NCBI GenBank assembly: GCA_016235245.1
Contig: JACRLO010000021.1
Location: 62,001 to 126,000 of the forward strand
Direction: 5' to 3'
Origin: Nitrospirota bacterium
GTDB lineage: Bacteria; Nitrospirota; Thermodesulfovibrionia; Thermodesulfovibrionales; UBA6898
Length of the DNA: 64,000 bases
In this document: piece by piece, positions 1 through 64,000 of the stretch
How the letters are laid out: every line of letters starts with the position of its first letter
How positions within the stretch are numbered: the first letter of the stretch is position 1
Notes under the pieces: model-generated
Database searches by the model: none
Told to the model about the DNA's origin: nothing
The model's input: only the letters and a program-made list of their open reading frames with translations
Program-made: the position numbers and the translations under genes

Positions 1-4
1 TATC

Positions 5-250
5 TTGAATACGATCAAGCAGGATAAAAGGATCGACATCAGAGGCCTTGTATGTCCTTATACCTTTGTTAAGGTAAAGCTTGCTATGGAATCCATGGAG
101 ACAGGACAGGTCCTTGAGGTCCTGCTTGATTATGAAGAGGCGACCAGGAGCATTCCCAGGTCCATGAAAGAGCATGGACAGAAGGTCCTGAATGTCGTAA
201 AGATAAACGATACTGACTGGGTCTTATCCATAAGAAAGGACAACGATTAA
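5..250 (+). CDS. TusA/SirA-family sulfur carrier-like protein
   Basis: An 81-residue protein of the usual TusA size. The family signature is visible as D-x-R-G-L-x-CP near residues 11-18, with the persulfide-carrying cysteine at about residue 17; the second proline of the classical CPxP is a threonine here (CPYT). TusA-type proteins pass sulfane sulfur to acceptors in tRNA thiolation, molybdopterin or sulfur metabolism. It ends one base before the start of the MoeB/ThiF-like gene, and a JAMM protease follows, so a role in a sulfur-carrier pathway is likely. The start is a TTG at the very edge of the window. An upstream start cannot be excluded because only four bases precede it. Confidence 0.8.
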   Translation: MNTIKQDKRIDIRGLVCPYTFVKVKLAMESMETGQVLEVLLDYEEATRSIPRSMKEHGQKVLNVVKINDTDWVLSIRKDND

Positions 251-1053
251 TGGAATTCACCGAGCAGCAGCTTCAGCGTTACAGCAGACATATCATCCTG
301 CCCGAGGTCGGCGGCCGGGGTCAGGCAAAGATCATCGATGCAAAGGTGGTCATTGTCGGGGCCGGAGGACTTGGATGTCCTGTGGGGTACTACCTGACTG
401 CCGCAGGTGTCGGCACCATAGGTCTGATCGACAATGACGTTGTCGAACTGAGCAACCTCCAGCGGCAGATCGCACATAACGTTCATACCATAGGCATGCT
501 GAAGGTCGAATCGGCAGAAAAGACCTTTAAGGCGCTCAATCCAGACGTCAATATAATTGCCCATAAGGTCAGGATATCAAAAGACAACATCATTGACATT
601 ATCAGGGACTACGATATCGTGGTTGACGGCAGTGACAATTTCCCGACGAGGTATCTGGTCAATGACGCCTGTGTCATGGCAAAAAAACCGTTGGTGAGCG
701 GCGCGATCCTGAAGTTCGAGGGCCAGGTCACGACAATAATTCCCGGAGAAGGTCATTGTTACCGCTGCCTTTTCGAAGAGCCTCCTCCTGCCGGGCTGGT
801 GCCGTCATGCCAGGAAGCCGGCGTATTGGGCGTACTGACCGGAGTTGTCGGAAGTCTTCAGGCAACTGAGGTGCTGAAACTGATACTCGGAAAAGGAGAT
901 CCTTTAAAGAACTCTTTGCTCGTATATGACGCACTGAAGACGACCTTCAGAAAAGTGAAGGTGCCAAAAAATCCCAACTGCGCCATATGCGGTGAACATC
1001 CGACCATCACAGAACTGATCGATTATAACGAAGGGTATTGCTCTCTTCCGTAG
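250..1053 (+). CDS. MoeB/ThiF/HesA-family adenylyltransferase
   Basis: A 267-residue E1-like enzyme that would adenylate the C-terminal Gly-Gly of a ubiquitin-like sulfur carrier. The ATP-binding GAGGLG is at residues 37-42, the D-N-D and N-L-Q-R-Q motifs at 61-73, and a structural zinc site is formed by C170/C173 and C244/C247. C187, in a conserved loop, is a candidate acyl or sulfur-transfer residue. There is no rhodanese domain, so it is MoeB/ThiF-like rather than MOCS3-like. It starts directly after the TusA-like gene and is followed four bases later by a JAMM protease. The carrier protein (ThiS/CysO/MoaD-like) is not in the window and may lie upstream. Confidence 0.88.
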   Translation: MEFTEQQLQRYSRHIILPEVGGRGQAKIIDAKVVIVGAGGLGCPVGYYLTAAGVGTIGLIDNDVVELSNLQRQIAHNVHTIGMLKVESAEKTFKALNPDVNIIAHKVRISKDNIIDIIRDYDIVVDGSDNFPTRYLVNDACVMAKKPLVSGAILKFEGQVTTIIPGEGHCYRCLFEEPPPAGLVPSCQEAGVLGVLTGVVGSLQATEVLKLILGKGDPLKNSLLVYDALKTTFRKVKVPKNPNCAICGEHPTITELIDYNEGYCSLP

Positions 1054-1057
1054 TCCC

Positions 1058-1465
1058 ATGCCTGAACTTCGTATGTCCGGAGAACTCGCTGCGCAGATGC
1101 TAAAGCATTGCAGGGCGGGCTATCCGAATGAGGCATGCGGTATCCTCGCAGGAAAAAGCGGCACGGTGGTAAAGGTCTATCTCATGCCCAATGCTGAGCC
1201 CTCGCCAGTCAGCTACGTTATGGAGCCGAAGGAACAATTCAGGGTGATGCAAGAAATGAGACAGGAAGAATTGTCCATGCTTGCCATATTCCATTCCCAT
1301 CCCCAGTCGCCTGCATATCCTTCTGCAACAGATATCAGACTTGCCTTTTACCAGGATGTCGTCTATGTAATCATTGGACTGACGAATCCTGAATCGCCGG
1401 ATATAAAGGCATATACCATTATTGAAGGTGAAGTAATTGATGCCGCGATAAGGATTTTGGACTGA
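1058..1465 (+). CDS. JAMM/MPN+ (M67) metallopeptidase, Mec-like
   Basis: A 135-residue protein with a full JAMM zinc-protease signature: E25, H-S-H-P at 79-82 and S89/D92. Bacterial stand-alone members such as mycobacterial Mec cleave a cysteine or other product from the C-terminus of a ubiquitin-like sulfur carrier. The adjacent E1-like enzyme and TusA-like carrier support the same kind of job here. The ATG is four bases after the stop of the preceding gene, so the three genes are probably one transcript. The exact substrate (cysteine synthesis or another thiolation route) cannot be told from the sequence. Confidence 0.85.
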   Translation: MPELRMSGELAAQMLKHCRAGYPNEACGILAGKSGTVVKVYLMPNAEPSPVSYVMEPKEQFRVMQEMRQEELSMLAIFHSHPQSPAYPSATDIRLAFYQDVVYVIIGLTNPESPDIKAYTIIEGEVIDAAIRILD

Positions 1466-1507
1466 TCCGATCCCCCGCTTTTTCCCCTGCGCCGGCCTGC
1501 GACAGTA

Positions 1508-1535
1508 TTGACGTTTGCCCGACCATTTGTATAAA
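1508..1535 (+). promoter_or_regulatory. sigma-70 type promoter of the htpX riboswitch transcript
   Basis: TTGACG at 1508-1513 and TATAAA at 1530-1535 are separated by 16 bases. A start about seven bases after the -10 box would begin the transcript just before P1 of the riboswitch at 1545. Confidence 0.7.
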
Positions 1536-1540
1536 ATTAA

Positions 1541-1650
1541 GACTGATAGAGGGGAGTAGCTCCCTGATGGGTTGATTGAGTCGTCAACACGTTCGCTGCG
1601 GCGGGCCGGTTCAATCGGTTATGCAGAATAACAGGCAAGACCTTTATCTC
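1541..1650 (+). ncRNA. yybP-ykoY (Mn2+-sensing) riboswitch aptamer
   Basis: The conserved landmarks of the yybP-ykoY family occur in order: GGGGAGTAGC at 1551-1560, GTCGTCAACA near 1580-1589, and GGCAAGACCTTT at 1634-1645. P1 forms between GATAGAGG (1545-1552) and CCTTTATC (1641-1648), with one G-U pair. Known members bind Mn2+ between two docked loops and control Mn exporters, TerC-type and related membrane proteins. Here the downstream gene is htpX. The 3' strand of P1 is also the 5' strand of an intrinsic terminator, so ligand binding should promote read-through. Family assignment is by recognised motif; a covariance-model search was not run. Confidence 0.88.
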
Positions 1651-1697
1651 GGCTCGTGAGTCAGTTGAATTCACCGGGGCGGGATAAGGGTTTTTTT
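1640..1697 (+). terminator. riboswitch-controlled intrinsic terminator upstream of htpX
   Basis: ACCTTTATCTC (1640-1650) pairs with GGGATAAGGGT (1681-1691), with two G-U pairs, and is followed by a run of seven T (1691-1697). The 5' arm overlaps the 3' strand of riboswitch P1 (1641-1648), so P1 and terminator cannot form together. This predicts an ON switch: aptamer folded, terminator disrupted. Confidence 0.82.
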
Positions 1698-1720
1698 CAT
1701 GGTGCAATAAGGAGGCAACT

Positions 1721-2563
1721 ATGAATGTAATGAAGACAGTGATGCTTATGGTGCTGCTTACAATGCTTCTGGTATTTGGAGGGGCAGCAGTCGGTGGTCA
1801 GTCAGGCATGACCATTGCCCTTGTTATGGCGGGTGTTATGAACTTTGTCTCTTATTTCTTTAGTGACAAGATCGTCCTGAAAATGTACAGGGCGCAGCAG
1901 GTGACTGAGTCTGAAGCCCCTGTGCTCTACAGGATCGTAAGGACCCTGTCACAGAAGGCAGGCATGCCGATGCCAAAGGTCTATATTATCCCTGATGATT
2001 CGCCGAATGCCTTTGCAACCGGCAGAAATCCCAACCATGCTGCAGTCGCCGCAACTGAGGGGATCATGCGCATTCTGAGCGAAGAGGAGCTTTCAGGCGT
2101 CATGGCCCATGAGCTTGCTCATGTAAAGCACCGGGATATTCTGATCGGGACTATCGCTGCGACCATGGCCGGTGCTATCAGTTATCTCGGCCATATGGCC
2201 ATGTTTTTCGGCGGAAGGCACGATGACGATGAGGGAGGCAGCCCTATTGCAGGAATTGCCATGATGATCCTTGCTCCTATTGCGGCAATGCTGATACAGA
2301 TGGCCATATCCAGGTCCCGGGAATATGCGGCAGATGCCGGAGGAGCGCAGCTGCAGGGCAATCCCATGTCACTTGCCAATGCACTCAGAAAGCTTGAGGC
2401 AGGCGCTCAGGCAATCCCGATGGATGCGACGCCTGCAACATCTCATATGATGATCGTAAGTCCTCTCACCGGAGGTTCCTTTATGAGGCTTTTCAGCACG
2501 CACCCTCCTGTTGAGGAACGGATAGCCCGCCTTCAGGCGATGAGGACAGGTTCCTCTCAATAA
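1721..2563 (+). CDS. htpX: HtpX-family M48 membrane zinc metalloprotease
   Basis: A 280-residue inner-membrane protease involved in quality control of membrane proteins. Two hydrophobic segments lie at about residues 5-25 and 28-46. The HExxH zinc motif (HELAH) is at 130-134, further hydrophobic segments are at about 145-165 and 172-195, and the third zinc ligand region (REYAAD) follows. The length is typical. The ATG has a clear GGAGG eight bases upstream. A Mn2+ riboswitch with a terminator precedes it and an intrinsic terminator follows, so it is a self-contained, riboswitch-controlled unit. Confidence 0.95.
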
Positions 2564-2590
2564 GTCGGACCCTGAAAGAAGTCTGAATAG

Positions 2591-2622
2591 AAAACCCTGC
2601 ACCATAAACTGCAGGGTTTTTT
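2591..2622 (+). terminator. intrinsic terminator after htpX
   Basis: AAAACCCTGCA and TGCAGGGTTTT form an 11-bp stem with an eight-base loop, and the T-run continues for two more bases. It separates htpX from purC. Because A and T tracts flank the GC core it could also work on the opposite strand. Confidence 0.85.
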
Positions 2623-2711
2623 ATGGCCGGAATGCGTCGCCGCAGGTGAAGCGAAAAAGAGCCCGGTTGAGGTAAAATGTATTCTTCAAAAAATCGTTTA
2701 AGGAGAAAGCA

Positions 2712-3590
2712 ATGAGCAATGTTCTATTGAAGACCGAGATGCCGGATATAACGTTCCTGAGAAAAGGAAAGGTGAGGGACATATATGAGGTTGGGGACTA
2801 TCTCCTCCTGATCGCTTCTGACAGGATATCAGCCTTTGATGTGGTCCTCCCTAACGGCATACCGGGCAAGGGCAGGCTGCTTACCCAGATATCTTTGTAT
2901 TGGTTCAGCCAGATGCAGGATATTATCAATAATCACATAGTAGCGACCGAGGTGAAGGACTACCCTTCAGTATGTCATAAATATGCGGAACAGCTTGAAG
3001 GCAGGAGCATGCTGGTAAAAAAGGCAAAGCCGATGCCTGTGGAATGTATTGTGAGAGGATATCTTTCCGGGTCAGGCTGGAAGGAATACAAAAAAAGCGG
3101 CACCGTCTGCTCCATGAAACTGCCGGAAGGACTGGTAGAGTCGTCGAAACTTGCTGAACCAATCTTTACGCCAAGCACCAAGGCAGATGAAGGGCATGAT
3201 ATGAATATCTCCTTTGAGGAGATGATCAAGATAGTAGGCAAGGATATGGGAGAAAAGCTGAGGGATGTGAGTCTGCAGGTCTACACCAAGGCGCGTGATC
3301 TCGCAGAAAAAAAAGGCATCATCATAGCTGACACCAAGTTCGAGTTCGGCATGTTCAATGACGAACTGATTCTGATCGACGAGGTGCTTACCCCTGATTC
3401 TTCCCGCTTCTGGTCTGCCAAAAACTATCAGCCCGGCAAGGGACAGGACAGCTATGACAAGCAGATCATCAGGGACTATCTCCTGAGCCTGGACTGGGAC
3501 CAGACCTATCCCGGCCCTGTGCTGCCTGATGAGATCATCGATAAGGCAATTGCACGATATAAGGAGATCTACGAGATCATTACGGGGTAG
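2712..3590 (+). CDS. purC: phosphoribosylaminoimidazole-succinocarboxamide synthase
   Basis: SAICAR synthetase of 292 residues, the ATP-dependent ligation of aspartate to CAIR in purine synthesis. It shows the family features G-K-V-R-D-x-Y near the N-terminus, the S-D-R-I-S-A-F-D segment, the [11 protein letters not shown] motif and the [11 protein letters not shown] motif towards the C-terminus. The length fits the longer yeast-like or bacterial class rather than the 240-residue E. coli form. AAGGAG lies seven bases before the ATG. No other pur gene is nearby. Confidence 0.95.
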
Positions 3591-3637
3591 GGCACACAGT
3601 GCCAAACCTGAGTATCCCCAACAATACCTAATTGCAG

Positions 3638-4567
3638 ATGAGTAGAACGCTGACCGATCAACTGTCCCATTGTGAATGCTGTCCGCGCAGATGCGGAGTG
3701 GACCGGATTATCGGAAAGACCGGTTTTTGCGGTGTCAGTTCAGACATTCTGGTTTCACATGCAGGCCTGCATTTTGGAGAAGAACCGCCCATCTCAGGAA
3801 CAAGAGGTTCAGGCACCATTTTTTTCAGCGGCTGCAATCTTCGCTGCGTGTTCTGCCAGAATTATCAGATAAGCCAGGATTTTCAGCAGGGACATTCCAG
3901 GACTCACTCTGAAGATGAACTGGTATCTGAAATGCTGTTCCTTCAGGATGCCGGCGCACATAATATCAATTTTGTCTCGCCTTCTCATATGATCTTTCAG
4001 ATGGCTGATGCGATAAAAAGCGCCAGGCAAAAAGGTCTCTTTGTCCCTGTTGTCTATAATTCCAACGGGTATGATTCAGTAGAAGCACTCCGGCAGATAC
4101 GGGGTCTTGTTGATATTTATCTTCCGGATATCAACTATCTGGACAACAGCCTTGGAAAGCAGTTTTCTTCGGTGGATGACTATGCAGATATTGTTCCCGA
4201 TGTGCTCTGGGAAATGCTGGATCAGACAGGCAGCCTGAAAATGGATGGTGGCGGCATAGCCATGCGTGGGTTGCTGGTACGGCATCTGGTATTGCCCGGG
4301 CAATTGGACAACAGCCGGAACTGTCTCAGGTCCCTGGCGGATTTGTCGCCGGATATTCATGTCAGCATTATGTCGCAGTATTCTCCTCAATATAAGGTAG
4401 GCGCTTATCCCGGAATAGACCGTACATTGACAGAAGATGAATATGATGAGATTACGGACTATGCGCTCGGCCTTGGTCTGAAGAATTCCTTTATACAAGA
4501 GCTCAGCAGCCAGGATCATTACCTGCCTGATTTTGATCGGGGAAGTCCTTTCGACCCTGCTTCCTAA
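3638..4567 (+). CDS. PflX-like radical SAM protein (COG1313 type)
   Basis: A radical SAM protein of about 309 residues. The SAM-cluster motif C-N-L-R-C-V-F-C (CX3CX2C) is at about residues 66-73. It is preceded by a cysteine-rich N-terminus (C-E-C-C-P-R-R-C-G-V) typical of the PflX group, which resembles pyruvate formate-lyase activases but has no assigned substrate. No glycyl-radical enzyme is encoded nearby, so a PFL-activase role is not supported here. The ATG at 3638 is preferred; an in-frame TTG lies six bases upstream, and neither has a good ribosome-binding site. Confidence 0.8.
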   Translation: MSRTLTDQLSHCECCPRRCGVDRIIGKTGFCGVSSDILVSHAGLHFGEEPPISGTRGSGTIFFSGCNLRCVFCQNYQISQDFQQGHSRTHSEDELVSEMLFLQDAGAHNINFVSPSHMIFQMADAIKSARQKGLFVPVVYNSNGYDSVEALRQIRGLVDIYLPDINYLDNSLGKQFSSVDDYADIVPDVLWEMLDQTGSLKMDGGGIAMRGLLVRHLVLPGQLDNSRNCLRSLADLSPDIHVSIMSQYSPQYKVGAYPGIDRTLTEDEYDEITDYALGLGLKNSFIQELSSQDHYLPDFDRGSPFDPAS

Positions 4568-4694
4568 GGAGTTGCCCGATTTAGCCCTTGCGAGCAGGCT
4601 GCAGTAATCTTTTGTGTGCTCATAGCAATCATTACAGAAATGTTCCGGATCCAGCGCATCATTTTCCAGTGCTTTCACGAAAGACGACAAACCC
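4568..4694. other. gap with a short cysteine-containing reading frame on the minus strand
   Basis: The gap between the PflX-like gene and the convergent kinase gene carries, on the minus strand, a TTG at 4690 only four bases after the kinase stop codon. From there about 44 residues look protein-like, with C-x2-C and a third cysteine eight residues later, and a motif LARAKSGNS. The frame then runs on antisense to the PflX-like gene down to 4076, where it is not convincing. This may be a small coupled gene or a truncated remnant. Confidence 0.3.
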
Positions 4695-7655
4695 CTACGA
4701 AAGGAAGAGACTCAGGCAGTGCTTCAGTTCATCGAGCTTATACGGTTTGTTCAGAACCGCTGAAAAACCATAGGCACGATAATCTGCGATCACCGCACTG
4801 TCCGCATATCCGCTTGATACCACTGCCTTGATAGTAGGCTCAATTTCCCGGAGCATGGCTATCGCCTCCTGTCCGCCCATTCCACCCTTTACCGTCAGAT
4901 CAAGGATCACCAGATCAAATGGCCTGCCTGCCTCCCTGGCCTGCCCGAATAGCTCTATTGCCCGTCTGCCGTCCTCTGCTCCCTCCACCTCATGGCCAAG
5001 CGCTCCGATCATCTCTCTTGCAACGTTTCTCACAATATCCTCATCGTCCATCAGAAGCACCCGGCCCTTTTTTGACGACAGCGTCGTCGATGCAGGTGAC
5101 TCGGTCTCGACCGCTGCCCCCATCGACGCAGGAAGATAGATCGAAAATACCGTACCCCGGTCTACCTCCGAGCTAACCTCGATTAACCCGCCGTGGTTCT
5201 TTATGATCGAATACGATGTTGCCAGACCAAGGCCGCTTCCCTTCTGCTTCGTCGTAAAGTAAGGATCAAAGATCTTCGTCACGTTCTGAGCGGATATCCC
5301 TGTGCCCGTATCCTGTATGTCAATGCATACGAACCTTCCCCCTTCCGGCAGCCTTGCGTTGTCTTTTGCCCTGATATCCATATTCCTGGCCGAGATCGTT
5401 ACCGTGCCTCTCCCTGCCATAGCCTCATTTGCATTCAGCACAATGTTCTGCAGCACCTGCGCAAGCTGCCCGGCATCAGCCTCCACTGCCCAAAGATCAG
5501 AAACAATATTCAGGCGATAGTCTGTATGGGAACCGCTCAGGGCAAATTTTACAGCGTTTTCGATCGTCGGTTCGAGCCGGATCAACTTCTTCAGCGGCTT
5601 ACCGCCCTTGGAGAACGTCAGAAGCTGCGTTGTCAGATTTACCGACATATGGAGCGCTTCTTCAGCCTGCGCCAGCATGGCCAGAGACTTTTCCTTCTCG
5701 TCATGGGTGATCTTTGCCATCGAAATATACCCAAATACCCCCTGAAGCAGGTTGTTAAAGTCATGGGCTATGCCGCCGGCAAGCGTCCCGATCGATTCGA
5801 GTTTCTGCGTCTTGAGCCGCTCTTCTTCAAGAAGATGCTTCTCCGTGATGTTGTTGATCACCTCGATAACAGAAGTCACAACACCTGAATCATCCTTGAT
5901 CGGAAAGGCCTTGGTCTCTACATACAGGATATTACCGCTCATATCCTTATGGCGGTGCAGCGCCGTATGGAGCGTGCCTGTCTCAAATGCCCGGCGTGTT
6001 GCGCATTCTTCCCCCGCCTCAAAACAGGGTTTGTCAGACTTATGGGATATCTCATAGCAGTGTTTACCAATGACGATATGGTCACTGCCTCCTACCTGGC
6101 TGCAATACGCCTTGTTGGCCGTCAGTATACGGTAGTCCCGGTCTATCACGATAAACCCCTCGTCTACCGTATCAAGTATGCTCCGGATGAACTGCTCGCT
6201 CTGTCGCAACGCCTCTTCGGATAGCCTGCGGTCCGTGATGTCCTGCCAGATTGCATACAAAACCGTTTCACCGTCCATGACAATCGGACGGGTGATGACA
6301 TGGTGATACCTGATCTCGCCCAGTTTGGTTTTATGTCTGACGTCAAAGGTCGCCCCTCCGGCCTCAATTACCTGCTCGGTGCGGTCCAGTATTTCTGTGG
6401 GACTTTTATCAGGGTCTATGTCGGAGATGCTTAGCCGAGAAAACTCTTCCCGGGTATAACCCAGCTGGCCACAGGCCACGTCATTGAACTGTATGATCTT
6501 ATTGGAGAGGTCAACAATAACTATGCCGTCCGGAGACTGTTCGAAAAGAGTGCGATAGCGTTGTTCACTCTGTCGTAGCGCCGCTTCCCTTGCGGCAATA
6601 TCATCAGCCATGCGGTCAACCGTTAAAGCCAATTCTCCCAATTCCCCGCCTTTAATCAGGTCGGAAACTCTGCCCTTCACAATGCCTTTAGACAGACGCC
6701 CGGAATGCGTCTTTAAAAGTGCAACGCGGTCTGCAATCGAACGTTTGCCAATGATCCAGGCCACATAAAGCATACAAGAAAAAATTATCAGGATTAACAT
6801 AAAGTGTTTGAGAAGTGTTCTGTTTACATTTGCCATGACCAGATCATAGGGTATCCCGACCCGTACATACATATACGGTTTATCTTCTCCCTTCAGGATC
6901 AGCTTGCGATAGGCTATTATCCGTTTTGTCCCGTCATGCGAAATGCTTATTAACGTATCTGCTATAGCACCTCTCTTCATTTGTTCGATGGCCTTTTCTT
7001 CAAAATGCTCACCGATATATTTGTCAAAGCCCATTCCGAGCACCACCCCGTTATGGTCCAGCAATACATAACTGGTATCTTTCGGCCATTCAATATGCTC
7101 CATAAGCTTTTTGTGATACCCGAGGTCTACGCCAAGGATGATAACCCCGCTTATTTCGTCTTTGCTGTTTTTATAAGGATAGTAGAATGAGAGGACCTGC
7201 TTGCCGGAATACTGCCCCTTCTTATATTGGCCTGCGGTAAAATGTCCGAGTGCAAGGGCTTTATTAAAGGATTCCCGGTCGGTTATGGTCATGCCTTTTG
7301 TCGGAATGGCCGACGCCCAGATATCTCCGTTTCGATCTGTTATGAATATGGTGGTATACTGCGGGTTCAGCTTTATTGCCTCGGCAAGAGCGGTCTGGAC
7401 CTTGGGTATATTCCGCCGGTCTACCTCCGGCATACTGCTAAGCGCATACAACAGTTGCTCCGCGGACGCAACAAGAGACTGCTGCTGGACTTCAACTAAT
7501 ACGGCAAGCGCCTTAACCTCCTGTTTGGCATGGTTTATTTCTTCAGCTCTCTGCTGTATTCCGGAATATGCGATTATGGAAAAGGCCAACAAAACAATGA
7601 TGGATACCATGAGCAGCAACTGTACCCTGATCGGCAGTTCAACAAGTTTAATCAT
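4695..7655 (-). CDS. hybrid sensor histidine kinase (Cache-HAMP-PAS-PAS-HisKA-HATPase-REC)
   Basis: A membrane sensor kinase of about 986 residues. One transmembrane helix lies near residues 12-32 and another near 285-305, enclosing an extracytoplasmic dCache-like sensor. HAMP, two PAS domains, and HisKA with the phospho-accepting histidine in G-G-I-A-H-D-F-N-N-L-L follow. Next are an HATPase with D-T-G-T-G-I and G-S-G-L-G-L-A motifs and a C-terminal receiver with aspartate in V-I-L-D-L and lysine in L-N-K-P-Y. The ATG at 7655 has GAGG five bases upstream; an in-frame GTG at 7670 is less likely. No partner response regulator is adjacent, and the ligand is unknown. Confidence 0.92.
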   Translation of the reverse strand: MIKLVELPIRVQLLLMVSIIVLLAFSIIAYSGIQQRAEEINHAKQEVKALAVLVEVQQQSLVASAEQLLYALSSMPEVDRRNIPKVQTALAEAIKLNPQYTTIFITDRNGDIWASAIPTKGMTITDRESFNKALALGHFTAGQYKKGQYSGKQVLSFYYPYKNSKDEISGVIILGVDLGYHKKLMEHIEWPKDTSYVLLDHNGVVLGMGFDKYIGEHFEEKAIEQMKRGAIADTLISISHDGTKRIIAYRKLILKGEDKPYMYVRVGIPYDLVMANVNRTLLKHFMLILIIFSCMLYVAWIIGKRSIADRVALLKTHSGRLSKGIVKGRVSDLIKGGELGELALTVDRMADDIAAREAALRQSEQRYRTLFEQSPDGIVIVDLSNKIIQFNDVACGQLGYTREEFSRLSISDIDPDKSPTEILDRTEQVIEAGGATFDVRHKTKLGEIRYHHVITRPIVMDGETVLYAIWQDITDRRLSEEALRQSEQFIRSILDTVDEGFIVIDRDYRILTANKAYCSQVGGSDHIVIGKHCYEISHKSDKPCFEAGEECATRRAFETGTLHTALHRHKDMSGNILYVETKAFPIKDDSGVVTSVIEVINNITEKHLLEEERLKTQKLESIGTLAGGIAHDFNNLLQGVFGYISMAKITHDEKEKSLAMLAQAEEALHMSVNLTTQLLTFSKGGKPLKKLIRLEPTIENAVKFALSGSHTDYRLNIVSDLWAVEADAGQLAQVLQNIVLNANEAMAGRGTVTISARNMDIRAKDNARLPEGGRFVCIDIQDTGTGISAQNVTKIFDPYFTTKQKGSGLGLATSYSIIKNHGGLIEVSSEVDRGTVFSIYLPASMGAAVETESPASTTLSSKKGRVLLMDDEDIVRNVAREMIGALGHEVEGAEDGRRAIELFGQAREAGRPFDLVILDLTVKGGMGGQEAIAMLREIEPTIKAVVSSGYADSAVIADYRAYGFSAVLNKPYKLDELKHCLSLFLS

Positions 7656-7844
7656 GAGATCCTCGACCACTCACAAAAGTAATTCTCCTGATCACAAGAA
7701 ACGTTCGATACTTTGCACGCTCTCCGTACTGCATTATGATGATTATGATAGCACATACAAAAATGATGGCGGTACCTGATGATCAATCGGGGGTCAATGG
7801 TTCGGGTCAACGGCAGTTCAGGAAGGAAATACCCGGGAGCAGGG

Positions 7845-8597
7845 CTACTTCCCGGATTTGCCCAGGAGCAGACCGATATATTTATTGATCGGGTTGCCTC
7901 TTTTGAGAAACGGCACAGGCGGTTTTTTTCTTGAGCCGAGCTTCTTCATCTCCCACAATATATCGTTATTCTCCGGGTCACTCTTGAGGCCCTGCTGAAA
8001 GGCCTTGATCGTTTCAGACTTGCGGCCGGCCTTCAGATAAGCCCTTCCAAGGTTCAGGTAAAAGACCGGATAGAAGAATTCGCTGCCAAAAGGCATGGCG
8101 GTATTGAGCGCTTTTATGGCGTTTTCGCAGATGGCAATGCCCTCTCTGGTATTGTTTTCGACAATGGCAATGAGACAGCCATAGTAGGACAGGAGAAAGG
8201 CGTCGGTGGGATAGCTTTCAAGGCCTTCCCGCAGCATATCGAGGGCCTGCCTCCCTTTTCCGCGCCGCAGCAGTTGCTGCACCTCGGAGAAGTATTCGGC
8301 CTTAAGCTTCTGCTTTTTCGATTGATCGGCGATAAAACTGGCAATAGCAGCCTTATGATGCTTATCCATTAAGTCGGTCAGCCGTGCATCAAGGTCTTTG
8401 ATCTTTAAGAGATGGGCATAATCGGATTTTCTCGACGCGAGAATTTCACCCTTGAGAAAGACATTCGTTATGATCTTGCAGGACTTTCTTCCCATATCCT
8501 CAGTCTGGACGTGATAGGTCACATCGTCCACCGAGATATTGCTGCTGAGTTCATGCGCATGTCTCGACGTGATTGCGATCTTTGTCTTGTCAGTCAT
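7845..8597 (-). CDS. TPR-repeat protein of unknown function
   Basis: A 250-residue soluble protein without signal peptide. The first ~75 residues form a beta-rich module (Y-H-V-Q-T-E-D then ILASRKSDY) that recurs in delta-proteobacterial and Nitrospirota TPR proteins, by recollection of the pattern. Residues ~100-215 carry at least two or three tetratricopeptide repeats (for example N-L-G-R-A-Y-L-K-A-G-R), followed by a basic tail. TPR proteins are usually protein-interaction scaffolds; no partner can be named. A possible -10 box, TACAAT at 8604-8609 on the minus strand, ends six bases before the ATG, suggesting a leaderless message. Confidence 0.82.
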   Translation of the reverse strand: MTDKTKIAITSRHAHELSSNISVDDVTYHVQTEDMGRKSCKIITNVFLKGEILASRKSDYAHLLKIKDLDARLTDLMDKHHKAAIASFIADQSKKQKLKAEYFSEVQQLLRRGKGRQALDMLREGLESYPTDAFLLSYYGCLIAIVENNTREGIAICENAIKALNTAMPFGSEFFYPVFYLNLGRAYLKAGRKSETIKAFQQGLKSDPENNDILWEMKKLGSRKKPPVPFLKRGNPINKYIGLLLGKSGK

Positions 8598-8696
8598 GAT
8601 CTCATTGTATCAAAATTCAGAAAATAAAATAGCATTTCTCATCAGTTGCAGAGCTTTATTGCGGGATCATTGTCTGTGGCAGGAGGCAGCAATGAG

Positions 8697-9782
8697 CTAG
8701 GAGTTGTTCAGATACCCTTCGATAACAAAATCATCTCCAACACTGCGGATAGCAGTCCTTGTCAGAACGTGTGCATGCTGGAGGCTCCTGAAGACCTTTC
8801 CCCCCACCGCGGGAAACGACTTTTCTCCCCCGATGATCTTTGGTGCGATATAACATATGACCTTATCGACGATAGCTGTTTCAAGACAGGACGATGCAAG
8901 GGAAGAGCCTCCCTCGATAAGCACCGAAACGATCCCTTCAGCCCCCAGCCTCTTCATAAGCCACTGCAGGTCAACCCTGCTTCCGGCATGTTCAATCAAT
9001 GAGATGCCCTTGTCCTGAAGCTGAGCCCGTTTTTTCTTTGACGATCGGTTGCTGCAGACCAGGACCGTCCTGGGAGGGCAGTTCAGCACGTTTGCATGCT
9101 CCCCGATCTGAAGATCGGGGTCGAGGATGATACGCATCGGGCTCCTCAGCCCGCCTGTTCTGCAAGTCAGCATTGGATCGTCTGCCCTGATCGTGCCTAT
9201 GGCTGTCATGATTGCATCGACCTTTCCCCTCAGCCCATGAACTTCTTTACGGGCTTTTTCGCCTGTGATCCATTTCGATTCACCCTCCGGGGTCGCGATC
9301 TTGCCGTCAAGGGTCATCGCCATCTTGAGGATTACAAAAGGAAGACGGGTGATAATATGTTTGGTGTAGAATTCATTCAAATGCCGGGCTTTTTCCTCCA
9401 GGATTCCTGATACGACTTCAATTCCGGCCTTTCCGAGTTCTTCGGTGCCCTTGCCAGAAACCTTCGGGTTGGGGTCTTCCATGGCGATAACAACTCTTTT
9501 TATTCCAGCCATAATTATCGTTTCGGTGCAGGGGGGCGTTCTCTTGTCTTTATGACAGCAGGGTTCAAGGCTGACATAGAGTGTTGAACCGGTTGCATCC
9601 GGGCCGGCTTTTCCGATCGCAATAACCTCGGCATGTGCGGTGCCTGCCTTCCTGTGATAGCCCTCGGCTATGATCCTGCCGTGTTTCACGAGCACTGCAC
9701 CCACCATCGGATTGGGGCTTGTCATGCCCTCTGCGCGCCTGGCAAGGGCCAGTGTTCGTCTGATACAGGCTTCATCGGTCAT
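8697..9782 (-). CDS. ribD: bifunctional riboflavin deaminase/reductase
   Basis: A 361-residue fusion catalysing the second and third steps of riboflavin synthesis: deamination of the pyrimidine and NADPH-dependent reduction of the ribosyl side chain. The N-terminal deaminase has H-A-E at 50-52 and zinc cysteines in P-C-C-H-K-D-K-R-T-P-P-C (C76, C85). The C-terminal reductase has the K-M-A-M-T-L-D-G-K motif and the I-E-G-G motif. Length is normal. No other rib gene and no FMN riboswitch were seen around it; the upstream spacer to the divergent DUF948 gene is about 115 bases. Confidence 0.95.
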   Translation of the reverse strand: MTDEACIRRTLALARRAEGMTSPNPMVGAVLVKHGRIIAEGYHRKAGTAHAEVIAIGKAGPDATGSTLYVSLEPCCHKDKRTPPCTETIIMAGIKRVVIAMEDPNPKVSGKGTEELGKAGIEVVSGILEEKARHLNEFYTKHIITRLPFVILKMAMTLDGKIATPEGESKWITGEKARKEVHGLRGKVDAIMTAIGTIRADDPMLTCRTGGLRSPMRIILDPDLQIGEHANVLNCPPRTVLVCSNRSSKKKRAQLQDKGISLIEHAGSRVDLQWLMKRLGAEGIVSVLIEGGSSLASSCLETAIVDKVICYIAPKIIGGEKSFPAVGGKVFRSLQHAHVLTRTAIRSVGDDFVIEGYLNNS

Positions 9783-9873
9783 GCTTTTTAGCTTACCATA
9801 AACTTCTTTTCAGGCAACAGCACCGCAAAGGCTGCCGGGCGCAGAAAAGTAATGAGGAAATGTCCTGAAGATA

Positions 9874-9882
9874 TGATATAAT
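9874..9882 (+). promoter_or_regulatory. extended -10 promoter before the DUF948 gene
   Basis: TGATATAAT (9874-9882) is a perfect extended -10 element; no good -35 box is present at the right distance. The transcript would start near the GGAGG that serves the ATG at 9898, giving a very short leader. Confidence 0.55.
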
Positions 9883-9897
9883 TTGTCTGGAGGAACG

Positions 9898-10281
9898 ATG
9901 AATACAATACTATTAGCCGTTATAGCTGCCGTTTTTGCTGTCGTCGCTGTGGTAATGATACCGCTGCTTCTTGAGCTGAGGCGCACGGTGGCTGCATTGC
10001 GCCAGACAACTGAGCAGAGCCTTAACCCGGCTCTTCAGGAGCTTCAGGAAACACTGAAAAGTGTCCGGCAGATAACGGATAATGTGAATGTGATCACCGA
10101 CGATGTCAAACAGTTTTCAGGGGCAATTCAGCAGATCGGCGGCAAGGTCAATGCAGTCAATGCGCTCGTGGACAGTGTCACCTCAGCAATGACCATAAAG
10201 ACCTTAAGCCTGAATGCAGGCATAAGGGCAGCTTTATCATATTTTATTGCCAATTTACGCAGAAAAGGAGACAGATTATGA
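9898..10281 (+). CDS. DUF948-type membrane-anchored protein
   Basis: About 127 residues: an N-terminal transmembrane helix (residues ~3-23) followed by a long helical region with evenly spaced hydrophobic positions, as in DUF948 proteins thought to be related to methyl-accepting coiled coils. The function of the family is unknown. The ATG at 9898 is chosen because GGAGG lies five bases upstream. The gene overlaps the YtxH-like gene by four bases (ATGA-type coupling), and this pair is commonly found together as small envelope-associated stress proteins. Confidence 0.78.
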   Translation: MNTILLAVIAAVFAVVAVVMIPLLLELRRTVAALRQTTEQSLNPALQELQETLKSVRQITDNVNVITDDVKQFSGAIQQIGGKVNAVNALVDSVTSAMTIKTLSLNAGIRAALSYFIANLRRKGDRL

Positions 10282-10586
10282 AAGACGAAGGTTTTGGATC
10301 AGGTTCGCTGCTGTTATCATTTCTTCTGGGAGGTGTTGTCGGAGCAGGTCTGGCATTGCTCGTAGCGCCGCAGTCAGGAGAGGTGACCCGCAAAAAAATA
10401 AAGGAATTGGCCGATGATATCAAGGACAAAACAAACGAGTATATCAATGAGGCCAAGGAGAAGGTGAGCGCAGTTACTGATGAAGGCAAGGGCTATTACG
10501 ACGAGAAAAAGTCCCTGATCAAAGCTGCGATCGATGCCGGAAAAGACGCATACGACAAGGAAAAAGAGAAATTCGCAAAGGGGTAA
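10278..10586 (+). CDS. YtxH domain-containing small protein
   Basis: A 102-residue protein with the YtxH signature: a glycine-rich membrane helix at about residues 10-30 ending in A-P-x-S-G, followed by a charged helical tail rich in lysine and glutamate. YtxH proteins are general-stress proteins in Bacillus without a known biochemical activity. AAAAGGAG is nine bases before the ATG. It overlaps the preceding DUF948 gene and ends one base before hypA, so it is probably co-transcribed with the hydrogenase-maturation genes. Confidence 0.82.
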   Translation: MKDEGFGSGSLLLSFLLGGVVGAGLALLVAPQSGEVTRKKIKELADDIKDKTNEYINEAKEKVSAVTDEGKGYYDEKKSLIKAAIDAGKDAYDKEKEKFAKG

Positions 10587-10587
10587 G

Positions 10588-10932
10588 ATGCATGAGCTTT
10601 CGATCGCTCAGAATGTTCTTGATATAGTCTCTGAGCAGTGTACCAGGAGTGGACACACAAAAATAGATTCAGTTAATCTGCGGATAGGAAGGGCGTCAGG
10701 GATCATGCCTGACGCCCTCATTTTTGCGTTCAACGCGATCAAACCTGACTCGATCGCCCGGGACGCCCTGCTGAATATTGAAGAGGTTCCGGTGACCGGG
10801 CTCTGTAATGATTGCGCAAGCAGTTTTATCGTGCAGGAGGAATACATCCTGAACTGCCCGGTCTGCAAGGGCAGCTCGTTTCAGATAACATCAGGAAGAG
10901 AACTGGATATTATAGACATGGAGGTCTCATAA
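10588..10932 (+). CDS. hypA: hydrogenase nickel-incorporation protein HypA
   Basis: A 114-residue nickel metallochaperone. It begins M-H-E-L-S-I-A, with the essential nickel-binding H2, and carries a zinc site C73/C76 and C90/C93. HypA hands nickel to the large subunit of [NiFe] hydrogenases together with HypB. A longer frame exists upstream, but the conserved MHELS start at 10588 is certainly the true N-terminus. It is the first gene of the hypABFDE string, with hypB starting two bases after its stop. Confidence 0.95.
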   Translation: MHELSIAQNVLDIVSEQCTRSGHTKIDSVNLRIGRASGIMPDALIFAFNAIKPDSIARDALLNIEEVPVTGLCNDCASSFIVQEEYILNCPVCKGSSFQITSGRELDIIDMEVS

Positions 10933-10934
10933 TC

Positions 10935-11582
10935 GTGAAAGTCAAGGTTGTAACCAGGATACTTGAGGCAAACGAGCGCATAGCTCTCGAAAACCGCAGG
11001 CTTTTTGATAATGCAGGACTGTATGTGATCAACCTCATGAGCGGGCCGGGAGCAGGCAAGACATCTGTTCTCGAAAAGACTCTTGCCCTGAAGACAGGTC
11101 TGAGGATAGGCGTTATCGAAGGAGACATCGCAGGCAGTGACGATGCCGAGCGCATCGAAAAACATGGCGCTCCGGTTATCCAGATCAATACCGGAGGCGC
11201 CTGTCATCTGGATGCTAACATGATCTATGAGGTACTTCAGGACCTCCCGCTTCAGGACCTTGATCTGCTCTTTATCGAGAATGTCGGAAACCTTGTCTGT
11301 CCTGCTGAATTCAAGGTCGGCGAGGATATCAAGGTGATGGTCTTAAGCATTGCCGAGGGGCACGACAAGCCGCTCAAGTATCCCCTGATGTTCCAGGAGT
11401 CGTCTGCCCTGCTTCTGAACAAGATCGACCTGGCCCCGTATCTTGATGTTGATATGAACAAGATCAAAAAAGACGCCCTGTCCCTTAATCCGGATCTTAA
11501 AATATTCGAGGTCTCCTGCAAGACGGGTGAAGGCCTTTCTGCGTGGACTGACTGGCTCAAGGAGAAAGCGCTGAGAAGCTGA
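10935..11582 (+). CDS. hypB: hydrogenase nickel-incorporation GTPase HypB
   Basis: A 215-residue SIMIBI-class GTPase that drives nickel delivery. The P-loop G-P-G-A-G-K-T is at 37-43, the metal-binding C-H pair (G-A-C-H-L-D-A) at 90-91 and the N-K-I-D-L guanine motif follows. It lacks the N-terminal histidine-rich stretch found in nickel-storing HypB. The GTG at 10935 gives the standard HypB N-terminus (VKVVTRIL) and is two bases after hypA; the frame is open further upstream but that portion is antisense-free overlap with hypA and not family-like. Confidence 0.94.
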   Translation: MKVKVVTRILEANERIALENRRLFDNAGLYVINLMSGPGAGKTSVLEKTLALKTGLRIGVIEGDIAGSDDAERIEKHGAPVIQINTGGACHLDANMIYEVLQDLPLQDLDLLFIENVGNLVCPAEFKVGEDIKVMVLSIAEGHDKPLKYPLMFQESSALLLNKIDLAPYLDVDMNKIKKDALSLNPDLKIFEVSCKTGEGLSAWTDWLKEKALRS

Positions 11583-11596
11583 TCAGCAGGCTGCCT

Positions 11597-13984
11597 ATGC
11601 CTGACCGGAAAGACTGTCGTATCATATCTATTCAGGGAATCGTTCAGGGTGTCGGCTTCAGACCCTTTGTGTATAATCTTGCCACTGAACTGAAGATCAC
11701 CGGTTTTGTCTCAAATACCTCTGAGGGCGTTGTTATTACCGCAGAGGGCAGCAACCTCTCTCATTTTATCGAGAGGCTCAGGCAGGAAGCGCCGCCTCTT
11801 TCACGGATCATGAAAATAGATATTGCCCCTGCTGCACCAGAGGGTTTTACTGAATTTCTGATCAGGCAAAGTTCAGAAACTGGCAGTTTTACGCTTCTAT
11901 CCCCCGACATCGCCGTCTGCGATGACTGCTGCAGGGAGCTGTTTGACCGCAAAGACAGAAGGTATCTCTACCCTTTCATCAACTGCACGAACTGCGGCCC
12001 CCGGTATTCGATCACCAGGGAAGTACCCTATGACCGGAAGAATACCACGATGCAGACCTTTACGCTCTGTGAGAACTGCTCCACTGAATATCACAGCCCG
12101 CGCGACAGAAGGTTCCATGCCCAGCCAATTGCCTGCCCAGCCTGCGGGCCAGAGGTAACGCTGCTCGACAAGAGAGGGAAAAAGATCGAATCTGCCGAGC
12201 CGATAAAAGCGGCTGTCAACCTTCTGAAAGAGGGGAAGATCGTTGTGGTTAAGGGACTCGGCGGGTTTCATATTATATGCGATGCATTGAATGCCGGTGC
12301 TGTAGTTCGGTTGCGCACAGTAAAGAGAAGGAATAATAAGCCCTTTGCCCTGATGGCCCCTGATATGGAGTCGATCAGGATGCATTGCGTCGTATCCGTG
12401 GCAGAAGAAGAACTCCTCAGTTCCATACAGCGGCCCATCGTGCTTCTCAGGAAGAAAGAAGAAAGTATTCTACCTTCTGCCGTTTCACCGGGCAATGCCA
12501 ATCTTGGGTTCATGCTGCCCTATACGCCGCTCCATCATCTTTTATTCCATTATCCGCTAAACGGCCGGGGCCTTCCTGAGGAGCCGCATTTCAGTGCACT
12601 TGTGATGACAAGCGGCAACATCAGCGAAGAGCCGATTATCATATCCAATGAGGAGGCTGTTGAAAAGCTCTCATCAGTTGCAGATGCCTTTGTTGTCTAT
12701 AACAGGAATATCTTCATGAGAGTCGATGATTCTGTGATACGAGTAAGGGAGAAGTTAACAGGCGGAGGCAGCATTAGTGCCGATACCGCATCGTTGCCCC
12801 TCACCCCCGACGCAATACCGTGCATCATGCGCCGTTCGCGCGGATATGTTCCTGAACCCATCCCTCTGATGACTGACGGCCCTGACATCCTGGGTTGCGG
12901 TGCTGACATGAAAAACACGTTTACGCTGCTTAGGGGTACCTACGCTATTGTAAGCCAGCACATGGGCGACATGGAGGACTATGCAACGGTCCGTTTTTTT
13001 GAAGAGACCCTCGATAACCTGAAGACTGTCTATAGAGCTGAACCGGCTGCAGTGGTCCATGACCTTCATCCCAATTATTTTTCAACAAACTGGGCAAGAG
13101 CGTATGGAATTAAACAGAACCTCAGGACAATCGCCATTCAGCATCATTATGCCCATATCGGCTCGGTAATGGCAGAGCACGGCCTGAGCAGAGTTATCGG
13201 CGTTGCCTTTGACGGCAGCGGGTATGGGGAGGACGGAACGCTCTGGGGCGGTGAATTCCTTGTCGCTGACCCCAGGGGCTTTAACCGTTCAGGCCATCTG
13301 AAGCAGGTGGCACTTCCGGGCGGGGAACAGGCAGTAAAGGAACCCTGGCGGGTGGCATTGAGCTATCTGAAGAACGCCTTTGGCAGCGATCTGAAGCGGT
13401 TCATTGGACCGACAGGATTCCTTCGGAAGTATGGCGAAAAGAAGATCACAGATATCGTTCAGGTGGCAGACAATAGACATTTCTCTCCCCTTTCATCCGG
13501 CGCAGGAAGACTTTTCGATGCGGTATCAGCGCTCATCGGTATCTGCGACATCAATACCTTCGAGGGGGAGGCTTCTATCGCGCTTGAATCATCCGTACTA
13601 AAAGGCATTTGCGAAGACTACCCTGTGGACATTCATTTTGATGACATCATCGAAGTTGATTTTTCGCACACATTTATCTCAATAATCGACGACCTGGCCA
13701 AAGGTCTTGATAGATGCATCATTGCGACGAAATTCCATAATACGGTTGCCATGTCGGTCATCAGGGTTGTCTTAAAGCTTTCTTTGATGAATAATATAAA
13801 GATAGTTGCCCTAAGCGGCGGCGTCTTTCAGAACCTCTACCTCTACGGGAAAGTTGCTGAGAGTCTCCGCGGAGAAGGGCTGAATGTGTATACGAACGAA
13901 ATAGTCCCCTGCAATGATGCAGGAATCTCATTAGGCCAGGTATTTCTGGCCCGGGAAATGATGAAAGCAGAAGGACACGTGTGA
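11597..13984 (+). CDS. hypF: carbamoyltransferase HypF
   Basis: A 795-residue protein that makes the cyanide ligand precursor for [NiFe] hydrogenase by transferring carbamoyl from carbamoyl phosphate to HypE. Domains in order: acylphosphatase-like (V-Q-G-V-G-F-R-P-F at ~16-24), two zinc fingers rich in C-x2-C and ending C-P-A-C-G-P at about residue 180, a YrdC-like domain, and a Kae1/TobZ-like domain with H-H-Y-A-H. The C-terminal N-D-A-G-I-S-L-G-Q motif is present. Length is normal and all domains are intact. Its TGA overlaps the GTG of hypD by four bases. Confidence 0.96.
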   Translation: MPDRKDCRIISIQGIVQGVGFRPFVYNLATELKITGFVSNTSEGVVITAEGSNLSHFIERLRQEAPPLSRIMKIDIAPAAPEGFTEFLIRQSSETGSFTLLSPDIAVCDDCCRELFDRKDRRYLYPFINCTNCGPRYSITREVPYDRKNTTMQTFTLCENCSTEYHSPRDRRFHAQPIACPACGPEVTLLDKRGKKIESAEPIKAAVNLLKEGKIVVVKGLGGFHIICDALNAGAVVRLRTVKRRNNKPFALMAPDMESIRMHCVVSVAEEELLSSIQRPIVLLRKKEESILPSAVSPGNANLGFMLPYTPLHHLLFHYPLNGRGLPEEPHFSALVMTSGNISEEPIIISNEEAVEKLSSVADAFVVYNRNIFMRVDDSVIRVREKLTGGGSISADTASLPLTPDAIPCIMRRSRGYVPEPIPLMTDGPDILGCGADMKNTFTLLRGTYAIVSQHMGDMEDYATVRFFEETLDNLKTVYRAEPAAVVHDLHPNYFSTNWARAYGIKQNLRTIAIQHHYAHIGSVMAEHGLSRVIGVAFDGSGYGEDGTLWGGEFLVADPRGFNRSGHLKQVALPGGEQAVKEPWRVALSYLKNAFGSDLKRFIGPTGFLRKYGEKKITDIVQVADNRHFSPLSSGAGRLFDAVSALIGICDINTFEGEASIALESSVLKGICEDYPVDIHFDDIIEVDFSHTFISIIDDLAKGLDRCIIATKFHNTVAMSVIRVVLKLSLMNNIKIVALSGGVFQNLYLYGKVAESLRGEGLNVYTNEIVPCNDAGISLGQVFLAREMMKAEGHV

Positions 13985-15054
13985 AGCAGATCATTGAAGC
14001 GATCAATGAACTTATGGTTTCTATCAACCGGCCGGTAAAACTGATGGAGGTATGCGGTACGCATACGGTAGCCATATTCAGACATGGCATCCGCGAGCTG
14101 CTGCCAAAGGAGATAAAACTATTGAGTGGACCGGGATGCCCTGTCTGCGTTACGTCGATCAGGGATGTTGATACGGTCATCGAAATAGCCAGGCATCAGG
14201 ATGCAAGCGTAACTACCTTTGGCGATATGATGCGCGTACCCGGCAGCAGGCAAACGCTCTCACAGGCAAAGGCAGAAGGAGGGGATATCAGGATAGTGTA
14301 TTCGCCCCTTGATGCGCTGAAGCTGGCCGAACATATGCCGCAGCGTACCGTCGTATTCTTTGCAACAGGCTTTGAGACAACATCGCCCCTTGTAGCAGCA
14401 ACCCTGGCCGAGGCTGAATCGAGAGGCATCAGAAATTTCTTTATCTATTCTGTCCATAAAACCGTTCCGCCGGCACTGAAGGCTTTGCTCAGCGCACCTG
14501 AAGTGCAGATCAACGGGTTTATCCTGCCGGGTCATGTCAGCACGGTGATTGGGTTGAGGCCGTACGCATTTCTTGCGGCCGAATATCATAAGCCATCGGT
14601 TGTGACCGGTTTTGATGCAGGGGATATCCTCAGCGGTGTGCTGATGCTTCTTAAGCAGATAGCCTGTAACAGGCCGGCAGTCGAAAACGAATATGCCAAG
14701 GTCGTAAAAGAAGAGGGGAACCCCCGTGCGGTTGCCCTGTTAGATGAATTCTTTGAACCTGAAGATTCATACTGGAGAGGGCTTGGCATACTGCCGGACA
14801 GCGGCCTGAAGCTGAGGGACAAGTATAGCCATCGCGACATCATGAATACGTATACGATCAGCGTCCCTGACGGTCAGGAACCAAAGGCCTGCTCATGCGG
14901 TGACGTACTGAAGGGCATCAAGATACCGACTGACTGCACACTCTTTGGAAAGGCCTGCACCCCTGACAAGCCTGTCGGAGCCTGTATGGTCAGCACAGAA
15001 GGCAGTTGTGCCGCATATTTCAAATATGCCGGCGCGGACTTTAGCCGGCGATAG
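13981..15054 (+). CDS. hypD: hydrogenase formation protein HypD
   Basis: A 357-residue iron-sulfur scaffold on which the Fe(CN)2CO unit is assembled. It shows C-G-T-H near residues 25-28, G-P-G-C-P-V-C at 50-56, and the cysteine-rich C-terminus (C-S-C-G-D then C-T-L-F-G-K-x-C) that binds the 4Fe-4S cluster. The GTG start overlaps the hypF stop. HypD normally works with HypC, which is usually encoded immediately upstream; no hypC is found between hypF and hypD or elsewhere in the window. Confidence 0.96.
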   Translation: MKQIIEAINELMVSINRPVKLMEVCGTHTVAIFRHGIRELLPKEIKLLSGPGCPVCVTSIRDVDTVIEIARHQDASVTTFGDMMRVPGSRQTLSQAKAEGGDIRIVYSPLDALKLAEHMPQRTVVFFATGFETTSPLVAATLAEAESRGIRNFFIYSVHKTVPPALKALLSAPEVQINGFILPGHVSTVIGLRPYAFLAAEYHKPSVVTGFDAGDILSGVLMLLKQIACNRPAVENEYAKVVKEEGNPRAVALLDEFFEPEDSYWRGLGILPDSGLKLRDKYSHRDIMNTYTISVPDGQEPKACSCGDVLKGIKIPTDCTLFGKACTPDKPVGACMVSTEGSCAAYFKYAGADFSRR

Positions 15055-15064
15055 CATCCGATAA

Positions 15065-16075
15065 ATGGAAAATAGCGTAGAACGAATTCAGTTGAGTCAT
15101 GGAGGCGGAGGACGGCTGATGCACCAGCTCGTCAGGGACTACTTTGTCCCCACCTTTGATCTTCAGACCCTGAATGATTCAGCTGTGGTTGAAGGATTTT
15201 CCGGAGGGAAGATTGCGCTTACGACCGACTCCTATGTAATATCTCCCTATTTCTTCCCGGGCGGGGACATCGGCATGCTCTCTGTCTGCGGGACGGTTAA
15301 TGACCTCTCGATGGCAGGGGCAAAACCGCTCTATCTCACCACGGGGTTCATCCTCGAAGAGGGGATGCCCATTGAAGACTTGAAGAAGATTCTGGCGTCC
15401 ATGAAGACTGCGGCTTACAAGGCTGGAATTAACATCGTGGCGGGTGACACCAAAGTTGTAGAAAAGGGAAAAGGCGATGGCATCTATATCAACACCGCAG
15501 GCATCGGGATTGTGGATGAAGGCATAGACCTTTCCCCAAACAGGATCAGACCCGGTGATAAGATCATCCTGAGCGGCTCGATCGGAAACCATGGCATGGC
15601 AGTTATGGCAGAAAGAAACGGTATCAGCTTTGAGCCTCCCCTTTTAAGCGATGTCTGTGCACTCAACCGCCTGGTTGAGACGATGCTTGCAACAACCAGA
15701 GAGATCCGTGTCCTGCGCGATCCGACCCGTGGCGGCGTTGCCACGACGCTCAAGGAATTTGCGGCCGACTCGGCATGTTGTATGATGATAGACGAGGAGG
15801 CTGTTTGCGTGAGGCCCGGTGTGCAGGGTGCATGCGATCTGCTCGGTCTTGATCCGCTGTATGTGGCAAATGAGGGAATTCTTCTTGCGGTTGTCGATGC
15901 CCGGGTAGCAGATGAGTTGGTCCGGGCGATGAAAAAGACAAAAGAAGGAGCGGAAGCATCCGTAATCGGTGAAGTGTCCGGGCAGCCCAGTCAGATGGTG
16001 CTTCTCAGGACAAAAATAGGCGGCACCAGAATTATTGATATGATTACCGGCGAGCAATTGCCGAGGATATGTTAA
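15065..16075 (+). CDS. hypE: hydrogenase expression/formation protein HypE
   Basis: A 336-residue PurM-like ATPase that dehydrates the carbamoyl group on its C-terminal cysteine to thiocyanate. The defining C-terminus P-R-I-C is intact, with the modified cysteine as the last residue (336). The N-terminal S-H-G-G-G-G-R and the D-P-T-R-G-G-V motifs are present. It is the last gene of the hyp string; a SurA-like lipoprotein gene follows after ten bases. No hydrogenase structural genes lie in the window, so the enzyme served is encoded elsewhere. Confidence 0.96.
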   Translation: MENSVERIQLSHGGGGRLMHQLVRDYFVPTFDLQTLNDSAVVEGFSGGKIALTTDSYVISPYFFPGGDIGMLSVCGTVNDLSMAGAKPLYLTTGFILEEGMPIEDLKKILASMKTAAYKAGINIVAGDTKVVEKGKGDGIYINTAGIGIVDEGIDLSPNRIRPGDKIILSGSIGNHGMAVMAERNGISFEPPLLSDVCALNRLVETMLATTREIRVLRDPTRGGVATTLKEFAADSACCMMIDEEAVCVRPGVQGACDLLGLDPLYVANEGILLAVVDARVADELVRAMKKTKEGAEASVIGEVSGQPSQMVLLRTKIGGTRIIDMITGEQLPRIC

Positions 16076-16085
16076 AGGAGGATGT

Positions 16086-16985
16086 ATGGTTATTCGGTAT
16101 GGCCTTATAGTGACAATGTTAGGTATGGCAGTATTCATAGGAGGGTGTGCTAAACCGGCCGCCACCGTTGACGGCAAAGGTATAAGCAGAGAAAAGATTG
16201 AGATGCATATGAAAGACCGTCTGCAGCAGCATAAACTTCAGAATGCGTCGGTTGATGAAAAAAAGATGAAGGAAGCCATTTTACAGGAACTGATTGGCGA
16301 ACAGCTTGCGCTGAACGAAGCAGCAGCAAAGGGCATCTCCGTTACCGATGCCGAGGTTAACGGTGAATTGGATCAACTCCGCAAGAAACTCGGCGAGGAG
16401 CCGTATCAAAAAGCCCTCAAAGACAAGGGCCTGACCAATGAAACGTATCGCAGCAGACTCAGGGAACGTATGACCTTGACACGGTTCATGGAAGGCTTTC
16501 TGAAACCTGATGCGATAACCGAACAGGAAATAATGGATTACTATAAGAACAGCCCCAAACCGTTTCTGAAGCCTGCGCGGGTCAATATGAAGATCGTAGA
16601 GTTCCAGACCGAAGACGCTGCTCATGCTGCGGCAGAAGAGATAAAGAAGACCAGGGCTGATTTTGACGAATATGCAAAAAAACTTGATCTTGAGAAAAAA
16701 GCTTCCGTAACAGACTATGGGTGGGTGTCGCCTGATTACTTTTCATCTTCCATGGCCTCGTCCATTAAAATGCTTAAGGAAGGCCAGCAGGGTGGTCCTT
16801 ATAAAGGCCAGGCCGCATTTTATCTTGTGCGGGTAAAAGAGAAGCAGAACGAAGGCATTGCCCCCTACGATGAAGTGAAAGAGAGCATCCGCACGACCCT
16901 GCTGCAGCAGAAGAGAGGCAACGCCTATATGCTGTGGCTTGAGCAGAAGCGGAAGTCTGCAAAGATCGTTATCAACCTGAAATAG
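16086..16985 (+). CDS. SurA/PrsA-like peptidyl-prolyl isomerase lipoprotein
   Basis: A 299-residue periplasmic foldase. The N-terminus is a lipoprotein signal with lipobox G-G-C near residue 20. It is followed by a SurA-N type helical chaperone region, a parvulin (PpiC) domain at about 160-255 and a C-terminal helix. A strong AAAGGAGG precedes the ATG. It is ten bases downstream of hypE, so it may be co-transcribed with hyp genes; whether it helps fold exported hydrogenase parts is only a guess. A second SurA-like gene lies at 23390. Confidence 0.86.
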   Translation: MVIRYGLIVTMLGMAVFIGGCAKPAATVDGKGISREKIEMHMKDRLQQHKLQNASVDEKKMKEAILQELIGEQLALNEAAAKGISVTDAEVNGELDQLRKKLGEEPYQKALKDKGLTNETYRSRLRERMTLTRFMEGFLKPDAITEQEIMDYYKNSPKPFLKPARVNMKIVEFQTEDAAHAAAEEIKKTRADFDEYAKKLDLEKKASVTDYGWVSPDYFSSSMASSIKMLKEGQQGGPYKGQAAFYLVRVKEKQNEGIAPYDEVKESIRTTLLQQKRGNAYMLWLEQKRKSAKIVINLK

Positions 16986-17003
16986 AACAGACACAGAGTA
17001 GCC

Positions 17004-17438
17004 ATGAACGACGAAAAAGTTATCTTGCGGTTTTTGGACGGAACGGTTCTCAAAGGGCATATCAGGGATTTTTCTGAGAAGTCTGATGAGCTGATCCTGC
17101 AGGAACTCGGCTCCGACATTGCCCGCGTAATGAAGAATGATGTTTTGAAGGCGATCTTCTTTGTACGGACCTTTGAAGGCAACAGGGAGTATAATGAAAA
17201 AAAATCCTACGGCATACGAAAGCCCCACGGTCATCGCACCTTCATCAAGTTCATTGACGGCGAGGATATGGTGGGGTTTCTGGAGAGCGAACTGCCCTGG
17301 GATAAGGGGTTTTTCCTCAGCCATCATACGGTCAACAACCTCAAGGGATTTTTCCTGCTTCCTGCTGATGAGGGCTCCAATAACCTCAGGGTGTTTATCT
17401 TTGTCCATGCCGTACAGGACGTGACGGTTGTTCCATAA
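17004..17438 (+). CDS. conserved protein of unknown function (two beta-rich repeats)
   Basis: A 144-residue soluble protein. Two similar halves are visible: V-I-L-R-F-L-D-G-T-V-L-K-G near the start and F-I-K-F-I-D-G-E-D-M-V-G around residue 75. Each begins a beta-strand-rich unit, suggesting a duplicated Sm-like or PilZ-like small barrel. I do not recognise a specific function. It lies between a SurA-like foldase and pdxJ on the same strand with short gaps (18 and 24 bases). Confidence 0.72.
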   Translation: MNDEKVILRFLDGTVLKGHIRDFSEKSDELILQELGSDIARVMKNDVLKAIFFVRTFEGNREYNEKKSYGIRKPHGHRTFIKFIDGEDMVGFLESELPWDKGFFLSHHTVNNLKGFFLLPADEGSNNLRVFIFVHAVQDVTVVP

Positions 17439-17462
17439 TAAAAAGGAGAATTCAATCATACG

Positions 17463-18188
17463 ATGATACTCGGTATAAATATAGACCATATTGCAACGCT
17501 TCGTCAGGCGCGTCTGGGCGCAGAGCCTGATCCGGTCATGGCAGCGACACTTGCCGTCCTTGGCGGGGCAGACGGCATTACACTGCATCTGCGTGAAGAC
17601 CGCCGCCATGTCAACGACCGTGACCTGGAGATGCTCAAAGGGTTTATCACGGTCGAGCTTAACCTGGAAATGGCCGCGACGGATGAGATGATCCGCATCG
17701 CTTCAAAGAAACTTCCTGATCTTGTTACGCTCGTCCCGGAAAAGAGACAGGAGCTTACGACTGAGGGAGGCCTGAACCTGAAGACAGGGAAGGGCGGCCT
17801 AAAGAAAGCGGTAAGAATACTGAAGGACAAAGGCATCAGGACGAGTCTTTTTATTAATCCTGATAACGAAGATGTTGACCTGACAAAAGAAATAGGTGCT
17901 GATATGGTCGAGATCCATACCGGTACCTATGCCAATGCGAGGGGAGAAGCCCAGGAGCGGCTGCGTGCGAAGGTCGCCAGCTCGATTTCTCATGCCTCAG
18001 CGATTGGGCTCAAGGCCAATGCCGGCCACGGCCTGAATTATCATAATGTCACCGGGATTGCCGAAATAGAGGGCCTCAGGGGTTTATATATCGGCCATAG
18101 CGTCATAGCGCGGGCAGTGCTGGTCGGCATGGAAAAGGCGGTCAGGGATATGAAAGAACTGATAATGATGTCCTGTCCGGTGCAGTAG
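17463..18188 (+). CDS. pdxJ: pyridoxine 5'-phosphate synthase
   Basis: A 241-residue TIM-barrel enzyme that condenses 1-deoxy-xylulose 5-phosphate and 3-amino-2-oxopropyl phosphate in the DXP-dependent vitamin B6 route. Characteristic pieces are L-G-I-N-I-D-H-I-A-T-L-R-Q-A at the N-terminus, H-L-R-E-D-R-R-H near 41-48, the L-V-P-E-K-R-x-E-x-T-T-E-G-G segment, and A-G-H-G-L-N-Y-H-N near 185. Length is normal. It is followed by acpS after 15 bases, a gene pair seen in many proteobacteria. Confidence 0.97.
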   Translation: MILGINIDHIATLRQARLGAEPDPVMAATLAVLGGADGITLHLREDRRHVNDRDLEMLKGFITVELNLEMAATDEMIRIASKKLPDLVTLVPEKRQELTTEGGLNLKTGKGGLKKAVRILKDKGIRTSLFINPDNEDVDLTKEIGADMVEIHTGTYANARGEAQERLRAKVASSISHASAIGLKANAGHGLNYHNVTGIAEIEGLRGLYIGHSVIARAVLVGMEKAVRDMKELIMMSCPVQ

Positions 18189-18203
18189 TCAGACTGCTCT
18201 GAA

Positions 18204-18581
18204 ATGATCTACGGCACCGGCATTGATATCGTAAAGACAGACCGGATTCGTGAAGCAGTCGAACGCGGAGGAAACAAGTTCCTGTCACGCGTTTTTACCG
18301 AGGCGGAAATAGCGTATGCCTATAAAAAAAAGGATCCGGCCCTGTCACTGTCGGTCCGCTTTGCTGCAAAGGAGGCTTTTATCAAGGCCCTTTCGCACGA
18401 ACAGAATGTCCCCCTTATCGATATCGAGGTGTGCAGTGCGGATAACGGCAGGCCGGTGCTGCAGCTGCACGGCAGAACCGGAGAATTTATAAAACAAAAG
18501 GATATCAGGACAATTCATCTGAGCCTCAGCCATGAAAAAGATTATGGTGTCGCCTGCGTCGTGATCGAGGGAATACGATGA
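18204..18581 (+). CDS. acpS: holo-[acyl-carrier-protein] synthase
   Basis: A 125-residue group I phosphopantetheinyl transferase that activates ACP. It shows G-T-G-I-D-I-V near the N-terminus, with the Mg2+-binding aspartate at residue 8, and the F-A-A-K-E-A-F-x-K-A-L motif with the second acidic ligand. It also has the S-L-S-H-E segment. It overlaps the nnr start by four bases (ATGA), typical of the pdxJ-acpS-nnr string. Confidence 0.96.
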   Translation: MIYGTGIDIVKTDRIREAVERGGNKFLSRVFTEAEIAYAYKKKDPALSLSVRFAAKEAFIKALSHEQNVPLIDIEVCSADNGRPVLQLHGRTGEFIKQKDIRTIHLSLSHEKDYGVACVVIEGIR

Positions 18582-20143
18582 AGGTAGTTACTGCAGAGCA
18601 GATGCGGAACATCGACCGCCTCACGATCGAGAGATATGGCATCCCCGGCACAGTGCTGATGGAAAGGGCCGGTCTTTCGCTTGCTGAGAAGGTGCGGCTG
18701 CTTTTTGATAAAAAAAAGGCGGTCGTGCTCGCTGGGGGTGGTAATAATGGCGGCGACGGTATTGCCGCGGCCCGCAATCTGCATAACTGGGGATGGCATG
18801 TCAGGGTTCTCCTCATGCTCAGGGAAGACAGACTAAGTCCTGACTGTCTCGCCCAATACCGCATGGCAAAGCATTCCGGGGTTGCCATTGAGTTCAGAAA
18901 AGGGGTGACAGAAAAAGACCTTCATGGCGCCCTTGTCATCGATGCCCTTCTTGGCACCGGTATCAACAAGGACGTTACTTCTTATATGGCAGAGGCGATC
19001 CGGTTCCTCAACGCTGCGGATGTAAAGGTGGTTGCTGTTGATATCCCTTCCGGCATCTCCTCCGACAGCGGTCAGATCATGGGTGCGGCTGTGCAGGCGG
19101 ATTATACGGTCACCTTTGGGCTTCCAAAGATTGGGCATATCCTCTATCCCGGAGCACAGTATTGTGGTCAGCTCGCTATCGAAGATATCGGATTTCCGGA
19201 AGAACTCCTCTCTGTTGACAGCCTTGGTTGCGAGACTATTGAAAAGAAGGCGGCTTCTCTGCTCGTGCCCGACCGGCCGGGAAATTCCCATAAGGGCGAT
19301 TATGGACATATTTTGGTAATTGCAGGTTCGCGGGGCAAAACGGGCGCCGCGCTTATGACAGCAAAGGCCTGTCTTCGTGCAGGCGCCGGGCTTGTAACAC
19401 TCGGCGTTCCTGAAACACTTCTTGACGTTTTCCAGGCCCGGGTAACAGAGGAGATGCTGCTGCCGCTTCCAGACTCCGGCAACGGTACGTTTTCTTCTCA
19501 GGCCTTTGATCTGATACGGCATTTCCTCGATACGCGTGCAGACGTCCTTGCTATAGGCCCAGGCATCACGGCCAGCGATGAAACAGCGGGACTTTTGAAA
19601 TTAATTCTCGAAACCGTGACCGTGCCTATGGTACTCGATGCCGATGCGATTAATCTCCTTTCCGGCAGAAAAGACCTGCTGAAAACGGTGAAGGCCCCGG
19701 TCATATTGACTCCTCATACAGGTGAAATGGCAAGGTTCCTTGCATCCGCGACGGGTGGCGGCCATAAAGAGAAGGACCGCAACGGGCCTGAGATCGAGAT
19801 TAAGCGTGACAGGATCGGATTATCCCGGACCACGGCAATGGAGACTGGTGCCTATTTTGTTTTAAAGGGCGCACCGACGATTATCGCAGACCCTGAGGGC
19901 AGGATATTTATCAATACAACCGGCAACCCCGGCATGGCGACGGCCGGGGCAGGCGATGTCCTGACCGGCATGTTAGCAGGCCTGCTCGGCCAGGGTATGC
20001 ATCCGGTCGATGCCTGCAGACTTGCGGTCTATCTGCATGGGCTGGCAGGTGATGCAGCTGCTGAAGCGCAGGGCATGCATTCTCTTATTGCCTCTGACAT
20101 CATTGAGACGATACCCAGGGCATTTCTTTCTCTTCGTGAATAA
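18578..20143 (+). CDS. nnr: bifunctional NAD(P)H-hydrate repair enzyme
   Basis: A 521-residue fusion that repairs hydrated NAD(P)H. The N-terminal YjeF/AIBP epimerase domain (1 to ~215) has G-G-G-N-N-G-G-D-G near 53-61 and the V-D-I-P-S-G motif. The C-terminal ADP-dependent dehydratase (~230-515, ribokinase-like) has the conserved G-N-P-G-M-A-T-A-G-A-G-D-V-L-T-G motif with the catalytic aspartate. Full length and intact. The pgeF GTG overlaps its 3' end by eight bases. Confidence 0.95.
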   Translation: MKVVTAEQMRNIDRLTIERYGIPGTVLMERAGLSLAEKVRLLFDKKKAVVLAGGGNNGGDGIAAARNLHNWGWHVRVLLMLREDRLSPDCLAQYRMAKHSGVAIEFRKGVTEKDLHGALVIDALLGTGINKDVTSYMAEAIRFLNAADVKVVAVDIPSGISSDSGQIMGAAVQADYTVTFGLPKIGHILYPGAQYCGQLAIEDIGFPEELLSVDSLGCETIEKKAASLLVPDRPGNSHKGDYGHILVIAGSRGKTGAALMTAKACLRAGAGLVTLGVPETLLDVFQARVTEEMLLPLPDSGNGTFSSQAFDLIRHFLDTRADVLAIGPGITASDETAGLLKLILETVTVPMVLDADAINLLSGRKDLLKTVKAPVILTPHTGEMARFLASATGGGHKEKDRNGPEIEIKRDRIGLSRTTAMETGAYFVLKGAPTIIADPEGRIFINTTGNPGMATAGAGDVLTGMLAGLLGQGMHPVDACRLAVYLHGLAGDAAAEAQGMHSLIASDIIETIPRAFLSLRE

Positions 20144-20813
20144 CATCATTTACCCTGATAATTTGAAGTCAGTTGCCTCTGCCTGTTTTACCGGCAAGGA
20201 CCCTGGGGCTGATCTTGAACGTATCGCGGAGCTGTTCGAGATAACGAGTGATCAGATATATCTTCCGATTCAGAAACATACTGATAGGGTCGTGGTCATT
20301 GATGCTTCACGTGAGCCCGTAATCGCTGATGCTGTCATAACAAGGCAGAAGGGACTCCTGATCGGTGTGCAGGTGGCTGACTGCGTGCCGATACTGCTCT
20401 GCGATCCAAAGAGGAAGGTTATTGGCGCTGTTCATGCCGGCTGGAGGGGAACTGCGGAGGCCCTACTGAAAAAGACCATACAGGTCTTTTCTGAACATTT
20501 CTTCAGCGATCCGGACGATATCCTTGTGGCTATCGGCCCTTCGGTCAGGCAGTGCTGCTATGAAGTGGACGGAGAGGTGATCAGGGCGGTTTCTCAGGCC
20601 ACAGGGAAGGGCGCCTATTTCAAAACCAAAGGTGATAAATTTCATCTTGATCTTGCCTCTGCAAATCAAGTCCAGGCATTACACATGGGTGTGCCTGAGA
20701 ATAATATTTGGATTTCCGATGACTGCACCTTCTGCAGCCCTGAGAAGTTCTTTTCCTATCGGTATTCCAAAGGAACAACAGGAAGACAGGCGGCCTTTAT
20801 CGGAATCATCTGA
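20136..20813 (+). CDS. pgeF: purine nucleoside phosphorylase-like YfiH/PgeF (laccase-domain) protein
   Basis: About 225 residues. The metal and active-site residues of the YfiH/LACC1 family are visible: H48 in Q-K-H-T-D, C83 in A-D-C-V-P, H100 in H-A-G-W-R-G and C140/C141. Members act on purine nucleosides and have been linked to removing aberrant peptidoglycan precursors. The GTG at 20136 is chosen because it restores the usual N-terminus and overlaps the nnr stop; the reading frame is open upstream inside nnr but is not family-like there. Confidence 0.88.
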   Translation: MNNIIYPDNLKSVASACFTGKDPGADLERIAELFEITSDQIYLPIQKHTDRVVVIDASREPVIADAVITRQKGLLIGVQVADCVPILLCDPKRKVIGAVHAGWRGTAEALLKKTIQVFSEHFFSDPDDILVAIGPSVRQCCYEVDGEVIRAVSQATGKGAYFKTKGDKFHLDLASANQVQALHMGVPENNIWISDDCTFCSPEKFFSYRYSKGTTGRQAAFIGII

Positions 20814-20852
20814 TCAGCGAAACACTAATCGTCGCAATTCCTCAGAATTACC

Positions 20853-20881
20853 TTCACAATCAATCTCTAACATGTTAAAAT
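20853..20881 (+). promoter_or_regulatory. candidate promoter before the CBS-domain gene
   Basis: TTCACA (20853-20858) and TAAAAT (20876-20881) are 17 bases apart, 25 bases before the ATG at 20906. A moderate match to sigma-70 consensus, in the only sizeable gap of this gene run. Confidence 0.45.
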
Positions 20882-20905
20882 TATTGAAAAATTAGAAGGT
20901 GAACC

Positions 20906-21379
20906 ATGCTTAAAGCAAAGGATGTAATGACCTGCGACGTCATCACGGTAACTGAGGGAATGACGGTTGACGAACTGGGAAGACTTTTTATTGAAAAAAA
21001 GATTAGCGGCGCTCCGGTTGCCGATTCCAAAGGCGCTCTTATCGGCATTGTCACCGAGAACGATCTTATACGGAAAAATACGCGCCTTCATATCCCGACA
21101 GTGCTGAGGATTTTCGATGCCTTTATTCCTCTTGGCAGGCGGGACAGTGTCGAAGATGAAATCAAACGGATGTCTGCTTCAACCGTGGGTGAGATCTGCA
21201 CGAAAGAGGTGATAACTGTCTCGCCAGAGGCAAGCATTCAGGATGTATCATCCATCATGTTCGAAAAGGGCGTACATCTCGTGCCTGTTCTTGAAGCGGG
21301 AAGGGTTGTCGGTATTATCGGCAAGATGGATATCATCAGGAGCATGATCAATGAAACTGCAGAGCAAAAGCCCGGCTGA
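20906..21379 (+). CDS. tandem CBS-domain protein
   Basis: A 157-residue protein made of two CBS motifs (about residues 1-60 and 85-150), the typical Bateman module that binds adenine nucleotides or SAM. Recognisable repeats are V-M-T-C-D-V-I-T-V and C-T-K-E-V-I-T-V, each followed by the D-V/L ... K-I/G-V pattern and G-I-V-T-E-N-D / G-I-I-G-K-M-D. There is no attached enzymatic domain, so a regulatory role is likely, but the partner is unknown. GAAGGTGA precedes the ATG. It overlaps tsaE by 29 bases. Confidence 0.88.
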   Translation: MLKAKDVMTCDVITVTEGMTVDELGRLFIEKKISGAPVADSKGALIGIVTENDLIRKNTRLHIPTVLRIFDAFIPLGRRDSVEDEIKRMSASTVGEICTKEVITVSPEASIQDVSSIMFEKGVHLVPVLEAGRVVGIIGKMDIIRSMINETAEQKPG

Positions 21380-21791
21380 TACCGAGGCGATTGGCTTCAG
21401 GCTCGGCAGACTGCTCAGGGCCGGCATGCTGGTCAAGCTGTATGGCGAACTCGGGGCAGGAAAGACGACCATGGTAAAGGGAATAGCGCTGGCTTTCGGC
21501 ATTGAAAAAGACGATGTAATCAGTCCGAGCTTCACGATCATCACGGAGTATGAAAGTTCTCCCCGATTTTATCATCTGGATTTATACCGCATTGCAGGGA
21601 GCAGCGACCTGGAAAGCACCGGGATCTGGGACTGCGTAGGAGAAGACTCGGTCACCGTCGTTGAATGGCCGGAGCATGCCGAAGATGAGCTTCCGGCAGA
21701 TGCACTGTCGGTAAGAATTTCGCACAAAGGTCCTGATGAGAGAGAAATAGAGCTGGAAGGTATCGATGAAAAAGATTGGCATAATCTGTAA
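21351..21791 (+). CDS. tsaE: tRNA threonylcarbamoyladenosine biosynthesis ATPase TsaE
   Basis: A 146-residue P-loop ATPase needed for the t6A modification of ANN-decoding tRNAs. Walker A is G-E-L-G-A-G-K-T at 32-39; the switch-like S-P-S-F-T-I and H-L-D-L-Y-R motifs and the late E-W-P motif are present. The ATG at 21351 has AGGAG ten bases upstream and lies within the CBS gene. It overlaps nadK by 26 bases. The mtaB gene at 58714 modifies the same base further. Confidence 0.94.
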   Translation: MKLQSKSPADTEAIGFRLGRLLRAGMLVKLYGELGAGKTTMVKGIALAFGIEKDDVISPSFTIITEYESSPRFYHLDLYRIAGSSDLESTGIWDCVGEDSVTVVEWPEHAEDELPADALSVRISHKGPDEREIELEGIDEKDWHNL

Positions 21792-22617
21792 ACTTAGCAG
21801 GAAAGAGCCTCAGGATATCCTGAAGGATCTCCTGCCGTGGCTTGGCAAGAGGGGCTGCGAGGTCTTTCTTGATCAGGAGACGGCTGCACAAATGAACATA
21901 AAGGGATATGACAGGACAGATATCCCCTCTTTTGTCGAGGTCGTTCTTGTGCTGGGAGGTGACGGGACGATGCTGAGCGTAACCCGTCTTGTTGCCTGTG
22001 CCGGAATCCCTGTTTTGGGCATCAATCTCGGCAGCCTCGGATTCCTGACCGAGGTACACAAGGAAGACATCTACGCTGCGGTCGAAGAGATGCTCTCCGG
22101 CAGATGTGTGATGGAAGAGCGTCTTATGCTGAAGACCACCCTGCGCAGGGGCGCGGAGGTGATGGATCAGGTCCTGGTATTAAACGACGTGGTCATTAAC
22201 AAGGGGGCACTTGCACGGATCATAGACCTTGAGGTGAGCATCGATCAGTCTTATGTGACGACCTACAAGGCAGACGGTCTGATCATCTCTACGCCGACCG
22301 GTTCCACTGCCTATTCCCTCTCTGCCGGAGGACCGATTCTTTATCCTACGATCGAAAATATTGTTCTGACGCCGATCTGCTCGCATACGCTTACCAACAG
22401 GCCTATCGTCCTGTCAGACAAGGTGTCGATCTCAATCAAACTCAGGTCATCAAGTGAAGACGTCTTCCTTACCCTCGACGGACAGGTGGGTTGCGCACTG
22501 AAAACCGGAGATATTATCGAGGTGGTCAAGGCAGACTGCAAGGCGCGGCTTCTCGTTGCAGGGGGAAGAGGCTACTTCGACGTCCTCCGCACTAAGCTGA
22601 AATGGGGAGAGCGCTAG
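21766..22617 (+). CDS. nadK: NAD kinase
   Basis: A 283-residue NAD kinase that makes NADP. The G-G-D-G-T-M-L signature is at 64-70, N-L-G-S-L-G-F-L-T-E near 84, and the glycine-rich S-T-P-T-G-S-T-A-Y-S-L-S-A-G-G-P motif near 175-190. Length is typical. GGAAGG precedes the ATG, which lies inside tsaE, so translation is probably coupled. Four bases separate its stop from the udg start. Confidence 0.96.
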   Translation: MKKIGIICKLSRKEPQDILKDLLPWLGKRGCEVFLDQETAAQMNIKGYDRTDIPSFVEVVLVLGGDGTMLSVTRLVACAGIPVLGINLGSLGFLTEVHKEDIYAAVEEMLSGRCVMEERLMLKTTLRRGAEVMDQVLVLNDVVINKGALARIIDLEVSIDQSYVTTYKADGLIISTPTGSTAYSLSAGGPILYPTIENIVLTPICSHTLTNRPIVLSDKVSISIKLRSSSEDVFLTLDGQVGCALKTGDIIEVVKADCKARLLVAGGRGYFDVLRTKLKWGER

Positions 22618-22621
22618 TCAG

Positions 22622-23344
22622 ATGAGCGTTGCGGTTGAAGAGATAAAAAGTCTGCTTGCTTTCTATCAGGCGCTCGGATTTGAGAGTCTACCGATTACCG
22701 TCAGTCCGCGGATTAAAGCCGCTTCTGCGGGACTCATCCGGAACAGCGGAGAACTGCCTTCCTCGGACAAGCCGGGCGATAAGGAGTCGCAACTCGGGGG
22801 ATTACGGGAGCAGATCGGTGATTGCCAAAGGTGCAAACTTTCAAAACAGAGAAAGAATATTGTTTTTGGAGCGGGTAATCCTGGCGCAAAACTTATGTTT
22901 ATCGGGGAGGCGCCCGGGAAGGAAGAAGATCTGCAGGGTCTCCCTTTTGTAGGAGATGCAGGCCTGTTGCTGACGCGCCTGATCGAAAAGATGGGGATGA
23001 AGCGCAACGAGGTATATATCGCAAATATCATCAAGTGCAGACCCCCCATGAACCGTGATCCTGAAGATGACGAGGTTGCTGCATGCAGGGGATTCATCGA
23101 AAAGCAGATATCGGTCATCAGACCGGCTGTCATTATGACCCTCGGGCGGATAGCCTTACAGTCCCTTATGAACGCCCCAAAACTGAAGATTACCGCGGCG
23201 CGCGGACATTTTCTTGACTATGAGGGCATTGCCGTTATGCCGACCTTTCATCCGGCGTACCTTCTCAGAAATCCGCAGGATAAGATGCTCACCTGGTCGG
23301 ATGCCCAAAAAGTTCTGGCCCGCCTGGCAGGTCAGTCGCAATAG
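22622..23344 (+). CDS. uracil-DNA glycosylase, family 4 (iron-sulfur)
   Basis: A 240-residue base-excision repair enzyme removing uracil from DNA. Four cysteines in the family-4 arrangement (C68, C71, C139, C155) bind the 4Fe-4S cluster. The active-site motifs G-E-A-P-G near 95-99 and the C-terminal H-P-A-Y-L-L-R are present. The ~60-residue N-terminal extension is often seen in bacterial members. It is common in thermophiles and anaerobes. Translation starts four bases after nadK. Confidence 0.93.
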   Translation: MSVAVEEIKSLLAFYQALGFESLPITVSPRIKAASAGLIRNSGELPSSDKPGDKESQLGGLREQIGDCQRCKLSKQRKNIVFGAGNPGAKLMFIGEAPGKEEDLQGLPFVGDAGLLLTRLIEKMGMKRNEVYIANIIKCRPPMNRDPEDDEVAACRGFIEKQISVIRPAVIMTLGRIALQSLMNAPKLKITAARGHFLDYEGIAVMPTFHPAYLLRNPQDKMLTWSDAQKVLARLAGQSQ

Positions 23345-23389
23345 CGAAAAGGCTATGGACATGCTGATGGTGCCCAGCGGATACTGCAG

Positions 23390-24334
23390 ATGCAGAGACT
23401 GAGACGTTACTTCGCCGTATTGTTCCCTGTCGTTGCGCTGCTCTGTGTGGTCACCCCTGCTTTTGGACTGACGGTAGACATGGTCCTTGCCGTAGTCAAC
23501 GGCGAGGTGATTACCCTCACCGACTATGGCCGTTTCGTTATGAGGACGGCTCAGACCGTCGAAAAGGATACGGTCAACGAACAGCGACTGAAGGCACTGA
23601 TAGAGGAAAGGCTGATCATTCAGGAGGCAAAACGGAAGGGGTATGATGTAACGGAGGAAGAGATCAGGCAGGGTATTGCCGCTTTTCTCCTTCAGTCGGG
23701 CATTCAGGAAAAGGAGTTTGAAACAAAAATCACTGCCGAGAATTTGACTATGGCCGATTACCGGACACTGTTCAGAGAGAACATTGTATCGTTAAAGTGC
23801 ATCGAAAAAGAGGTCAATGCAAAAGTGATGGTCAACAGCAGCGACCTGGCACGCTACTACGAGACTCACCGGGCCAGTTTTATGGAAAGCCCGGAAAAGG
23901 TCCTTGTTATGGCAATTATTATAAAACTTGGCAATGCCCCAAGCCTTACAGAGATAACCGACCTGAAGATCAGGGCGCTCAAGGTCTATTCAGAGATAAT
24001 AAACGGCGAGACGTTTGAACGGCAGGTACATAAGTATGCAGAGGAAACCATAAAAAATCGCGGAGGCATGTTGGGAGAATTCGAGCGGGGTGCCCTGATC
24101 CCTGTTCTTGATAAAAAGATCTTTTCCCTGAAGGAAGGTGAGGTGAGCGGGCCGGTCTGGACAAAGGATGGCGTATATATCCTCAAAATAGCCAGAAAGA
24201 CCGAAGCGGTCTATGCTCCATTTGAGAAGGTTAAAAATGAACTGCAGACAAAGGCATACGAGGAGAAGCGTGAGGAAGCGTTTGGCGTCTGGATGAAGAC
24301 ACTATGGGAAAAATCTTCAGTAGAAATGCGGTAA
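23390..24334 (+). CDS. SurA-like periplasmic peptidyl-prolyl isomerase
   Basis: A 314-residue exported chaperone: signal peptide with hydrophobic core at residues ~8-24 (cleavage after A-F-G), SurA N-terminal domain (V-V-N-G-E-V-I-T then the conserved L-I-E-E-R-L-I-x-Q-E-A-K), one parvulin domain at about 165-275 and a C-terminal helix. SurA escorts outer-membrane proteins to the BAM complex. It has one PPIase domain where E. coli SurA has two. It is the second such gene in the window and lies at the end of the nadK-udg run. Confidence 0.9.
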   Translation: MQRLRRYFAVLFPVVALLCVVTPAFGLTVDMVLAVVNGEVITLTDYGRFVMRTAQTVEKDTVNEQRLKALIEERLIIQEAKRKGYDVTEEEIRQGIAAFLLQSGIQEKEFETKITAENLTMADYRTLFRENIVSLKCIEKEVNAKVMVNSSDLARYYETHRASFMESPEKVLVMAIIIKLGNAPSLTEITDLKIRALKVYSEIINGETFERQVHKYAEETIKNRGGMLGEFERGALIPVLDKKIFSLKEGEVSGPVWTKDGVYILKIARKTEAVYAPFEKVKNELQTKAYEEKREEAFGVWMKTLWEKSSVEMR

Positions 24335-24414
24335 TCACCTGCCTGCACGTCCGTGAAACAGAGAGAGGACTGCCAAACCATATGGGCACGCTGAGGGTTC
24401 TTCCTGTATAACAG

Positions 24415-25659
24415 ATGAAAATATTGCTAATTAATCCGAACCGCTTTCAATCTCCGCCCGTGCCTCCTATCGGTCTGGAGTACCTTTCAGGGAGCCTTGT
24501 CAGGGGAGGGCATGAGATCAAACTTCTTGATCTCACCTTTCACGAAAATGCCGAAGCGTTCATCGATCGCACAATCTCTGAGTTCCTTCCTGACATTGCC
24601 GGGGTAACGGTAAGGAATATTGACAGTGTCCTGTTTCATGACAATGAATTTTATCTGGACGACATAGCCGCAATCGTTCACCGGCTGAAGGCAAAACATG
24701 GGCTAAAAGTCATTATCGGCGGTGCCGGCATCATGGTCAACCCGGAAGGTGTGCTTGCATACCTCGGAGCTGATTATGCCGTTGCCGGTCCGGCTGAAGA
24801 CATAATCAATGATCTTCTCGGCGCGTTACGCAGCGGCGAGGCGGTGAAGAAGGTATGGAAAGGCGTTTTTTGCCCATACTCTTCATGTTCGAGAATTACA
24901 ACTGCAATCGATTATCAAAGATACGGCGCCTCAGGCGGGATAGCAGGCTTTGAGACGCATAAGGGGTGCAGTTCTTCCTGTGTTTACTGCATTGAGGCCC
25001 AGAGTCCGGTCGCATTCAAACGACCGGAGGATGTCATCCGGGAGATCAGGGGATTTATCGAAAAAGGGCAGAGCGATTTCCATCTCTGCGATCCTGAGTT
25101 CAATGAAGACCTGGACCACGCCATTGAGTTCTGCACTGCGCTGCGGCAGGAGCATATGAATATGCAGTGGGCTGTCTATATGAAGCCTGCAAACTATAAT
25201 CAGAAGCTTTTCAGGCTTATGAAAGAAACAGGGGTCAATCTTATTACGCTTACCGTCGATTCTTTCAGAAAGTGTCCTCTTTACTGGACAGATGCGGAAA
25301 AGGTCATTTTCAATGCCCAATCCAACGGGATTCGTATTGCCATTGATTTTCTGACCGGGTTTCCTTACGAAGACAGCGAACTTCTGAAGTGGTGTCTTGA
25401 TTTTTTCAGGAGGCTGCAGCCCAACCGGGTAACTATCAATACATTTATCCGCCTTTATCGGCCCCTGATGATTACGAAGATCATTGAACGGGATGACGCG
25501 CTTAAGGTCCATATTCTCGGTAATCGTGAGAACAAGGAGATGATATTGCCGGTTTTCTATAATCAGACAGATCCCCAACGGCTCAGGGAACTCATTGCGG
25601 GTGACAGAATTTTTAAAATCGAAGGAGAGGAGAAAGGAGTAAATTATACGAGGGCCTGA
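24415..25659 (+). CDS. B12-binding-type radical SAM protein of unknown substrate
   Basis: A 414-residue protein. The N-terminal half is a cobalamin-binding-like Rossmann domain (starts M-K-I-L-L-I-N-P-N; P-P-I-G-L-E-Y-L; I-I-G-G-A-G at ~100), although the classical D-x-H-x-x-G base-off motif is not seen. The radical SAM cluster motif C-S-S-S-C-V-Y-C occupies 185-192. The overall order matches class B or anaerobic Mg-protoporphyrin cyclase-like proteins. No biosynthetic cluster surrounds it. It stands alone, 80 bases after surA and 100 bases before the Nfu-like gene. Confidence 0.85.
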   Translation: MKILLINPNRFQSPPVPPIGLEYLSGSLVRGGHEIKLLDLTFHENAEAFIDRTISEFLPDIAGVTVRNIDSVLFHDNEFYLDDIAAIVHRLKAKHGLKVIIGGAGIMVNPEGVLAYLGADYAVAGPAEDIINDLLGALRSGEAVKKVWKGVFCPYSSCSRITTAIDYQRYGASGGIAGFETHKGCSSSCVYCIEAQSPVAFKRPEDVIREIRGFIEKGQSDFHLCDPEFNEDLDHAIEFCTALRQEHMNMQWAVYMKPANYNQKLFRLMKETGVNLITLTVDSFRKCPLYWTDAEKVIFNAQSNGIRIAIDFLTGFPYEDSELLKWCLDFFRRLQPNRVTINTFIRLYRPLMITKIIERDDALKVHILGNRENKEMILPVFYNQTDPQRLRELIAGDRIFKIEGEEKGVNYTRA

Positions 25660-25760
25660 ACCCGATTATCTCTTTTACAATGGGGGGAAAGGGCTCCAAG
25701 GGTGATTAAATACTTGAATATTTTATAGCATATTACTGATACTAAGTACAAGGAGCAATA

Positions 25761-25982
25761 ATGTTACGGGAAAAGGTTGAACGTGTTTTGGATAAGGTCA
25801 GAGTCAGTCTCAAGGCAGAAGGCGGCGATATTGAGCTTCTGGATGTAAAAAATGATGTTGTGTACGTGAAGCTCAAGGGTGCATGCGGAACCTGCCCTAT
25901 GTCTGCGCTTACGATGAAGAGTCTCGTTGAAACAAGCATTAAGAATGAGATTCCGGAGATTAAAGCAGTACAGGCGATCTGA
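25761..25982 (+). CDS. Nfu/NifU C-terminal-type iron-sulfur carrier
   Basis: A 73-residue stand-alone NifU C-terminal domain. The Fe-S binding C-G-T-C is at 42-45 within G-A-C-G-T-C-P-M-S, the family hallmark. Such short Nfu proteins hold and pass on 4Fe-4S clusters. CAAGGAG is six bases before the ATG. The upstream gap has a possible promoter (TTGAAT then GATACT with 18-base spacing, near 25713-25742). The amidase gene begins 11 bases after its stop. Confidence 0.92.
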   Translation: MLREKVERVLDKVRVSLKAEGGDIELLDVKNDVVYVKLKGACGTCPMSALTMKSLVETSIKNEIPEIKAVQAI

Positions 25983-25993
25983 AGCAATAGGCG

Positions 25994-27172
25994 ATGGAGA
26001 ATACAATAAAGTTATTCAGAACAATAAGGTTTTTTTCTGCAGTGCTTTTCTTTCTGTTCCCCACGATCTGGATTTCCCTGTCCGGATCTTCTTACGCCAG
26101 CGGAAAGATTGACGTTACCGATATTCGTTACTGGTCATATCCGGATTATACCCGGGTGGTAATCAGCCTTACCGAAAATCCGGATTATGCCGGCAACAGG
26201 CTCTCAAATCCTGACAGACTGTATTTTGATATAAAAAACAGCCTGCTAAAGAAGGACCTCCAGAAGACCATATCCGTGGGTAACGGCATGCTGAAGACCG
26301 TCAGGGCCGGGCAGTTTAATGACAGCACTGTCCGCGTAGTCCTGGATCTCGGCAAAATGACCAATTATAAGGTCCTGACCATGGAAGATCCCAATCGCCT
26401 TGTCATTGACATTTACGGTGAAAAACAGACCGCATCGGTCAAAAAAAGGATTGTGCTCGATCCGGGACACGGGGGGCATGACCCGGGTGCGGTCGGGCAG
26501 AAGAACCTGTATGAAAAAGATGTTGTGCTCGATATCGCACTGAAATTGAAGAAGATCCTTGCTGACGATCCAAATCTGGAGATCTTTCTGACCAGGGAAA
26601 CCGATGTTTTTATTCCGCTTGAGCAGCGGACCACGATTGCGATCAGCAAGAACGCCGATCTTTTTCTGTCAATCCATGCCAATACGAGCCCTCGCAGGGA
26701 TGCCAGGGGAATTGAGACCTATTTTCTGAACTGGACGAACGATGAAGAAGCGATGAAGGTGGCGGCCCGCGAAAATGCGATTTCACTGAAAAAGATGAAA
26801 AAGATGAATGAGGGCAAGGATGTGCTCGACGTCATGCTCAGTTCGCTCCGAAGAGACAACAAGCGCGACGAGTCACTCAAACTCGCAAACATTGTTCAGC
26901 AGAATATGGTCAATGGCCTGAACAGGAATTATAATCACATCGTCGATCATGGCGTAAAGCAGGCGCTCTTCTACGTACTATTCGGTGCGGATATGCCTTC
27001 TGTCCTTGTGGAGGTATCATTCATCAGCAACCCCCTTGAAGAGAAACTTCTCTCAAAAGACGCATACCGGTCGGAACTTGCGAAATCTCTGGCAACGGGA
27101 ATCAATAAATATATGACTGCTGTGCCTGAGGGCCAGTCTGTTGCGCGGAACGGCAGGACCGTTGTCCCCTGA
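25994..27172 (+). CDS. N-acetylmuramoyl-L-alanine amidase with AMIN domain
   Basis: A 392-residue AmiC-type periplasmic amidase that removes peptides from peptidoglycan during cell division. A hydrophobic signal/anchor lies at residues ~12-35. An AMIN targeting domain spans ~35-140 and the Amidase_3 domain ~150-375. Zinc ligands are visible in L-D-P-G-H-G-G-H-D-P-G, the E of Y-E-K-D near residue 175, and S-I-H-A-N-T. The C-terminal V-E-V-S-F-I-S-N-P motif carries the catalytic glutamate. It opens a chain of overlapping genes running to 34354. Confidence 0.94.
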   Translation: MENTIKLFRTIRFFSAVLFFLFPTIWISLSGSSYASGKIDVTDIRYWSYPDYTRVVISLTENPDYAGNRLSNPDRLYFDIKNSLLKKDLQKTISVGNGMLKTVRAGQFNDSTVRVVLDLGKMTNYKVLTMEDPNRLVIDIYGEKQTASVKKRIVLDPGHGGHDPGAVGQKNLYEKDVVLDIALKLKKILADDPNLEIFLTRETDVFIPLEQRTTIAISKNADLFLSIHANTSPRRDARGIETYFLNWTNDEEAMKVAARENAISLKKMKKMNEGKDVLDVMLSSLRRDNKRDESLKLANIVQQNMVNGLNRNYNHIVDHGVKQALFYVLFGADMPSVLVEVSFISNPLEEKLLSKDAYRSELAKSLATGINKYMTAVPEGQSVARNGRTVVP

Positions 27173-27773
27173 ATTTCGCATCGTTTCGTATCTGCTGTTT
27201 GTCATCGTTCTTTTTCTGCTGCCTGATCTGACCGTCTATGCAGGGCTTATGGCCGCATTGAGTCTCTGCCTGATGACCGTTCCCTTCAGATCGCTTAAGG
27301 CAGGGTGGATGCCGATTATCATGTTTCTGACCTTTACCTTTATCAGCAATACCGTTTATCATTCCGGCAGGATTATCTATGCCGCCGGCCCGGTGATGAT
27401 TACGGCCGAAGGCCTGCACCTTGCTGCTCTGCGAACACTGCGGGTCCTCCTGATGATCGGGGGCGTTAAGTTCCTCATGGCAAAGACCAAAACTGACCAG
27501 GTTGTAAAGGCGATGACAAATTTGCTGCAACCATTTGAAAAAGCCGGTCTGCCGGTAAACGATTTCTTTCATACCATGGGTCTCACCCTGAAATGCTTTC
27601 CGCTCCTGAAAGACGCTCTGGCGGGCCACTATGCGGCAACCATGCAAAAGGGCGGCGTAAGGGGCATCCTGAGCAGGGCAAAGCTTATGGCGCTCTTTAT
27701 GCTGCCGCTTTTTGTCGAAAGCATCCACAGCCCTGAACTTTTTTTCCCGGAGTCCGACCTGCATGAAAAATAA
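27141..27773 (+). CDS. EcfT/CbiQ-type energy-coupling transporter transmembrane protein
   Basis: A 210-residue polytopic membrane protein with about four to five predicted helices, mostly in the first 150 residues. A coupling-helix-like segment follows (L-R-T-L-R-V-L and a later Q-K-G-G-V-R-G), as in EcfT/CbiQ proteins that link S-components to ATPases. The TTG at 27141 has GAGGG eight bases upstream and lies 32 bases inside the amidase gene. Neither EcfA ATPases nor an S-component are encoded nearby, so it is an orphan T-component or a diverged relative. Confidence 0.72.
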   Translation: MRGTAGPLSPEFRIVSYLLFVIVLFLLPDLTVYAGLMAALSLCLMTVPFRSLKAGWMPIIMFLTFTFISNTVYHSGRIIYAAGPVMITAEGLHLAALRTLRVLLMIGGVKFLMAKTKTDQVVKAMTNLLQPFEKAGLPVNDFFHTMGLTLKCFPLLKDALAGHYAATMQKGGVRGILSRAKLMALFMLPLFVESIHSPELFFPESDLHEK

Positions 27774-29358
27774 GTTCGATCTCATCATTAAGCATGGGAG
27801 CATCTTTGACGGAAAAGGCGGGGACCCTGTTATCGCTGACATAGCGGTGCTGGATGGCAATATTTTCGGTATCGGGACCTACCGCGACGATGAGGCAGAA
27901 GCGATAGTCGAGGCCAGGGGGATGGCTGTTGCGCCGGGGTTTATCGACAGCCATGCCCATTCTGATTTTACCCTTATTGCCGATAGGCGGGCGGTAGGGA
28001 AGATACTGCAGGGTGTAACCACCGAGATAAACGGCAATTGCGGCATGTCAGCCGCGCCTCTCTATGGGAAGGCGGCAGAGCGGCGAGAGGACGATCTCAA
28101 AGAACTCGGTATAATCGAACGATGGAATTCGGTGCGTCAGTACCGTGAACTTATTGAGAAAAAAGGCTTGGCCCTGAATACTGCCATGCTGATCGGCCAT
28201 GGCAATATCAGGGGATCAGTTATTGGATATGATAACAGAAGGCCTTCTGAGGCCGAGCTTCTGCAGATGAAACAGCTCCTCGATAGATCTATTCAGGAGG
28301 GCGGCATAGGCCTTTCTACCGGCCTGATCTATCCCCCCGGCATTTACAGCGAAACGGATGAGCTTGTTGCCCTGTCAGAGGTCTTAAAGCCCTACGGGCT
28401 GATCTATACAAGCCACATGAGAAGTGAGGGGGCGGCGCTTCTTGAGTCTGTTCAGGAGGTCATCTCGATCGGCCAGGCAGCTGACATCAAAACACACATT
28501 TCGCATATCAAGACTGCAGGGCAGCAAAACTGGCATAAAGCAGACGCAGCTATCGCCTTACTCATGGCGGCACGGGAACAGGGGGTGGAGATCAGCTGTG
28601 ACCGCTATCCTTACACTGCCTCGAGCACGGACCTTGACTCCCTTTTGCCTGCCTGGGTATTTGAAGGCGGCAATGAGGAAGAACTGCAGAGACTCCACTC
28701 AAAGGAGCTGCTCGTCACGATAAGACGCGAGCTGCTTGATCAGGTCAAAGACAGGGCCTACTGGCAGCGGGTCATCGTATCTTCAGTCGTCTCGCCCTCC
28801 AGGTCATGGATGGAGGGAATGACCATAGCGGACATAAGTCAACGCCTTGGCTGCGATGAGATCAATGCGGTCTTCACCCTTCTTCGTGAGGAGAAATTGC
28901 GGGTCGGAGCCATATTTCTCTCGATGAGCGGGGAGAACCTCAAAACATTTCTTTCACTCCCATTCTGTACCATAGGCTCCGACAGCTCTGCCCGCTGCTT
29001 TGATGGTCCTACCAGACTGGGCAAACCCCATCCCCGAACGTTTGGAACATTCCCGAGATTATTCGGCACGTATGTAAGGGATGAAAAGCTGATGCCCTTG
29101 AAAGAAGCGGTCCGACGGGCGACCATGCTCCCTGCCGCACTATTTGGACTGAGGGGCAGGGGACAGATCAAGGAAGGCTTCGCGGCTGATATCGTTATCT
29201 TTGACCCTGACACGATAACAGACAAGGCAACCTTTGAGGATCCCTATCTGAAGCCCTCAGGTATACCGTATGTCCTGGTCAATGGGATACCGGCCGTTTG
29301 GGCGGGCAAGCCAACAGGCAAATGTGCAGGTCGGATGCTGAAGGCAACAGGACGGTGA
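27763..29358 (+). CDS. D-aminoacylase / N-acyl-D-amino-acid deacylase (amidohydrolase)
   Basis: About 531 residues, full length for the D-aminoacylase family, which hydrolyses N-acyl-D-amino acids or D-residue dipeptides. Metal-binding elements are visible in order: D-S-H-A-H-S-D-F, the cysteine in N-G-N-C-G-M-S, T-S-H-M-R-S-E-G, T-H-I-S-H-I-K and the catalytic aspartate in G-S-D-S. The ATG at 27763 (GGAG upstream) overlaps the EcfT-like gene by 11 bases. Placed next to a murein amidase and a C26 hydrolase, it could process D-amino-acid containing murein peptides. Confidence 0.88.
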   Translation: MKNKFDLIIKHGSIFDGKGGDPVIADIAVLDGNIFGIGTYRDDEAEAIVEARGMAVAPGFIDSHAHSDFTLIADRRAVGKILQGVTTEINGNCGMSAAPLYGKAAERREDDLKELGIIERWNSVRQYRELIEKKGLALNTAMLIGHGNIRGSVIGYDNRRPSEAELLQMKQLLDRSIQEGGIGLSTGLIYPPGIYSETDELVALSEVLKPYGLIYTSHMRSEGAALLESVQEVISIGQAADIKTHISHIKTAGQQNWHKADAAIALLMAAREQGVEISCDRYPYTASSTDLDSLLPAWVFEGGNEEELQRLHSKELLVTIRRELLDQVKDRAYWQRVIVSSVVSPSRSWMEGMTIADISQRLGCDEINAVFTLLREEKLRVGAIFLSMSGENLKTFLSLPFCTIGSDSSARCFDGPTRLGKPHPRTFGTFPRLFGTYVRDEKLMPLKEAVRRATMLPAALFGLRGRGQIKEGFAADIVIFDPDTITDKATFEDPYLKPSGIPYVLVNGIPAVWAGKPTGKCAGRMLKATGR

Positions 29359-30020
29359 GTTCACCGCCGCTTATCGCTGTCACCACAGGCAGCAGGGATA
29401 ATTTTCCAAACGAGCCGCACCGGTATTTCGAAGCGGTTCGGAAGGCAGGAGGCATAGCCGAGTTTGTCTATTCCGGAACCGCAAAGAAAAGCCTGATGGA
29501 CCATTTTGACGGTTTTCTCATTCCCGGCGGCAAAGATATTGATCCTCTGCGGTATAATGAGAAGCAGAAGTATGAAATCAGCCGCGAAGAACAGAAAAGG
29601 ATCGTTTTTGAACTCTTTCTGTTACGGGAAGCAACAAAGAGACGAAGACCTGTTCTCGGTATTTGCTACGGCATGCAGGTTATCAATATTTTCTTTAAGG
29701 GCTCTCTGTATCAGGATATCCAGTCACAGAAGGAAGATTCGCTCGACCACCGCAAGGGCAGGCATTCACTTGCCGTGCATCTAAATCCTTTTCTGCCAAA
29801 CGGATCGTTTGAGGTGAACAGCAGTCACCACCAGGCCGTCAAAGAGATAGGGAAGGGGCTTATCCCGTTTGCCTATGCGGATGATGCCATTGTTGAAGGG
29901 ATCTATCTCGAGGACTATCCATTTCTTCTTGGCATTCAGTGGCACCCCGAGAGAATGGAGCATGCATTATCAGAAGCAATTTTTCGTGCTTTTGTGAAGG
30001 AGTCTTATGAGCTCAAATAG
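29355..30020 (+). CDS. peptidase C26 / gamma-glutamyl-GABA hydrolase-like glutamine amidotransferase
   Basis: About 221 residues of the class I amidotransferase fold. The catalytic cysteine is C104 in G-I-C-Y-G-M-Q and the His/Glu pair is at 197/199 in Q-W-H-P-E-R. The family (PuuD-like) cleaves gamma-glutamyl amide bonds. The GTG at 29355 overlaps the TGA of the D-aminoacylase (GTGA). In this context a gamma-D-glutamyl peptide of murein is a possible substrate, which is an inference from neighbours only. Confidence 0.87.
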   Translation: MSSPPLIAVTTGSRDNFPNEPHRYFEAVRKAGGIAEFVYSGTAKKSLMDHFDGFLIPGGKDIDPLRYNEKQKYEISREEQKRIVFELFLLREATKRRRPVLGICYGMQVINIFFKGSLYQDIQSQKEDSLDHRKGRHSLAVHLNPFLPNGSFEVNSSHHQAVKEIGKGLIPFAYADDAIVEGIYLEDYPFLLGIQWHPERMEHALSEAIFRAFVKESYELK

Positions 30021-31074
30021 ATTCACAACCCCCATGCTTCTTTTTATCATTGCCGTACTCGGCTACCTTGCATACCAGATCATAAGCCCGTTTCTTACGG
30101 CAGCAGCCTGGGCAATGGTCTTTGCTATTGTATTTTATCCTGTGTACGCCTTTATCTGCAGATATGTGAGATTCAAGTCAGTTGCCTCGTTGATCACGAT
30201 AGTCTTTATTCTGATCATTATTATCGGTCCGATCTCGTATCTCACCTCGCTCCTGATCAATGAAACACAGGCATTTCTGGCCAGTATCGATCAGGACCGG
30301 CTTGAGTCGATACAGAAGTTCTATAAAGGACTGCGTTCCTCACCTATCTACCAGAAGATGAGTTCGTATATGGGAGAGCTCCCCTCGGAAAAAGTCATTC
30401 TGGAGGGCATCAGAAAGGCCGGAGGGACGCTTCTTCAGAACCTCTCGATTCAAATTACCAACGTGCTGGCCATTGCGGCAAACTTCCTCTTTATGATTTT
30501 TACGATCTTCTTCTTTTTCAAAGACGGCCCCGGATTTCTCTCAAAGGCGCGCGACTTTATGCCCTTCAGCGAAAAGCATAAGGACAGGCTGGCAACACAG
30601 GTCAAGGACATGATCGTCTCAACCGTATATGGGGGCGCAACGGTTGCGCTCATTCAGGGCATCCTTGGCGGTCTTGCCTATTATATTATCGGCATGGAAT
30701 CTCCTGTCATGTGGGGTGTTGCCATGGCTGTCATGTCCTTTGTCCCGCTCCTCGGCACATTTTCAGTCTGGGGCCCGGGAGCGATCTTTCTCCTTCTGAG
30801 CGGAAGCTACGCCAAGGGTATAGGACTTTTCCTCTTCGGCATCTTTGTCATCAGCATGGTCGATAACATTCTGAGGCCCCTGATCATCGGATCCCGCACC
30901 AAAATGCCTACCGTACTTATTTTGTTCAGTGTCCTTGGCGGCATTAAACTTTTTGGCATGATCGGTTTTGTGATGGGGCCGCTCATCATGGCGGCCTTTA
31001 TCTCCGTCTTTGAAATATTCCGCCATATAGAGGACGACAAGGAAGAGGATGTCGGGACTGGCCAACAGAGCTGA
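30007..31074 (+). CDS. AI-2E/PerM-family transporter (UPF0118)
   Basis: A 355-residue inner-membrane protein with about seven to eight helices: pairs near residues 8-50 and 58-82, then a long soluble loop (~85-150) and a second membrane half. The family's P-L-L-G-T motif is near residue 248 and the P-x-I-I-G motif near 295. Members include the AI-2 exporter TqsA and Na+/H+ antiporters, so the substrate is open. AAGGAG precedes the ATG, which overlaps the C26 hydrolase gene by 14 bases. Confidence 0.9.
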   Translation: MSSNRFTTPMLLFIIAVLGYLAYQIISPFLTAAAWAMVFAIVFYPVYAFICRYVRFKSVASLITIVFILIIIIGPISYLTSLLINETQAFLASIDQDRLESIQKFYKGLRSSPIYQKMSSYMGELPSEKVILEGIRKAGGTLLQNLSIQITNVLAIAANFLFMIFTIFFFFKDGPGFLSKARDFMPFSEKHKDRLATQVKDMIVSTVYGGATVALIQGILGGLAYYIIGMESPVMWGVAMAVMSFVPLLGTFSVWGPGAIFLLLSGSYAKGIGLFLFGIFVISMVDNILRPLIIGSRTKMPTVLILFSVLGGIKLFGMIGFVMGPLIMAAFISVFEIFRHIEDDKEEDVGTGQQS

Positions 31075-32629
31075 GACAAGACGTATAGTTCTGACGATTT
31101 CCTTTATTCTTGTGCTAAGCCTTGCGGCCTGCACTTCAAATGACAGAATCGCAGGATATATCCATTACCGTATTAATTACAATCCTACAACCCTTGACCC
31201 TGCGCTTATCGTTGATGTTACCGGAGGATTGATTGCTGCCAAAATTTTTAATGGTCTCGTCAGACTGAATGAAAAACTGGAAGTTATGCCGGACCTCGCA
31301 GAATCATGGAGCCTCAGTCCTGATGCTACCACCTATACGTTTTATCTGAGGAAAGATGCAAGGTTTTCAAACGGTCGGTCGCTATCTGCTGCTGACGTCA
31401 AATACTCCTTTGAGCGCATCCTTGATCCCGGGGGCAAATCGCCCCATACCTGGATTCTGGACAAAATATCAGGCGCAAGGGAGTTTATGAATGGCAAGAG
31501 CGATGAAGTCAGCGGCATACGGGTTTCAGGCCCTTATACTATCCAGCTGGTCCTCGAAAGACCTTTTTCTCCTTTTCTGAATCTGCTCACCATGACCGCT
31601 GCGTATGTTGTGCCAAAAGAGGATGTCAGGAAATGGGGAGACGACTTTGGGACACACCCGGTCGGTTCCGGCCCTTTTTGCCTGACACAGTGGAAGCATA
31701 ACAACCATCTCCTGCTGGCTAGAAATGCAGACTATTTCGGCGGCATTGCAAAGAACATGGGGATTCGGTACAGAATAATTCCAGAGGATCTGACCGCAAT
31801 AACTGAGTTCGAGCTTGGCAATCTTGATGTCATCTCTGTTCCGGCATCAGAATATCGCAGGATCAAAAATACGGTTGCATATGAGAACCTTGTCGCATCA
31901 ATAGAAGGCATTAATACCTATTACCTCGGATTTAATTGCTCCCGTCCTCCCTTTGACAATATCAGAGCGAGAAGGGCTGTCTCCAGCGCCATTGACAGAA
32001 AGAGAATACTTGAAACGTTCTACGAGGGCAGGGGAAGGCTGGCTCATGGACCAATCCCTGATATCCTGAGACGGTGGGAGGCGCCTGCCCCTCCTGATTA
32101 TGATCCTGTAACGGCAAAAAAACTCATAGACGCGGCCGGCTTGAAGGGAAAGAAAATACAGTTCTATATTACGGCAGACCCGGAGGTCGTCGACATTGCC
32201 GAGATCGTTCAGTTCTATCTTCAGAGCGCAGGTCTTTCGGTTACGATAAAGCAGCTTGAATGGAGTTCGTACAAGGCAGCTATCAACAATGGCGAGGCTG
32301 ACATGTTCTGGATCAGCTGGTGGGCCGACTACCCTGACCCGGAGAACTTTCTCTTTCCGCTGTTTCATTCCTCAAATCATGGGCCAAGCGGCAACCGGAC
32401 ACGCTATACAAACAAGTCGGTCGATGACCTGATAGAGGCAGGGCAGAAGAGTGCCGACATGAAGAAGCGCGATCATTATTATCTCCTTGCGGAAAGGGCG
32501 ATCGTTGAAGATATGCCATGGGTTTTCTTCTGGCACAAGACTGACATTACCGTCAGACAGGCAGCGCTTCGCAACTACCGCTTATATCCGATTTACAGTA
32601 TGGACAAAGGCCTGGAGGTTTCTTTTTGA
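31049..32629 (+). CDS. peptide/oligopeptide-type ABC transporter substrate-binding lipoprotein (SBP_bac_5)
   Basis: A 526-residue DppA/OppA-class solute-binding protein. The lipobox L-A-A-C is at about residue 28 after a hydrophobic segment. The family motif L-A-E-S-W-x-x-S-P-D and the R-K-D-A-R-F-S-N-G-R region are clear in the first third, and an F-x-L-G-F-N region lies in the middle. It binds peptides, nickel or other solutes; the specificity cannot be read from sequence. It overlaps the upstream permease gene by 26 bases and the DppB-like gene by four. Confidence 0.9.
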   Translation: MSGLANRAETRRIVLTISFILVLSLAACTSNDRIAGYIHYRINYNPTTLDPALIVDVTGGLIAAKIFNGLVRLNEKLEVMPDLAESWSLSPDATTYTFYLRKDARFSNGRSLSAADVKYSFERILDPGGKSPHTWILDKISGAREFMNGKSDEVSGIRVSGPYTIQLVLERPFSPFLNLLTMTAAYVVPKEDVRKWGDDFGTHPVGSGPFCLTQWKHNNHLLLARNADYFGGIAKNMGIRYRIIPEDLTAITEFELGNLDVISVPASEYRRIKNTVAYENLVASIEGINTYYLGFNCSRPPFDNIRARRAVSSAIDRKRILETFYEGRGRLAHGPIPDILRRWEAPAPPDYDPVTAKKLIDAAGLKGKKIQFYITADPEVVDIAEIVQFYLQSAGLSVTIKQLEWSSYKAAINNGEADMFWISWWADYPDPENFLFPLFHSSNHGPSGNRTRYTNKSVDDLIEAGQKSADMKKRDHYYLLAERAIVEDMPWVFFWHKTDITVRQAALRNYRLYPIYSMDKGLEVSF

Positions 32630-33558
32630 GATCGTTCATATTCACAAGATTATATCTCATGATACCGCTTCTTTTCGGCATAACCTTCATAACCTTCTCG
32701 CTGACCAAGGCACTGCCGGGAGACCCTGTCTACAGCATCGTGGGTGAACGTTCCAGCCCCGAGATCATTGAAAAGATACGCAGGGAGATCGGCGCCGATA
32801 AAAGCATGTTCAGGCAGTATGCCGGATATATCAGCCTTCTTTTGCAGGGAGAACTCGGACGGTCGTATTATACAAACAGAAAAGTGGCTGATGACGTTGG
32901 CCTCAAGTTTCCCAATACCCTGCTTCTGGCCTTTGCTGCAATGGTTATTGCTGTGCCAATTGGCGTGTTGCTTGGATTCATTGCAGCATTGCATAAGGGC
33001 AGGGCTGCTGACAGAATCATCACCATGCTATCGGTTTTCAGCATCAGCATGCCGGTATTCTGGAGCGGCCTCCTGCTTATGCTTCTTTTCAGTCTCAGAC
33101 TTAAAGTTCTGCCTCCATCCGGAACAGGCGGACTGCAATACCTCGTACTGCCTGCGATAACCCTTTCGCTTCCCGCCCTTGCAACGCTCATCAGGATTAC
33201 CCGAATCACGGTCCTTGATGTGATCGATATGCAGTTCATCAGAACCGCAAGGGCCAAGGGCTTAACGGAACGTGCCATTAATGCGATTCATATCATGAAA
33301 AACGCCCTGATACCGGTCATTACCGTTATCGGGCTTGAGTTTGGGAGCTACCTCAACGGTGCAGTTCTTACCGAGACTATCTTCGGATGGGACGGAATAG
33401 GTCGATATGCCATGGAAGGCATTATCAAGCGGGACTATCCTGTCATTATGGGATGTCTTTTGGTAGGAACGATCATCTTTGTGATAATGAATCTTATAGT
33501 TGACATCATTTACCATTATGCAGATCCGAGGGTGAGGGTGCATGGGACTGACCGGTAA
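32626..33558 (+). CDS. DppB/OppB-like ABC transporter permease
   Basis: A 310-residue inner-membrane permease with six predicted helices. Family features are L-P-G-D-P near residue 28, the F-P-N-T-L segment, and the EAA-type loop R-T-A-R-A-K-G-L near 205-212 that docks the ATPase. A TTG start overlaps the stop of the binding-protein gene (TTGA). With the following DppC-like gene it forms the channel of a peptide-type importer. Confidence 0.92.
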   Translation: MRSFIFTRLYLMIPLLFGITFITFSLTKALPGDPVYSIVGERSSPEIIEKIRREIGADKSMFRQYAGYISLLLQGELGRSYYTNRKVADDVGLKFPNTLLLAFAAMVIAVPIGVLLGFIAALHKGRAADRIITMLSVFSISMPVFWSGLLLMLLFSLRLKVLPPSGTGGLQYLVLPAITLSLPALATLIRITRITVLDVIDMQFIRTARAKGLTERAINAIHIMKNALIPVITVIGLEFGSYLNGAVLTETIFGWDGIGRYAMEGIIKRDYPVIMGCLLVGTIIFVIMNLIVDIIYHYADPRVRVHGTDR

Positions 33559-34354
33559 GTTATCAGCAGCAATCCTTGTCCTGATTTTCATCCTCTCATT
33601 TTTTTCTTTCCTTATTGTACCCTATGAACCGGATGCAATAGACCTGAACAGCCTCAGAGAACCTCCATCACTAAGGCATATCCTCGGCACAGACAACAAG
33701 GGCAGAGACATTCTTGCGCGGATACTGTATGGGGGAAAGATTTCGGTCGGCGTTTCCGTGCTCGCAGCACTCCTGAGCATGACTATCGGCATGGCTGTCG
33801 GCCTGGTTTCCGGATATGCAGGCGGTAAGACTGACATTACCCTGATGGCGCTGGTAGATCTCATACTCTCTTTTCCGGCTTTTTTGCTTGCCATAGGGAT
33901 ATCTCTTGTCCTCGGTGAGGGGATCTATACGGTGATGATCGCACTGTCCGCAGTGGGCTGGACATCCTTTGCACGGCTGATCAGGGGGCATGTGTTATCA
34001 CTAAAGGAGTCTGCCTTTATCGAGGCAGCCCGCGCCTTGGGCTGCAGCCCTGCTCGAGTTGTCCTTGTGCATCTGCTGCCCCAGTGCATTCCTCTGGCCT
34101 TTGTGATGGCAGGGTTGAAGGCAGGAGGATATATTCTGACTGAGGCAGGGCTCAGCTTCCTCGGTCTTGGCGCTCAGCCGCCCACTGCCACCTGGGGCTC
34201 GATGATCAGCGCAAGCAGGGTTTTTATCAATTCAGCTCCCTGGATGGTCTTCTTCCCCGGCATCATGATCGCAGTCACTGCCATCAGTTTTAATCTTTTA
34301 GGGGATTCATTGAAAGAGATGTACGATTTCAGAAAAGAAAAAGGATTACGATAA
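33542..34354 (+). CDS. DppC/OppC-like ABC transporter permease
   Basis: A 270-residue partner permease with about six helices. The typical L-G-T-D-N-K-G-R-D-I-L-A-R-I-L-Y-G segment is near residue 45 and the EAA loop E-A-A-R-A-L-G near residue 160. It overlaps the DppB-like gene by 17 bases. The usual DppD and DppF ATPase genes do not follow; the next gene is on the other strand. An ATPase must come from elsewhere in the genome. Confidence 0.92.
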   Translation: MGLTGKLSAAILVLIFILSFFSFLIVPYEPDAIDLNSLREPPSLRHILGTDNKGRDILARILYGGKISVGVSVLAALLSMTIGMAVGLVSGYAGGKTDITLMALVDLILSFPAFLLAIGISLVLGEGIYTVMIALSAVGWTSFARLIRGHVLSLKESAFIEAARALGCSPARVVLVHLLPQCIPLAFVMAGLKAGGYILTEAGLSFLGLGAQPPTATWGSMISASRVFINSAPWMVFFPGIMIAVTAISFNLLGDSLKEMYDFRKEKGLR

Positions 34355-34529
34355 AATTCGCTGATGCCTTTGTCCCGAACATTTGCGGTCATAGCCCCAA
34401 GAACATTCCGGCACAGAAATACCGGACAGTCAACTGACAGCGCATTAGATACTGCCAGCATCACATTAGGACCACCTAATCGCCAAGTCTTAAAGACTAT
34501 CTATTTCTTTTGTGAGAAGCTAACGTTTA

Positions 34530-35000
34530 CTACTGCTTATCGTAGATCAGCTGCATTTTGCGGACGCCGTTAGGTGTCTTAATTGTGGTATCTATCGTCA
34601 TTACCCTGCCGTCGGCGCTGAGGGATTGGACAAACGTAGACTCTCCTGTGCCGTGTTCCGTAGACATGACGCTTTTTGTGATCAGGGTTGAGCCTTCCCA
34701 CCGGCAGGTGCTCCTGATCTCCTTGCCACCGGCCATGTTTACACTCTCGCCGCCATCCAGTTTGTGCGTAGCAGTCTCGGAGCGCTCGCCCACAATACGC
34801 GTTGTGGCAAGAACGGCCGGGGTCTGTTTGATCACTATGGTCACTTTCGCTGTTGATAAAGTGCTGGACTGATTTTTCCCCATATCGCTCTTGGCCATGT
34901 TCAGGGTCCATGTGCCCGAAAAATCGGGTCTGCCGAGTGCGAAAGCTGATCCGGAGAATAACAGCGAGACAAACAGGATAAAAGCCGCAACGCGTTTCAT
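34530..35000 (-). CDS. small secreted protein, lipocalin-like fold suspected
   Basis: A 156-residue exported protein: a signal peptide with hydrophobic core at ~4-20 and cleavage near A-F-A, then a mature part starting P-D-F-S-G-T-W-T-L-N-M-x-K-S-D. This resembles secreted lipocalin-like beta-barrel proteins. A single cysteine lies in the middle (R-S-T-C-R-W). The function is unknown. It has its own near-consensus promoter and a perfect palindrome upstream, so it is regulated separately from its neighbours. No homologous partner was identified. Confidence 0.75.
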   Translation of the reverse strand: MKRVAAFILFVSLLFSGSAFALGRPDFSGTWTLNMAKSDMGKNQSSTLSTAKVTIVIKQTPAVLATTRIVGERSETATHKLDGGESVNMAGGKEIRSTCRWEGSTLITKSVMSTEHGTGESTFVQSLSADGRVMTIDTTIKTPNGVRKMQLIYDKQ

Positions 35001-35029
35001 AACAGCCTCCAGATCGAAAGAATTGAGAA

Positions 35030-35058
35030 AATATAACCGATAGAACTATTCATGTCAA
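35030..35058 (-). promoter_or_regulatory. sigma-70 promoter of the secreted-protein gene
   Basis: On the minus strand TTGACA (35053-35058) and TATATT (35030-35035) are 17 bases apart, 30 bases before the ATG at 35000. A GGAGG sits between promoter and start codon. Confidence 0.75.
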
Positions 35059-35062
35059 CGGG

Positions 35063-35076
35063 TTGAATTAATTCAA
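35063..35076. promoter_or_regulatory. perfect 14-bp palindrome, candidate operator
   Basis: TTGAATTAATTCAA is a perfect palindrome whose edge is four bases upstream of the -35 box of the secreted-protein promoter. Its size and position fit a dimeric repressor or activator site; the regulator is unknown. Confidence 0.4.
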
Positions 35077-35185
35077 GGAAAAAAGAAATGACGCTGAACC
35101 GACACCACGTTGGAGACCTGATAAATTGGCTGCTTATCCCCTCGGCGGGCAATTGAAACAGAAAGCCAGTGAAGATACCGCAGGA

Positions 35186-36181
35186 TTAACTCACTGCACC
35201 CTTAATCCCGTTAATGGCATTAATATCGCCCATAAGGATAACCACATCACCAGGCTTTAAAACCGCATTTTCAGGAGGGTTAAATTCATACGACTTTCCT
35301 GACCGTCTGCTGAGCGCAACGACGGTCACATCTGTTTTGGACAATATACCTGTTGCCTGAAGAGTCTTGTCCTTATACGGCGACTGATCGTCAATTGCAA
35401 GTTCATCTACCCGGATAGTCTTCTCCTGCGATCTGAGCATCAGGTCAAGGAAGGATACGACTGAGGGTCTTATCAGTTCCGATGCCATCCTGAGCCCTCC
35501 GATATAATTAGGCATTACCACGCTGTCAGCCCCTGCCATCCGTATCTTCTGTTCAGACTCTTCCTCAACTGCCTTTGAAATAACCCTGATGTCTGGATTG
35601 AGTCTTTTTGTCGTAAAAACCACAAGAAGATTTTCAGCATCTGACTGGAGTGCCGAGACGATCCCCCGCGCCCTCTCAATGCCAGCTGCCTGCAGTACGG
35701 TATTATGGGTCGCATCGCCCTGCACATAGCATATCTCCTGCTCGTCAAGCTGCCTGATCGTTGCGGGATCCCTTTCTATGGCAACAACGTCCTTCCGCGT
35801 TCTGACCATCTCTTCGAGGGCATGCTTGCCGGTCTGTCCGACACCGCATACGATAAAATGACCTTTCATTGCAGCTATTTTCTTTTGCATCTTTCTCCTC
35901 CTGAGCGCATCTGTCAACTCTCCCTCAACGATAAAGGCAATGATGGTGGAAACGCCATAGACAAGAACACCTGTCCCTCCCAGTATAAGGACTATGGTAA
36001 ATATCCTGCCCTGCCCGGTAAGCGGGTGTACTTCCATGAAGCCCACGGAAGCGATGGTAATAACGGTCATGTAGAGCGAATCAAGCAGGGGCCACTGTTC
36101 GATAAACATATATCCGCAGACCCCTGAAGAGAAAACGAAGAGTAGGGCGAAACTTATGTGCAGCAATCTTCTTAACAGCAT
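35186..36181 (-). CDS. Kch-type potassium channel with RCK (TrkA-N/TrkA-C) domains
   Basis: A 331-residue ion channel subunit. Two helices (~8-27 and ~62-86) flank a pore loop whose filter reads S-V-G-F-M-E at 45-50 instead of the usual T-V-G-Y-G-D. The cytoplasmic part is an RCK nucleotide-binding domain with G-V-G-Q-T-G at 113-118, and a TrkA-C domain near 245-330. Length is standard. The altered filter may change selectivity or gating. A short 84-base gap separates it from the upstream gene. Confidence 0.9.
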   Translation of the reverse strand: MLLRRLLHISFALLFVFSSGVCGYMFIEQWPLLDSLYMTVITIASVGFMEVHPLTGQGRIFTIVLILGGTGVLVYGVSTIIAFIVEGELTDALRRRKMQKKIAAMKGHFIVCGVGQTGKHALEEMVRTRKDVVAIERDPATIRQLDEQEICYVQGDATHNTVLQAAGIERARGIVSALQSDAENLLVVFTTKRLNPDIRVISKAVEEESEQKIRMAGADSVVMPNYIGGLRMASELIRPSVVSFLDLMLRSQEKTIRVDELAIDDQSPYKDKTLQATGILSKTDVTVVALSRRSGKSYEFNPPENAVLKPGDVVILMGDINAINGIKGAVS

Positions 36182-36265
36182 AGGTAGAAGATACCAGAAC
36201 TCTCAGGATAAGATAAAGTCATCAGGAGACATGGTGAATCCAGAGCAGCTCTATGCTGCCTCATA

Positions 36266-37105
36266 TCAGAGAAAATCATCGCAGGTATCCAGGTCATCGT
36301 TATCAGATAACTCATAGGTCTCCTCCTCAGGAATTTGAGCGGTCTCTCCGCGCTCTCTCAGTTCCGAAAAAATGAACGGCCGTGTCGCTTTCGGAAGACT
36401 CTCTGTGCGGTAGAGTTCTCTGAGGTCATTGGTCTTCATATCTGGTATAAATCGAGTCACATCAAGCATGGGAGTATTGAAGTTCCTGATAAGTCCGTAT
36501 TTTACCGCATAGCGCAAAGACCATTTCGGGTGTCCGGATATCATATGAATTATCGCGGGCTTTACTGAGGGCCTGTTGATGATTTCACAGAGATGCGTTT
36601 CGGTAATGACCGGGCTGTCCAGGCATGCAGTAACGGTATTGCTGTCTCCACGAGCCATAAGTGCCATGACAATGGTGCTATTGGACCTTTTGGCAAGCGC
36701 TATGCTCACTCCTGAAGGCATGGACGGGATTTTTTCCGTAAGTATCAGTTCTATTTTCTGGCGCAGGGTTACGGGAACTTTCTGGTCTCTTGTCAGATCG
36801 CCGAGATCAAAAATGCGAAGGAATTTCAGCAGCGAAAAAGCGACCCTCTGGGGTGTTCGGGGATTTCTGCAGAGGGCCAGTTTAAGTTTGTAGCTGTCCT
36901 TGAATCGCACATCGCCGGCAAGAAAACCCAACGCCTCGGCAGGCGTGCTTCTGGTTTTTACGAGAAAAAGAACCATTTCTTCATTCAGGTATCTGTTGAG
37001 CGTCACATTCAGAATAACCTGGGGATGCGTATCACGAACCAGTGTCCAGAGTTCTTCGCCCTGGGCAATAAGGGCCTGCCCCAGTCTCTGCTCCAGCGAA
37101 GTCAT
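36266..37105 (-). CDS. helical repeat protein of unknown function
   Basis: A 279-residue soluble protein, nearly all predicted helix. Blocks of about 35-40 residues (E-E-M-V-L-F-L-V-K, Y-K-L-K-L-A-L-C-R-N-P, S-L-R-Y-A-V-K-Y-G) look like a HEAT- or leucine-rich-variant array. The last 20 residues are strongly acidic. It starts 35 bases after the DtxR-type regulator gene in the same direction, so it may be part of its transcript. I do not recognise a function. Confidence 0.72.
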   Translation of the reverse strand: MTSLEQRLGQALIAQGEELWTLVRDTHPQVILNVTLNRYLNEEMVLFLVKTRSTPAEALGFLAGDVRFKDSYKLKLALCRNPRTPQRVAFSLLKFLRIFDLGDLTRDQKVPVTLRQKIELILTEKIPSMPSGVSIALAKRSNSTIVMALMARGDSNTVTACLDSPVITETHLCEIINRPSVKPAIIHMISGHPKWSLRYAVKYGLIRNFNTPMLDVTRFIPDMKTNDLRELYRTESLPKATRPFIFSELRERGETAQIPEEETYELSDNDDLDTCDDFL

Positions 37106-37140
37106 GGTCTCTGCACGCAGAAGGAATTGATCCGAATGGA

Positions 37141-37806
37141 TCAGGCTATGGCCTTTCTGAGATAAATCTCTTTGGCAATCTCCGGATCCAGGGCAACCGT
37201 AGTTTCGTCTATGCTCAGGACAAAAGAGGGTGTTTTCTGGATCAGCCTGATTACACTGCCGGCAGCGATGCCAAGAGAGTTCAGCTTGCTGATCCTTGAA
37301 GGGTCAGAAGGTACGATAAAGGTAATCCTTCCTTTGGCGCCGACTTCGAATTCAGAAAGGCGCGTCACTACCGGCGTCACCTCGATCTTGAATTTTCTGC
37401 AGCACTCACCCCTCGGAATCGGCTTGCCGTGAGGGCAGGTTGGCGGATGACCAAGAAAGGTGCAGACGCTTTCCGTCAGTTCCTCGCTGAGGATATGCTC
37501 CATCTTACAGGCATCGCTTACGACCGTATCGTCAGGCATTTCAAATACATCGGTGAAAAGGCGTTCAGCAAGGCGCTGTCTTCGTATAAGACCGCGCGCC
37601 TCCTTCTGTCCCCTGTCGGTAAGGGTGATGTCAGTGCCGGCAACAGATGCGAGGCCGAGATGAAGAAGGGTTTTGATCATGGTATCAGTATCGGCATCGT
37701 CAGAACTTAATGTAAAATGGTTCATTCCTCTGTGCTTGTCCTCATCGAGCACCCAGAGCAGTTCAAGGGCTTCGTCAATACGTTCCTGGTCAGTAATAAA
37801 ATCCAT
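37141..37806 (-). CDS. DtxR/MntR-family metal-dependent regulator with FeoA/SH3 domain
   Basis: A 221-residue metalloregulator. The N-terminal part is a winged helix; the dimerisation/metal domain shows C100-x2-E-H and a later G-H-P-P-T-C-P-H-G-x-P-I-P segment (H120, C124, H126). These are the usual Fe2+/Mn2+ ligand regions. The C-terminal ~75 residues form a FeoA/SH3-like domain. Members repress iron or manganese uptake when metal is plentiful. It follows rnhB by 27 bases; no metal transporter is next to it, but a Mn2+ riboswitch occurs at 1541 in the same window. Confidence 0.87.
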   Translation of the reverse strand: MDFITDQERIDEALELLWVLDEDKHRGMNHFTLSSDDADTDTMIKTLLHLGLASVAGTDITLTDRGQKEARGLIRRQRLAERLFTDVFEMPDDTVVSDACKMEHILSEELTESVCTFLGHPPTCPHGKPIPRGECCRKFKIEVTPVVTRLSEFEVGAKGRITFIVPSDPSRISKLNSLGIAAGSVIRLIQKTPSFVLSIDETTVALDPEIAKEIYLRKAIA

Positions 37807-37833
37807 AGACTAATTATATGCCAAGAAAAGATT

Positions 37834-38454
37834 TTATGACAACGCAAAAGGAAGTTCTGCTGGCATGACCCGTCTGAATGATTTTCTATGAATAGGACAG
37901 GGGCCCAGCAGTTCTATCATTTTCAGGTGGTCCTTCGTGCCATATCCCTTGTGCCGTTTGAAATGGTATTCAGGATACATGCTGTCATAGTGAAGCATCA
38001 ATGTGTCTCTGACATATTTTGCAATAATTGATGCTGCCGCTACGGAGGCGCTCTTGGCATCAGCCTTGATGATCGGAAACTGTCTGAACGCTATGTCTGG
38101 AATCGTTACCGCATCGACAAGCAGAGCGTCTGGGAACAGGGCAAGGTCCTCGACTGCCTGCTTCATTGCTGATTTCGTTGCTCTGAGGATATTTGTCCTG
38201 TCTATTTCCAGGCTGTCAACAATGCCTACACCAACAGAAGAGGCAGAGATAAGAACCTCCCAGAACAGGCGGGTTCGTTCTTTTTCAGGGACCATTTTTG
38301 AATCACGGAGACCGGCTATTCTGATATGCGGTGGGAGGATAACGGCAGCGGCTACAACGGGGCCCGCCAGGGGACCCCGTCCTGCTTCGTCTATGCCGGC
38401 AACGACCGGGAATCCTTCATCTCTGAAAGAATCGTCATGCCGGTAAATGTCCAT
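37834..38454 (-). CDS. rnhB: ribonuclease HII
   Basis: A 206-residue endonuclease that removes ribonucleotides from RNA-DNA hybrids. The catalytic acidic residues are visible in A-G-I-D-E-A-G-R-G-P-L-A-G-P-V-V near residue 20-35, D116-region (L-L-V-D-A) and the later S-I-I-A-K-Y-x-R-D motif. It starts six bases after rplS, the normal trmD-rplS-rnhB order. The usual next gene yraN is absent; a DtxR-type regulator follows instead. Confidence 0.96.
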   Translation of the reverse strand: MDIYRHDDSFRDEGFPVVAGIDEAGRGPLAGPVVAAAVILPPHIRIAGLRDSKMVPEKERTRLFWEVLISASSVGVGIVDSLEIDRTNILRATKSAMKQAVEDLALFPDALLVDAVTIPDIAFRQFPIIKADAKSASVAAASIIAKYVRDTLMLHYDSMYPEYHFKRHKGYGTKDHLKMIELLGPCPIHRKSFRRVMPAELPFALS

Positions 38455-38460
38455 GAAATA

Positions 38461-38811
38461 CTACTTTGCGGCGAAGTCTTTCTCTTTGATCTTTGCGGCC
38501 TTGCCCTTCTTCTCCCTGATGTAATACAGCTTGGCCCTCTTAACTTTTCCCTGCTTGATGATCTCAACTCTGTCCACGGTGGGAGAGCAGACAGGGAAGA
38601 TCCTCTCTACGCCGACACCAAAAGAGATCTTTCTGACCGTGAAAGATTCGCGCGTACCGCAACCCTTTCTGCCGATGACAAGGCCCTGGAAGGGCTGTAT
38701 CCTTTCCTTGTCACCCTCGACTACTTTCACATAGACCTTAACGGTATCGCCGACATTAAAGACTCCAAGATCTCTCTTGAACCCTTCCTCGATTGCATTG
38801 ATGATGTTCAT
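38461..38811 (-). CDS. rplS: 50S ribosomal protein L19
   Basis: A 116-residue large-subunit protein at the 30S-50S interface. Typical features are the F-x-V-G-D-T-V-x-V-x-V segment near residue 20, R-I-Q-x-F-x-G-x-V-I and the S-F-T-V-R-K-I-S-x-G-V-G-V-E-R motif. The ATG overlaps the trmD stop (ATGA), as in many bacteria, giving coupled translation in the ffh-rpsP-rimM-trmD-rplS operon. Confidence 0.98.
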
Positions 38812-39551
38812 GATGCTTCCTCCTTTATCTGTTCCAAAAGTAATTTCTCTTCAACCGAGAGACTGTATGATTCCAGCAGATCCGGCCTCTTTTGCATCGT
38901 GGCCTTCAACGACTGTTTTATTCTCCATTTCCGTATCTCTTCATGGTTGCCCGAAAGCAATACCCTGGGCACACTCATATCCCTGAACTGTTCAGGCCGC
39001 GTGTAGTGCGGATAGTCAAGTAATCCATGACTGAACGACTCAGCATCAGCCGACTGGCTATCGCCAAGTACATTTGGCAAGAGCCGCGAAACGGCATCTA
39101 TTATAACCAAAGCAGGCAGTTCTCCGCCAGTCAAAACGTAATCACCAACAGAAATTTCATCATCGACAAGATGATCTCTCACCCTTTCGTCAATAGCTTC
39201 GTATCTGCCGCAGAGAAAAAGCAGCTCTTTTGAGTCGTCTGCGAGCTCCCGGGCAACGCGCTGAGTAAAAACCCGGCCGCCAGGGGAAAGCATGATGACC
39301 CGGAGATTATCCCTTTTCGGCCACTGCTCCTCCATAATCCTGAAGAACGTTTCCGGTTTCATTACCATACCAGGGCCGCCGCCATATGAATAATCATCAA
39401 CCGTATGGTGCTTGTCTGTGCTGTAATCCCGAAGATTATGCACCGCCACACTGATAAGCTGCCTGTCAATGGCACGCTTCAGGATACTGCAACCCAGATA
39501 GGCGTTAACCATTTCGGGGAAAATCGTTATGATGCTGAAACGCTTATGCAT
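38808..39551 (-). CDS. trmD: tRNA (guanine-N1)-methyltransferase
   Basis: A 247-residue SPOUT methyltransferase that makes m1G37. The trefoil-knot motifs are present: [11 protein letters not shown] near 120 and [15 protein letters not shown] near 140-155. The V-D-D-Y-x-Y-G-G-G-P-G-M-V segment is near residue 55. It lies between rimM (41-base gap) and rplS (4-base overlap) in the conserved order. Confidence 0.97.
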
Positions 39552-39592
39552 GGAAGACCGTCACAGAGACGCGCGTATCGGCGATAGGCAGA

Positions 39593-40099
39593 TCAATCCA
39601 GAAGTCCTTCAATGGGCGTTATCGTCATTATGCCCGTCTCCAGATTTATGTCTGCAATGAGTGGCTTTACGGCAGGCAGCAGATATTCCTTCTCATTTCC
39701 CTGAACAACATACAGTTCATTGCCGGGAGATTCCAGGATATCCGTAACCCTCCCTATCGTTTCACCCCCGGCCGTAACAACAGTAAGGCCAATTATCTGA
39801 TGATAATAGTATTCGTTGCTCCCTAATTCAGGCAGCAGCGATGCGTCCACCTCAATCATGGCATTCCTGAGCTTCGATGCCTCTTGCCGGTCGGATATCC
39901 CATCAAATGAGATGAGGAGGAACTCCCGGTCAGTCCTTACGGAATGGATTGTTACTTTCTGTACGGTTCCTGCAGACGTGACAACCTGAGCTTCAGTCAG
40001 AGGGGGAAGTGATTGGGCTGCTTTAGAAAGGGGGAAGGCCTTAACTTCTCCTTTGATCCCCCGTTCCTTTATGATGCGTGCTACGGCAATATGCTTTAA
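39593..40099 (-). CDS. rimM: ribosome maturation factor RimM, no canonical start codon
   Basis: The reading frame encodes a complete RimM: an N-terminal beta-barrel beginning K-H-I-A-V-A-R-I-I-K then G-I-K-G-E-V-K, and a C-terminal PRC barrel (G-x-x-I-G-R-V-T-D-I, then Y-L-L-P-A-V and the terminal E-G-L-L-D). RimM helps 30S head assembly. No ATG, GTG or TTG occurs in frame between the upstream stop and residue ~80. The boundary given uses a TTA codon at 40099-40097, eight bases after AAGGAG, giving 168 residues, the usual length. ATT at 40090 is an alternative. A sequence error or reinitiation from the short upstream ORF are further options. Confidence 0.82.
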   Translation of the reverse strand, partial: LKHIAVARIIKERGIKGEVKAFPLSKAAQSLPPLTEAQVVTSAGTVQKVTIHSVRTDREFLLISFDGISDRQEASKLRNAMIEVDASLLPELGSNEYYYHQIIGLTVVTAGGETIGRVTDILESPGNELYVVQGNEKEYLLPAVKPLIADINLETGIMTITPIEGLLD

Positions 40100-40176
40100 G
40101 ACAGAATCTCCTTACCCGATGATTTCATGAACGCAATTCCAGCAGAGCTTAGACACGTTTCAAGCAACTCCTTCAT
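40096..40176 (-). CDS. 26-codon ORF between rpsP and rimM, possible leader peptide or khpA remnant
   Basis: An ATG at 40176 (another at 40179) lies in the 3' arm of the rpsP-rimM hairpin and opens 26 codons starting M-K-E-L-L-E. The stop TAA overlaps the TTA where rimM should start. Many genomes carry khpA (KH-domain protein, often starting M-K-E-L) in this slot, and it is missing here. The ORF may be a decayed khpA or a leader whose translation couples to rimM. Coding status is unproven. Confidence 0.3.
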   Translation of the reverse strand: MKELLETCLSSAGIAFMKSSGKEILS

Positions 40177-40207
40177 CATCGTCTGCCGAAAACCGGACGA
40201 TGATGAA
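40172..40207 (-). promoter_or_regulatory. 12-bp perfect stem-loop between rpsP and rimM
   Basis: TTCATCATCGTC and GACGATGATGAA are perfect inverted repeats separated by 12 bases, starting one base after the rpsP stop codon. No T-run follows, so it is not a plain terminator. It may stabilise the rpsP message end, mark an RNase site, or control access to the downstream AAGGAG. Confidence 0.6.
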
Positions 40208-40208
40208 A

Positions 40209-40445
40209 TTATGCGCCGGCTTTCTCAATAAGCTTTTTTGCAATATCCGTCGGCTGAGCTCCCTTTTCTATCCAGTGCTTTGCCCTTGCAACATCGATCT
40301 TAATCTCTGACGGCTCCTTCAGAGGATCATACGTGCCCAAAATTTCGATAAACGGTCCGTTTCTGCGTGTGCGGGAATCAGTTACGAGCATCCGGTAAAA
40401 CGGCTTCTTATGCGACCCTAATCTTGTAAGTCTGATCTTGACCAA
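40209..40445 (-). CDS. rpsP: 30S ribosomal protein S16
   Basis: A 78-residue small-subunit protein. The N-terminus V-K-I-R-L-T-R-L-G and the P-F-Y-R-M-L-V-T-D-S-R-x-x-R-x-G-x-F-I-E segment are diagnostic. The start is a TTG preceded by GGAGGTG and a run of T, an unusual choice for a ribosomal protein gene. It sits after ffh and before rimM, the common bacterial order. Confidence 0.97.
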   Translation of the reverse strand: MVKIRLTRLGSHKKPFYRMLVTDSRTRRNGPFIEILGTYDPLKEPSEIKIDVARAKHWIEKGAQPTDIAKKLIEKAGA

Positions 40446-40506
40446 AAAAACACCTCCAGTTGTAATCTGAAATTTTAATATAAATTAGTAAAAAAAGTAA
40501 AGGTGA

Positions 40507-41826
40507 TCAGAGGCAAAAGAACCGCGGCAACTTGATGTTTTTCTTGCCCTTGAACATCTTGAGCATCTTTTTCAGTTCAACATACTGCTTGACCACCCGG
40601 TTGACATCTGCCACTGTTGTTCCGCTGCCCATGGCAATGCGCTTTCTTCTGCTTCCGTTGAGAATGTTATGATTCAGGCGTTCTTTTTTTGCCATGGAAC
40701 TGATAATCGCCTCGATCTTTGCAAATTCCCGTTCGTCAACCTGCATGTTCTTCACCTTGTTCATTCCCGGGATCATGCCCAGAATGCTTTCCAGCGGGCC
40801 CATACCCCGTATCTTTTTGAGCTGTTCCCTCAGGTCGTCAAACGTAAAGGAGTCCTCAAGAATCCGTTTCTGAAGCGTCTCTGCCTCTTTTTGATCAAAG
40901 GACTTCTGGGCATGCTCGATCAGGCTGAGGACATCACCCATCCCAAGGATCCGGGAGGCGATACGGTCAGGATGAAAGGGCTCAAGCATATCGATCTTTT
41001 CGCCGACGCCGATAAACTTGATGGGTTTCTGCGTAATTTCTCTCACCGAAAGGGCTGCGCCCCCACGGGCATCGCCATCCATTTTTGTAAGGACAATACC
41101 GTCTATTCCTATTTGGTCATTGAACTGCTTCGCTATGTTTACGGCATCCTGACCGGTCATGGCATCAGCCACAAAGAGTGTCTCTCTGGGCTCAACGCTC
41201 TTTTTGACATTCTTGAGCTCTGTCATAAGCGATTCATCAACATGAAGTCGCCCGGCAGTGTCAATAATAAGGATATCATGGGCTTCTGTCCGCGCCTTCT
41301 TTAATGCCTCAAGGGAAACGGCGACAGGGTCTTTGGTATCGCGCGAAGCAAATACCGGAACGCCTATCTGCGCACCGAGGGCCAGGAGCTGATCAATGGC
41401 AGCCGGCCGCTGAAGGTCGCAGGCAGCCAGAAGAGGACGTCTGCCCTCCTTCTTGAAATGCTTCGCAAGCTTTGCTGCGGATGTAGTCTTGCCAGAGCCC
41501 TGCAGACCGACCATCATAATAATTGTCGGCGGATTCGGTGAAAGCATGATTTTGACATTGGCACTCCCAAGAAGAGTGCACAATTCGTCATGAACGATCT
41601 TGACGACCTGTTGTCCGGGAGTCAGGCTCTCAAGAACTTCCTTGCCAAGAGCTTTTTCTTTGACTCTCTGAACAAAGTCTTTCACAACTTTGAAATTCAC
41701 ATCAGCTTCGAGCAGAGCGAGCCTTACTTCCTTCAGAGCGGCATCGATGTCCTCTTCTTTAATGAGGCCTCTGCCTTTGAGTTTCTTGAAAATCGACTCG
41801 AGCTTATCGCTAATGTTTTCGAACAT
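40507..41826 (-). CDS. ffh: signal recognition particle protein Ffh
   Basis: A 439-residue SRP54-type GTPase. It has an N domain, a G domain with G-L-Q-G-S-G-K-T-T near 107-115, D-T-A-G-R-L-H and T-K-M-D-G-D-A-R-G-G, and a methionine-containing M domain ending in a basic tail. It directs nascent membrane proteins to FtsY/SecYEG. The ATG touches the last base of the tlpA-like stop codon, so it is co-transcribed with trxA and tlpA upstream. Confidence 0.97.
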   Translation of the reverse strand: MFENISDKLESIFKKLKGRGLIKEEDIDAALKEVRLALLEADVNFKVVKDFVQRVKEKALGKEVLESLTPGQQVVKIVHDELCTLLGSANVKIMLSPNPPTIIMMVGLQGSGKTTSAAKLAKHFKKEGRRPLLAACDLQRPAAIDQLLALGAQIGVPVFASRDTKDPVAVSLEALKKARTEAHDILIIDTAGRLHVDESLMTELKNVKKSVEPRETLFVADAMTGQDAVNIAKQFNDQIGIDGIVLTKMDGDARGGAALSVREITQKPIKFIGVGEKIDMLEPFHPDRIASRILGMGDVLSLIEHAQKSFDQKEAETLQKRILEDSFTFDDLREQLKKIRGMGPLESILGMIPGMNKVKNMQVDEREFAKIEAIISSMAKKERLNHNILNGSRRKRIAMGSGTTVADVNRVVKQYVELKKMLKMFKGKKNIKLPRFFCL

Positions 41827-42350
41827 TACAGTAGTGCCTCTATTTGAGCTGACAGTCTCTTGTCGAAATCTTCAGAATAGCCCTTATTGATATCGACAAT
41901 TTTGCCGTCTTTGCCGATCAGAAAACTGGTCGGAATGCTAACGACGTTGTATTGTTTAGGCATCGATTCATCAGCAAGCAGAACGGGATAGGAAATACTA
42001 TGGGAAGCAGCGAACCGGCGAACCTGTTCCAGAGCATCGGAATCGGTATCTATAGATACCCCAAGTATGATAAAACCCTTCTGCTCAAATTTTTTATGAA
42101 GTGCTATCAGTCCAGGTATTGATGCCTTGCAGGGCGGACACCATGTAGCCCAGAATTCAAGGAGCACCACTTTTCCCTTATAATCAGAAAGCGTAATGCT
42201 CTTGCCGGAGAGGTCCTTACGCGTAAAATCAGGTGCCGCGCCGTTGATTTCTGCTGATAACACGACCACAGACGTGCTGTCCGTCCTGTTGCAGGCCGTC
42301 ATAGCCAGACCTAACACAAAAATGAGAAGAAGGAGAAAGGCTTTATTCAT
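41826..42350 (-). CDS. TlpA/ResA-family thiol-disulfide oxidoreductase lipoprotein
   Basis: A 174-residue exported thioredoxin-fold protein. The lipobox M-T-A-C puts the acylated cysteine at residue 20; the redox motif W-C-P-P-C is at C71/C74, with the TlpA-typical K-A-S-I-P after it and a cis-proline loop near residue 140. Such proteins reduce apocytochrome c or other periplasmic thiols. It lies between trxA (34-base gap) and ffh (1-base overlap). A second, similar gene is at 51421. Confidence 0.9.
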   Translation of the reverse strand: MNKAFLLLLIFVLGLAMTACNRTDSTSVVVLSAEINGAAPDFTRKDLSGKSITLSDYKGKVVLLEFWATWCPPCKASIPGLIALHKKFEQKGFIILGVSIDTDSDALEQVRRFAASHSISYPVLLADESMPKQYNVVSIPTSFLIGKDGKIVDINKGYSEDFDKRLSAQIEALL

Positions 42351-42384
42351 GGGGATTCAGAGCGTTAGCGCAGGCAACGCAGGC

Positions 42385-42714
42385 TTAGGAGAGCAGGCTG
42401 TCAATCTTTGCCTTGAGCTGTGGCTTGGGAACAGCGCCGACAATTCGATCTGCTTCCTGGCCATTCTTGAAGAAGATAATACTGGGGATGCCCATGATTT
42501 TGTATCTGCTTGCTACTTCAGGATTTTCGTCGGTATTAAGCTTCATCACCTTAATTTTATCTGCATATTCCTTTGCAAGTTCCTCAACGGTAGGAGCGAT
42601 CATACGGCAGGGGCCACACCAGACAGCCCAAAAATCTACCATAACGACACCGTTGTGGCCCAAAACCTCTTTATCCCATGCTGCCGATGTTGCTTCCAAT
42701 ACATTTTCAGACAT
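42385..42714 (-). CDS. trxA: thioredoxin
   Basis: A 109-residue thioredoxin with the active site W-C-G-P-C at 32-36, V-M-V-D-F-W-A before it and the cis-proline motif G-I-P-S-I near 75. It reduces cytoplasmic disulfides. AAGGAGG lies seven bases before the ATG, and a perfect-hexamer promoter drives it. It is the first gene of the trxA-tlpA-ffh-rpsP-rimM-trmD-rplS-rnhB string. Confidence 0.97.
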   Translation of the reverse strand: MSENVLEATSAAWDKEVLGHNGVVMVDFWAVWCGPCRMIAPTVEELAKEYADKIKVMKLNTDENPEVASRYKIMGIPSIIFFKNGQEADRIVGAVPKPQLKAKIDSLLS

Positions 42715-42740
42715 GACTGACCTCCTTGAAATATTTTTTA

Positions 42741-42770
42741 ATTATATGGTCAGCACGATTTATTTGTCAA
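42741..42770 (-). promoter_or_regulatory. perfect-consensus sigma-70 promoter of trxA
   Basis: On the minus strand TTGACA (42765-42770) and TATAAT (42741-42746) are both perfect, with an 18-base spacer. It probably feeds the whole trxA to rnhB operon. Confidence 0.85.
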
Positions 42771-42842
42771 CGAAGCACCAAAAGAACTGTAGTCTGCCGA
42801 AGAAAAACAACTGTGCATTGACAGTAATTAGCGGTATCTGGT

Positions 42843-43634
42843 ATGTTTCAAGCAGTGAAAGAACTCCTCATTATTATTGCTTTTTTTCTCTGTCCCTGCG
42901 AGATTTTCGCCTTTGATATTTCTGGGCTGCAGCCTGTTGCATCCGACGGTGTTTTTTCGACATTCAGCGCAGAAAGTCTTCAGAAAAACAAGTCATCGAT
43001 CGAACTGTCATTTGAACGCTCAAAGGAGCCGGATTTCTATAGAGTTCAGCTTAAGGGAGCCTATGGGATTAGTGATCATCTTGAAGTCATGGTCACCATT
43101 CCTTATGTTTATGACTATCTTGGGTCAGTTGACGGGCTTGAGGATGTAGCCCTCGGCTTCAAGCACCGCTTTTATGACGAGGGCAAATACGGTCCTTCTC
43201 TGGCTTATATTGTTACCGCATCGCTTCCTGCTGGGAATGATCGGCTTTCGAGCGGAGGCCGCACAGGCATAGGACTTATTCTGAGTAAGCGGCTCGGGCC
43301 CTTCCGCGGGAATTTCAATATCTTTTATGAAAAACCTGGCAAAGGCAGCCTTCAAAGTGAGATATTGTTTGCTTCCGGCGTTGAATTTTCGGCAACGCAT
43401 AAGTCGGATATTCTCGCCGAATTCCTTGCGAGAAAGGTACATTTTTCAAAAGAATATGATCAATTGGAAGCACGCTTCGGCTATCGGCTTAAGACCTCTG
43501 ATTTCATTTATACCACAATCGGAGTGGGCGCAGACTTTAAGGCCAGATCACCGGAATTCAGACTTATGGTATCGTTCAGTTTTACGAATGCCAAAGGGGA
43601 GAAGAAGATCAGGAAAATTTATGAGGAAGAGTAG
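42843..43634 (+). CDS. predicted outer-membrane beta-barrel protein (MetA-pathway OMP-like)
   Basis: A 263-residue exported protein. After an N-terminal signal (hydrophobic core ~8-22), the rest alternates in the manner of beta strands, with G-I-S-D-H-L-E-V-M-V-T-I-P-Y, a G-L-x-D-V-x-L-G-F-K-H-R-F segment and T-A-S-L-P-A-G, as in the 'transporter' OMP family. The substrate is unknown. TTGACA (42818-42823) and TATGTT (42842-42847) suggest the message starts near 42854, so the in-frame GTG at 42855 may be the real, leaderless start. It precedes tatB by 19 bases. Confidence 0.78.
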   Translation: MFQAVKELLIIIAFFLCPCEIFAFDISGLQPVASDGVFSTFSAESLQKNKSSIELSFERSKEPDFYRVQLKGAYGISDHLEVMVTIPYVYDYLGSVDGLEDVALGFKHRFYDEGKYGPSLAYIVTASLPAGNDRLSSGGRTGIGLILSKRLGPFRGNFNIFYEKPGKGSLQSEILFASGVEFSATHKSDILAEFLARKVHFSKEYDQLEARFGYRLKTSDFIYTTIGVGADFKARSPEFRLMVSFSFTNAKGEKKIRKIYEEE

Positions 43635-43653
43635 GGAGGACTGAGGCCGGATT

Positions 43654-43932
43654 ATGTTTGATATAGGATTCCAGGAGCTGGTAATCATCTTTGTTGTTGC
43701 ACTTCTTGTCTTTGGACCGGAAAAGCTGCCGGAACTTGCCAGGACTATCGGCAAATGGATGACAGAGATTAAAAGAGGTGTTTATATCGCAAAAGGTCAG
43801 ATTGAAAGTGAACTCAATGTTGACTATAAGCTGCCTGATGAGGACCTTATCAAAAACCTTCCGAAGGATACCGTTCACGAAAATAACGTTCTTCCAGAAG
43901 CTGACGCAACCAAAAAAGAGGATAAGGCGTAA
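43654..43932 (+). CDS. tatB: Sec-independent translocase protein TatB/TatA-like
   Basis: A 92-residue Tat component: one N-terminal membrane helix (residues ~5-20), the F-G-P-E-K-L-P-E hinge at ~21-28, an amphipathic helix and an acidic tail. The glutamate in the membrane start (G-F-Q-E-L) and the F-G-P-E-K-L-P form favour TatB over TatA. With TatC directly downstream (adjacent start) it forms the twin-arginine exporter for folded proteins such as hydrogenases. Confidence 0.9.
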   Translation: MFDIGFQELVIIFVVALLVFGPEKLPELARTIGKWMTEIKRGVYIAKGQIESELNVDYKLPDEDLIKNLPKDTVHENNVLPEADATKKEDKA

Positions 43933-44703
43933 ATGGAAGAGCATAAAATGCCTCTTACCGAACATCTTACCGAACTCAGAAAGCGGATATTCGTCTCGCT
44001 TGGTTCAGTCCTTCTTATTTTTCTTGTTTCTTTCAATTTTTCGGGCGAAATCTTCGGTGCCCTTACACTTCCCCTGAAGGCAGAGATGAAACTGTCGATG
44101 ACAGCACCCTATATTCAGTTAATAGAAAAACCGTCGACACCGCTGGTTTTTCTTGCCCCTGCAGAGGCCTTCTGGATGCATTTCAAGGTCGCCTTTATGG
44201 CCGCGCTTGTTCTGTCTCTGCCGGTTATTTTTCTTCAATTCTGGAAATTTATTTCACCCGGTCTCTTGCCGAAAGAAAAAAAGTATTTCCTGCCTTTTCT
44301 TTTTTTTGCTACTCTGTTATTTTCGGTCGGCGCAGTTTTCTGCTTTCTGGTAGTCCTTCCCTTTGCCATGACCTTTCTGCTTGGGTATAAGACCGCGCAG
44401 TTGACTCCGATGCTCTCGGTGGGCAGCTATATTGATTTCTGCCTGAAGTTCATTCTTGCCTTTGGTGCAATTTTTGAACTGCCGCTCGTGATTATTTTTC
44501 TCACCAGATTTGGCATTGTCACGCCTTCAGCGCTTGCACGCAACAGAAAGTATGCGGTTCTTGCGGCCTTTATTGTTGCGGCAGTGCTTACGCCTACGCC
44601 TGACGCATTTAATCAGACCCTCATGGCCGTCCCCATCGTTCTTCTTTACGAGGTCGGTATCCTGCTGTCAAGGATCATGATTAGAAAGGAATTGCGTGGC
44701 TAA
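43933..44703 (+). CDS. tatC: Sec-independent protein translocase TatC
   Basis: A 256-residue membrane protein with six predicted helices. It has the N-terminal H-L-T-E-L-R-K-R signature that binds the twin-arginine signal, the F-x-x-P-x-E-A-F region near residue 75, and the conserved glutamate in F-E-L-P-L near 180. It starts immediately after the tatB stop and overlaps the next small gene by eight bases. Confidence 0.96.
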   Translation: MEEHKMPLTEHLTELRKRIFVSLGSVLLIFLVSFNFSGEIFGALTLPLKAEMKLSMTAPYIQLIEKPSTPLVFLAPAEAFWMHFKVAFMAALVLSLPVIFLQFWKFISPGLLPKEKKYFLPFLFFATLLFSVGAVFCFLVVLPFAMTFLLGYKTAQLTPMLSVGSYIDFCLKFILAFGAIFELPLVIIFLTRFGIVTPSALARNRKYAVLAAFIVAAVLTPTPDAFNQTLMAVPIVLLYEVGILLSRIMIRKELRG

Positions 44704-44974
44704 TATCAGGGGAAAAAGCAATAAGGCGCTTACGATGGACGTGGCCGAAGGATATGTTGCGGTAAATCCGATTTTCTTGAAGCCTTTCGATCCCGAAACC
44801 CTGAAAGAGTTCTATCACGAGATCGATAAAACCCAGAAATTTCTCCGCTCGGAAAAATTTCCGGCAAATGATATTGAGGCGATACGGATGAGAAACCTTA
44901 AACTCCAGCGGTTGTACCTCGCAACGGTCGTCATCAGAACGTTTGCGCGGGAACGCAGGTTAACGCTTGTTTAG
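44696..44974 (+). CDS. small conserved protein of unknown function
   Basis: A 92-residue soluble protein, mostly helical after residue 30 (F-D-P-E-T-L-K-E-F-Y and I-R-M-R-N-L-K-L-Q-R-L-Y). It has no cysteines and no signal. It overlaps tatC by eight bases and precedes the HEAT-repeat gene by 41 bases. I do not recognise a family; the tight coupling to tatC suggests co-expression. Confidence 0.65.
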   Translation: MANIRGKSNKALTMDVAEGYVAVNPIFLKPFDPETLKEFYHEIDKTQKFLRSEKFPANDIEAIRMRNLKLQRLYLATVVIRTFARERRLTLV

Positions 44975-45015
44975 CCGTCATTGACATCCCCCTATGCCTG
45001 TGATAAGTATTTAAC

Positions 45016-46665
45016 ATGGAAATACACGACGATCTGAAGGCAGCGAAAGATATCATTCAGGCGCTGCTCAAATCAAAAAAGATGATACGCATGTATCCAT
45101 CGAACAACCCTATTTACGTTAAAACCATTGAGGATACCTATGCCCGTTTCAAGGATTACTTTGACTATCGCGACGACCTGCTGCTAAAGATACGCCAGAA
45201 TGACATCACGTGGGAAAATGAACAGCTTTATTACAATGCAGAGAAAGATGACAATCTCGCTCTCTTCCTGTTTAAGGATGGCCTGAGAGAACTCACCTTC
45301 AAGAAGGGCCTGACCGCCGATGAAATGGAAGAGTTTCTGAAAATCACCGCTATGGACTTTGAGCGGGAGGTTCTGGACGACGATATTGTCACGCTCTTGT
45401 GGGAAAAGGATTTTCAGAATATACAGCATGTTGCTGACGACGTGATCCTTGCCGATGAGGACAATTACGAGATGAATGCGGTGGAGCAGATTACCGAGGC
45501 AAGCAATGATTCGGATAATGTATTAAAGGCGTATCAGGATGCCTTCAAGGAGGATGATGTCCTTAAAGATGTGGATGTCATACCTCTTAGCGACAAGGAT
45601 CTGCAGCACCTTATGCAGGAACTTGAGAGAGACGCGCAGGATAAATCCACTAAATTGGTTGATATACTCTTTGAGCTCATGTATCTCGCCGAATCGCGCA
45701 GTGATTTTGACGAACTCTCCGTCTACTTCATGAATGCGATCGAATATTCGATGACGCGGGGCGATATACCCATGGTCACAAACATCCTGTCGCGGCTGCA
45801 GGATGTCCTGAATGACAAAAACGTTGACGAGGAGATCAAAAAATATTTCAGAAAGATCATATCGTTTGCAGGAAGTGATCCCATCATTAAGCTCCTCGGT
45901 GAAATTCTTGACGCAGGGCAGGAGTTGGAAGATAAGATCATCGAGGACCTTGTAGCGCGTCTGGACAAAAATGCGGTAACGCCCTTAATGAACATTTTGG
46001 GAGAGCTCAAGAGCATCCATGCCCGAAAAGTCGTGATAGACGCACTCATCCATATCGGCCCGAAGGATATTATGACCCTTTCCAAGGGGTTGAATGATTC
46101 CCGCTGGTATGTGGTAAGAAATATTATTTTCATACTCAGAAAGATTTCCGACAAGAGGGCTGTAGAATTCCTGCTTAAAACGGTGCGGCATGCAGACATC
46201 AGGGTTCGAAAAGAAGTAATCAGGGCATTGGGCGAACTTGGCGGCGGAGGTGTGTTTCAGACTCTGAGGGAGTGCCTTGAAGACCCGGAGATTCAGGTGC
46301 GGTCGGCTGCTCTCAGGGCACTGGGAACGGTAGCCTCAGAAGCGGCTAAAAGAATTATCATGGACCGCATTAGTGATAAGACGTTCAGGGACAAGGACTT
46401 CGAAGAGAAGAAGGAATACTTTGAAGTCATTTCACACTGGAAAGATAAGGAAGTATCAGCGTTTCTTTCAGAAATCCTCAGGAAGAAATCGTTCTTCTTC
46501 GGAAGCGCCAAGATCGATGAGACCAGGGCCTGTGCCGCCTATGGACTCGGCCTTCTGGGAAATAGGGACGCGGTCGATCTGCTGCAGAAGTTCAAGGGAG
46601 AAAACAATAAGCTGGTCAGGGAGTTCTGCTATACTGCCATCAAGAGGCTCGACCATGGACAATAA
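45016..46665 (+). CDS. HEAT-repeat protein with N-terminal domain shared with the next gene
   Basis: A 549-residue cytoplasmic protein. Residues ~15-115 form an alpha/beta module (M-Y-P-S-N-N-P-I-Y, then L-Y-Y-N and F-L-F-K-D-G-L-R-E-L-T-F). The middle is acidic and helical, and residues ~300-545 carry HEAT / PBS-lyase-like repeats (for example V-R-K-E-V-I-R-A-L-G-E-L-G-G and V-R-S-A-A-L-R-A-L-G). HEAT arrays bind proteins. It overlaps the HD-GYP gene by 11 bases, implying a joint signalling role. Confidence 0.82.
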   Translation: MEIHDDLKAAKDIIQALLKSKKMIRMYPSNNPIYVKTIEDTYARFKDYFDYRDDLLLKIRQNDITWENEQLYYNAEKDDNLALFLFKDGLRELTFKKGLTADEMEEFLKITAMDFEREVLDDDIVTLLWEKDFQNIQHVADDVILADEDNYEMNAVEQITEASNDSDNVLKAYQDAFKEDDVLKDVDVIPLSDKDLQHLMQELERDAQDKSTKLVDILFELMYLAESRSDFDELSVYFMNAIEYSMTRGDIPMVTNILSRLQDVLNDKNVDEEIKKYFRKIISFAGSDPIIKLLGEILDAGQELEDKIIEDLVARLDKNAVTPLMNILGELKSIHARKVVIDALIHIGPKDIMTLSKGLNDSRWYVVRNIIFILRKISDKRAVEFLLKTVRHADIRVRKEVIRALGELGGGGVFQTLRECLEDPEIQVRSAALRALGTVASEAAKRIIMDRISDKTFRDKDFEEKKEYFEVISHWKDKEVSAFLSEILRKKSFFFGSAKIDETRACAAYGLGLLGNRDAVDLLQKFKGENNKLVREFCYTAIKRLDHGQ

Positions 46666-48058
46666 GCAGGAGCGTGAGCTGCATAAACATGCCAAGGAGC
46701 TCATCAATCAGCTCTCTGTGGTGCTGCGCACATCCCAGATACATGATGCAAATAATATTGCCCTCGTCTCTTCGATGAGCCGTCTTGTGGCGATGCTCAA
46801 TACGTTCATTGAGCAGGAAAAGATCATTACGCTCGAACTGCGAGGGGAGTTCTTCTACATCAACGAATATCGCATACGCTATTCGCTTGAATATCTGCTC
46901 AATTTCGATTTTCTGATACGGGAATTCAAGAAGCGCGAACTCGGGAGCGTTTCATTTAAAAATCAGATCAAATCGGAGGATATGAAGGCACTTATACGTG
47001 CCTGCATTGCAGCTTCATTCTCGCAGGAACCCTTTGAAGCTCTTGAAGAAAAAATGGCAGACGTACGAACGATCAGCGTCGGACGCTTGCAAAAAGTTGT
47101 CGAAGAGGATTCCTATGATGTAAGAAAAATGGTAAAAAAGACTTACTTCAATGCCGTGTCATTTACGCAGGGCGTCATGAACAAGATGAAGAGCGGCGAA
47201 AAGGTGAATATCAAGAAGGCAAAAAGGGTTGTCGAATCAATGGTAGACCAAATCCTCGAGGAAGAGCAGATGCTGCTCGGCATGACAGCCATCAAGGATT
47301 ATGACGAATACACGTATCATCATTCTGTAAATGTCAGCATTCTGTCGGTAGCCCTTGGACAGCGTTTGGGACTCAATCGCCGAATGCTGACGGAACTCGG
47401 CATGGTCGCATTGTTCCATGACCTGGGCAAGATGGAGATCCCCAATGAGGTCCTCAATAAACCGACCAATTTTACGGATGATGAGTGGAAAATCATCAGA
47501 AAGCATCCTGTCTGGGGCCTCAAGGCGGTATTGAAACTCAAAAAATTTGATGACCTTACCATAAAATCGGCCATCGTTGCATTTGAGCATCATATGAACT
47601 TCGACCTTTCGGGATATCCGAAGGTGCGCAAACCTCTTGAGCTTGAACTGTACAGCCGTATCGTCAGCCTCTCCGATCAGTATGATGCGATGACGTCGGC
47701 ACGAGTCTATTCGCGGACACCCATGTCCCCTGACAAGGCGCTCAGTATTATGATGGAGCGTGCAGGAACGCAGCTCGACCCGCTTTTATTTAAATTCTTT
47801 ACCAATATGGTCGGCATCTATCCCATCGGGACCCTTGTCATGCTTGACACAAAGGAGCTTGGTCTGGTCTGCGAGAGTAATCAGGTCTTTCCGGCGCGTC
47901 CCCGCGTTATGGTTATTGTCGACAGCAAGGGCAACAGGATAAAGGGTTCAACGGTCGATCTGACCGAAAAAAATGAACAGGAAGTCTTTCTGCGTTCAAT
48001 CAGCAAAACCATGGATCCCAACAAATACAAAATAAACCTCGCTGAATATCTGCTGTAA
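46655..48058 (+). CDS. HD-GYP domain protein, probable cyclic-di-GMP phosphodiesterase
   Basis: A protein of about 467 residues. Residues ~25-115 resemble the N-terminal module of the preceding HEAT protein. A helical linker leads to the HD-GYP domain (~200-390) with H-H-S-V-N-V, the H-D-L-G-K metal motif, E-H-H and a G-Y-P motif (F-D-L-S-G-Y-P). HD-GYP proteins hydrolyse cyclic-di-GMP or cGAMP. The ATG at 46655 fits best; an open frame continues upstream but is antisense-like. No GGDEF partner is nearby. Confidence 0.9.
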   Translation: MDNKQERELHKHAKELINQLSVVLRTSQIHDANNIALVSSMSRLVAMLNTFIEQEKIITLELRGEFFYINEYRIRYSLEYLLNFDFLIREFKKRELGSVSFKNQIKSEDMKALIRACIAASFSQEPFEALEEKMADVRTISVGRLQKVVEEDSYDVRKMVKKTYFNAVSFTQGVMNKMKSGEKVNIKKAKRVVESMVDQILEEEQMLLGMTAIKDYDEYTYHHSVNVSILSVALGQRLGLNRRMLTELGMVALFHDLGKMEIPNEVLNKPTNFTDDEWKIIRKHPVWGLKAVLKLKKFDDLTIKSAIVAFEHHMNFDLSGYPKVRKPLELELYSRIVSLSDQYDAMTSARVYSRTPMSPDKALSIMMERAGTQLDPLLFKFFTNMVGIYPIGTLVMLDTKELGLVCESNQVFPARPRVMVIVDSKGNRIKGSTVDLTEKNEQEVFLRSISKTMDPNKYKINLAEYLL

Positions 48059-48094
48059 TAAAGACGCATTCTGCAGCGTTGTGCCATGAAAATA

Positions 48095-48124
48095 TTGACT
48101 TTTTCTATGCTTATCGTATTTAAT
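48095..48124 (+). promoter_or_regulatory. sigma-70 type promoter of rplU-rpmA
   Basis: TTGACT (48095-48100) is followed by TATTTA (48117-48122, 16-base spacing) or TTTAAT (48119-48124, 18-base spacing). GGAGGTGA stands before the rplU start at 48148. Confidence 0.6.
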
Positions 48125-48147
48125 ATCTGATCGGAGGTGAGTTAACT

Positions 48148-48465
48148 ATGTACGCGATTATTGATGCAGCAGGTTTTCAGATTAAGGTAGCACCGGGCGA
48201 TACCGTTAAGGTCCAAAAACTAACGACTTCGGGTGACATGAATGTCACCTTTGACAAGGTTTTACTCGTTTCAAAAGACGAAACGACCGTAATCGGCAGT
48301 CCTTATGTGAAGAACGCATCGGTCAGGGCTGAGATTTTGAAGGACGATAAGGCCAGGAAAGTAATTATCTTCAAGAAAAAGCCCCGCAAGGGCCACAAGA
48401 AGCTGAGGGGGCACCGTCAACCGTACTCTCTCGTAAAAATTCAGGATATTGTAGTCGGAGGATAG
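48148..48465 (+). CDS. rplU: 50S ribosomal protein L21
   Basis: A 105-residue large-subunit protein. The start M-Y-A-I-I-D-A-x-G-x-Q, V-x-x-G-D-T-V-x-V-x-K-L, and the late K-K-R-x-x-K-x-x-G-H-R-Q-P-Y-x-x-V-x-I segment identify it. A GGAGGTGA ribosome-binding site is eight bases before the ATG. rpmA follows two bases after its stop. Confidence 0.98.
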
Positions 48466-48466
48466 C

Positions 48467-48730
48467 ATGGCACACAAAAAAGGAGTCGGAAGTTCAAGGA
48501 ACGGGCGTGATAGTCAGTCACAACGCCTCGGGATAAAAAGGTTTGGCGGCCAGATCGTCAGGGCGGGAAATATCCTCGTCAGACAGAGAGGGACCAAGTT
48601 TCATCCGGGGAATAATGTTGGGAAAGGTTCTGACGATACACTTTTTTCACTGATCGATGGAGTGGTCCAGTTCGAGAGAAAAGACAGCGTTAGACTAAAG
48701 ATAAGCGTTTATCCTGCAGTTCAGCAATAA
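48467..48730 (+). CDS. rpmA: 50S ribosomal protein L27
   Basis: An 87-residue protein with the unmistakable start A-H-K-K-G[10 protein letters not shown], the [10 protein letters not shown] segment and the G-D-D-T-L-F-S-L motif. The N-terminus begins directly with A-H-K-K, so there is no cleavable extension as in Firmicutes. It forms the rplU-rpmA-obgE string. Confidence 0.98.
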
Positions 48731-50898
<2,168 letters not shown>

Positions 50899-51420
50899 CG
50901 CTTCCCGTTAATTTTTTCAGTTCCTTTCTCGCTTTTTCGAACATATCCAGCCCTTTCGGCTCTTTGTAATCCTGGTAAGTATAGGGCATCGGATTGAATC
51001 TATTACCCTGAAAGTAAAGTGCAACCTCCCCGTAGATCCCCTTCCCAAGATAGAGCCTGTGAGAATAATCCTTGGCCGATGCAAGAACTACCTTTGAAGA
51101 AGTAATATACCCAGGATCGACATTGATCCTTCTTTTCCCGTTATGAGAGAACGCATCTTCCAGGCGGTTTGTCTCCAGTTTGATTTCCGGCAGCGTCGAC
51201 GCGTCAAAAAGACTGCTAAAAAAAATGAAGCGCCGCAAAACGGGAGTCCCGAGTTCTTTATCGTAATAATGCGAGTGGCTCCAGAGGGCTTCGGGGCTTT
51301 CCAAAAGGGTGTCGCCAAAACGCTCCTTAAATATCGGAAGCGATGCCTCTAAGACCTCTTTGGATACAAAGAGCAGCGCCAAAAAGAGAAGTGCCTTCTC
51401 GGGAGGATGCGGCGTTCCCA

Positions 51421-51954
51421 TTATTCAGAAAGCAGTGAATTGATAAAAGCCTTTGCCTCGGATGAATTCCAGTCAGCGGGCCCGATTACCCGTTTTCTCA
51501 GTGCTCCCTTCTTGTCGATCAGATATGTTTCCGGCACGCCTGTTACCCCATACTGTTTAGCCGAGATGCCATTAGTATCAGTGAAGAGCGGGAACGTGTA
51601 GCCGTTTGCCTGCATATAGGCGGCTGCAGTCCTTACGTCGTCCTTATAAAGAATCGTTACCATGAGGAACGTGTCGTTCTTCTGTAATTCCCGGTGAAGT
51701 GCTTCTATTGAAGGCATCTCCTCTTTGCAGGGCATACACCATGATGCCCAGAAATTGACAAATACAACTTTGCCTTTTAGCTGGGCCATGTCCAGTGCCC
51801 GGTCTGTCCTGGCATCCCTGACATCGAGCTTCGGGGCGCGTACCCCCTCGGCCACTTCAGTTTTTTTCTCAGAGCAGGAAGTAGCGAAAACTATTATACC
51901 GGCAAGAAATACCCGGCCAAGGATACCGAAAAAGTGTTTCATCTGATTGGACAT
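51421..51954 (-). CDS. TlpA/ResA-family thiol-disulfide oxidoreductase lipoprotein
   Basis: A 177-residue lipoprotein with lipobox F-A-T-S-C (C27) and redox site W-C-M-P-C at C73/C76. It is followed by K-E-E-M-P, and the cis-proline motif G-V-P-E-T-Y lies near residue 138. It is the second TlpA-like protein in the window. The ATG at 51954 is six bases after clpC; an in-frame ATG at 51942 is an alternative. It probably reduces periplasmic disulfides, for example in cytochrome c assembly, although no ccm/ccs genes are here. Confidence 0.9.
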   Translation of the reverse strand: MSNQMKHFFGILGRVFLAGIIVFATSCSEKKTEVAEGVRAPKLDVRDARTDRALDMAQLKGKVVFVNFWASWCMPCKEEMPSIEALHRELQKNDTFLMVTILYKDDVRTAAAYMQANGYTFPLFTDTNGISAKQYGVTGVPETYLIDKKGALRKRVIGPADWNSSEAKAFINSLLSE

Positions 51955-51960
51955 TCCTTT

Positions 51961-54402
51961 CTAATTGACACCGGACAGGACTGACGCCTCGTCAGCAATA
52001 ACAAATACCGGCGTTCCTGCCTCCAGCAACACTCTAATCTTATGGCCACCCTTGAAATTGCCCTTCAGTATCTCTTCCGAAAGGGTGTCCTCAATCTCCC
52101 TCTGGATTGCTCTTCTCATCGGTCGAGCCCCATACGCAGGTTTAAAATGCTTATCCAGCAACCATTCTTTGACTTCGTGAGACAACTCAACAACGAGTTC
52201 CTGGTCAATAAGCTCCTTGTTCATTTCGTCTACGAGCAGATCGATAACGGAAAGGAGATGACTCTTGTCCAGCGGATGGAATACCACAATCTCATCGACG
52301 CGGTTCAGAAACTCCGGATTAAAGGTCTTTTTCAGCTCACTCAGGACATTTTCCTTGATGTTTTCGTAGATCTCTCCCGATTCATGCCGCTGGAATCCCA
52401 GCGGTGTAGCCTTCTCGATAATTCGCGCGCCGAGGTTGGACGTCATGATAATCAGCGTATTTCTGAAATCGACTTTTCTGCCAAAATTGTCCGTCAGGAC
52501 ACCTTCGTCGAGGACCTGCAACAGCATATTAAAGACATCCGGATGAGCTTTTTCGATTTCATCGAACAGGATGACCGCATACGGTTTTTTTCTGACCCGC
52601 TCGGTGAGCATTCCTCCCTCTTCATATCCGACATAGCCGGGGGGTGCACCGGTCAATTTCGAAACATTGAACCGCTCCATATACTCGGACATGTCGATTT
52701 TTATAAGTGCACTTTCATCATTGAACATGAACTCGGCAAGCGCTTTTGCAAGTTCAGTCTTTCCGACGCCTGTCGGGCCGAGAAAAAAGAATGAACCGAT
52801 TGGACGTTTGGCACTTTTCAGGCCGGCCCTGGAACGGCGGATAGCCCGTGACACGGCCCTGATTGCTTCTTCCTGCGCAATGATGCGATGATGAAGTTCA
52901 TCTTCCATCCTGATAAGCTTGTCTGATTCGCGCTCTTCTATCTTGACAATCGGGATGCCCGTCATCTTCGCAACCGTATAGGCAACGTCATCTTCATTCA
53001 TGACCGGTATTTCTCTGCTCAGGCGCTCCTTCCATGAATTCTGCATCTGCTCAAACAGTTTCTTAAGCTTGTCTTCCTCCATACGAACAGCAGAAGCTTT
53101 TTCCAGATCATGAAGTTTGATATACAGGTTCTTTTCCTTTGAGAGTCTGTTCAGTTTGAACTCCATATCCTTAAGCTCAAAAGGAGGGGTCTGTCGCTTC
53201 AATTTGATGCGAGCTCCAGTTTCATCAATCACGTCAATGGCCTTGTCAGGAAGAAATCTGTCCGGGATATAACGGTCAGACAGTTTGGCTGATGAACTCA
53301 GCGCCTCAGGAGCAATTTTGACCTTATGGTGTGATTCATACCGGGATTTTAATCCTGCAAGAATATCTACGGTTGTAGATACATCAGGCGGCTGGACATA
53401 GATAGGCTGGAATCTCCGCTCCAGTGCCCTGTCTTTCTGGATATATTTTCTGTATTCGTCAGGCGTTGTCGCCCCGATACACTGGATCTCTCCGCGCGAC
53501 AGAGCAGGCTTCAGCATGCTGGAGGCATCAATTGAGCCCTCTGCCGCACCGGCTCCGATCAGCGTATGAAGTTCGTCGATAAAGAGGATGATATTATCAG
53601 CCTGAACGATCTCCTTCATGACAATCTTAAGTCGTTCTTCAAACTGGCCGCGATATTTTGTACCGGCGATCAGCGCACCCAGATCAAGGGAAATGATCCT
53701 TTTGCCGATAAGGGTCTCCGGAATGTCACCGGACACAATACGCTGGCAGAGCCCCTCAACAATTGCGGTTTTCCCGACCCCGGGTTCTCCGATGACCACA
53801 GGGTTATTCTTCATTCTTCTGCCGAGCACCTGAAGCAGACGCTCTATCTCATCTTCCCTGCCAATCACCGGGTCCAGACGGTTCTCTTTTGCGAGCATGG
53901 TGAGGTCCCTGCCGAATTCATCAAGGGCAGGGGTGCTGCTTTTCTTCTCCCTCGCCTGAACATAAGACTTCATCGAGAGATTGATGGTAAGCTGACGGGC
54001 GCCAAGAAGATTTGCTCCCAAATTGCGAAGGATCTTGCCTGCTATCCCTTCGTCCTCACGAATGAGGCCGAGCAGCAGATGTTCACTGCCAATGTAGTTA
54101 TGGCCGAGCAGTCTCGCTTCTTCGACTGCCAGTTCAAGTACTTTTTTCGCTCTTGGGGTAAAGGGGATATCACCAAAGCTGAGAAGATTCATCCCTGCAG
54201 GGAGATTTCTTTCAACTTCCATACGAAGTTCCTCTATGGTCAGGCCCATTTTCTTCAATATCGCAACGGGCAGTCCATCTTCCTCTCTCAGTATTGCCAG
54301 GAGAAGGTGCTCGGTTCCAAGATAATCATTCTGCCTTTTTTCTGCTTCTTCTTTGGCAAAGATGATGACCTTTCTTCCACGTTCTGTAAATTTCTCAAAC
54401 AT
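51961..54402 (-). CDS. clpC: ATP-dependent Clp protease ATP-binding subunit ClpC
   Basis: An 813-residue Hsp100 unfoldase. The double Clp-N repeat covers ~1-145, the first AAA+ module has G-E-P-G-V-G-K-T at 205-212, a UVR-type coiled linker lies around 420-455, and the second AAA+ module has G-P-T-G-V-G-K-T near 550. A C-terminal ClpB-D2-small domain ends the protein. Size and UVR linker identify ClpC rather than ClpA or ClpB. Neither mcsA/mcsB nor ctsR is adjacent. A sigma-70 promoter lies 37 bases upstream, with AAAAGGAG before the ATG. Confidence 0.95.
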
Positions 54403-54439
54403 TCTTAACTCCTTTTGAGAGCCTTTTTCTCTTAGATAA

Positions 54440-54469
54440 ATTTTACTGTGTTCATCCGTGGATTGTCAA
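54440..54469 (-). promoter_or_regulatory. sigma-70 promoter of clpC
   Basis: Minus-strand TTGACA (54464-54469) and TAAAAT (54440-54445), 18-base spacing. No CIRCE or CtsR-like repeat was seen beside it, so heat regulation by those repressors is not supported. The rest of the gap up to 54628 shows nothing I can name. Confidence 0.75.
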
Positions 54470-54628
54470 TAAATGCTTTATTTCGCAAGGGGTTATGAGA
54501 AGAGCATTATAGAGCAGAACCAAGTGTACAGCATAGGCGCAGGTCGGCTCCGAGATTTACCGATATCCGCAGACGCATGAGAAATTACGCAGAGTCAGCT
54601 GTTCGCAGAAGAAGAAAAACCGCTGCTG

Positions 54629-55366
54629 CTAAGTATTTTCTTCGGTGTTCATGACATACTTCGCTGCAATGGATCCCAGGGAAACCGCTGCCGGCAATCC
54701 CTGCTCCAGGGCTCGGAGAGCGTCAAGATCACTTTTCCATGCAATATCGCCAGGGGCAAGAAGGCAGATACTCCCTGGTTCATGCTTCAGCAGGAGTCTG
54801 TTATTGGAGAAATAATAAAATGCCTCGTTTGTTTCAGCAGGATACGCCCGCATAAAAGGAGGGATATCGGTAGGCCTAAACCAGAGCTTGATTTCCCGTT
54901 CGGCGTCCAGCGCTACGGCAGAAGCATGGATCAGATTATCCATCCGTTCGCCGACCACGTTGCCCGCTTCATCTTTAAGCGGAACGAGCGTTCCCAGGGA
55001 CCTGATGCATCCCGGCTTTTTTTCCCGCGCTATATGAGGGTTTGTGGGACCGCAAATATCGCGAATCTTCTGCACGGCATCCTGCCCCTGATATACCAAT
55101 GCGATTACACGTCTCTTCCAGGGCTCTTCAGGATAATGAAGCTGTCCCATGATATACTCAAGAAGAGAGGGGAAAAATACCTTCCCTCGATGCTCAGCAT
55201 AATGCTCCTCAGCAAGCAAATTATTGACATAGACTATCTTGGTCCCGGCAAAACGAAGGCCGGTATGAAATTCTGAAAGTTGAGAGAGCACGTAACCTGT
55301 CAATGAATTCTTCAGCGCATCCGGCTTTATGAGTACCAGGGTCTGTTCAACTTCTTCATTTTTCAC
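54629..55366 (-). CDS. nucleoside diphosphate kinase-like protein with insertion and C-terminal extension
   Basis: A 245-residue protein whose first ~165 residues follow the NDK fold: T-L-V-L-I-K-P-D-A at 9-17, H-Y-A-E-H-R-G-K near 55-62, G-P-T-N-P near 106-110 and the phospho-histidine H147 in N-L-I-H-A-S. A 15-20 residue insertion precedes the catalytic loop, and an ~80-residue tail of unknown fold follows. Usual NDKs have about 140 residues. Catalytic residues appear kept. It follows mdh by 43 bases, so the two are likely co-transcribed. Confidence 0.85.
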   Translation of the reverse strand: MKNEEVEQTLVLIKPDALKNSLTGYVLSQLSEFHTGLRFAGTKIVYVNNLLAEEHYAEHRGKVFFPSLLEYIMGQLHYPEEPWKRRVIALVYQGQDAVQKIRDICGPTNPHIAREKKPGCIRSLGTLVPLKDEAGNVVGERMDNLIHASAVALDAEREIKLWFRPTDIPPFMRAYPAETNEAFYYFSNNRLLLKHEPGSICLLAPGDIAWKSDLDALRALEQGLPAAVSLGSIAAKYVMNTEENT

Positions 55367-55409
55367 TAGAGTATCCTCCCTAAAGATATTAAATATCGCC
55401 CAATAACCA

Positions 55410-56339
55410 TCAGGCCGGCTTCAGTGTTTCGATCATGGACTTGACCGCTGAAGCCGATTTATGAAACATGGCCAACTCTTCTTCCGTAAGATGAAGGTCT
55501 ACTATTTTTTCAATACCGCTCTTTCCCAGTATTGCAGGAACACCCAGAAAAATTCCGGAAATACCGTATTGGCCATCGAGGTGCGCAGAGCAGGGCAGCA
55601 ATCTCTTTTCATCAAAAAGGATTGATTTTGCCATCTGGACCGCTGAAGCGGCAGGAGCGTAATAGGCACTGCCGGTCTTGAGGAGCCCAACGATTTCCGC
55701 TCCGCCATTACGGGTGCGTTCGATGAGTTGCGCAATCCTGTCATTGCCGATCAGTTCTGGTATTGGAATCCCCTTCACGGTCGTAAAACGGGGAAGGGGG
55801 ACCATCTGGTCTCCGTGACCACCAAGAACAAGCGCCTCCACGTCTTCAGCAGAAACACCGAACTCCTTTGCTACAAATGTCCGGAACCGTGAAGAATCGA
55901 GCACTCCTCCCATGCCAATCACCCGCTGACCAGGGAATCCCGACACTTTCATGGCGGCATATGCCATAACATCCATCGGATTAGTAACAACGATAATTAT
56001 GCTGCCGGGAGAATATGCTACGGTGCCCTCTGTTACAGATGTAATAACCTCGGCATTGGCATGAAGCAGATCATCTCTGCTCATCCCCGGCTTACGGGGG
56101 AATCCGGCTGTAATTATAATGATGTCAGATTCTGCCGTCTCTTCAAATATATTCGTACCGGTTACGGTTGATGGTGAATTCCAGAGCGGGCAGGCCTCCG
56201 TCATATCAAGTGCCTTGCCCTTGGCAATGCCCTCGTGAATATCAAAGAGGACAACATCAGCCAGCCCATCCCGTGCGATAAGCTCTGCAGTTGTTGCTCC
56301 GACGTTTCCTGCACCAATAATGGTTATCCTGGTTTTCAT
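55410..56339 (-). CDS. mdh: malate dehydrogenase (LDH-like type)
   Basis: A 309-residue NAD-dependent malate dehydrogenase. The Rossmann motif I-G-A-G-N-V-G-A-T at ~7-15 and V-V-L-F-D-I just after it are clear. The substrate loop with G-F-P-R-K-P-G-M-S-R at ~80-90 (an arginine pair typical of MDH) and the catalytic V-L-G-G-H-G-D segment near 170-176 are also present. The ATG at 56339 gives the normal N-terminus; an in-frame upstream extension is not family-like. A strong promoter ends nine bases before this ATG, suggesting a leaderless message. Confidence 0.96.
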   Translation of the reverse strand: MKTRITIIGAGNVGATTAELIARDGLADVVLFDIHEGIAKGKALDMTEACPLWNSPSTVTGTNIFEETAESDIIIITAGFPRKPGMSRDDLLHANAEVITSVTEGTVAYSPGSIIIVVTNPMDVMAYAAMKVSGFPGQRVIGMGGVLDSSRFRTFVAKEFGVSAEDVEALVLGGHGDQMVPLPRFTTVKGIPIPELIGNDRIAQLIERTRNGGAEIVGLLKTGSAYYAPAASAVQMAKSILFDEKRLLPCSAHLDGQYGISGIFLGVPAILGKSGIEKIVDLHLTEEELAMFHKSASAVKSMIETLKPA

Positions 56340-56348
56340 CGAACAGCT

Positions 56349-56378
56349 AGTATAGAGCATCAAAAATAAGAATGGCAA
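56349..56378 (-). promoter_or_regulatory. sigma-70 promoter of mdh (leaderless arrangement)
   Basis: Minus-strand TTGCCA (56373-56378) and TATACT (56349-56354), 18-base spacing. The expected start point is about three bases before the mdh ATG at 56339, and no ribosome-binding site is present. Confidence 0.7.
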
Positions 56379-56402
56379 GGAGAAACTGGAAGACATTATT
56401 TC

Positions 56403-56432
56403 TTGACTTCATATGAATCTTTAATATATAAA
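56403..56432 (+). promoter_or_regulatory. sigma-70 promoter of the inositol-phosphate synthase gene
   Basis: TTGACT (56403-56408) and TATAAA (56427-56432), 18-base spacing, about 47 bases before the ATG. It is divergent from the mdh promoter; their -35 boxes lie 24 bases apart. Confidence 0.72.
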
Positions 56433-56479
56433 ATTTCGTTACCGATAAAAAATAGCGCTAAAGGGGAACCCGCTTCAAC

Positions 56480-57577
56480 ATGAAAGAAATCCGTATTGCG
56501 ATAGCAGGCGTAGGTAACTGCGCGAGTTCGCTTGTCCAGGGCATAGAGTTTTACAAAAAAAATAAAAAAAGCGTATCGGCCTCGGGCCTGATGCATTATA
56601 ATCTCGGCGGGTACCTGCCCGGAGATATTACGGTTGTCGCAGCCTTTGATATCGACAGACGCAAGGTCGGCAGGCCGCTTCATGAAGCAATCTTCGCTAA
56701 GCCGAATTGCACGAAAGCTTTTCAGAAAATGGGTTCGAAATCGCCTGCAGCCGTGAGCATGGGCAATATTCTCGACGGTGTTGCGTGCCACATGGAGCAG
56801 TATCCTGATGACCATCGTTTCATGCCTGCGAACAAAAAGCCGTCTGATATTGTCAAAGTCCTGAAGTCTACAGGAGCTGAAATCCTGCTGAACTATCTTC
56901 CTGTCGGCTCTGAAAAAGCAACCGCATTTTATGCCGAGGCATGTCTGAAGGCTGGCGTCAGTTTTATAAATTGTATCCCGGTATTTATCGCTTCGCAGAA
57001 ATCATGGGCAGACCGTTTTACAGAAAGAGGTATTCCCGTTATCGGTGATGATATAAAAAGTCAGGTCGGCGCAACCATTATCCATCGCAGTCTTACGAAG
57101 CTTTTCGAAGACCGCGGCGTAACGATCGATCATACCTATCAGTTGAACGTCGGCGGCAACACCGACTTTCTCAATATGCTGAATGCCGAGCGCCTTGCCA
57201 TGAAAAAGATTTCTAAGACCGAGGCGGTCCAGTCCCAGATGCAGTCGCCGCTTTCTCATGAACATATCCACATTGGGCCATCGGATTATATCCCCTGGCT
57301 TAATGACAACAAGGTCTGCTTTTTGAGAATTGAGGGAAGGGGGTTTGGAAATATCCCGCTTCATCTTGAAATGAGACTTTCCGTTGAAGACTCCCCAAAC
57401 AGTTCCGGCGTTGTTATTGATGCAATCCGGTGCTGCCGTATCGCAAGAGACAGAAAGGCGGCCGGTCCGCTTATTTCACCATCTGCGTATTTCATGAAGC
57501 ATCCTCCCAGGCAGTTCTCTGACGACATTGCACGGGAAATGGTCGAAGAGTTTATCAGGTCAGATCGCAGCAGCTGA
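56480..57577 (+). CDS. ino1: inositol-3-phosphate synthase
   Basis: A 365-residue enzyme that turns glucose 6-phosphate into 1L-myo-inositol 3-phosphate. Recognised by the NAD-binding A-G-V-G-N-C-A-S-S-L-x-Q-G at ~10-22, the A-F-D-I-D segment near 55, the G-D-D-x-K-S-Q-x-G-A-T motif near 190-200 and N-x-G-G-N-T-D-F-L near 225-233. The size is that of the actinobacterial/archaeal-like bacterial form. It is followed after nine bases by a CDP-alcohol phosphatidyltransferase, pointing to inositol phospholipid or di-inositol phosphate synthesis. Confidence 0.93.
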   Translation: MKEIRIAIAGVGNCASSLVQGIEFYKKNKKSVSASGLMHYNLGGYLPGDITVVAAFDIDRRKVGRPLHEAIFAKPNCTKAFQKMGSKSPAAVSMGNILDGVACHMEQYPDDHRFMPANKKPSDIVKVLKSTGAEILLNYLPVGSEKATAFYAEACLKAGVSFINCIPVFIASQKSWADRFTERGIPVIGDDIKSQVGATIIHRSLTKLFEDRGVTIDHTYQLNVGGNTDFLNMLNAERLAMKKISKTEAVQSQMQSPLSHEHIHIGPSDYIPWLNDNKVCFLRIEGRGFGNIPLHLEMRLSVEDSPNSSGVVIDAIRCCRIARDRKAAGPLISPSAYFMKHPPRQFSDDIAREMVEEFIRSDRSS

Positions 57578-57586
57578 CCTTCGGCG

Positions 57587-58159
57587 ATGCTGAGCAACAT
57601 ATTAGGTCATGCCCTGGACAAACCCCTTAAAGCTTTTGCCTTAAGAATTCCCCTCAGTCCCAATTCAATAACAATCATGGGCTTCTGCCTTACCGTGGCA
57701 TCCAGCTTTTTGCTTGCCCATAGCCTGACATGGGGCGCGTTATGTCTGTTGCCTGCCGGATTGTGTGATATGTTCGACGGTATCGTTGCCAGAAGCAAGG
57801 GGGAAAGTTCTGTGTTTGGGGCATTCCTTGATTCAGTGCTCGACCGGTATTCAGACTCTGCCATTCTTCTTGCTATCGCGTGGAACCTTGGAAGCGCTGG
57901 GCAGATGACAGGGGTCTGCCTTGCAATCACCGCTCTTGTTGGCTCCCTTATCATCAGCTATGCCAGGGCTCGGGCAGAGGCACTCGGTGTGTCTTGCAGC
58001 CACGGGCTGATGGAAAGAACGGAACGGTTAATTTTACTTTTCGCAGGTGCTGTCAGCGGCTATATGGTTCCGGTGTTGTGGTTACTCGCCGCACTGACCC
58101 ATTTTACCGTTTTACAGCGAATTCTCTACACAAGGAAACAGCTCAGAGGGACGAATTAG
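57587..58159 (+). CDS. CDP-alcohol phosphatidyltransferase, probably inositol-phosphate specific
   Basis: A 190-residue membrane enzyme with about six helices. The complete CDP-OH-P signature D-x2-D-G-x2-A-R-x8-G-x3-D-x3-D is present (D61, D64, G65, A68, R69, G78, D82, D86). Family members join a CDP-activated lipid or alcohol to a second alcohol. Because the gene follows inositol-phosphate synthase, inositol phosphate is the likely acceptor, as in mycobacterial PIP synthase or archaeal AIP synthase; PgsA-type activity remains possible. Confidence 0.87.
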   Translation: MLSNILGHALDKPLKAFALRIPLSPNSITIMGFCLTVASSFLLAHSLTWGALCLLPAGLCDMFDGIVARSKGESSVFGAFLDSVLDRYSDSAILLAIAWNLGSAGQMTGVCLAITALVGSLIISYARARAEALGVSCSHGLMERTERLILLFAGAVSGYMVPVLWLLAALTHFTVLQRILYTRKQLRGTN

Positions 58160-58188
58160 AATTCATTTCCCTTTAGCAGGGAGTTTAC

Positions 58189-58263
<75 letters not shown>

Positions 58264-58271
58264 GCTTGTCT

Positions 58272-58301
58272 TTTATAAATCAGGATATAGTCAAATGTCA
58301 A
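58272..58301 (-). promoter_or_regulatory. sigma-70 promoter of tRNA-Gly
   Basis: Minus-strand TTGACA (58296-58301) and TATAAA (58272-58277), 18-base spacing, with the -10 box eight bases before the mature tRNA 5' end at 58263. Confidence 0.8.
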
Positions 58302-58713
58302 GAAAGCTATTCTACTTTACGCAAATGATTCAGAAGGTCATCCTAATTCGCTTCGAAAAATGAATGCATATCAAACAAGTAATGCTTTATTATCGATTCA
58401 ATACGCAATCTTGTTGAAGTATAACATTAAGAATATCGCTCTTGTTAAAATGCACATTAAATCTAAATCTTTAACTTGGGCCAATTAAATCATCAGGGCG
58501 TGAACCAACCTGTAATTTATTCCGATCGCCAGCGCATCAAGATATGTTATTTAACATAATATATCTTATCAGACATTACATATAAACAGTTTCTGTTCAT
58601 ATGTTGTTAATATCGATGTGAAAAAAGATGCTGCAGGGTTATTGATACGGCTCGCGGCTATGTTGTCTATGTATTAGGCAGATAATTATGCCTTTGAATT
58701 CAACACGTTACGA
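58302..58713. other. AT-rich gene-free stretch with an inverted repeat
   Basis: About 410 bases between mtaB and the tRNA-Gly promoter are clearly AT-richer than the surrounding genes and hold no convincing reading frame. The one strong structure is a 12-bp inverted repeat, AAGATATGTTAT (58539-58550) and ATAATATATCTT (58556-58567), with one G-U pair and a five-base loop. No T-run flanks it. No tRNA, transposon end or riboswitch could be identified. Confidence 0.6.
58539..58567. repeat. 12-bp imperfect inverted repeat
   Basis: AAGATATGTTAT and ATAATATATCTT, separated by TTAAC, pair over 12 positions with a single G-U. It could be a protein-binding palindrome or the stem of a small RNA. Confidence 0.6.
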
Positions 58714-59961
58714 CTAACTAATCATAACTCCAGTCAATATATCGCTGTCGCCAGCCACAGACCTAACAAATACCACGCTTCCCCTGCTGAGTCTGATGTT
58801 CTTCATCACTACCTTAAGGTAATTACTGGTTGTGCAGGTCGTGTAACCTCGCTCATCTGCCTCTTCTGCAATAGCATCAAGGATTTTATCTGTCTGCGTA
58901 GACATGAAGGTCTGTTTTTTGGCTCTGCCAAGCTCTTTCACCGCATCAGCGCGATCAGCGATTATATTACCTGATATTTGTGGCTTTAATTTTGACGCAG
59001 ATGTGCCGTTCCTCGGAGAATATGGGAAGGTATGAACATAGGAAAATGGAAGCTCTTTTATCAATTCATAGGTCATCATGAATTCCTTATGCTCTTCAGC
59101 AGGAAAGCCGACGATAATGTCTGTGCCCAGCGCAATCTCTGAAGATATGTCCGACAGGCGCAGGAGTTTCTTTCGATACGTTTCGACCGAATAATTCCTG
59201 TTCATGCGCTTGAGGGTCAGGTCGCTGCCACTCTGAAGCGGCAGATGAAGATGTCGACAGACTCTCGCATCACCCAATAGCTCAATCAGCTCATCATCAA
59301 TTTCGTTGATTTCGATTGAGCTGAGCCTGATTCTGAAAATTGAGGTTGACGTGAGAATATTCCTGATTAGCGCGGCAAGACTGGTCTTCCGGGAGAGGTC
59401 CTGCCCATAACTTCCGAGATGGATTCCGGTCAGGACAATTTCCTGATATCCCTGCGAAACGATATCTGATGCCCTCCTCACCGCCTCCTCTATCGACAAG
59501 CTTCTGGAATTCCCCCGGGCAAGTGGCACAGCGCAATAGGTACAGCGGAAGTTGCATCCGTCCTGCACCTTGAGGTAGGGTCGAGCCCGATCATGCAGAC
59601 TATAGACCGGGGCAACCTCATAGCCAAGCACCTGAGATATGATCTTGTCCTTGTCATCGATCGGCACGACGTCGCTAACACCCGGAAGGGCAGAAACCGA
59701 ATTACGCTGCAACTGTGAGAAACATCCCGTCACTATGACCCGGGCGCCATTTCCTGCAGCTCTGCGAATAAGGTAACGGGAACTGACGTCGCTTTTATTT
59801 GTTACCGTGCAGGTATTAACGATGCAGATATCAGGGTGATCCTCCAGGCGAACAATTGAAACACCATGCTTTTTCAGAGTCCCTTCGATTACAGAACTCT
59901 CAGATTGATTCACTCTGCACCCCAAGGTCAAAACAGCGACCTTCTTGTTCATGTTCTCCAT
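58714..59961 (-). CDS. mtaB: tRNA t6A37 methylthiotransferase MtaB
   Basis: A 415-residue radical SAM methylthiotransferase converting t6A37 to ms2t6A37. The N-terminal UPF0004 domain has three cysteines in L-G-C-R-V-N, N-T-C-T-V and G-C-F-S; the SAM motif is C-N-F-R-C-T-Y-C near residue 136. A C-terminal TRAM domain is short. L-G-C-R-V-N rather than Y-G-C-Q-M-N distinguishes MtaB from MiaB. It follows miaB by seven bases. An in-frame ATG nine bases in (59952) is an alternative start. Confidence 0.93.
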   Translation of the reverse strand: MENMNKKVAVLTLGCRVNQSESSVIEGTLKKHGVSIVRLEDHPDICIVNTCTVTNKSDVSSRYLIRRAAGNGARVIVTGCFSQLQRNSVSALPGVSDVVPIDDKDKIISQVLGYEVAPVYSLHDRARPYLKVQDGCNFRCTYCAVPLARGNSRSLSIEEAVRRASDIVSQGYQEIVLTGIHLGSYGQDLSRKTSLAALIRNILTSTSIFRIRLSSIEINEIDDELIELLGDARVCRHLHLPLQSGSDLTLKRMNRNYSVETYRKKLLRLSDISSEIALGTDIIVGFPAEEHKEFMMTYELIKELPFSYVHTFPYSPRNGTSASKLKPQISGNIIADRADAVKELGRAKKQTFMSTQTDKILDAIAEEADERGYTTCTTSNYLKVVMKNIRLSRGSVVFVRSVAGDSDILTGVMIS

Positions 59962-59968
59962 GCCGTGG

Positions 59969-61270
59969 CTATGAAAGTATTTTCCCGTGCAGGGAGTGGT
60001 GTCTGGCTTTTTCTATGAATACGGTATAGACGGTTCCTTCTGACGCCCCGTTGTTTTCAACCGTAACAATTTTATTGGACCTGGTCCTTCCCATAAGCAT
60101 TGACAAATCGGTCGCTGAAAGCCCCTCAACCAGTATTTCCTGAACAGATCCCTCAAGGGCCCTGTTTCTTTTGAGTGCAATATCCTCCTGGACAGTAAGC
60201 AGCCTGTTAAGCCTCTCAGCCTTGACACTATCGGAAACCTGGCCAGGCAGGTCATATGCCCTGGTGCCCTTTCTCCTGGAAAACTTAAATGCGAACATGC
60301 CGTCATATTCTATTTCTGTTACAGCCCTCACGGTCTGCTCGAAGTCATTTTCGCTCTCACCGGGGAACCCGATAATGATATCCGTAGATATGGTGACAGA
60401 AGAAACCTTTCTGCGTATCAACTCGATCTTTTCACGATATTGCGCATAAGAATATTTTCTGTTCATAGCCTGAAGGATGCCATCCGATCCGGACTGCAGA
60501 GGAAGATGAATATTATTACAAAGACTTGGCAGTTCGACCAGGGCATCCACCAGCTCAGAAGAAAGATCTCTCGGATGCGATGTCACAAAACGCACCCGCT
60601 CAATACCAGTTTTGTCTATCTCACGAAGCAGCCCGACAAAGTCCAGATCACTGTGGTATGAGTTAACGTTCTGGCCAAGCAGCGTAACCTCCTTGTATCC
60701 CCTCTCCTTCAATACCCTGATTTCAGCGAGAATACCTGAACTCGGGCGAGATACCTCTCTTCCCCGCGTGTAAGGGACGATGCAGTAACTGCAATAATTA
60801 TTGCAGCCATACATAATGGAAACCCACGCCCTCGTAGCGCTGTCCCGGTTCATCTCATATTCCTGATTCGCAATATCCGGATTATCGTCAATGTAGAGAT
60901 TCTGCTCTGCATTATGGAGATTTCTGACAACATGCAGGTTCTGGGGGCCAATCACAAAATCAACATAAGGAGCCCTTTTCATGACCTTTTGCCGTGAATC
61001 CTGGGCAACACAGCCGGCAACTGCAATTTTCAGCAGCGGATTGCTTTTCTTAAGATGCTTTATCCTGCCGAGCTGGCTGTAAAATTTGTGCTCTGCCTTT
61101 TCACGGATTGCACAGGTATTGAAAATAATTAAGTCTGCTTTTTCCGGCACTGCAGTAGTACTGTATCCTTCCAGTGCAAGGGTGCCAAGCATCTTCTCCG
61201 TGTCATGCACGTTCATCTGACATCCATACGTATAAATATAGACGAATTTTTCCATCTTAAATTCTACCAT
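59969..61270 (-). CDS. miaB: tRNA i6A37 methylthiotransferase MiaB
   Basis: A 433-residue enzyme that makes ms2i6A37. The UPF0004 cysteines are in Y-G-C-Q-M-N, N-T-C-A-I-R and A-G-C-V-A-Q. The radical SAM motif is C-N-N-Y-C-S-Y-C near residue 150, and a C-terminal TRAM domain is complete. The ATG at 61270 is used; M6 at 61255 matches the family start equally well. Upstream TTGAAA (61302-61307) and TAAATG (61279-61284) on the minus strand would put the transcript start about one or two bases before 61270. Confidence 0.95.
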   Translation of the reverse strand: MVEFKMEKFVYIYTYGCQMNVHDTEKMLGTLALEGYSTTAVPEKADLIIFNTCAIREKAEHKFYSQLGRIKHLKKSNPLLKIAVAGCVAQDSRQKVMKRAPYVDFVIGPQNLHVVRNLHNAEQNLYIDDNPDIANQEYEMNRDSATRAWVSIMYGCNNYCSYCIVPYTRGREVSRPSSGILAEIRVLKERGYKEVTLLGQNVNSYHSDLDFVGLLREIDKTGIERVRFVTSHPRDLSSELVDALVELPSLCNNIHLPLQSGSDGILQAMNRKYSYAQYREKIELIRRKVSSVTISTDIIIGFPGESENDFEQTVRAVTEIEYDGMFAFKFSRRKGTRAYDLPGQVSDSVKAERLNRLLTVQEDIALKRNRALEGSVQEILVEGLSATDLSMLMGRTRSNKIVTVENNGASEGTVYTVFIEKARHHSLHGKILS

Positions 61271-61328
61271 GACCTTGACATTTACATCAAATTTCCTTGA
61301 TTTTCAAGTGTTTAGTCAGTCGCCCATC

Positions 61329-61357
61329 TTGAAATATTACCCCTGTTCATTTAATAT
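61329..61357 (+). promoter_or_regulatory. sigma-70 promoter of secA (leaderless arrangement)
   Basis: TTGAAA (61329-61334) and TAATAT (61352-61357), 17-base spacing. Six bases separate the -10 box from the ATG at 61364, so transcription is expected to begin at or next to the start codon; no ribosome-binding site is visible. Confidence 0.7.
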
Positions 61358-61363
61358 GTATCT

Positions 61364-63979
<2,616 letters not shown>

Positions 63980-64000
63980 ATGAATAAGGTTTTCTATATT

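Follow-up and report, generated by a model that had tools for sequence, protein, structure and literature searches.

A yybP-ykoY-type (Mn2+) riboswitch upstream of the membrane protease gene htpX in Nitrospirota and its possible role in manganese tolerance

Riboswitches of the yybP-ykoY class are known to control genes encoding exporters, TerC or UPF0016 proteins, and the reason for the toxicity of excess Mn2+ is still debated. The protease HtpX is a zinc enzyme of the membrane and works alongside FtsH. In structures of the switches of L. lactis and X. oryzae the Mn2+ ion is contacted through N7 of an invariant adenosine (A41 and A48, respectively; PMC6754395), and in the studied relatives Mn2+ stabilises helix P1.1 and the terminator is blocked (PMC6754395, PMC11087558). 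The TerC proteins MeeF and MeeY of B. subtilis, which take part in Mn handling, co-purify with HtpX and FtsH, and FtsH becomes essential in cells without MeeF/MeeY (PMC10246235).

In the open-access literature htpX is named nowhere as a target of the yybP-ykoY class, the discovery paper of 2004 and the two founding papers of 2015 lying outside that search. The RNA class and its mechanism are already known, and htpX as a target is new within the open-access literature searched. The pairing likely went unreported because the Rfam model misses most switches of the subgroup described here.

Structure of the htpX leader

The locus is located in a stretch of 64 kb (the window, to which all coordinates refer unless a locus is named) of the 3.25 Mb genome of a Nitrospirota bacterium (G000). 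Reading of the sequence in 5' to 3' direction revealed a promoter, the aptamer, a terminator, a ribosome-binding site and htpX:

1508-1535, + strand: sigma-70-like promoter, TTGACG (1508-1513) and TATAAA (1530-1535) separated by 16 bases (sequence)
1543-1648, + strand: aptamer of the yybP-ykoY (Mn2+) riboswitch class (RF00080, htpX-free model R2, covariation in relatives)
1545-1552, + strand: 5' strand of P1, the switch helix, pairing with 1641-1648
1551-1559, + strand: L1 motif GGGGAGTAG, the first two bases of which also close P1; identical in 116 of 123 relatives
1574-1616, + strand: P3 arm with L3 (GTCAACA at 1583-1589)
1618-1632, + strand: P4 hairpin (folding and covariation)
1637-1697, + strand: intrinsic terminator with stem 1637-1694 and T run 1691-1697 (folding)
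1641-1648, + strand: 3' strand of P1, the switching element, shared with the 5' arm of the terminator
1710-1715, + strand: ribosome-binding site AGGAGG (sequence)
1721-2563, + strand: htpX, encoding an M48 zinc metalloprotease with HELAH motif (NF002826, PF01435)

The initial annotation had placed these elements correctly to within a few bases. It had also named the downstream gene correctly, the encoded protein reaching 427.8 bits against the curated HtpX model NF002826 (cut-off 369) and matching PF01435. The HExxH motif is kept in all 47 switch-linked HtpX proteins, and a TTGAC-type -35 element with a -10-like box precedes 105 of 123 related switches. On the 5' side of the switch (2-1465) genes for a TusA-like protein, a ThiF/MoeB-like protein and a Mec-type JAMM peptidase were recognised by reading, a cluster which suggests a putative sulfur-carrier pathway.

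RF00080 matches positions 1539-1710 of the plus strand with 25.8 bits (E 2.5e-5 in a scan of 401 bases against all Rfam families), and in a search of the whole genome this locus was the only match (E 4.8e-5). At the gathering score a scan of the window returned only tRNA and no RF00080 match, because 25.8 bits lie below the curated limit of 45 bits, which is an operational cut-off and not a biological feature. The covariance search proposed by the initial annotation is thus significant by its E-value but falls short of the curated score. Among the control genomes five, including L. lactis, have an RF00080 match and only two of these five pass 45 bits. For the yybP-ykoY subgroup seen here the 45-bit cut-off is too strict.

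The assignment to the yybP-ykoY class, which the initial annotation had based on sequence landmarks, holds: the class motifs, an equivalent of the Mn-ligand adenosine and the helices P1, P3 and P4 are all present. The L1 motif of the class, GGGGAGUAG, occurs at 1551-1559, and A1586 within the L3 sequence GTCAACA was assigned by the UCA motif (PMC6754395) as the equivalent of the invariant adenosine. Folding gives the helix order P1, P3, P3.2 and P4. A P2 helix is possible as a CCC/GGG hairpin of three base pairs at 1562-1571, and many relatives have a short P2 or none. In minimum-energy folds GGGGAG of L1 can pair with the adjoining CTCCC on its 3' side (1551-1565), forming a possible competing hairpin with which the possible P2 competes in turn. 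The sequence CTCCCTGA is present in the window and in the loci L002, L004 and L006 and is absent from the remaining training sequences.

P1, P3 and P4 are supported by covariation in two sets of 8 and 88 sequences. Among eight relatives both sides were changed in 14 of 27 pairs. In 88 distinct sequences 91.8% of the cells are paired and 350 cells show double changes, as compared with 104 after shuffling and no more than 51 in the slid controls, although the pairing figures of this larger set lean towards the model because the alignment was fitted to it.

The terminator stem has a folding energy of -30.5 kcal/mol (z = -6.2), and none of 200 shuffled sequences was as stable. Its 5' arm contains the P1 3' strand in full (eight of eight bases), and P1 and the terminator are therefore mutually exclusive, which bears out the arrangement described in the initial annotation. 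The same overlap followed by a T run was detected in 108 of 123 related switches, as opposed to a mean of 3.0 of 123 when the downstream DNA was shuffled. Swapping the P1 3' strands between switches left the terminator count at 103 of 123; this control is uninformative because the strand is nearly invariant, and only the shuffled control carries information. The equilibrium energies calculated by folding strongly favour the terminator state (-40.3 versus -18.2 kcal/mol), so that switching must occur co-transcriptionally as in the studied relatives. The reuse of the P1 3' strand by the terminator gives the leader a transcriptional ON architecture, and since Mn2+ stabilises P1.1 in the relatives, the predicted sense here is ON with Mn2+.

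Recurrence of the switch and the genes behind it

RF00080 had a match in only four of 396 Nitrospirota genomes and at E < 1 recovered two of 20 known loci. As it is nearly blind to the subgroup, own covariance models were built. The first model (R1) was trained on eight switches, five of them htpX-linked, and for this reason the 28 training switches of a second one (R2) included none located before htpX. In the window R2 has a single significant match (79.8 bits, E 3.4e-21), and in a mixed test set its three best scores are all htpX-linked. In 149 genomes of the order to which the source genome belongs R2 detected 65 switches, 20 of them followed by htpX (coordinates matched to the first-gene table of R1). 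An artefact of the training bias of R1 was considered as the origin of the pairing and rejected, as the pairing persists with R2. Furthermore, R2 recovers four of seven switches of a second phylum which had been found independently by RF00080, all four located before UPF0016 genes, and this ties the subgroup to the known class. The locus L041 had been misaligned in the first alignment and was omitted from training; its score of 42.6 bits is therefore independent of the training set.

A search for close relatives with HtpX, combined with a motif scan, located the switch before htpX in MnB_6, Geobacteraceae and deltaproteobacterial metagenome-assembled genomes (MAGs). In the R1 survey switches were detected in 70 of 396 Nitrospirota genomes and in 31 of 297 genomes of the second phylum, that of the Desulfuromonadaceae MAG GWC2_58_13 (G404). 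Among the genes directly following the 85 Nitrospirota switches HtpX is the most frequent (32 loci, 31 intact and one remnant), followed by P-type ATPases and Zn-ribbon proteins (13 each) and beta-carbonic anhydrase (9); UPF0182 proteins account for four loci and UPF0114, TerC and SPFH/HflK for two each. In the second phylum HtpX again leads with 14 of 36 surveyed switches, before ATPases (10), the rest being mainly TerC- or UPF0016-like proteins; together with two loci reached through htpX it accounts for 16 of 38, and the genomes G404 and G405 of this survey had also been reached via htpX. The succession of yybP-ykoY and htpX, for which the initial annotation had proposed a survey, is hence found in many genomes of two phyla.

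Counted as entire operons, the ATPase loci occur behind the switches about as often as htpX. The paired htpX often shares its operon with Mn-type ATPase or TerC genes, and at several loci htpX is directly followed by an ATPase, TerC or Zn-ribbon gene; in the MnB_6 MAG the gene after htpX encodes a PMR1-like ATPase with a switch of its own. PMR1-like P-type ATPases, TerC and UPF0016 proteins thus represent the co-regulated Mn-type targets, and HflK, a partner of FtsH, also occurs among the targets. Because of the Rfam cut-off a sizeable subgroup of the Mn switches of Nitrospirota and the second phylum escapes detection, and the Mn regulons of these bacteria are therefore under-counted.

Several further genes were noticed behind the switches. 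SPFH/Band 7 (HflK-like) genes follow directly at L164:2003-2857 (minus strand) and L159:1092-2066 (plus strand) and represent a second link to membrane proteolysis via FtsH. Beta-carbonic anhydrase is the first gene at nine Nitrospirota loci (L141, L132, L133, L146, L155, L156, L169, L124 and L126), which raises the question of whether the carbonate chemistry of Mn is involved. A Zn-ribbon protein of about 100 residues (PF13453) repeatedly lies between switch and P-type ATPase (L119, L103, L130, L109, L111, L115, L135 and others), and in Nitrospirota the Zn-ribbon gene in first position is nearly always followed by a P-type ATPase. UPF0182 membrane proteins were observed at L144 (PF03699), L095, L096 and L169.

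When the presence of the switch is mapped on a tree of 101 HtpX proteins, at least nine changes are required, at least four of them forced by well-supported branches. The assumption that every htpX of the group has a switch was rejected, as the upstream regions of htpX in 20 relatives lack one, including a relative with an HtpX 95% identical to that of the window; Mn control of htpX is therefore not obligatory. In G002 a clean excision of the switch could not be demonstrated, its htpX leader aligning poorly with that of the window.

The source genome itself has another switch outside the window:

G000:C4:79041-79135 (= L116:3042-3136): second Mn switch, missed by RF00080

It is followed by a short htpX remnant (FSDKIVLRMHRVQE, L116:3165-3278) and then by genes for a PccH-type cytochrome c and a PMR1-like P-type ATPase, and a beta-carbonic anhydrase gene lies directly upstream of it. 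Two genomes of the same genus have a second, intact copy of htpX preceded by a switch with a high score, the product of this htpX being 67% identical to the HtpX of the window. At L097 (G278) only about 71 codons and a stop are left of htpX, with the Mn switch on one side and a beta-carbonic anhydrase gene on the other; a deletion has apparently given the switch a new target.

Predicted control by Mn2+ and alternative explanations

Taken as a whole, region 1508-1720 is in our view highly probably a promoter followed by a transcriptional ON yybP-ykoY (Mn2+) riboswitch controlling htpX. The class, the helices, the overlap with the terminator and the recurrence with htpX are observed; Mn2+ as presumed ligand and the predicted ON sense are carried over from the studied relatives, and Mn2+ would very likely induce htpX. 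At low free Mn2+ the bases 1641-1648 would pair within the terminator hairpin (1637-1694), and the polymerase would stop at the T run on the 5' side of htpX. Excess Mn2+ would dock L1 against L3 through A1586 and stabilise P1, which would hold back 1641-1648, prevent the terminator from forming and allow htpX to be transcribed. HtpX would then most likely help to clear mis-metallated or jammed membrane proteins, and the Mn exporters of the regulon would lower Mn2+.

As to the purpose of this control, we tentatively propose that HtpX is an inducible component of Mn tolerance which removes membrane proteins that are jammed or carry the wrong metal, a reading whose chances appear slightly short of even. 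Damage by mis-metallation as the reason for employing HtpX, which the initial annotation had already considered, is plausible by analogy with the work on TerC, HtpX, FtsH and YqgP in B. subtilis; its other suggestion, that HtpX itself uses Mn, might also account for the control.

It is extremely improbable that the element is a constitutive attenuator or a chance resemblance without control by a ligand: its RF00080 score below the cut-off would agree with this, but the R2 match (E 3.4e-21), the covariation and the presence of the same element before Mn exporter genes speak against it. An RNA of this fold could also respond mainly to another signal, since the alx and mntP switches of E. coli are tied to alkalinity together with Mn (PMC9603457) and the streptococcal mgtA switch binds Ca2+ besides Mn2+ (PMC9495176). 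However, both the L1 motif and the adenosine contacting Mn are conserved and Mn-type exporters belong to the regulon, so that alkaline pH or another divalent cation as the main signal seems very unlikely.

The remaining alternatives accept the switch and differ in the task of HtpX. Recurrent targets are zinc proteins, namely the M48 protease HtpX, beta-carbonic anhydrase (9 first-gene loci) and the Zn-ribbon protein (13 + 3 first-gene loci), and the regulon might hence raise the dose of zinc proteins when excess Mn2+ displaces Zn2+. We consider this compensation distinctly unlikely, as exporters or membrane proteins make up many of the other targets and Mn2+, according to the Irving-Williams series, seldom outcompetes Zn2+ at tight sites. 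HtpX might instead destroy specific metal importers at high Mn2+ as a feedback on uptake. In B. subtilis YqgP and FtsH degrade the Mg/Mn transporter MgtE under Mn excess and thereby protect the cell (PMC7231995), and the two Nramp-type transporters in the source genome are possible substrates. Such selectivity is, however, not known for HtpX, which has no known substrate here, and a search of the source genome detected no MgtE; turnover of importers thus appears unlikely. TerC was not detected in the source genome either.

The predicted link from Mn2+ to HtpX, fixed in the leader RNA and repeatedly gained or kept, draws attention to membrane proteins as a place of damage or control, and suggests that bacteria with the pairing treat excess manganese partly as a problem of membrane-protein damage. 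The link also offers a simple assay for such damage or control. Whether Mn2+ riboswitches run membrane proteostasis (HtpX, sometimes HflK) beside export as a main, so far unreported arm of Mn tolerance in Nitrospirota and at least one further phylum appears about evenly balanced.

Comparison with known manganese switches and proteases

Like the described RF00080 switches (L. lactis yoaB, X. oryzae, B. subtilis, E. coli mntP and alx), the element in the window has the L1 motif, the L3 adenosine, the helices P1, P3 and P4 and a P1 3' strand common to the terminator, and its predicted ON logic is that of the L. lactis switch. It differs from the known switches in controlling a membrane protease, in scoring below the Rfam cut-off and in P2, which is limited to the three possible base pairs in the window and short or absent in many relatives. 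Streptococcal mgtA, encoding a Mn2+/Ca2+ P-type ATPase, is controlled by the same switch class, and PMR1-like ATPases lie behind sister switches, one of them in the source genome itself; the target of the streptococcal switch is, however, an exporter, whereas that of the window is a protease. A connection between Mn handling and membrane proteases has its counterpart in B. subtilis, in TerC (MeeF/MeeY)-FtsH-HtpX and in YqgP-FtsH-MgtE. In that species the two are linked physically, genetically or post-translationally, whereas in the window the link is built into the leader RNA of htpX.
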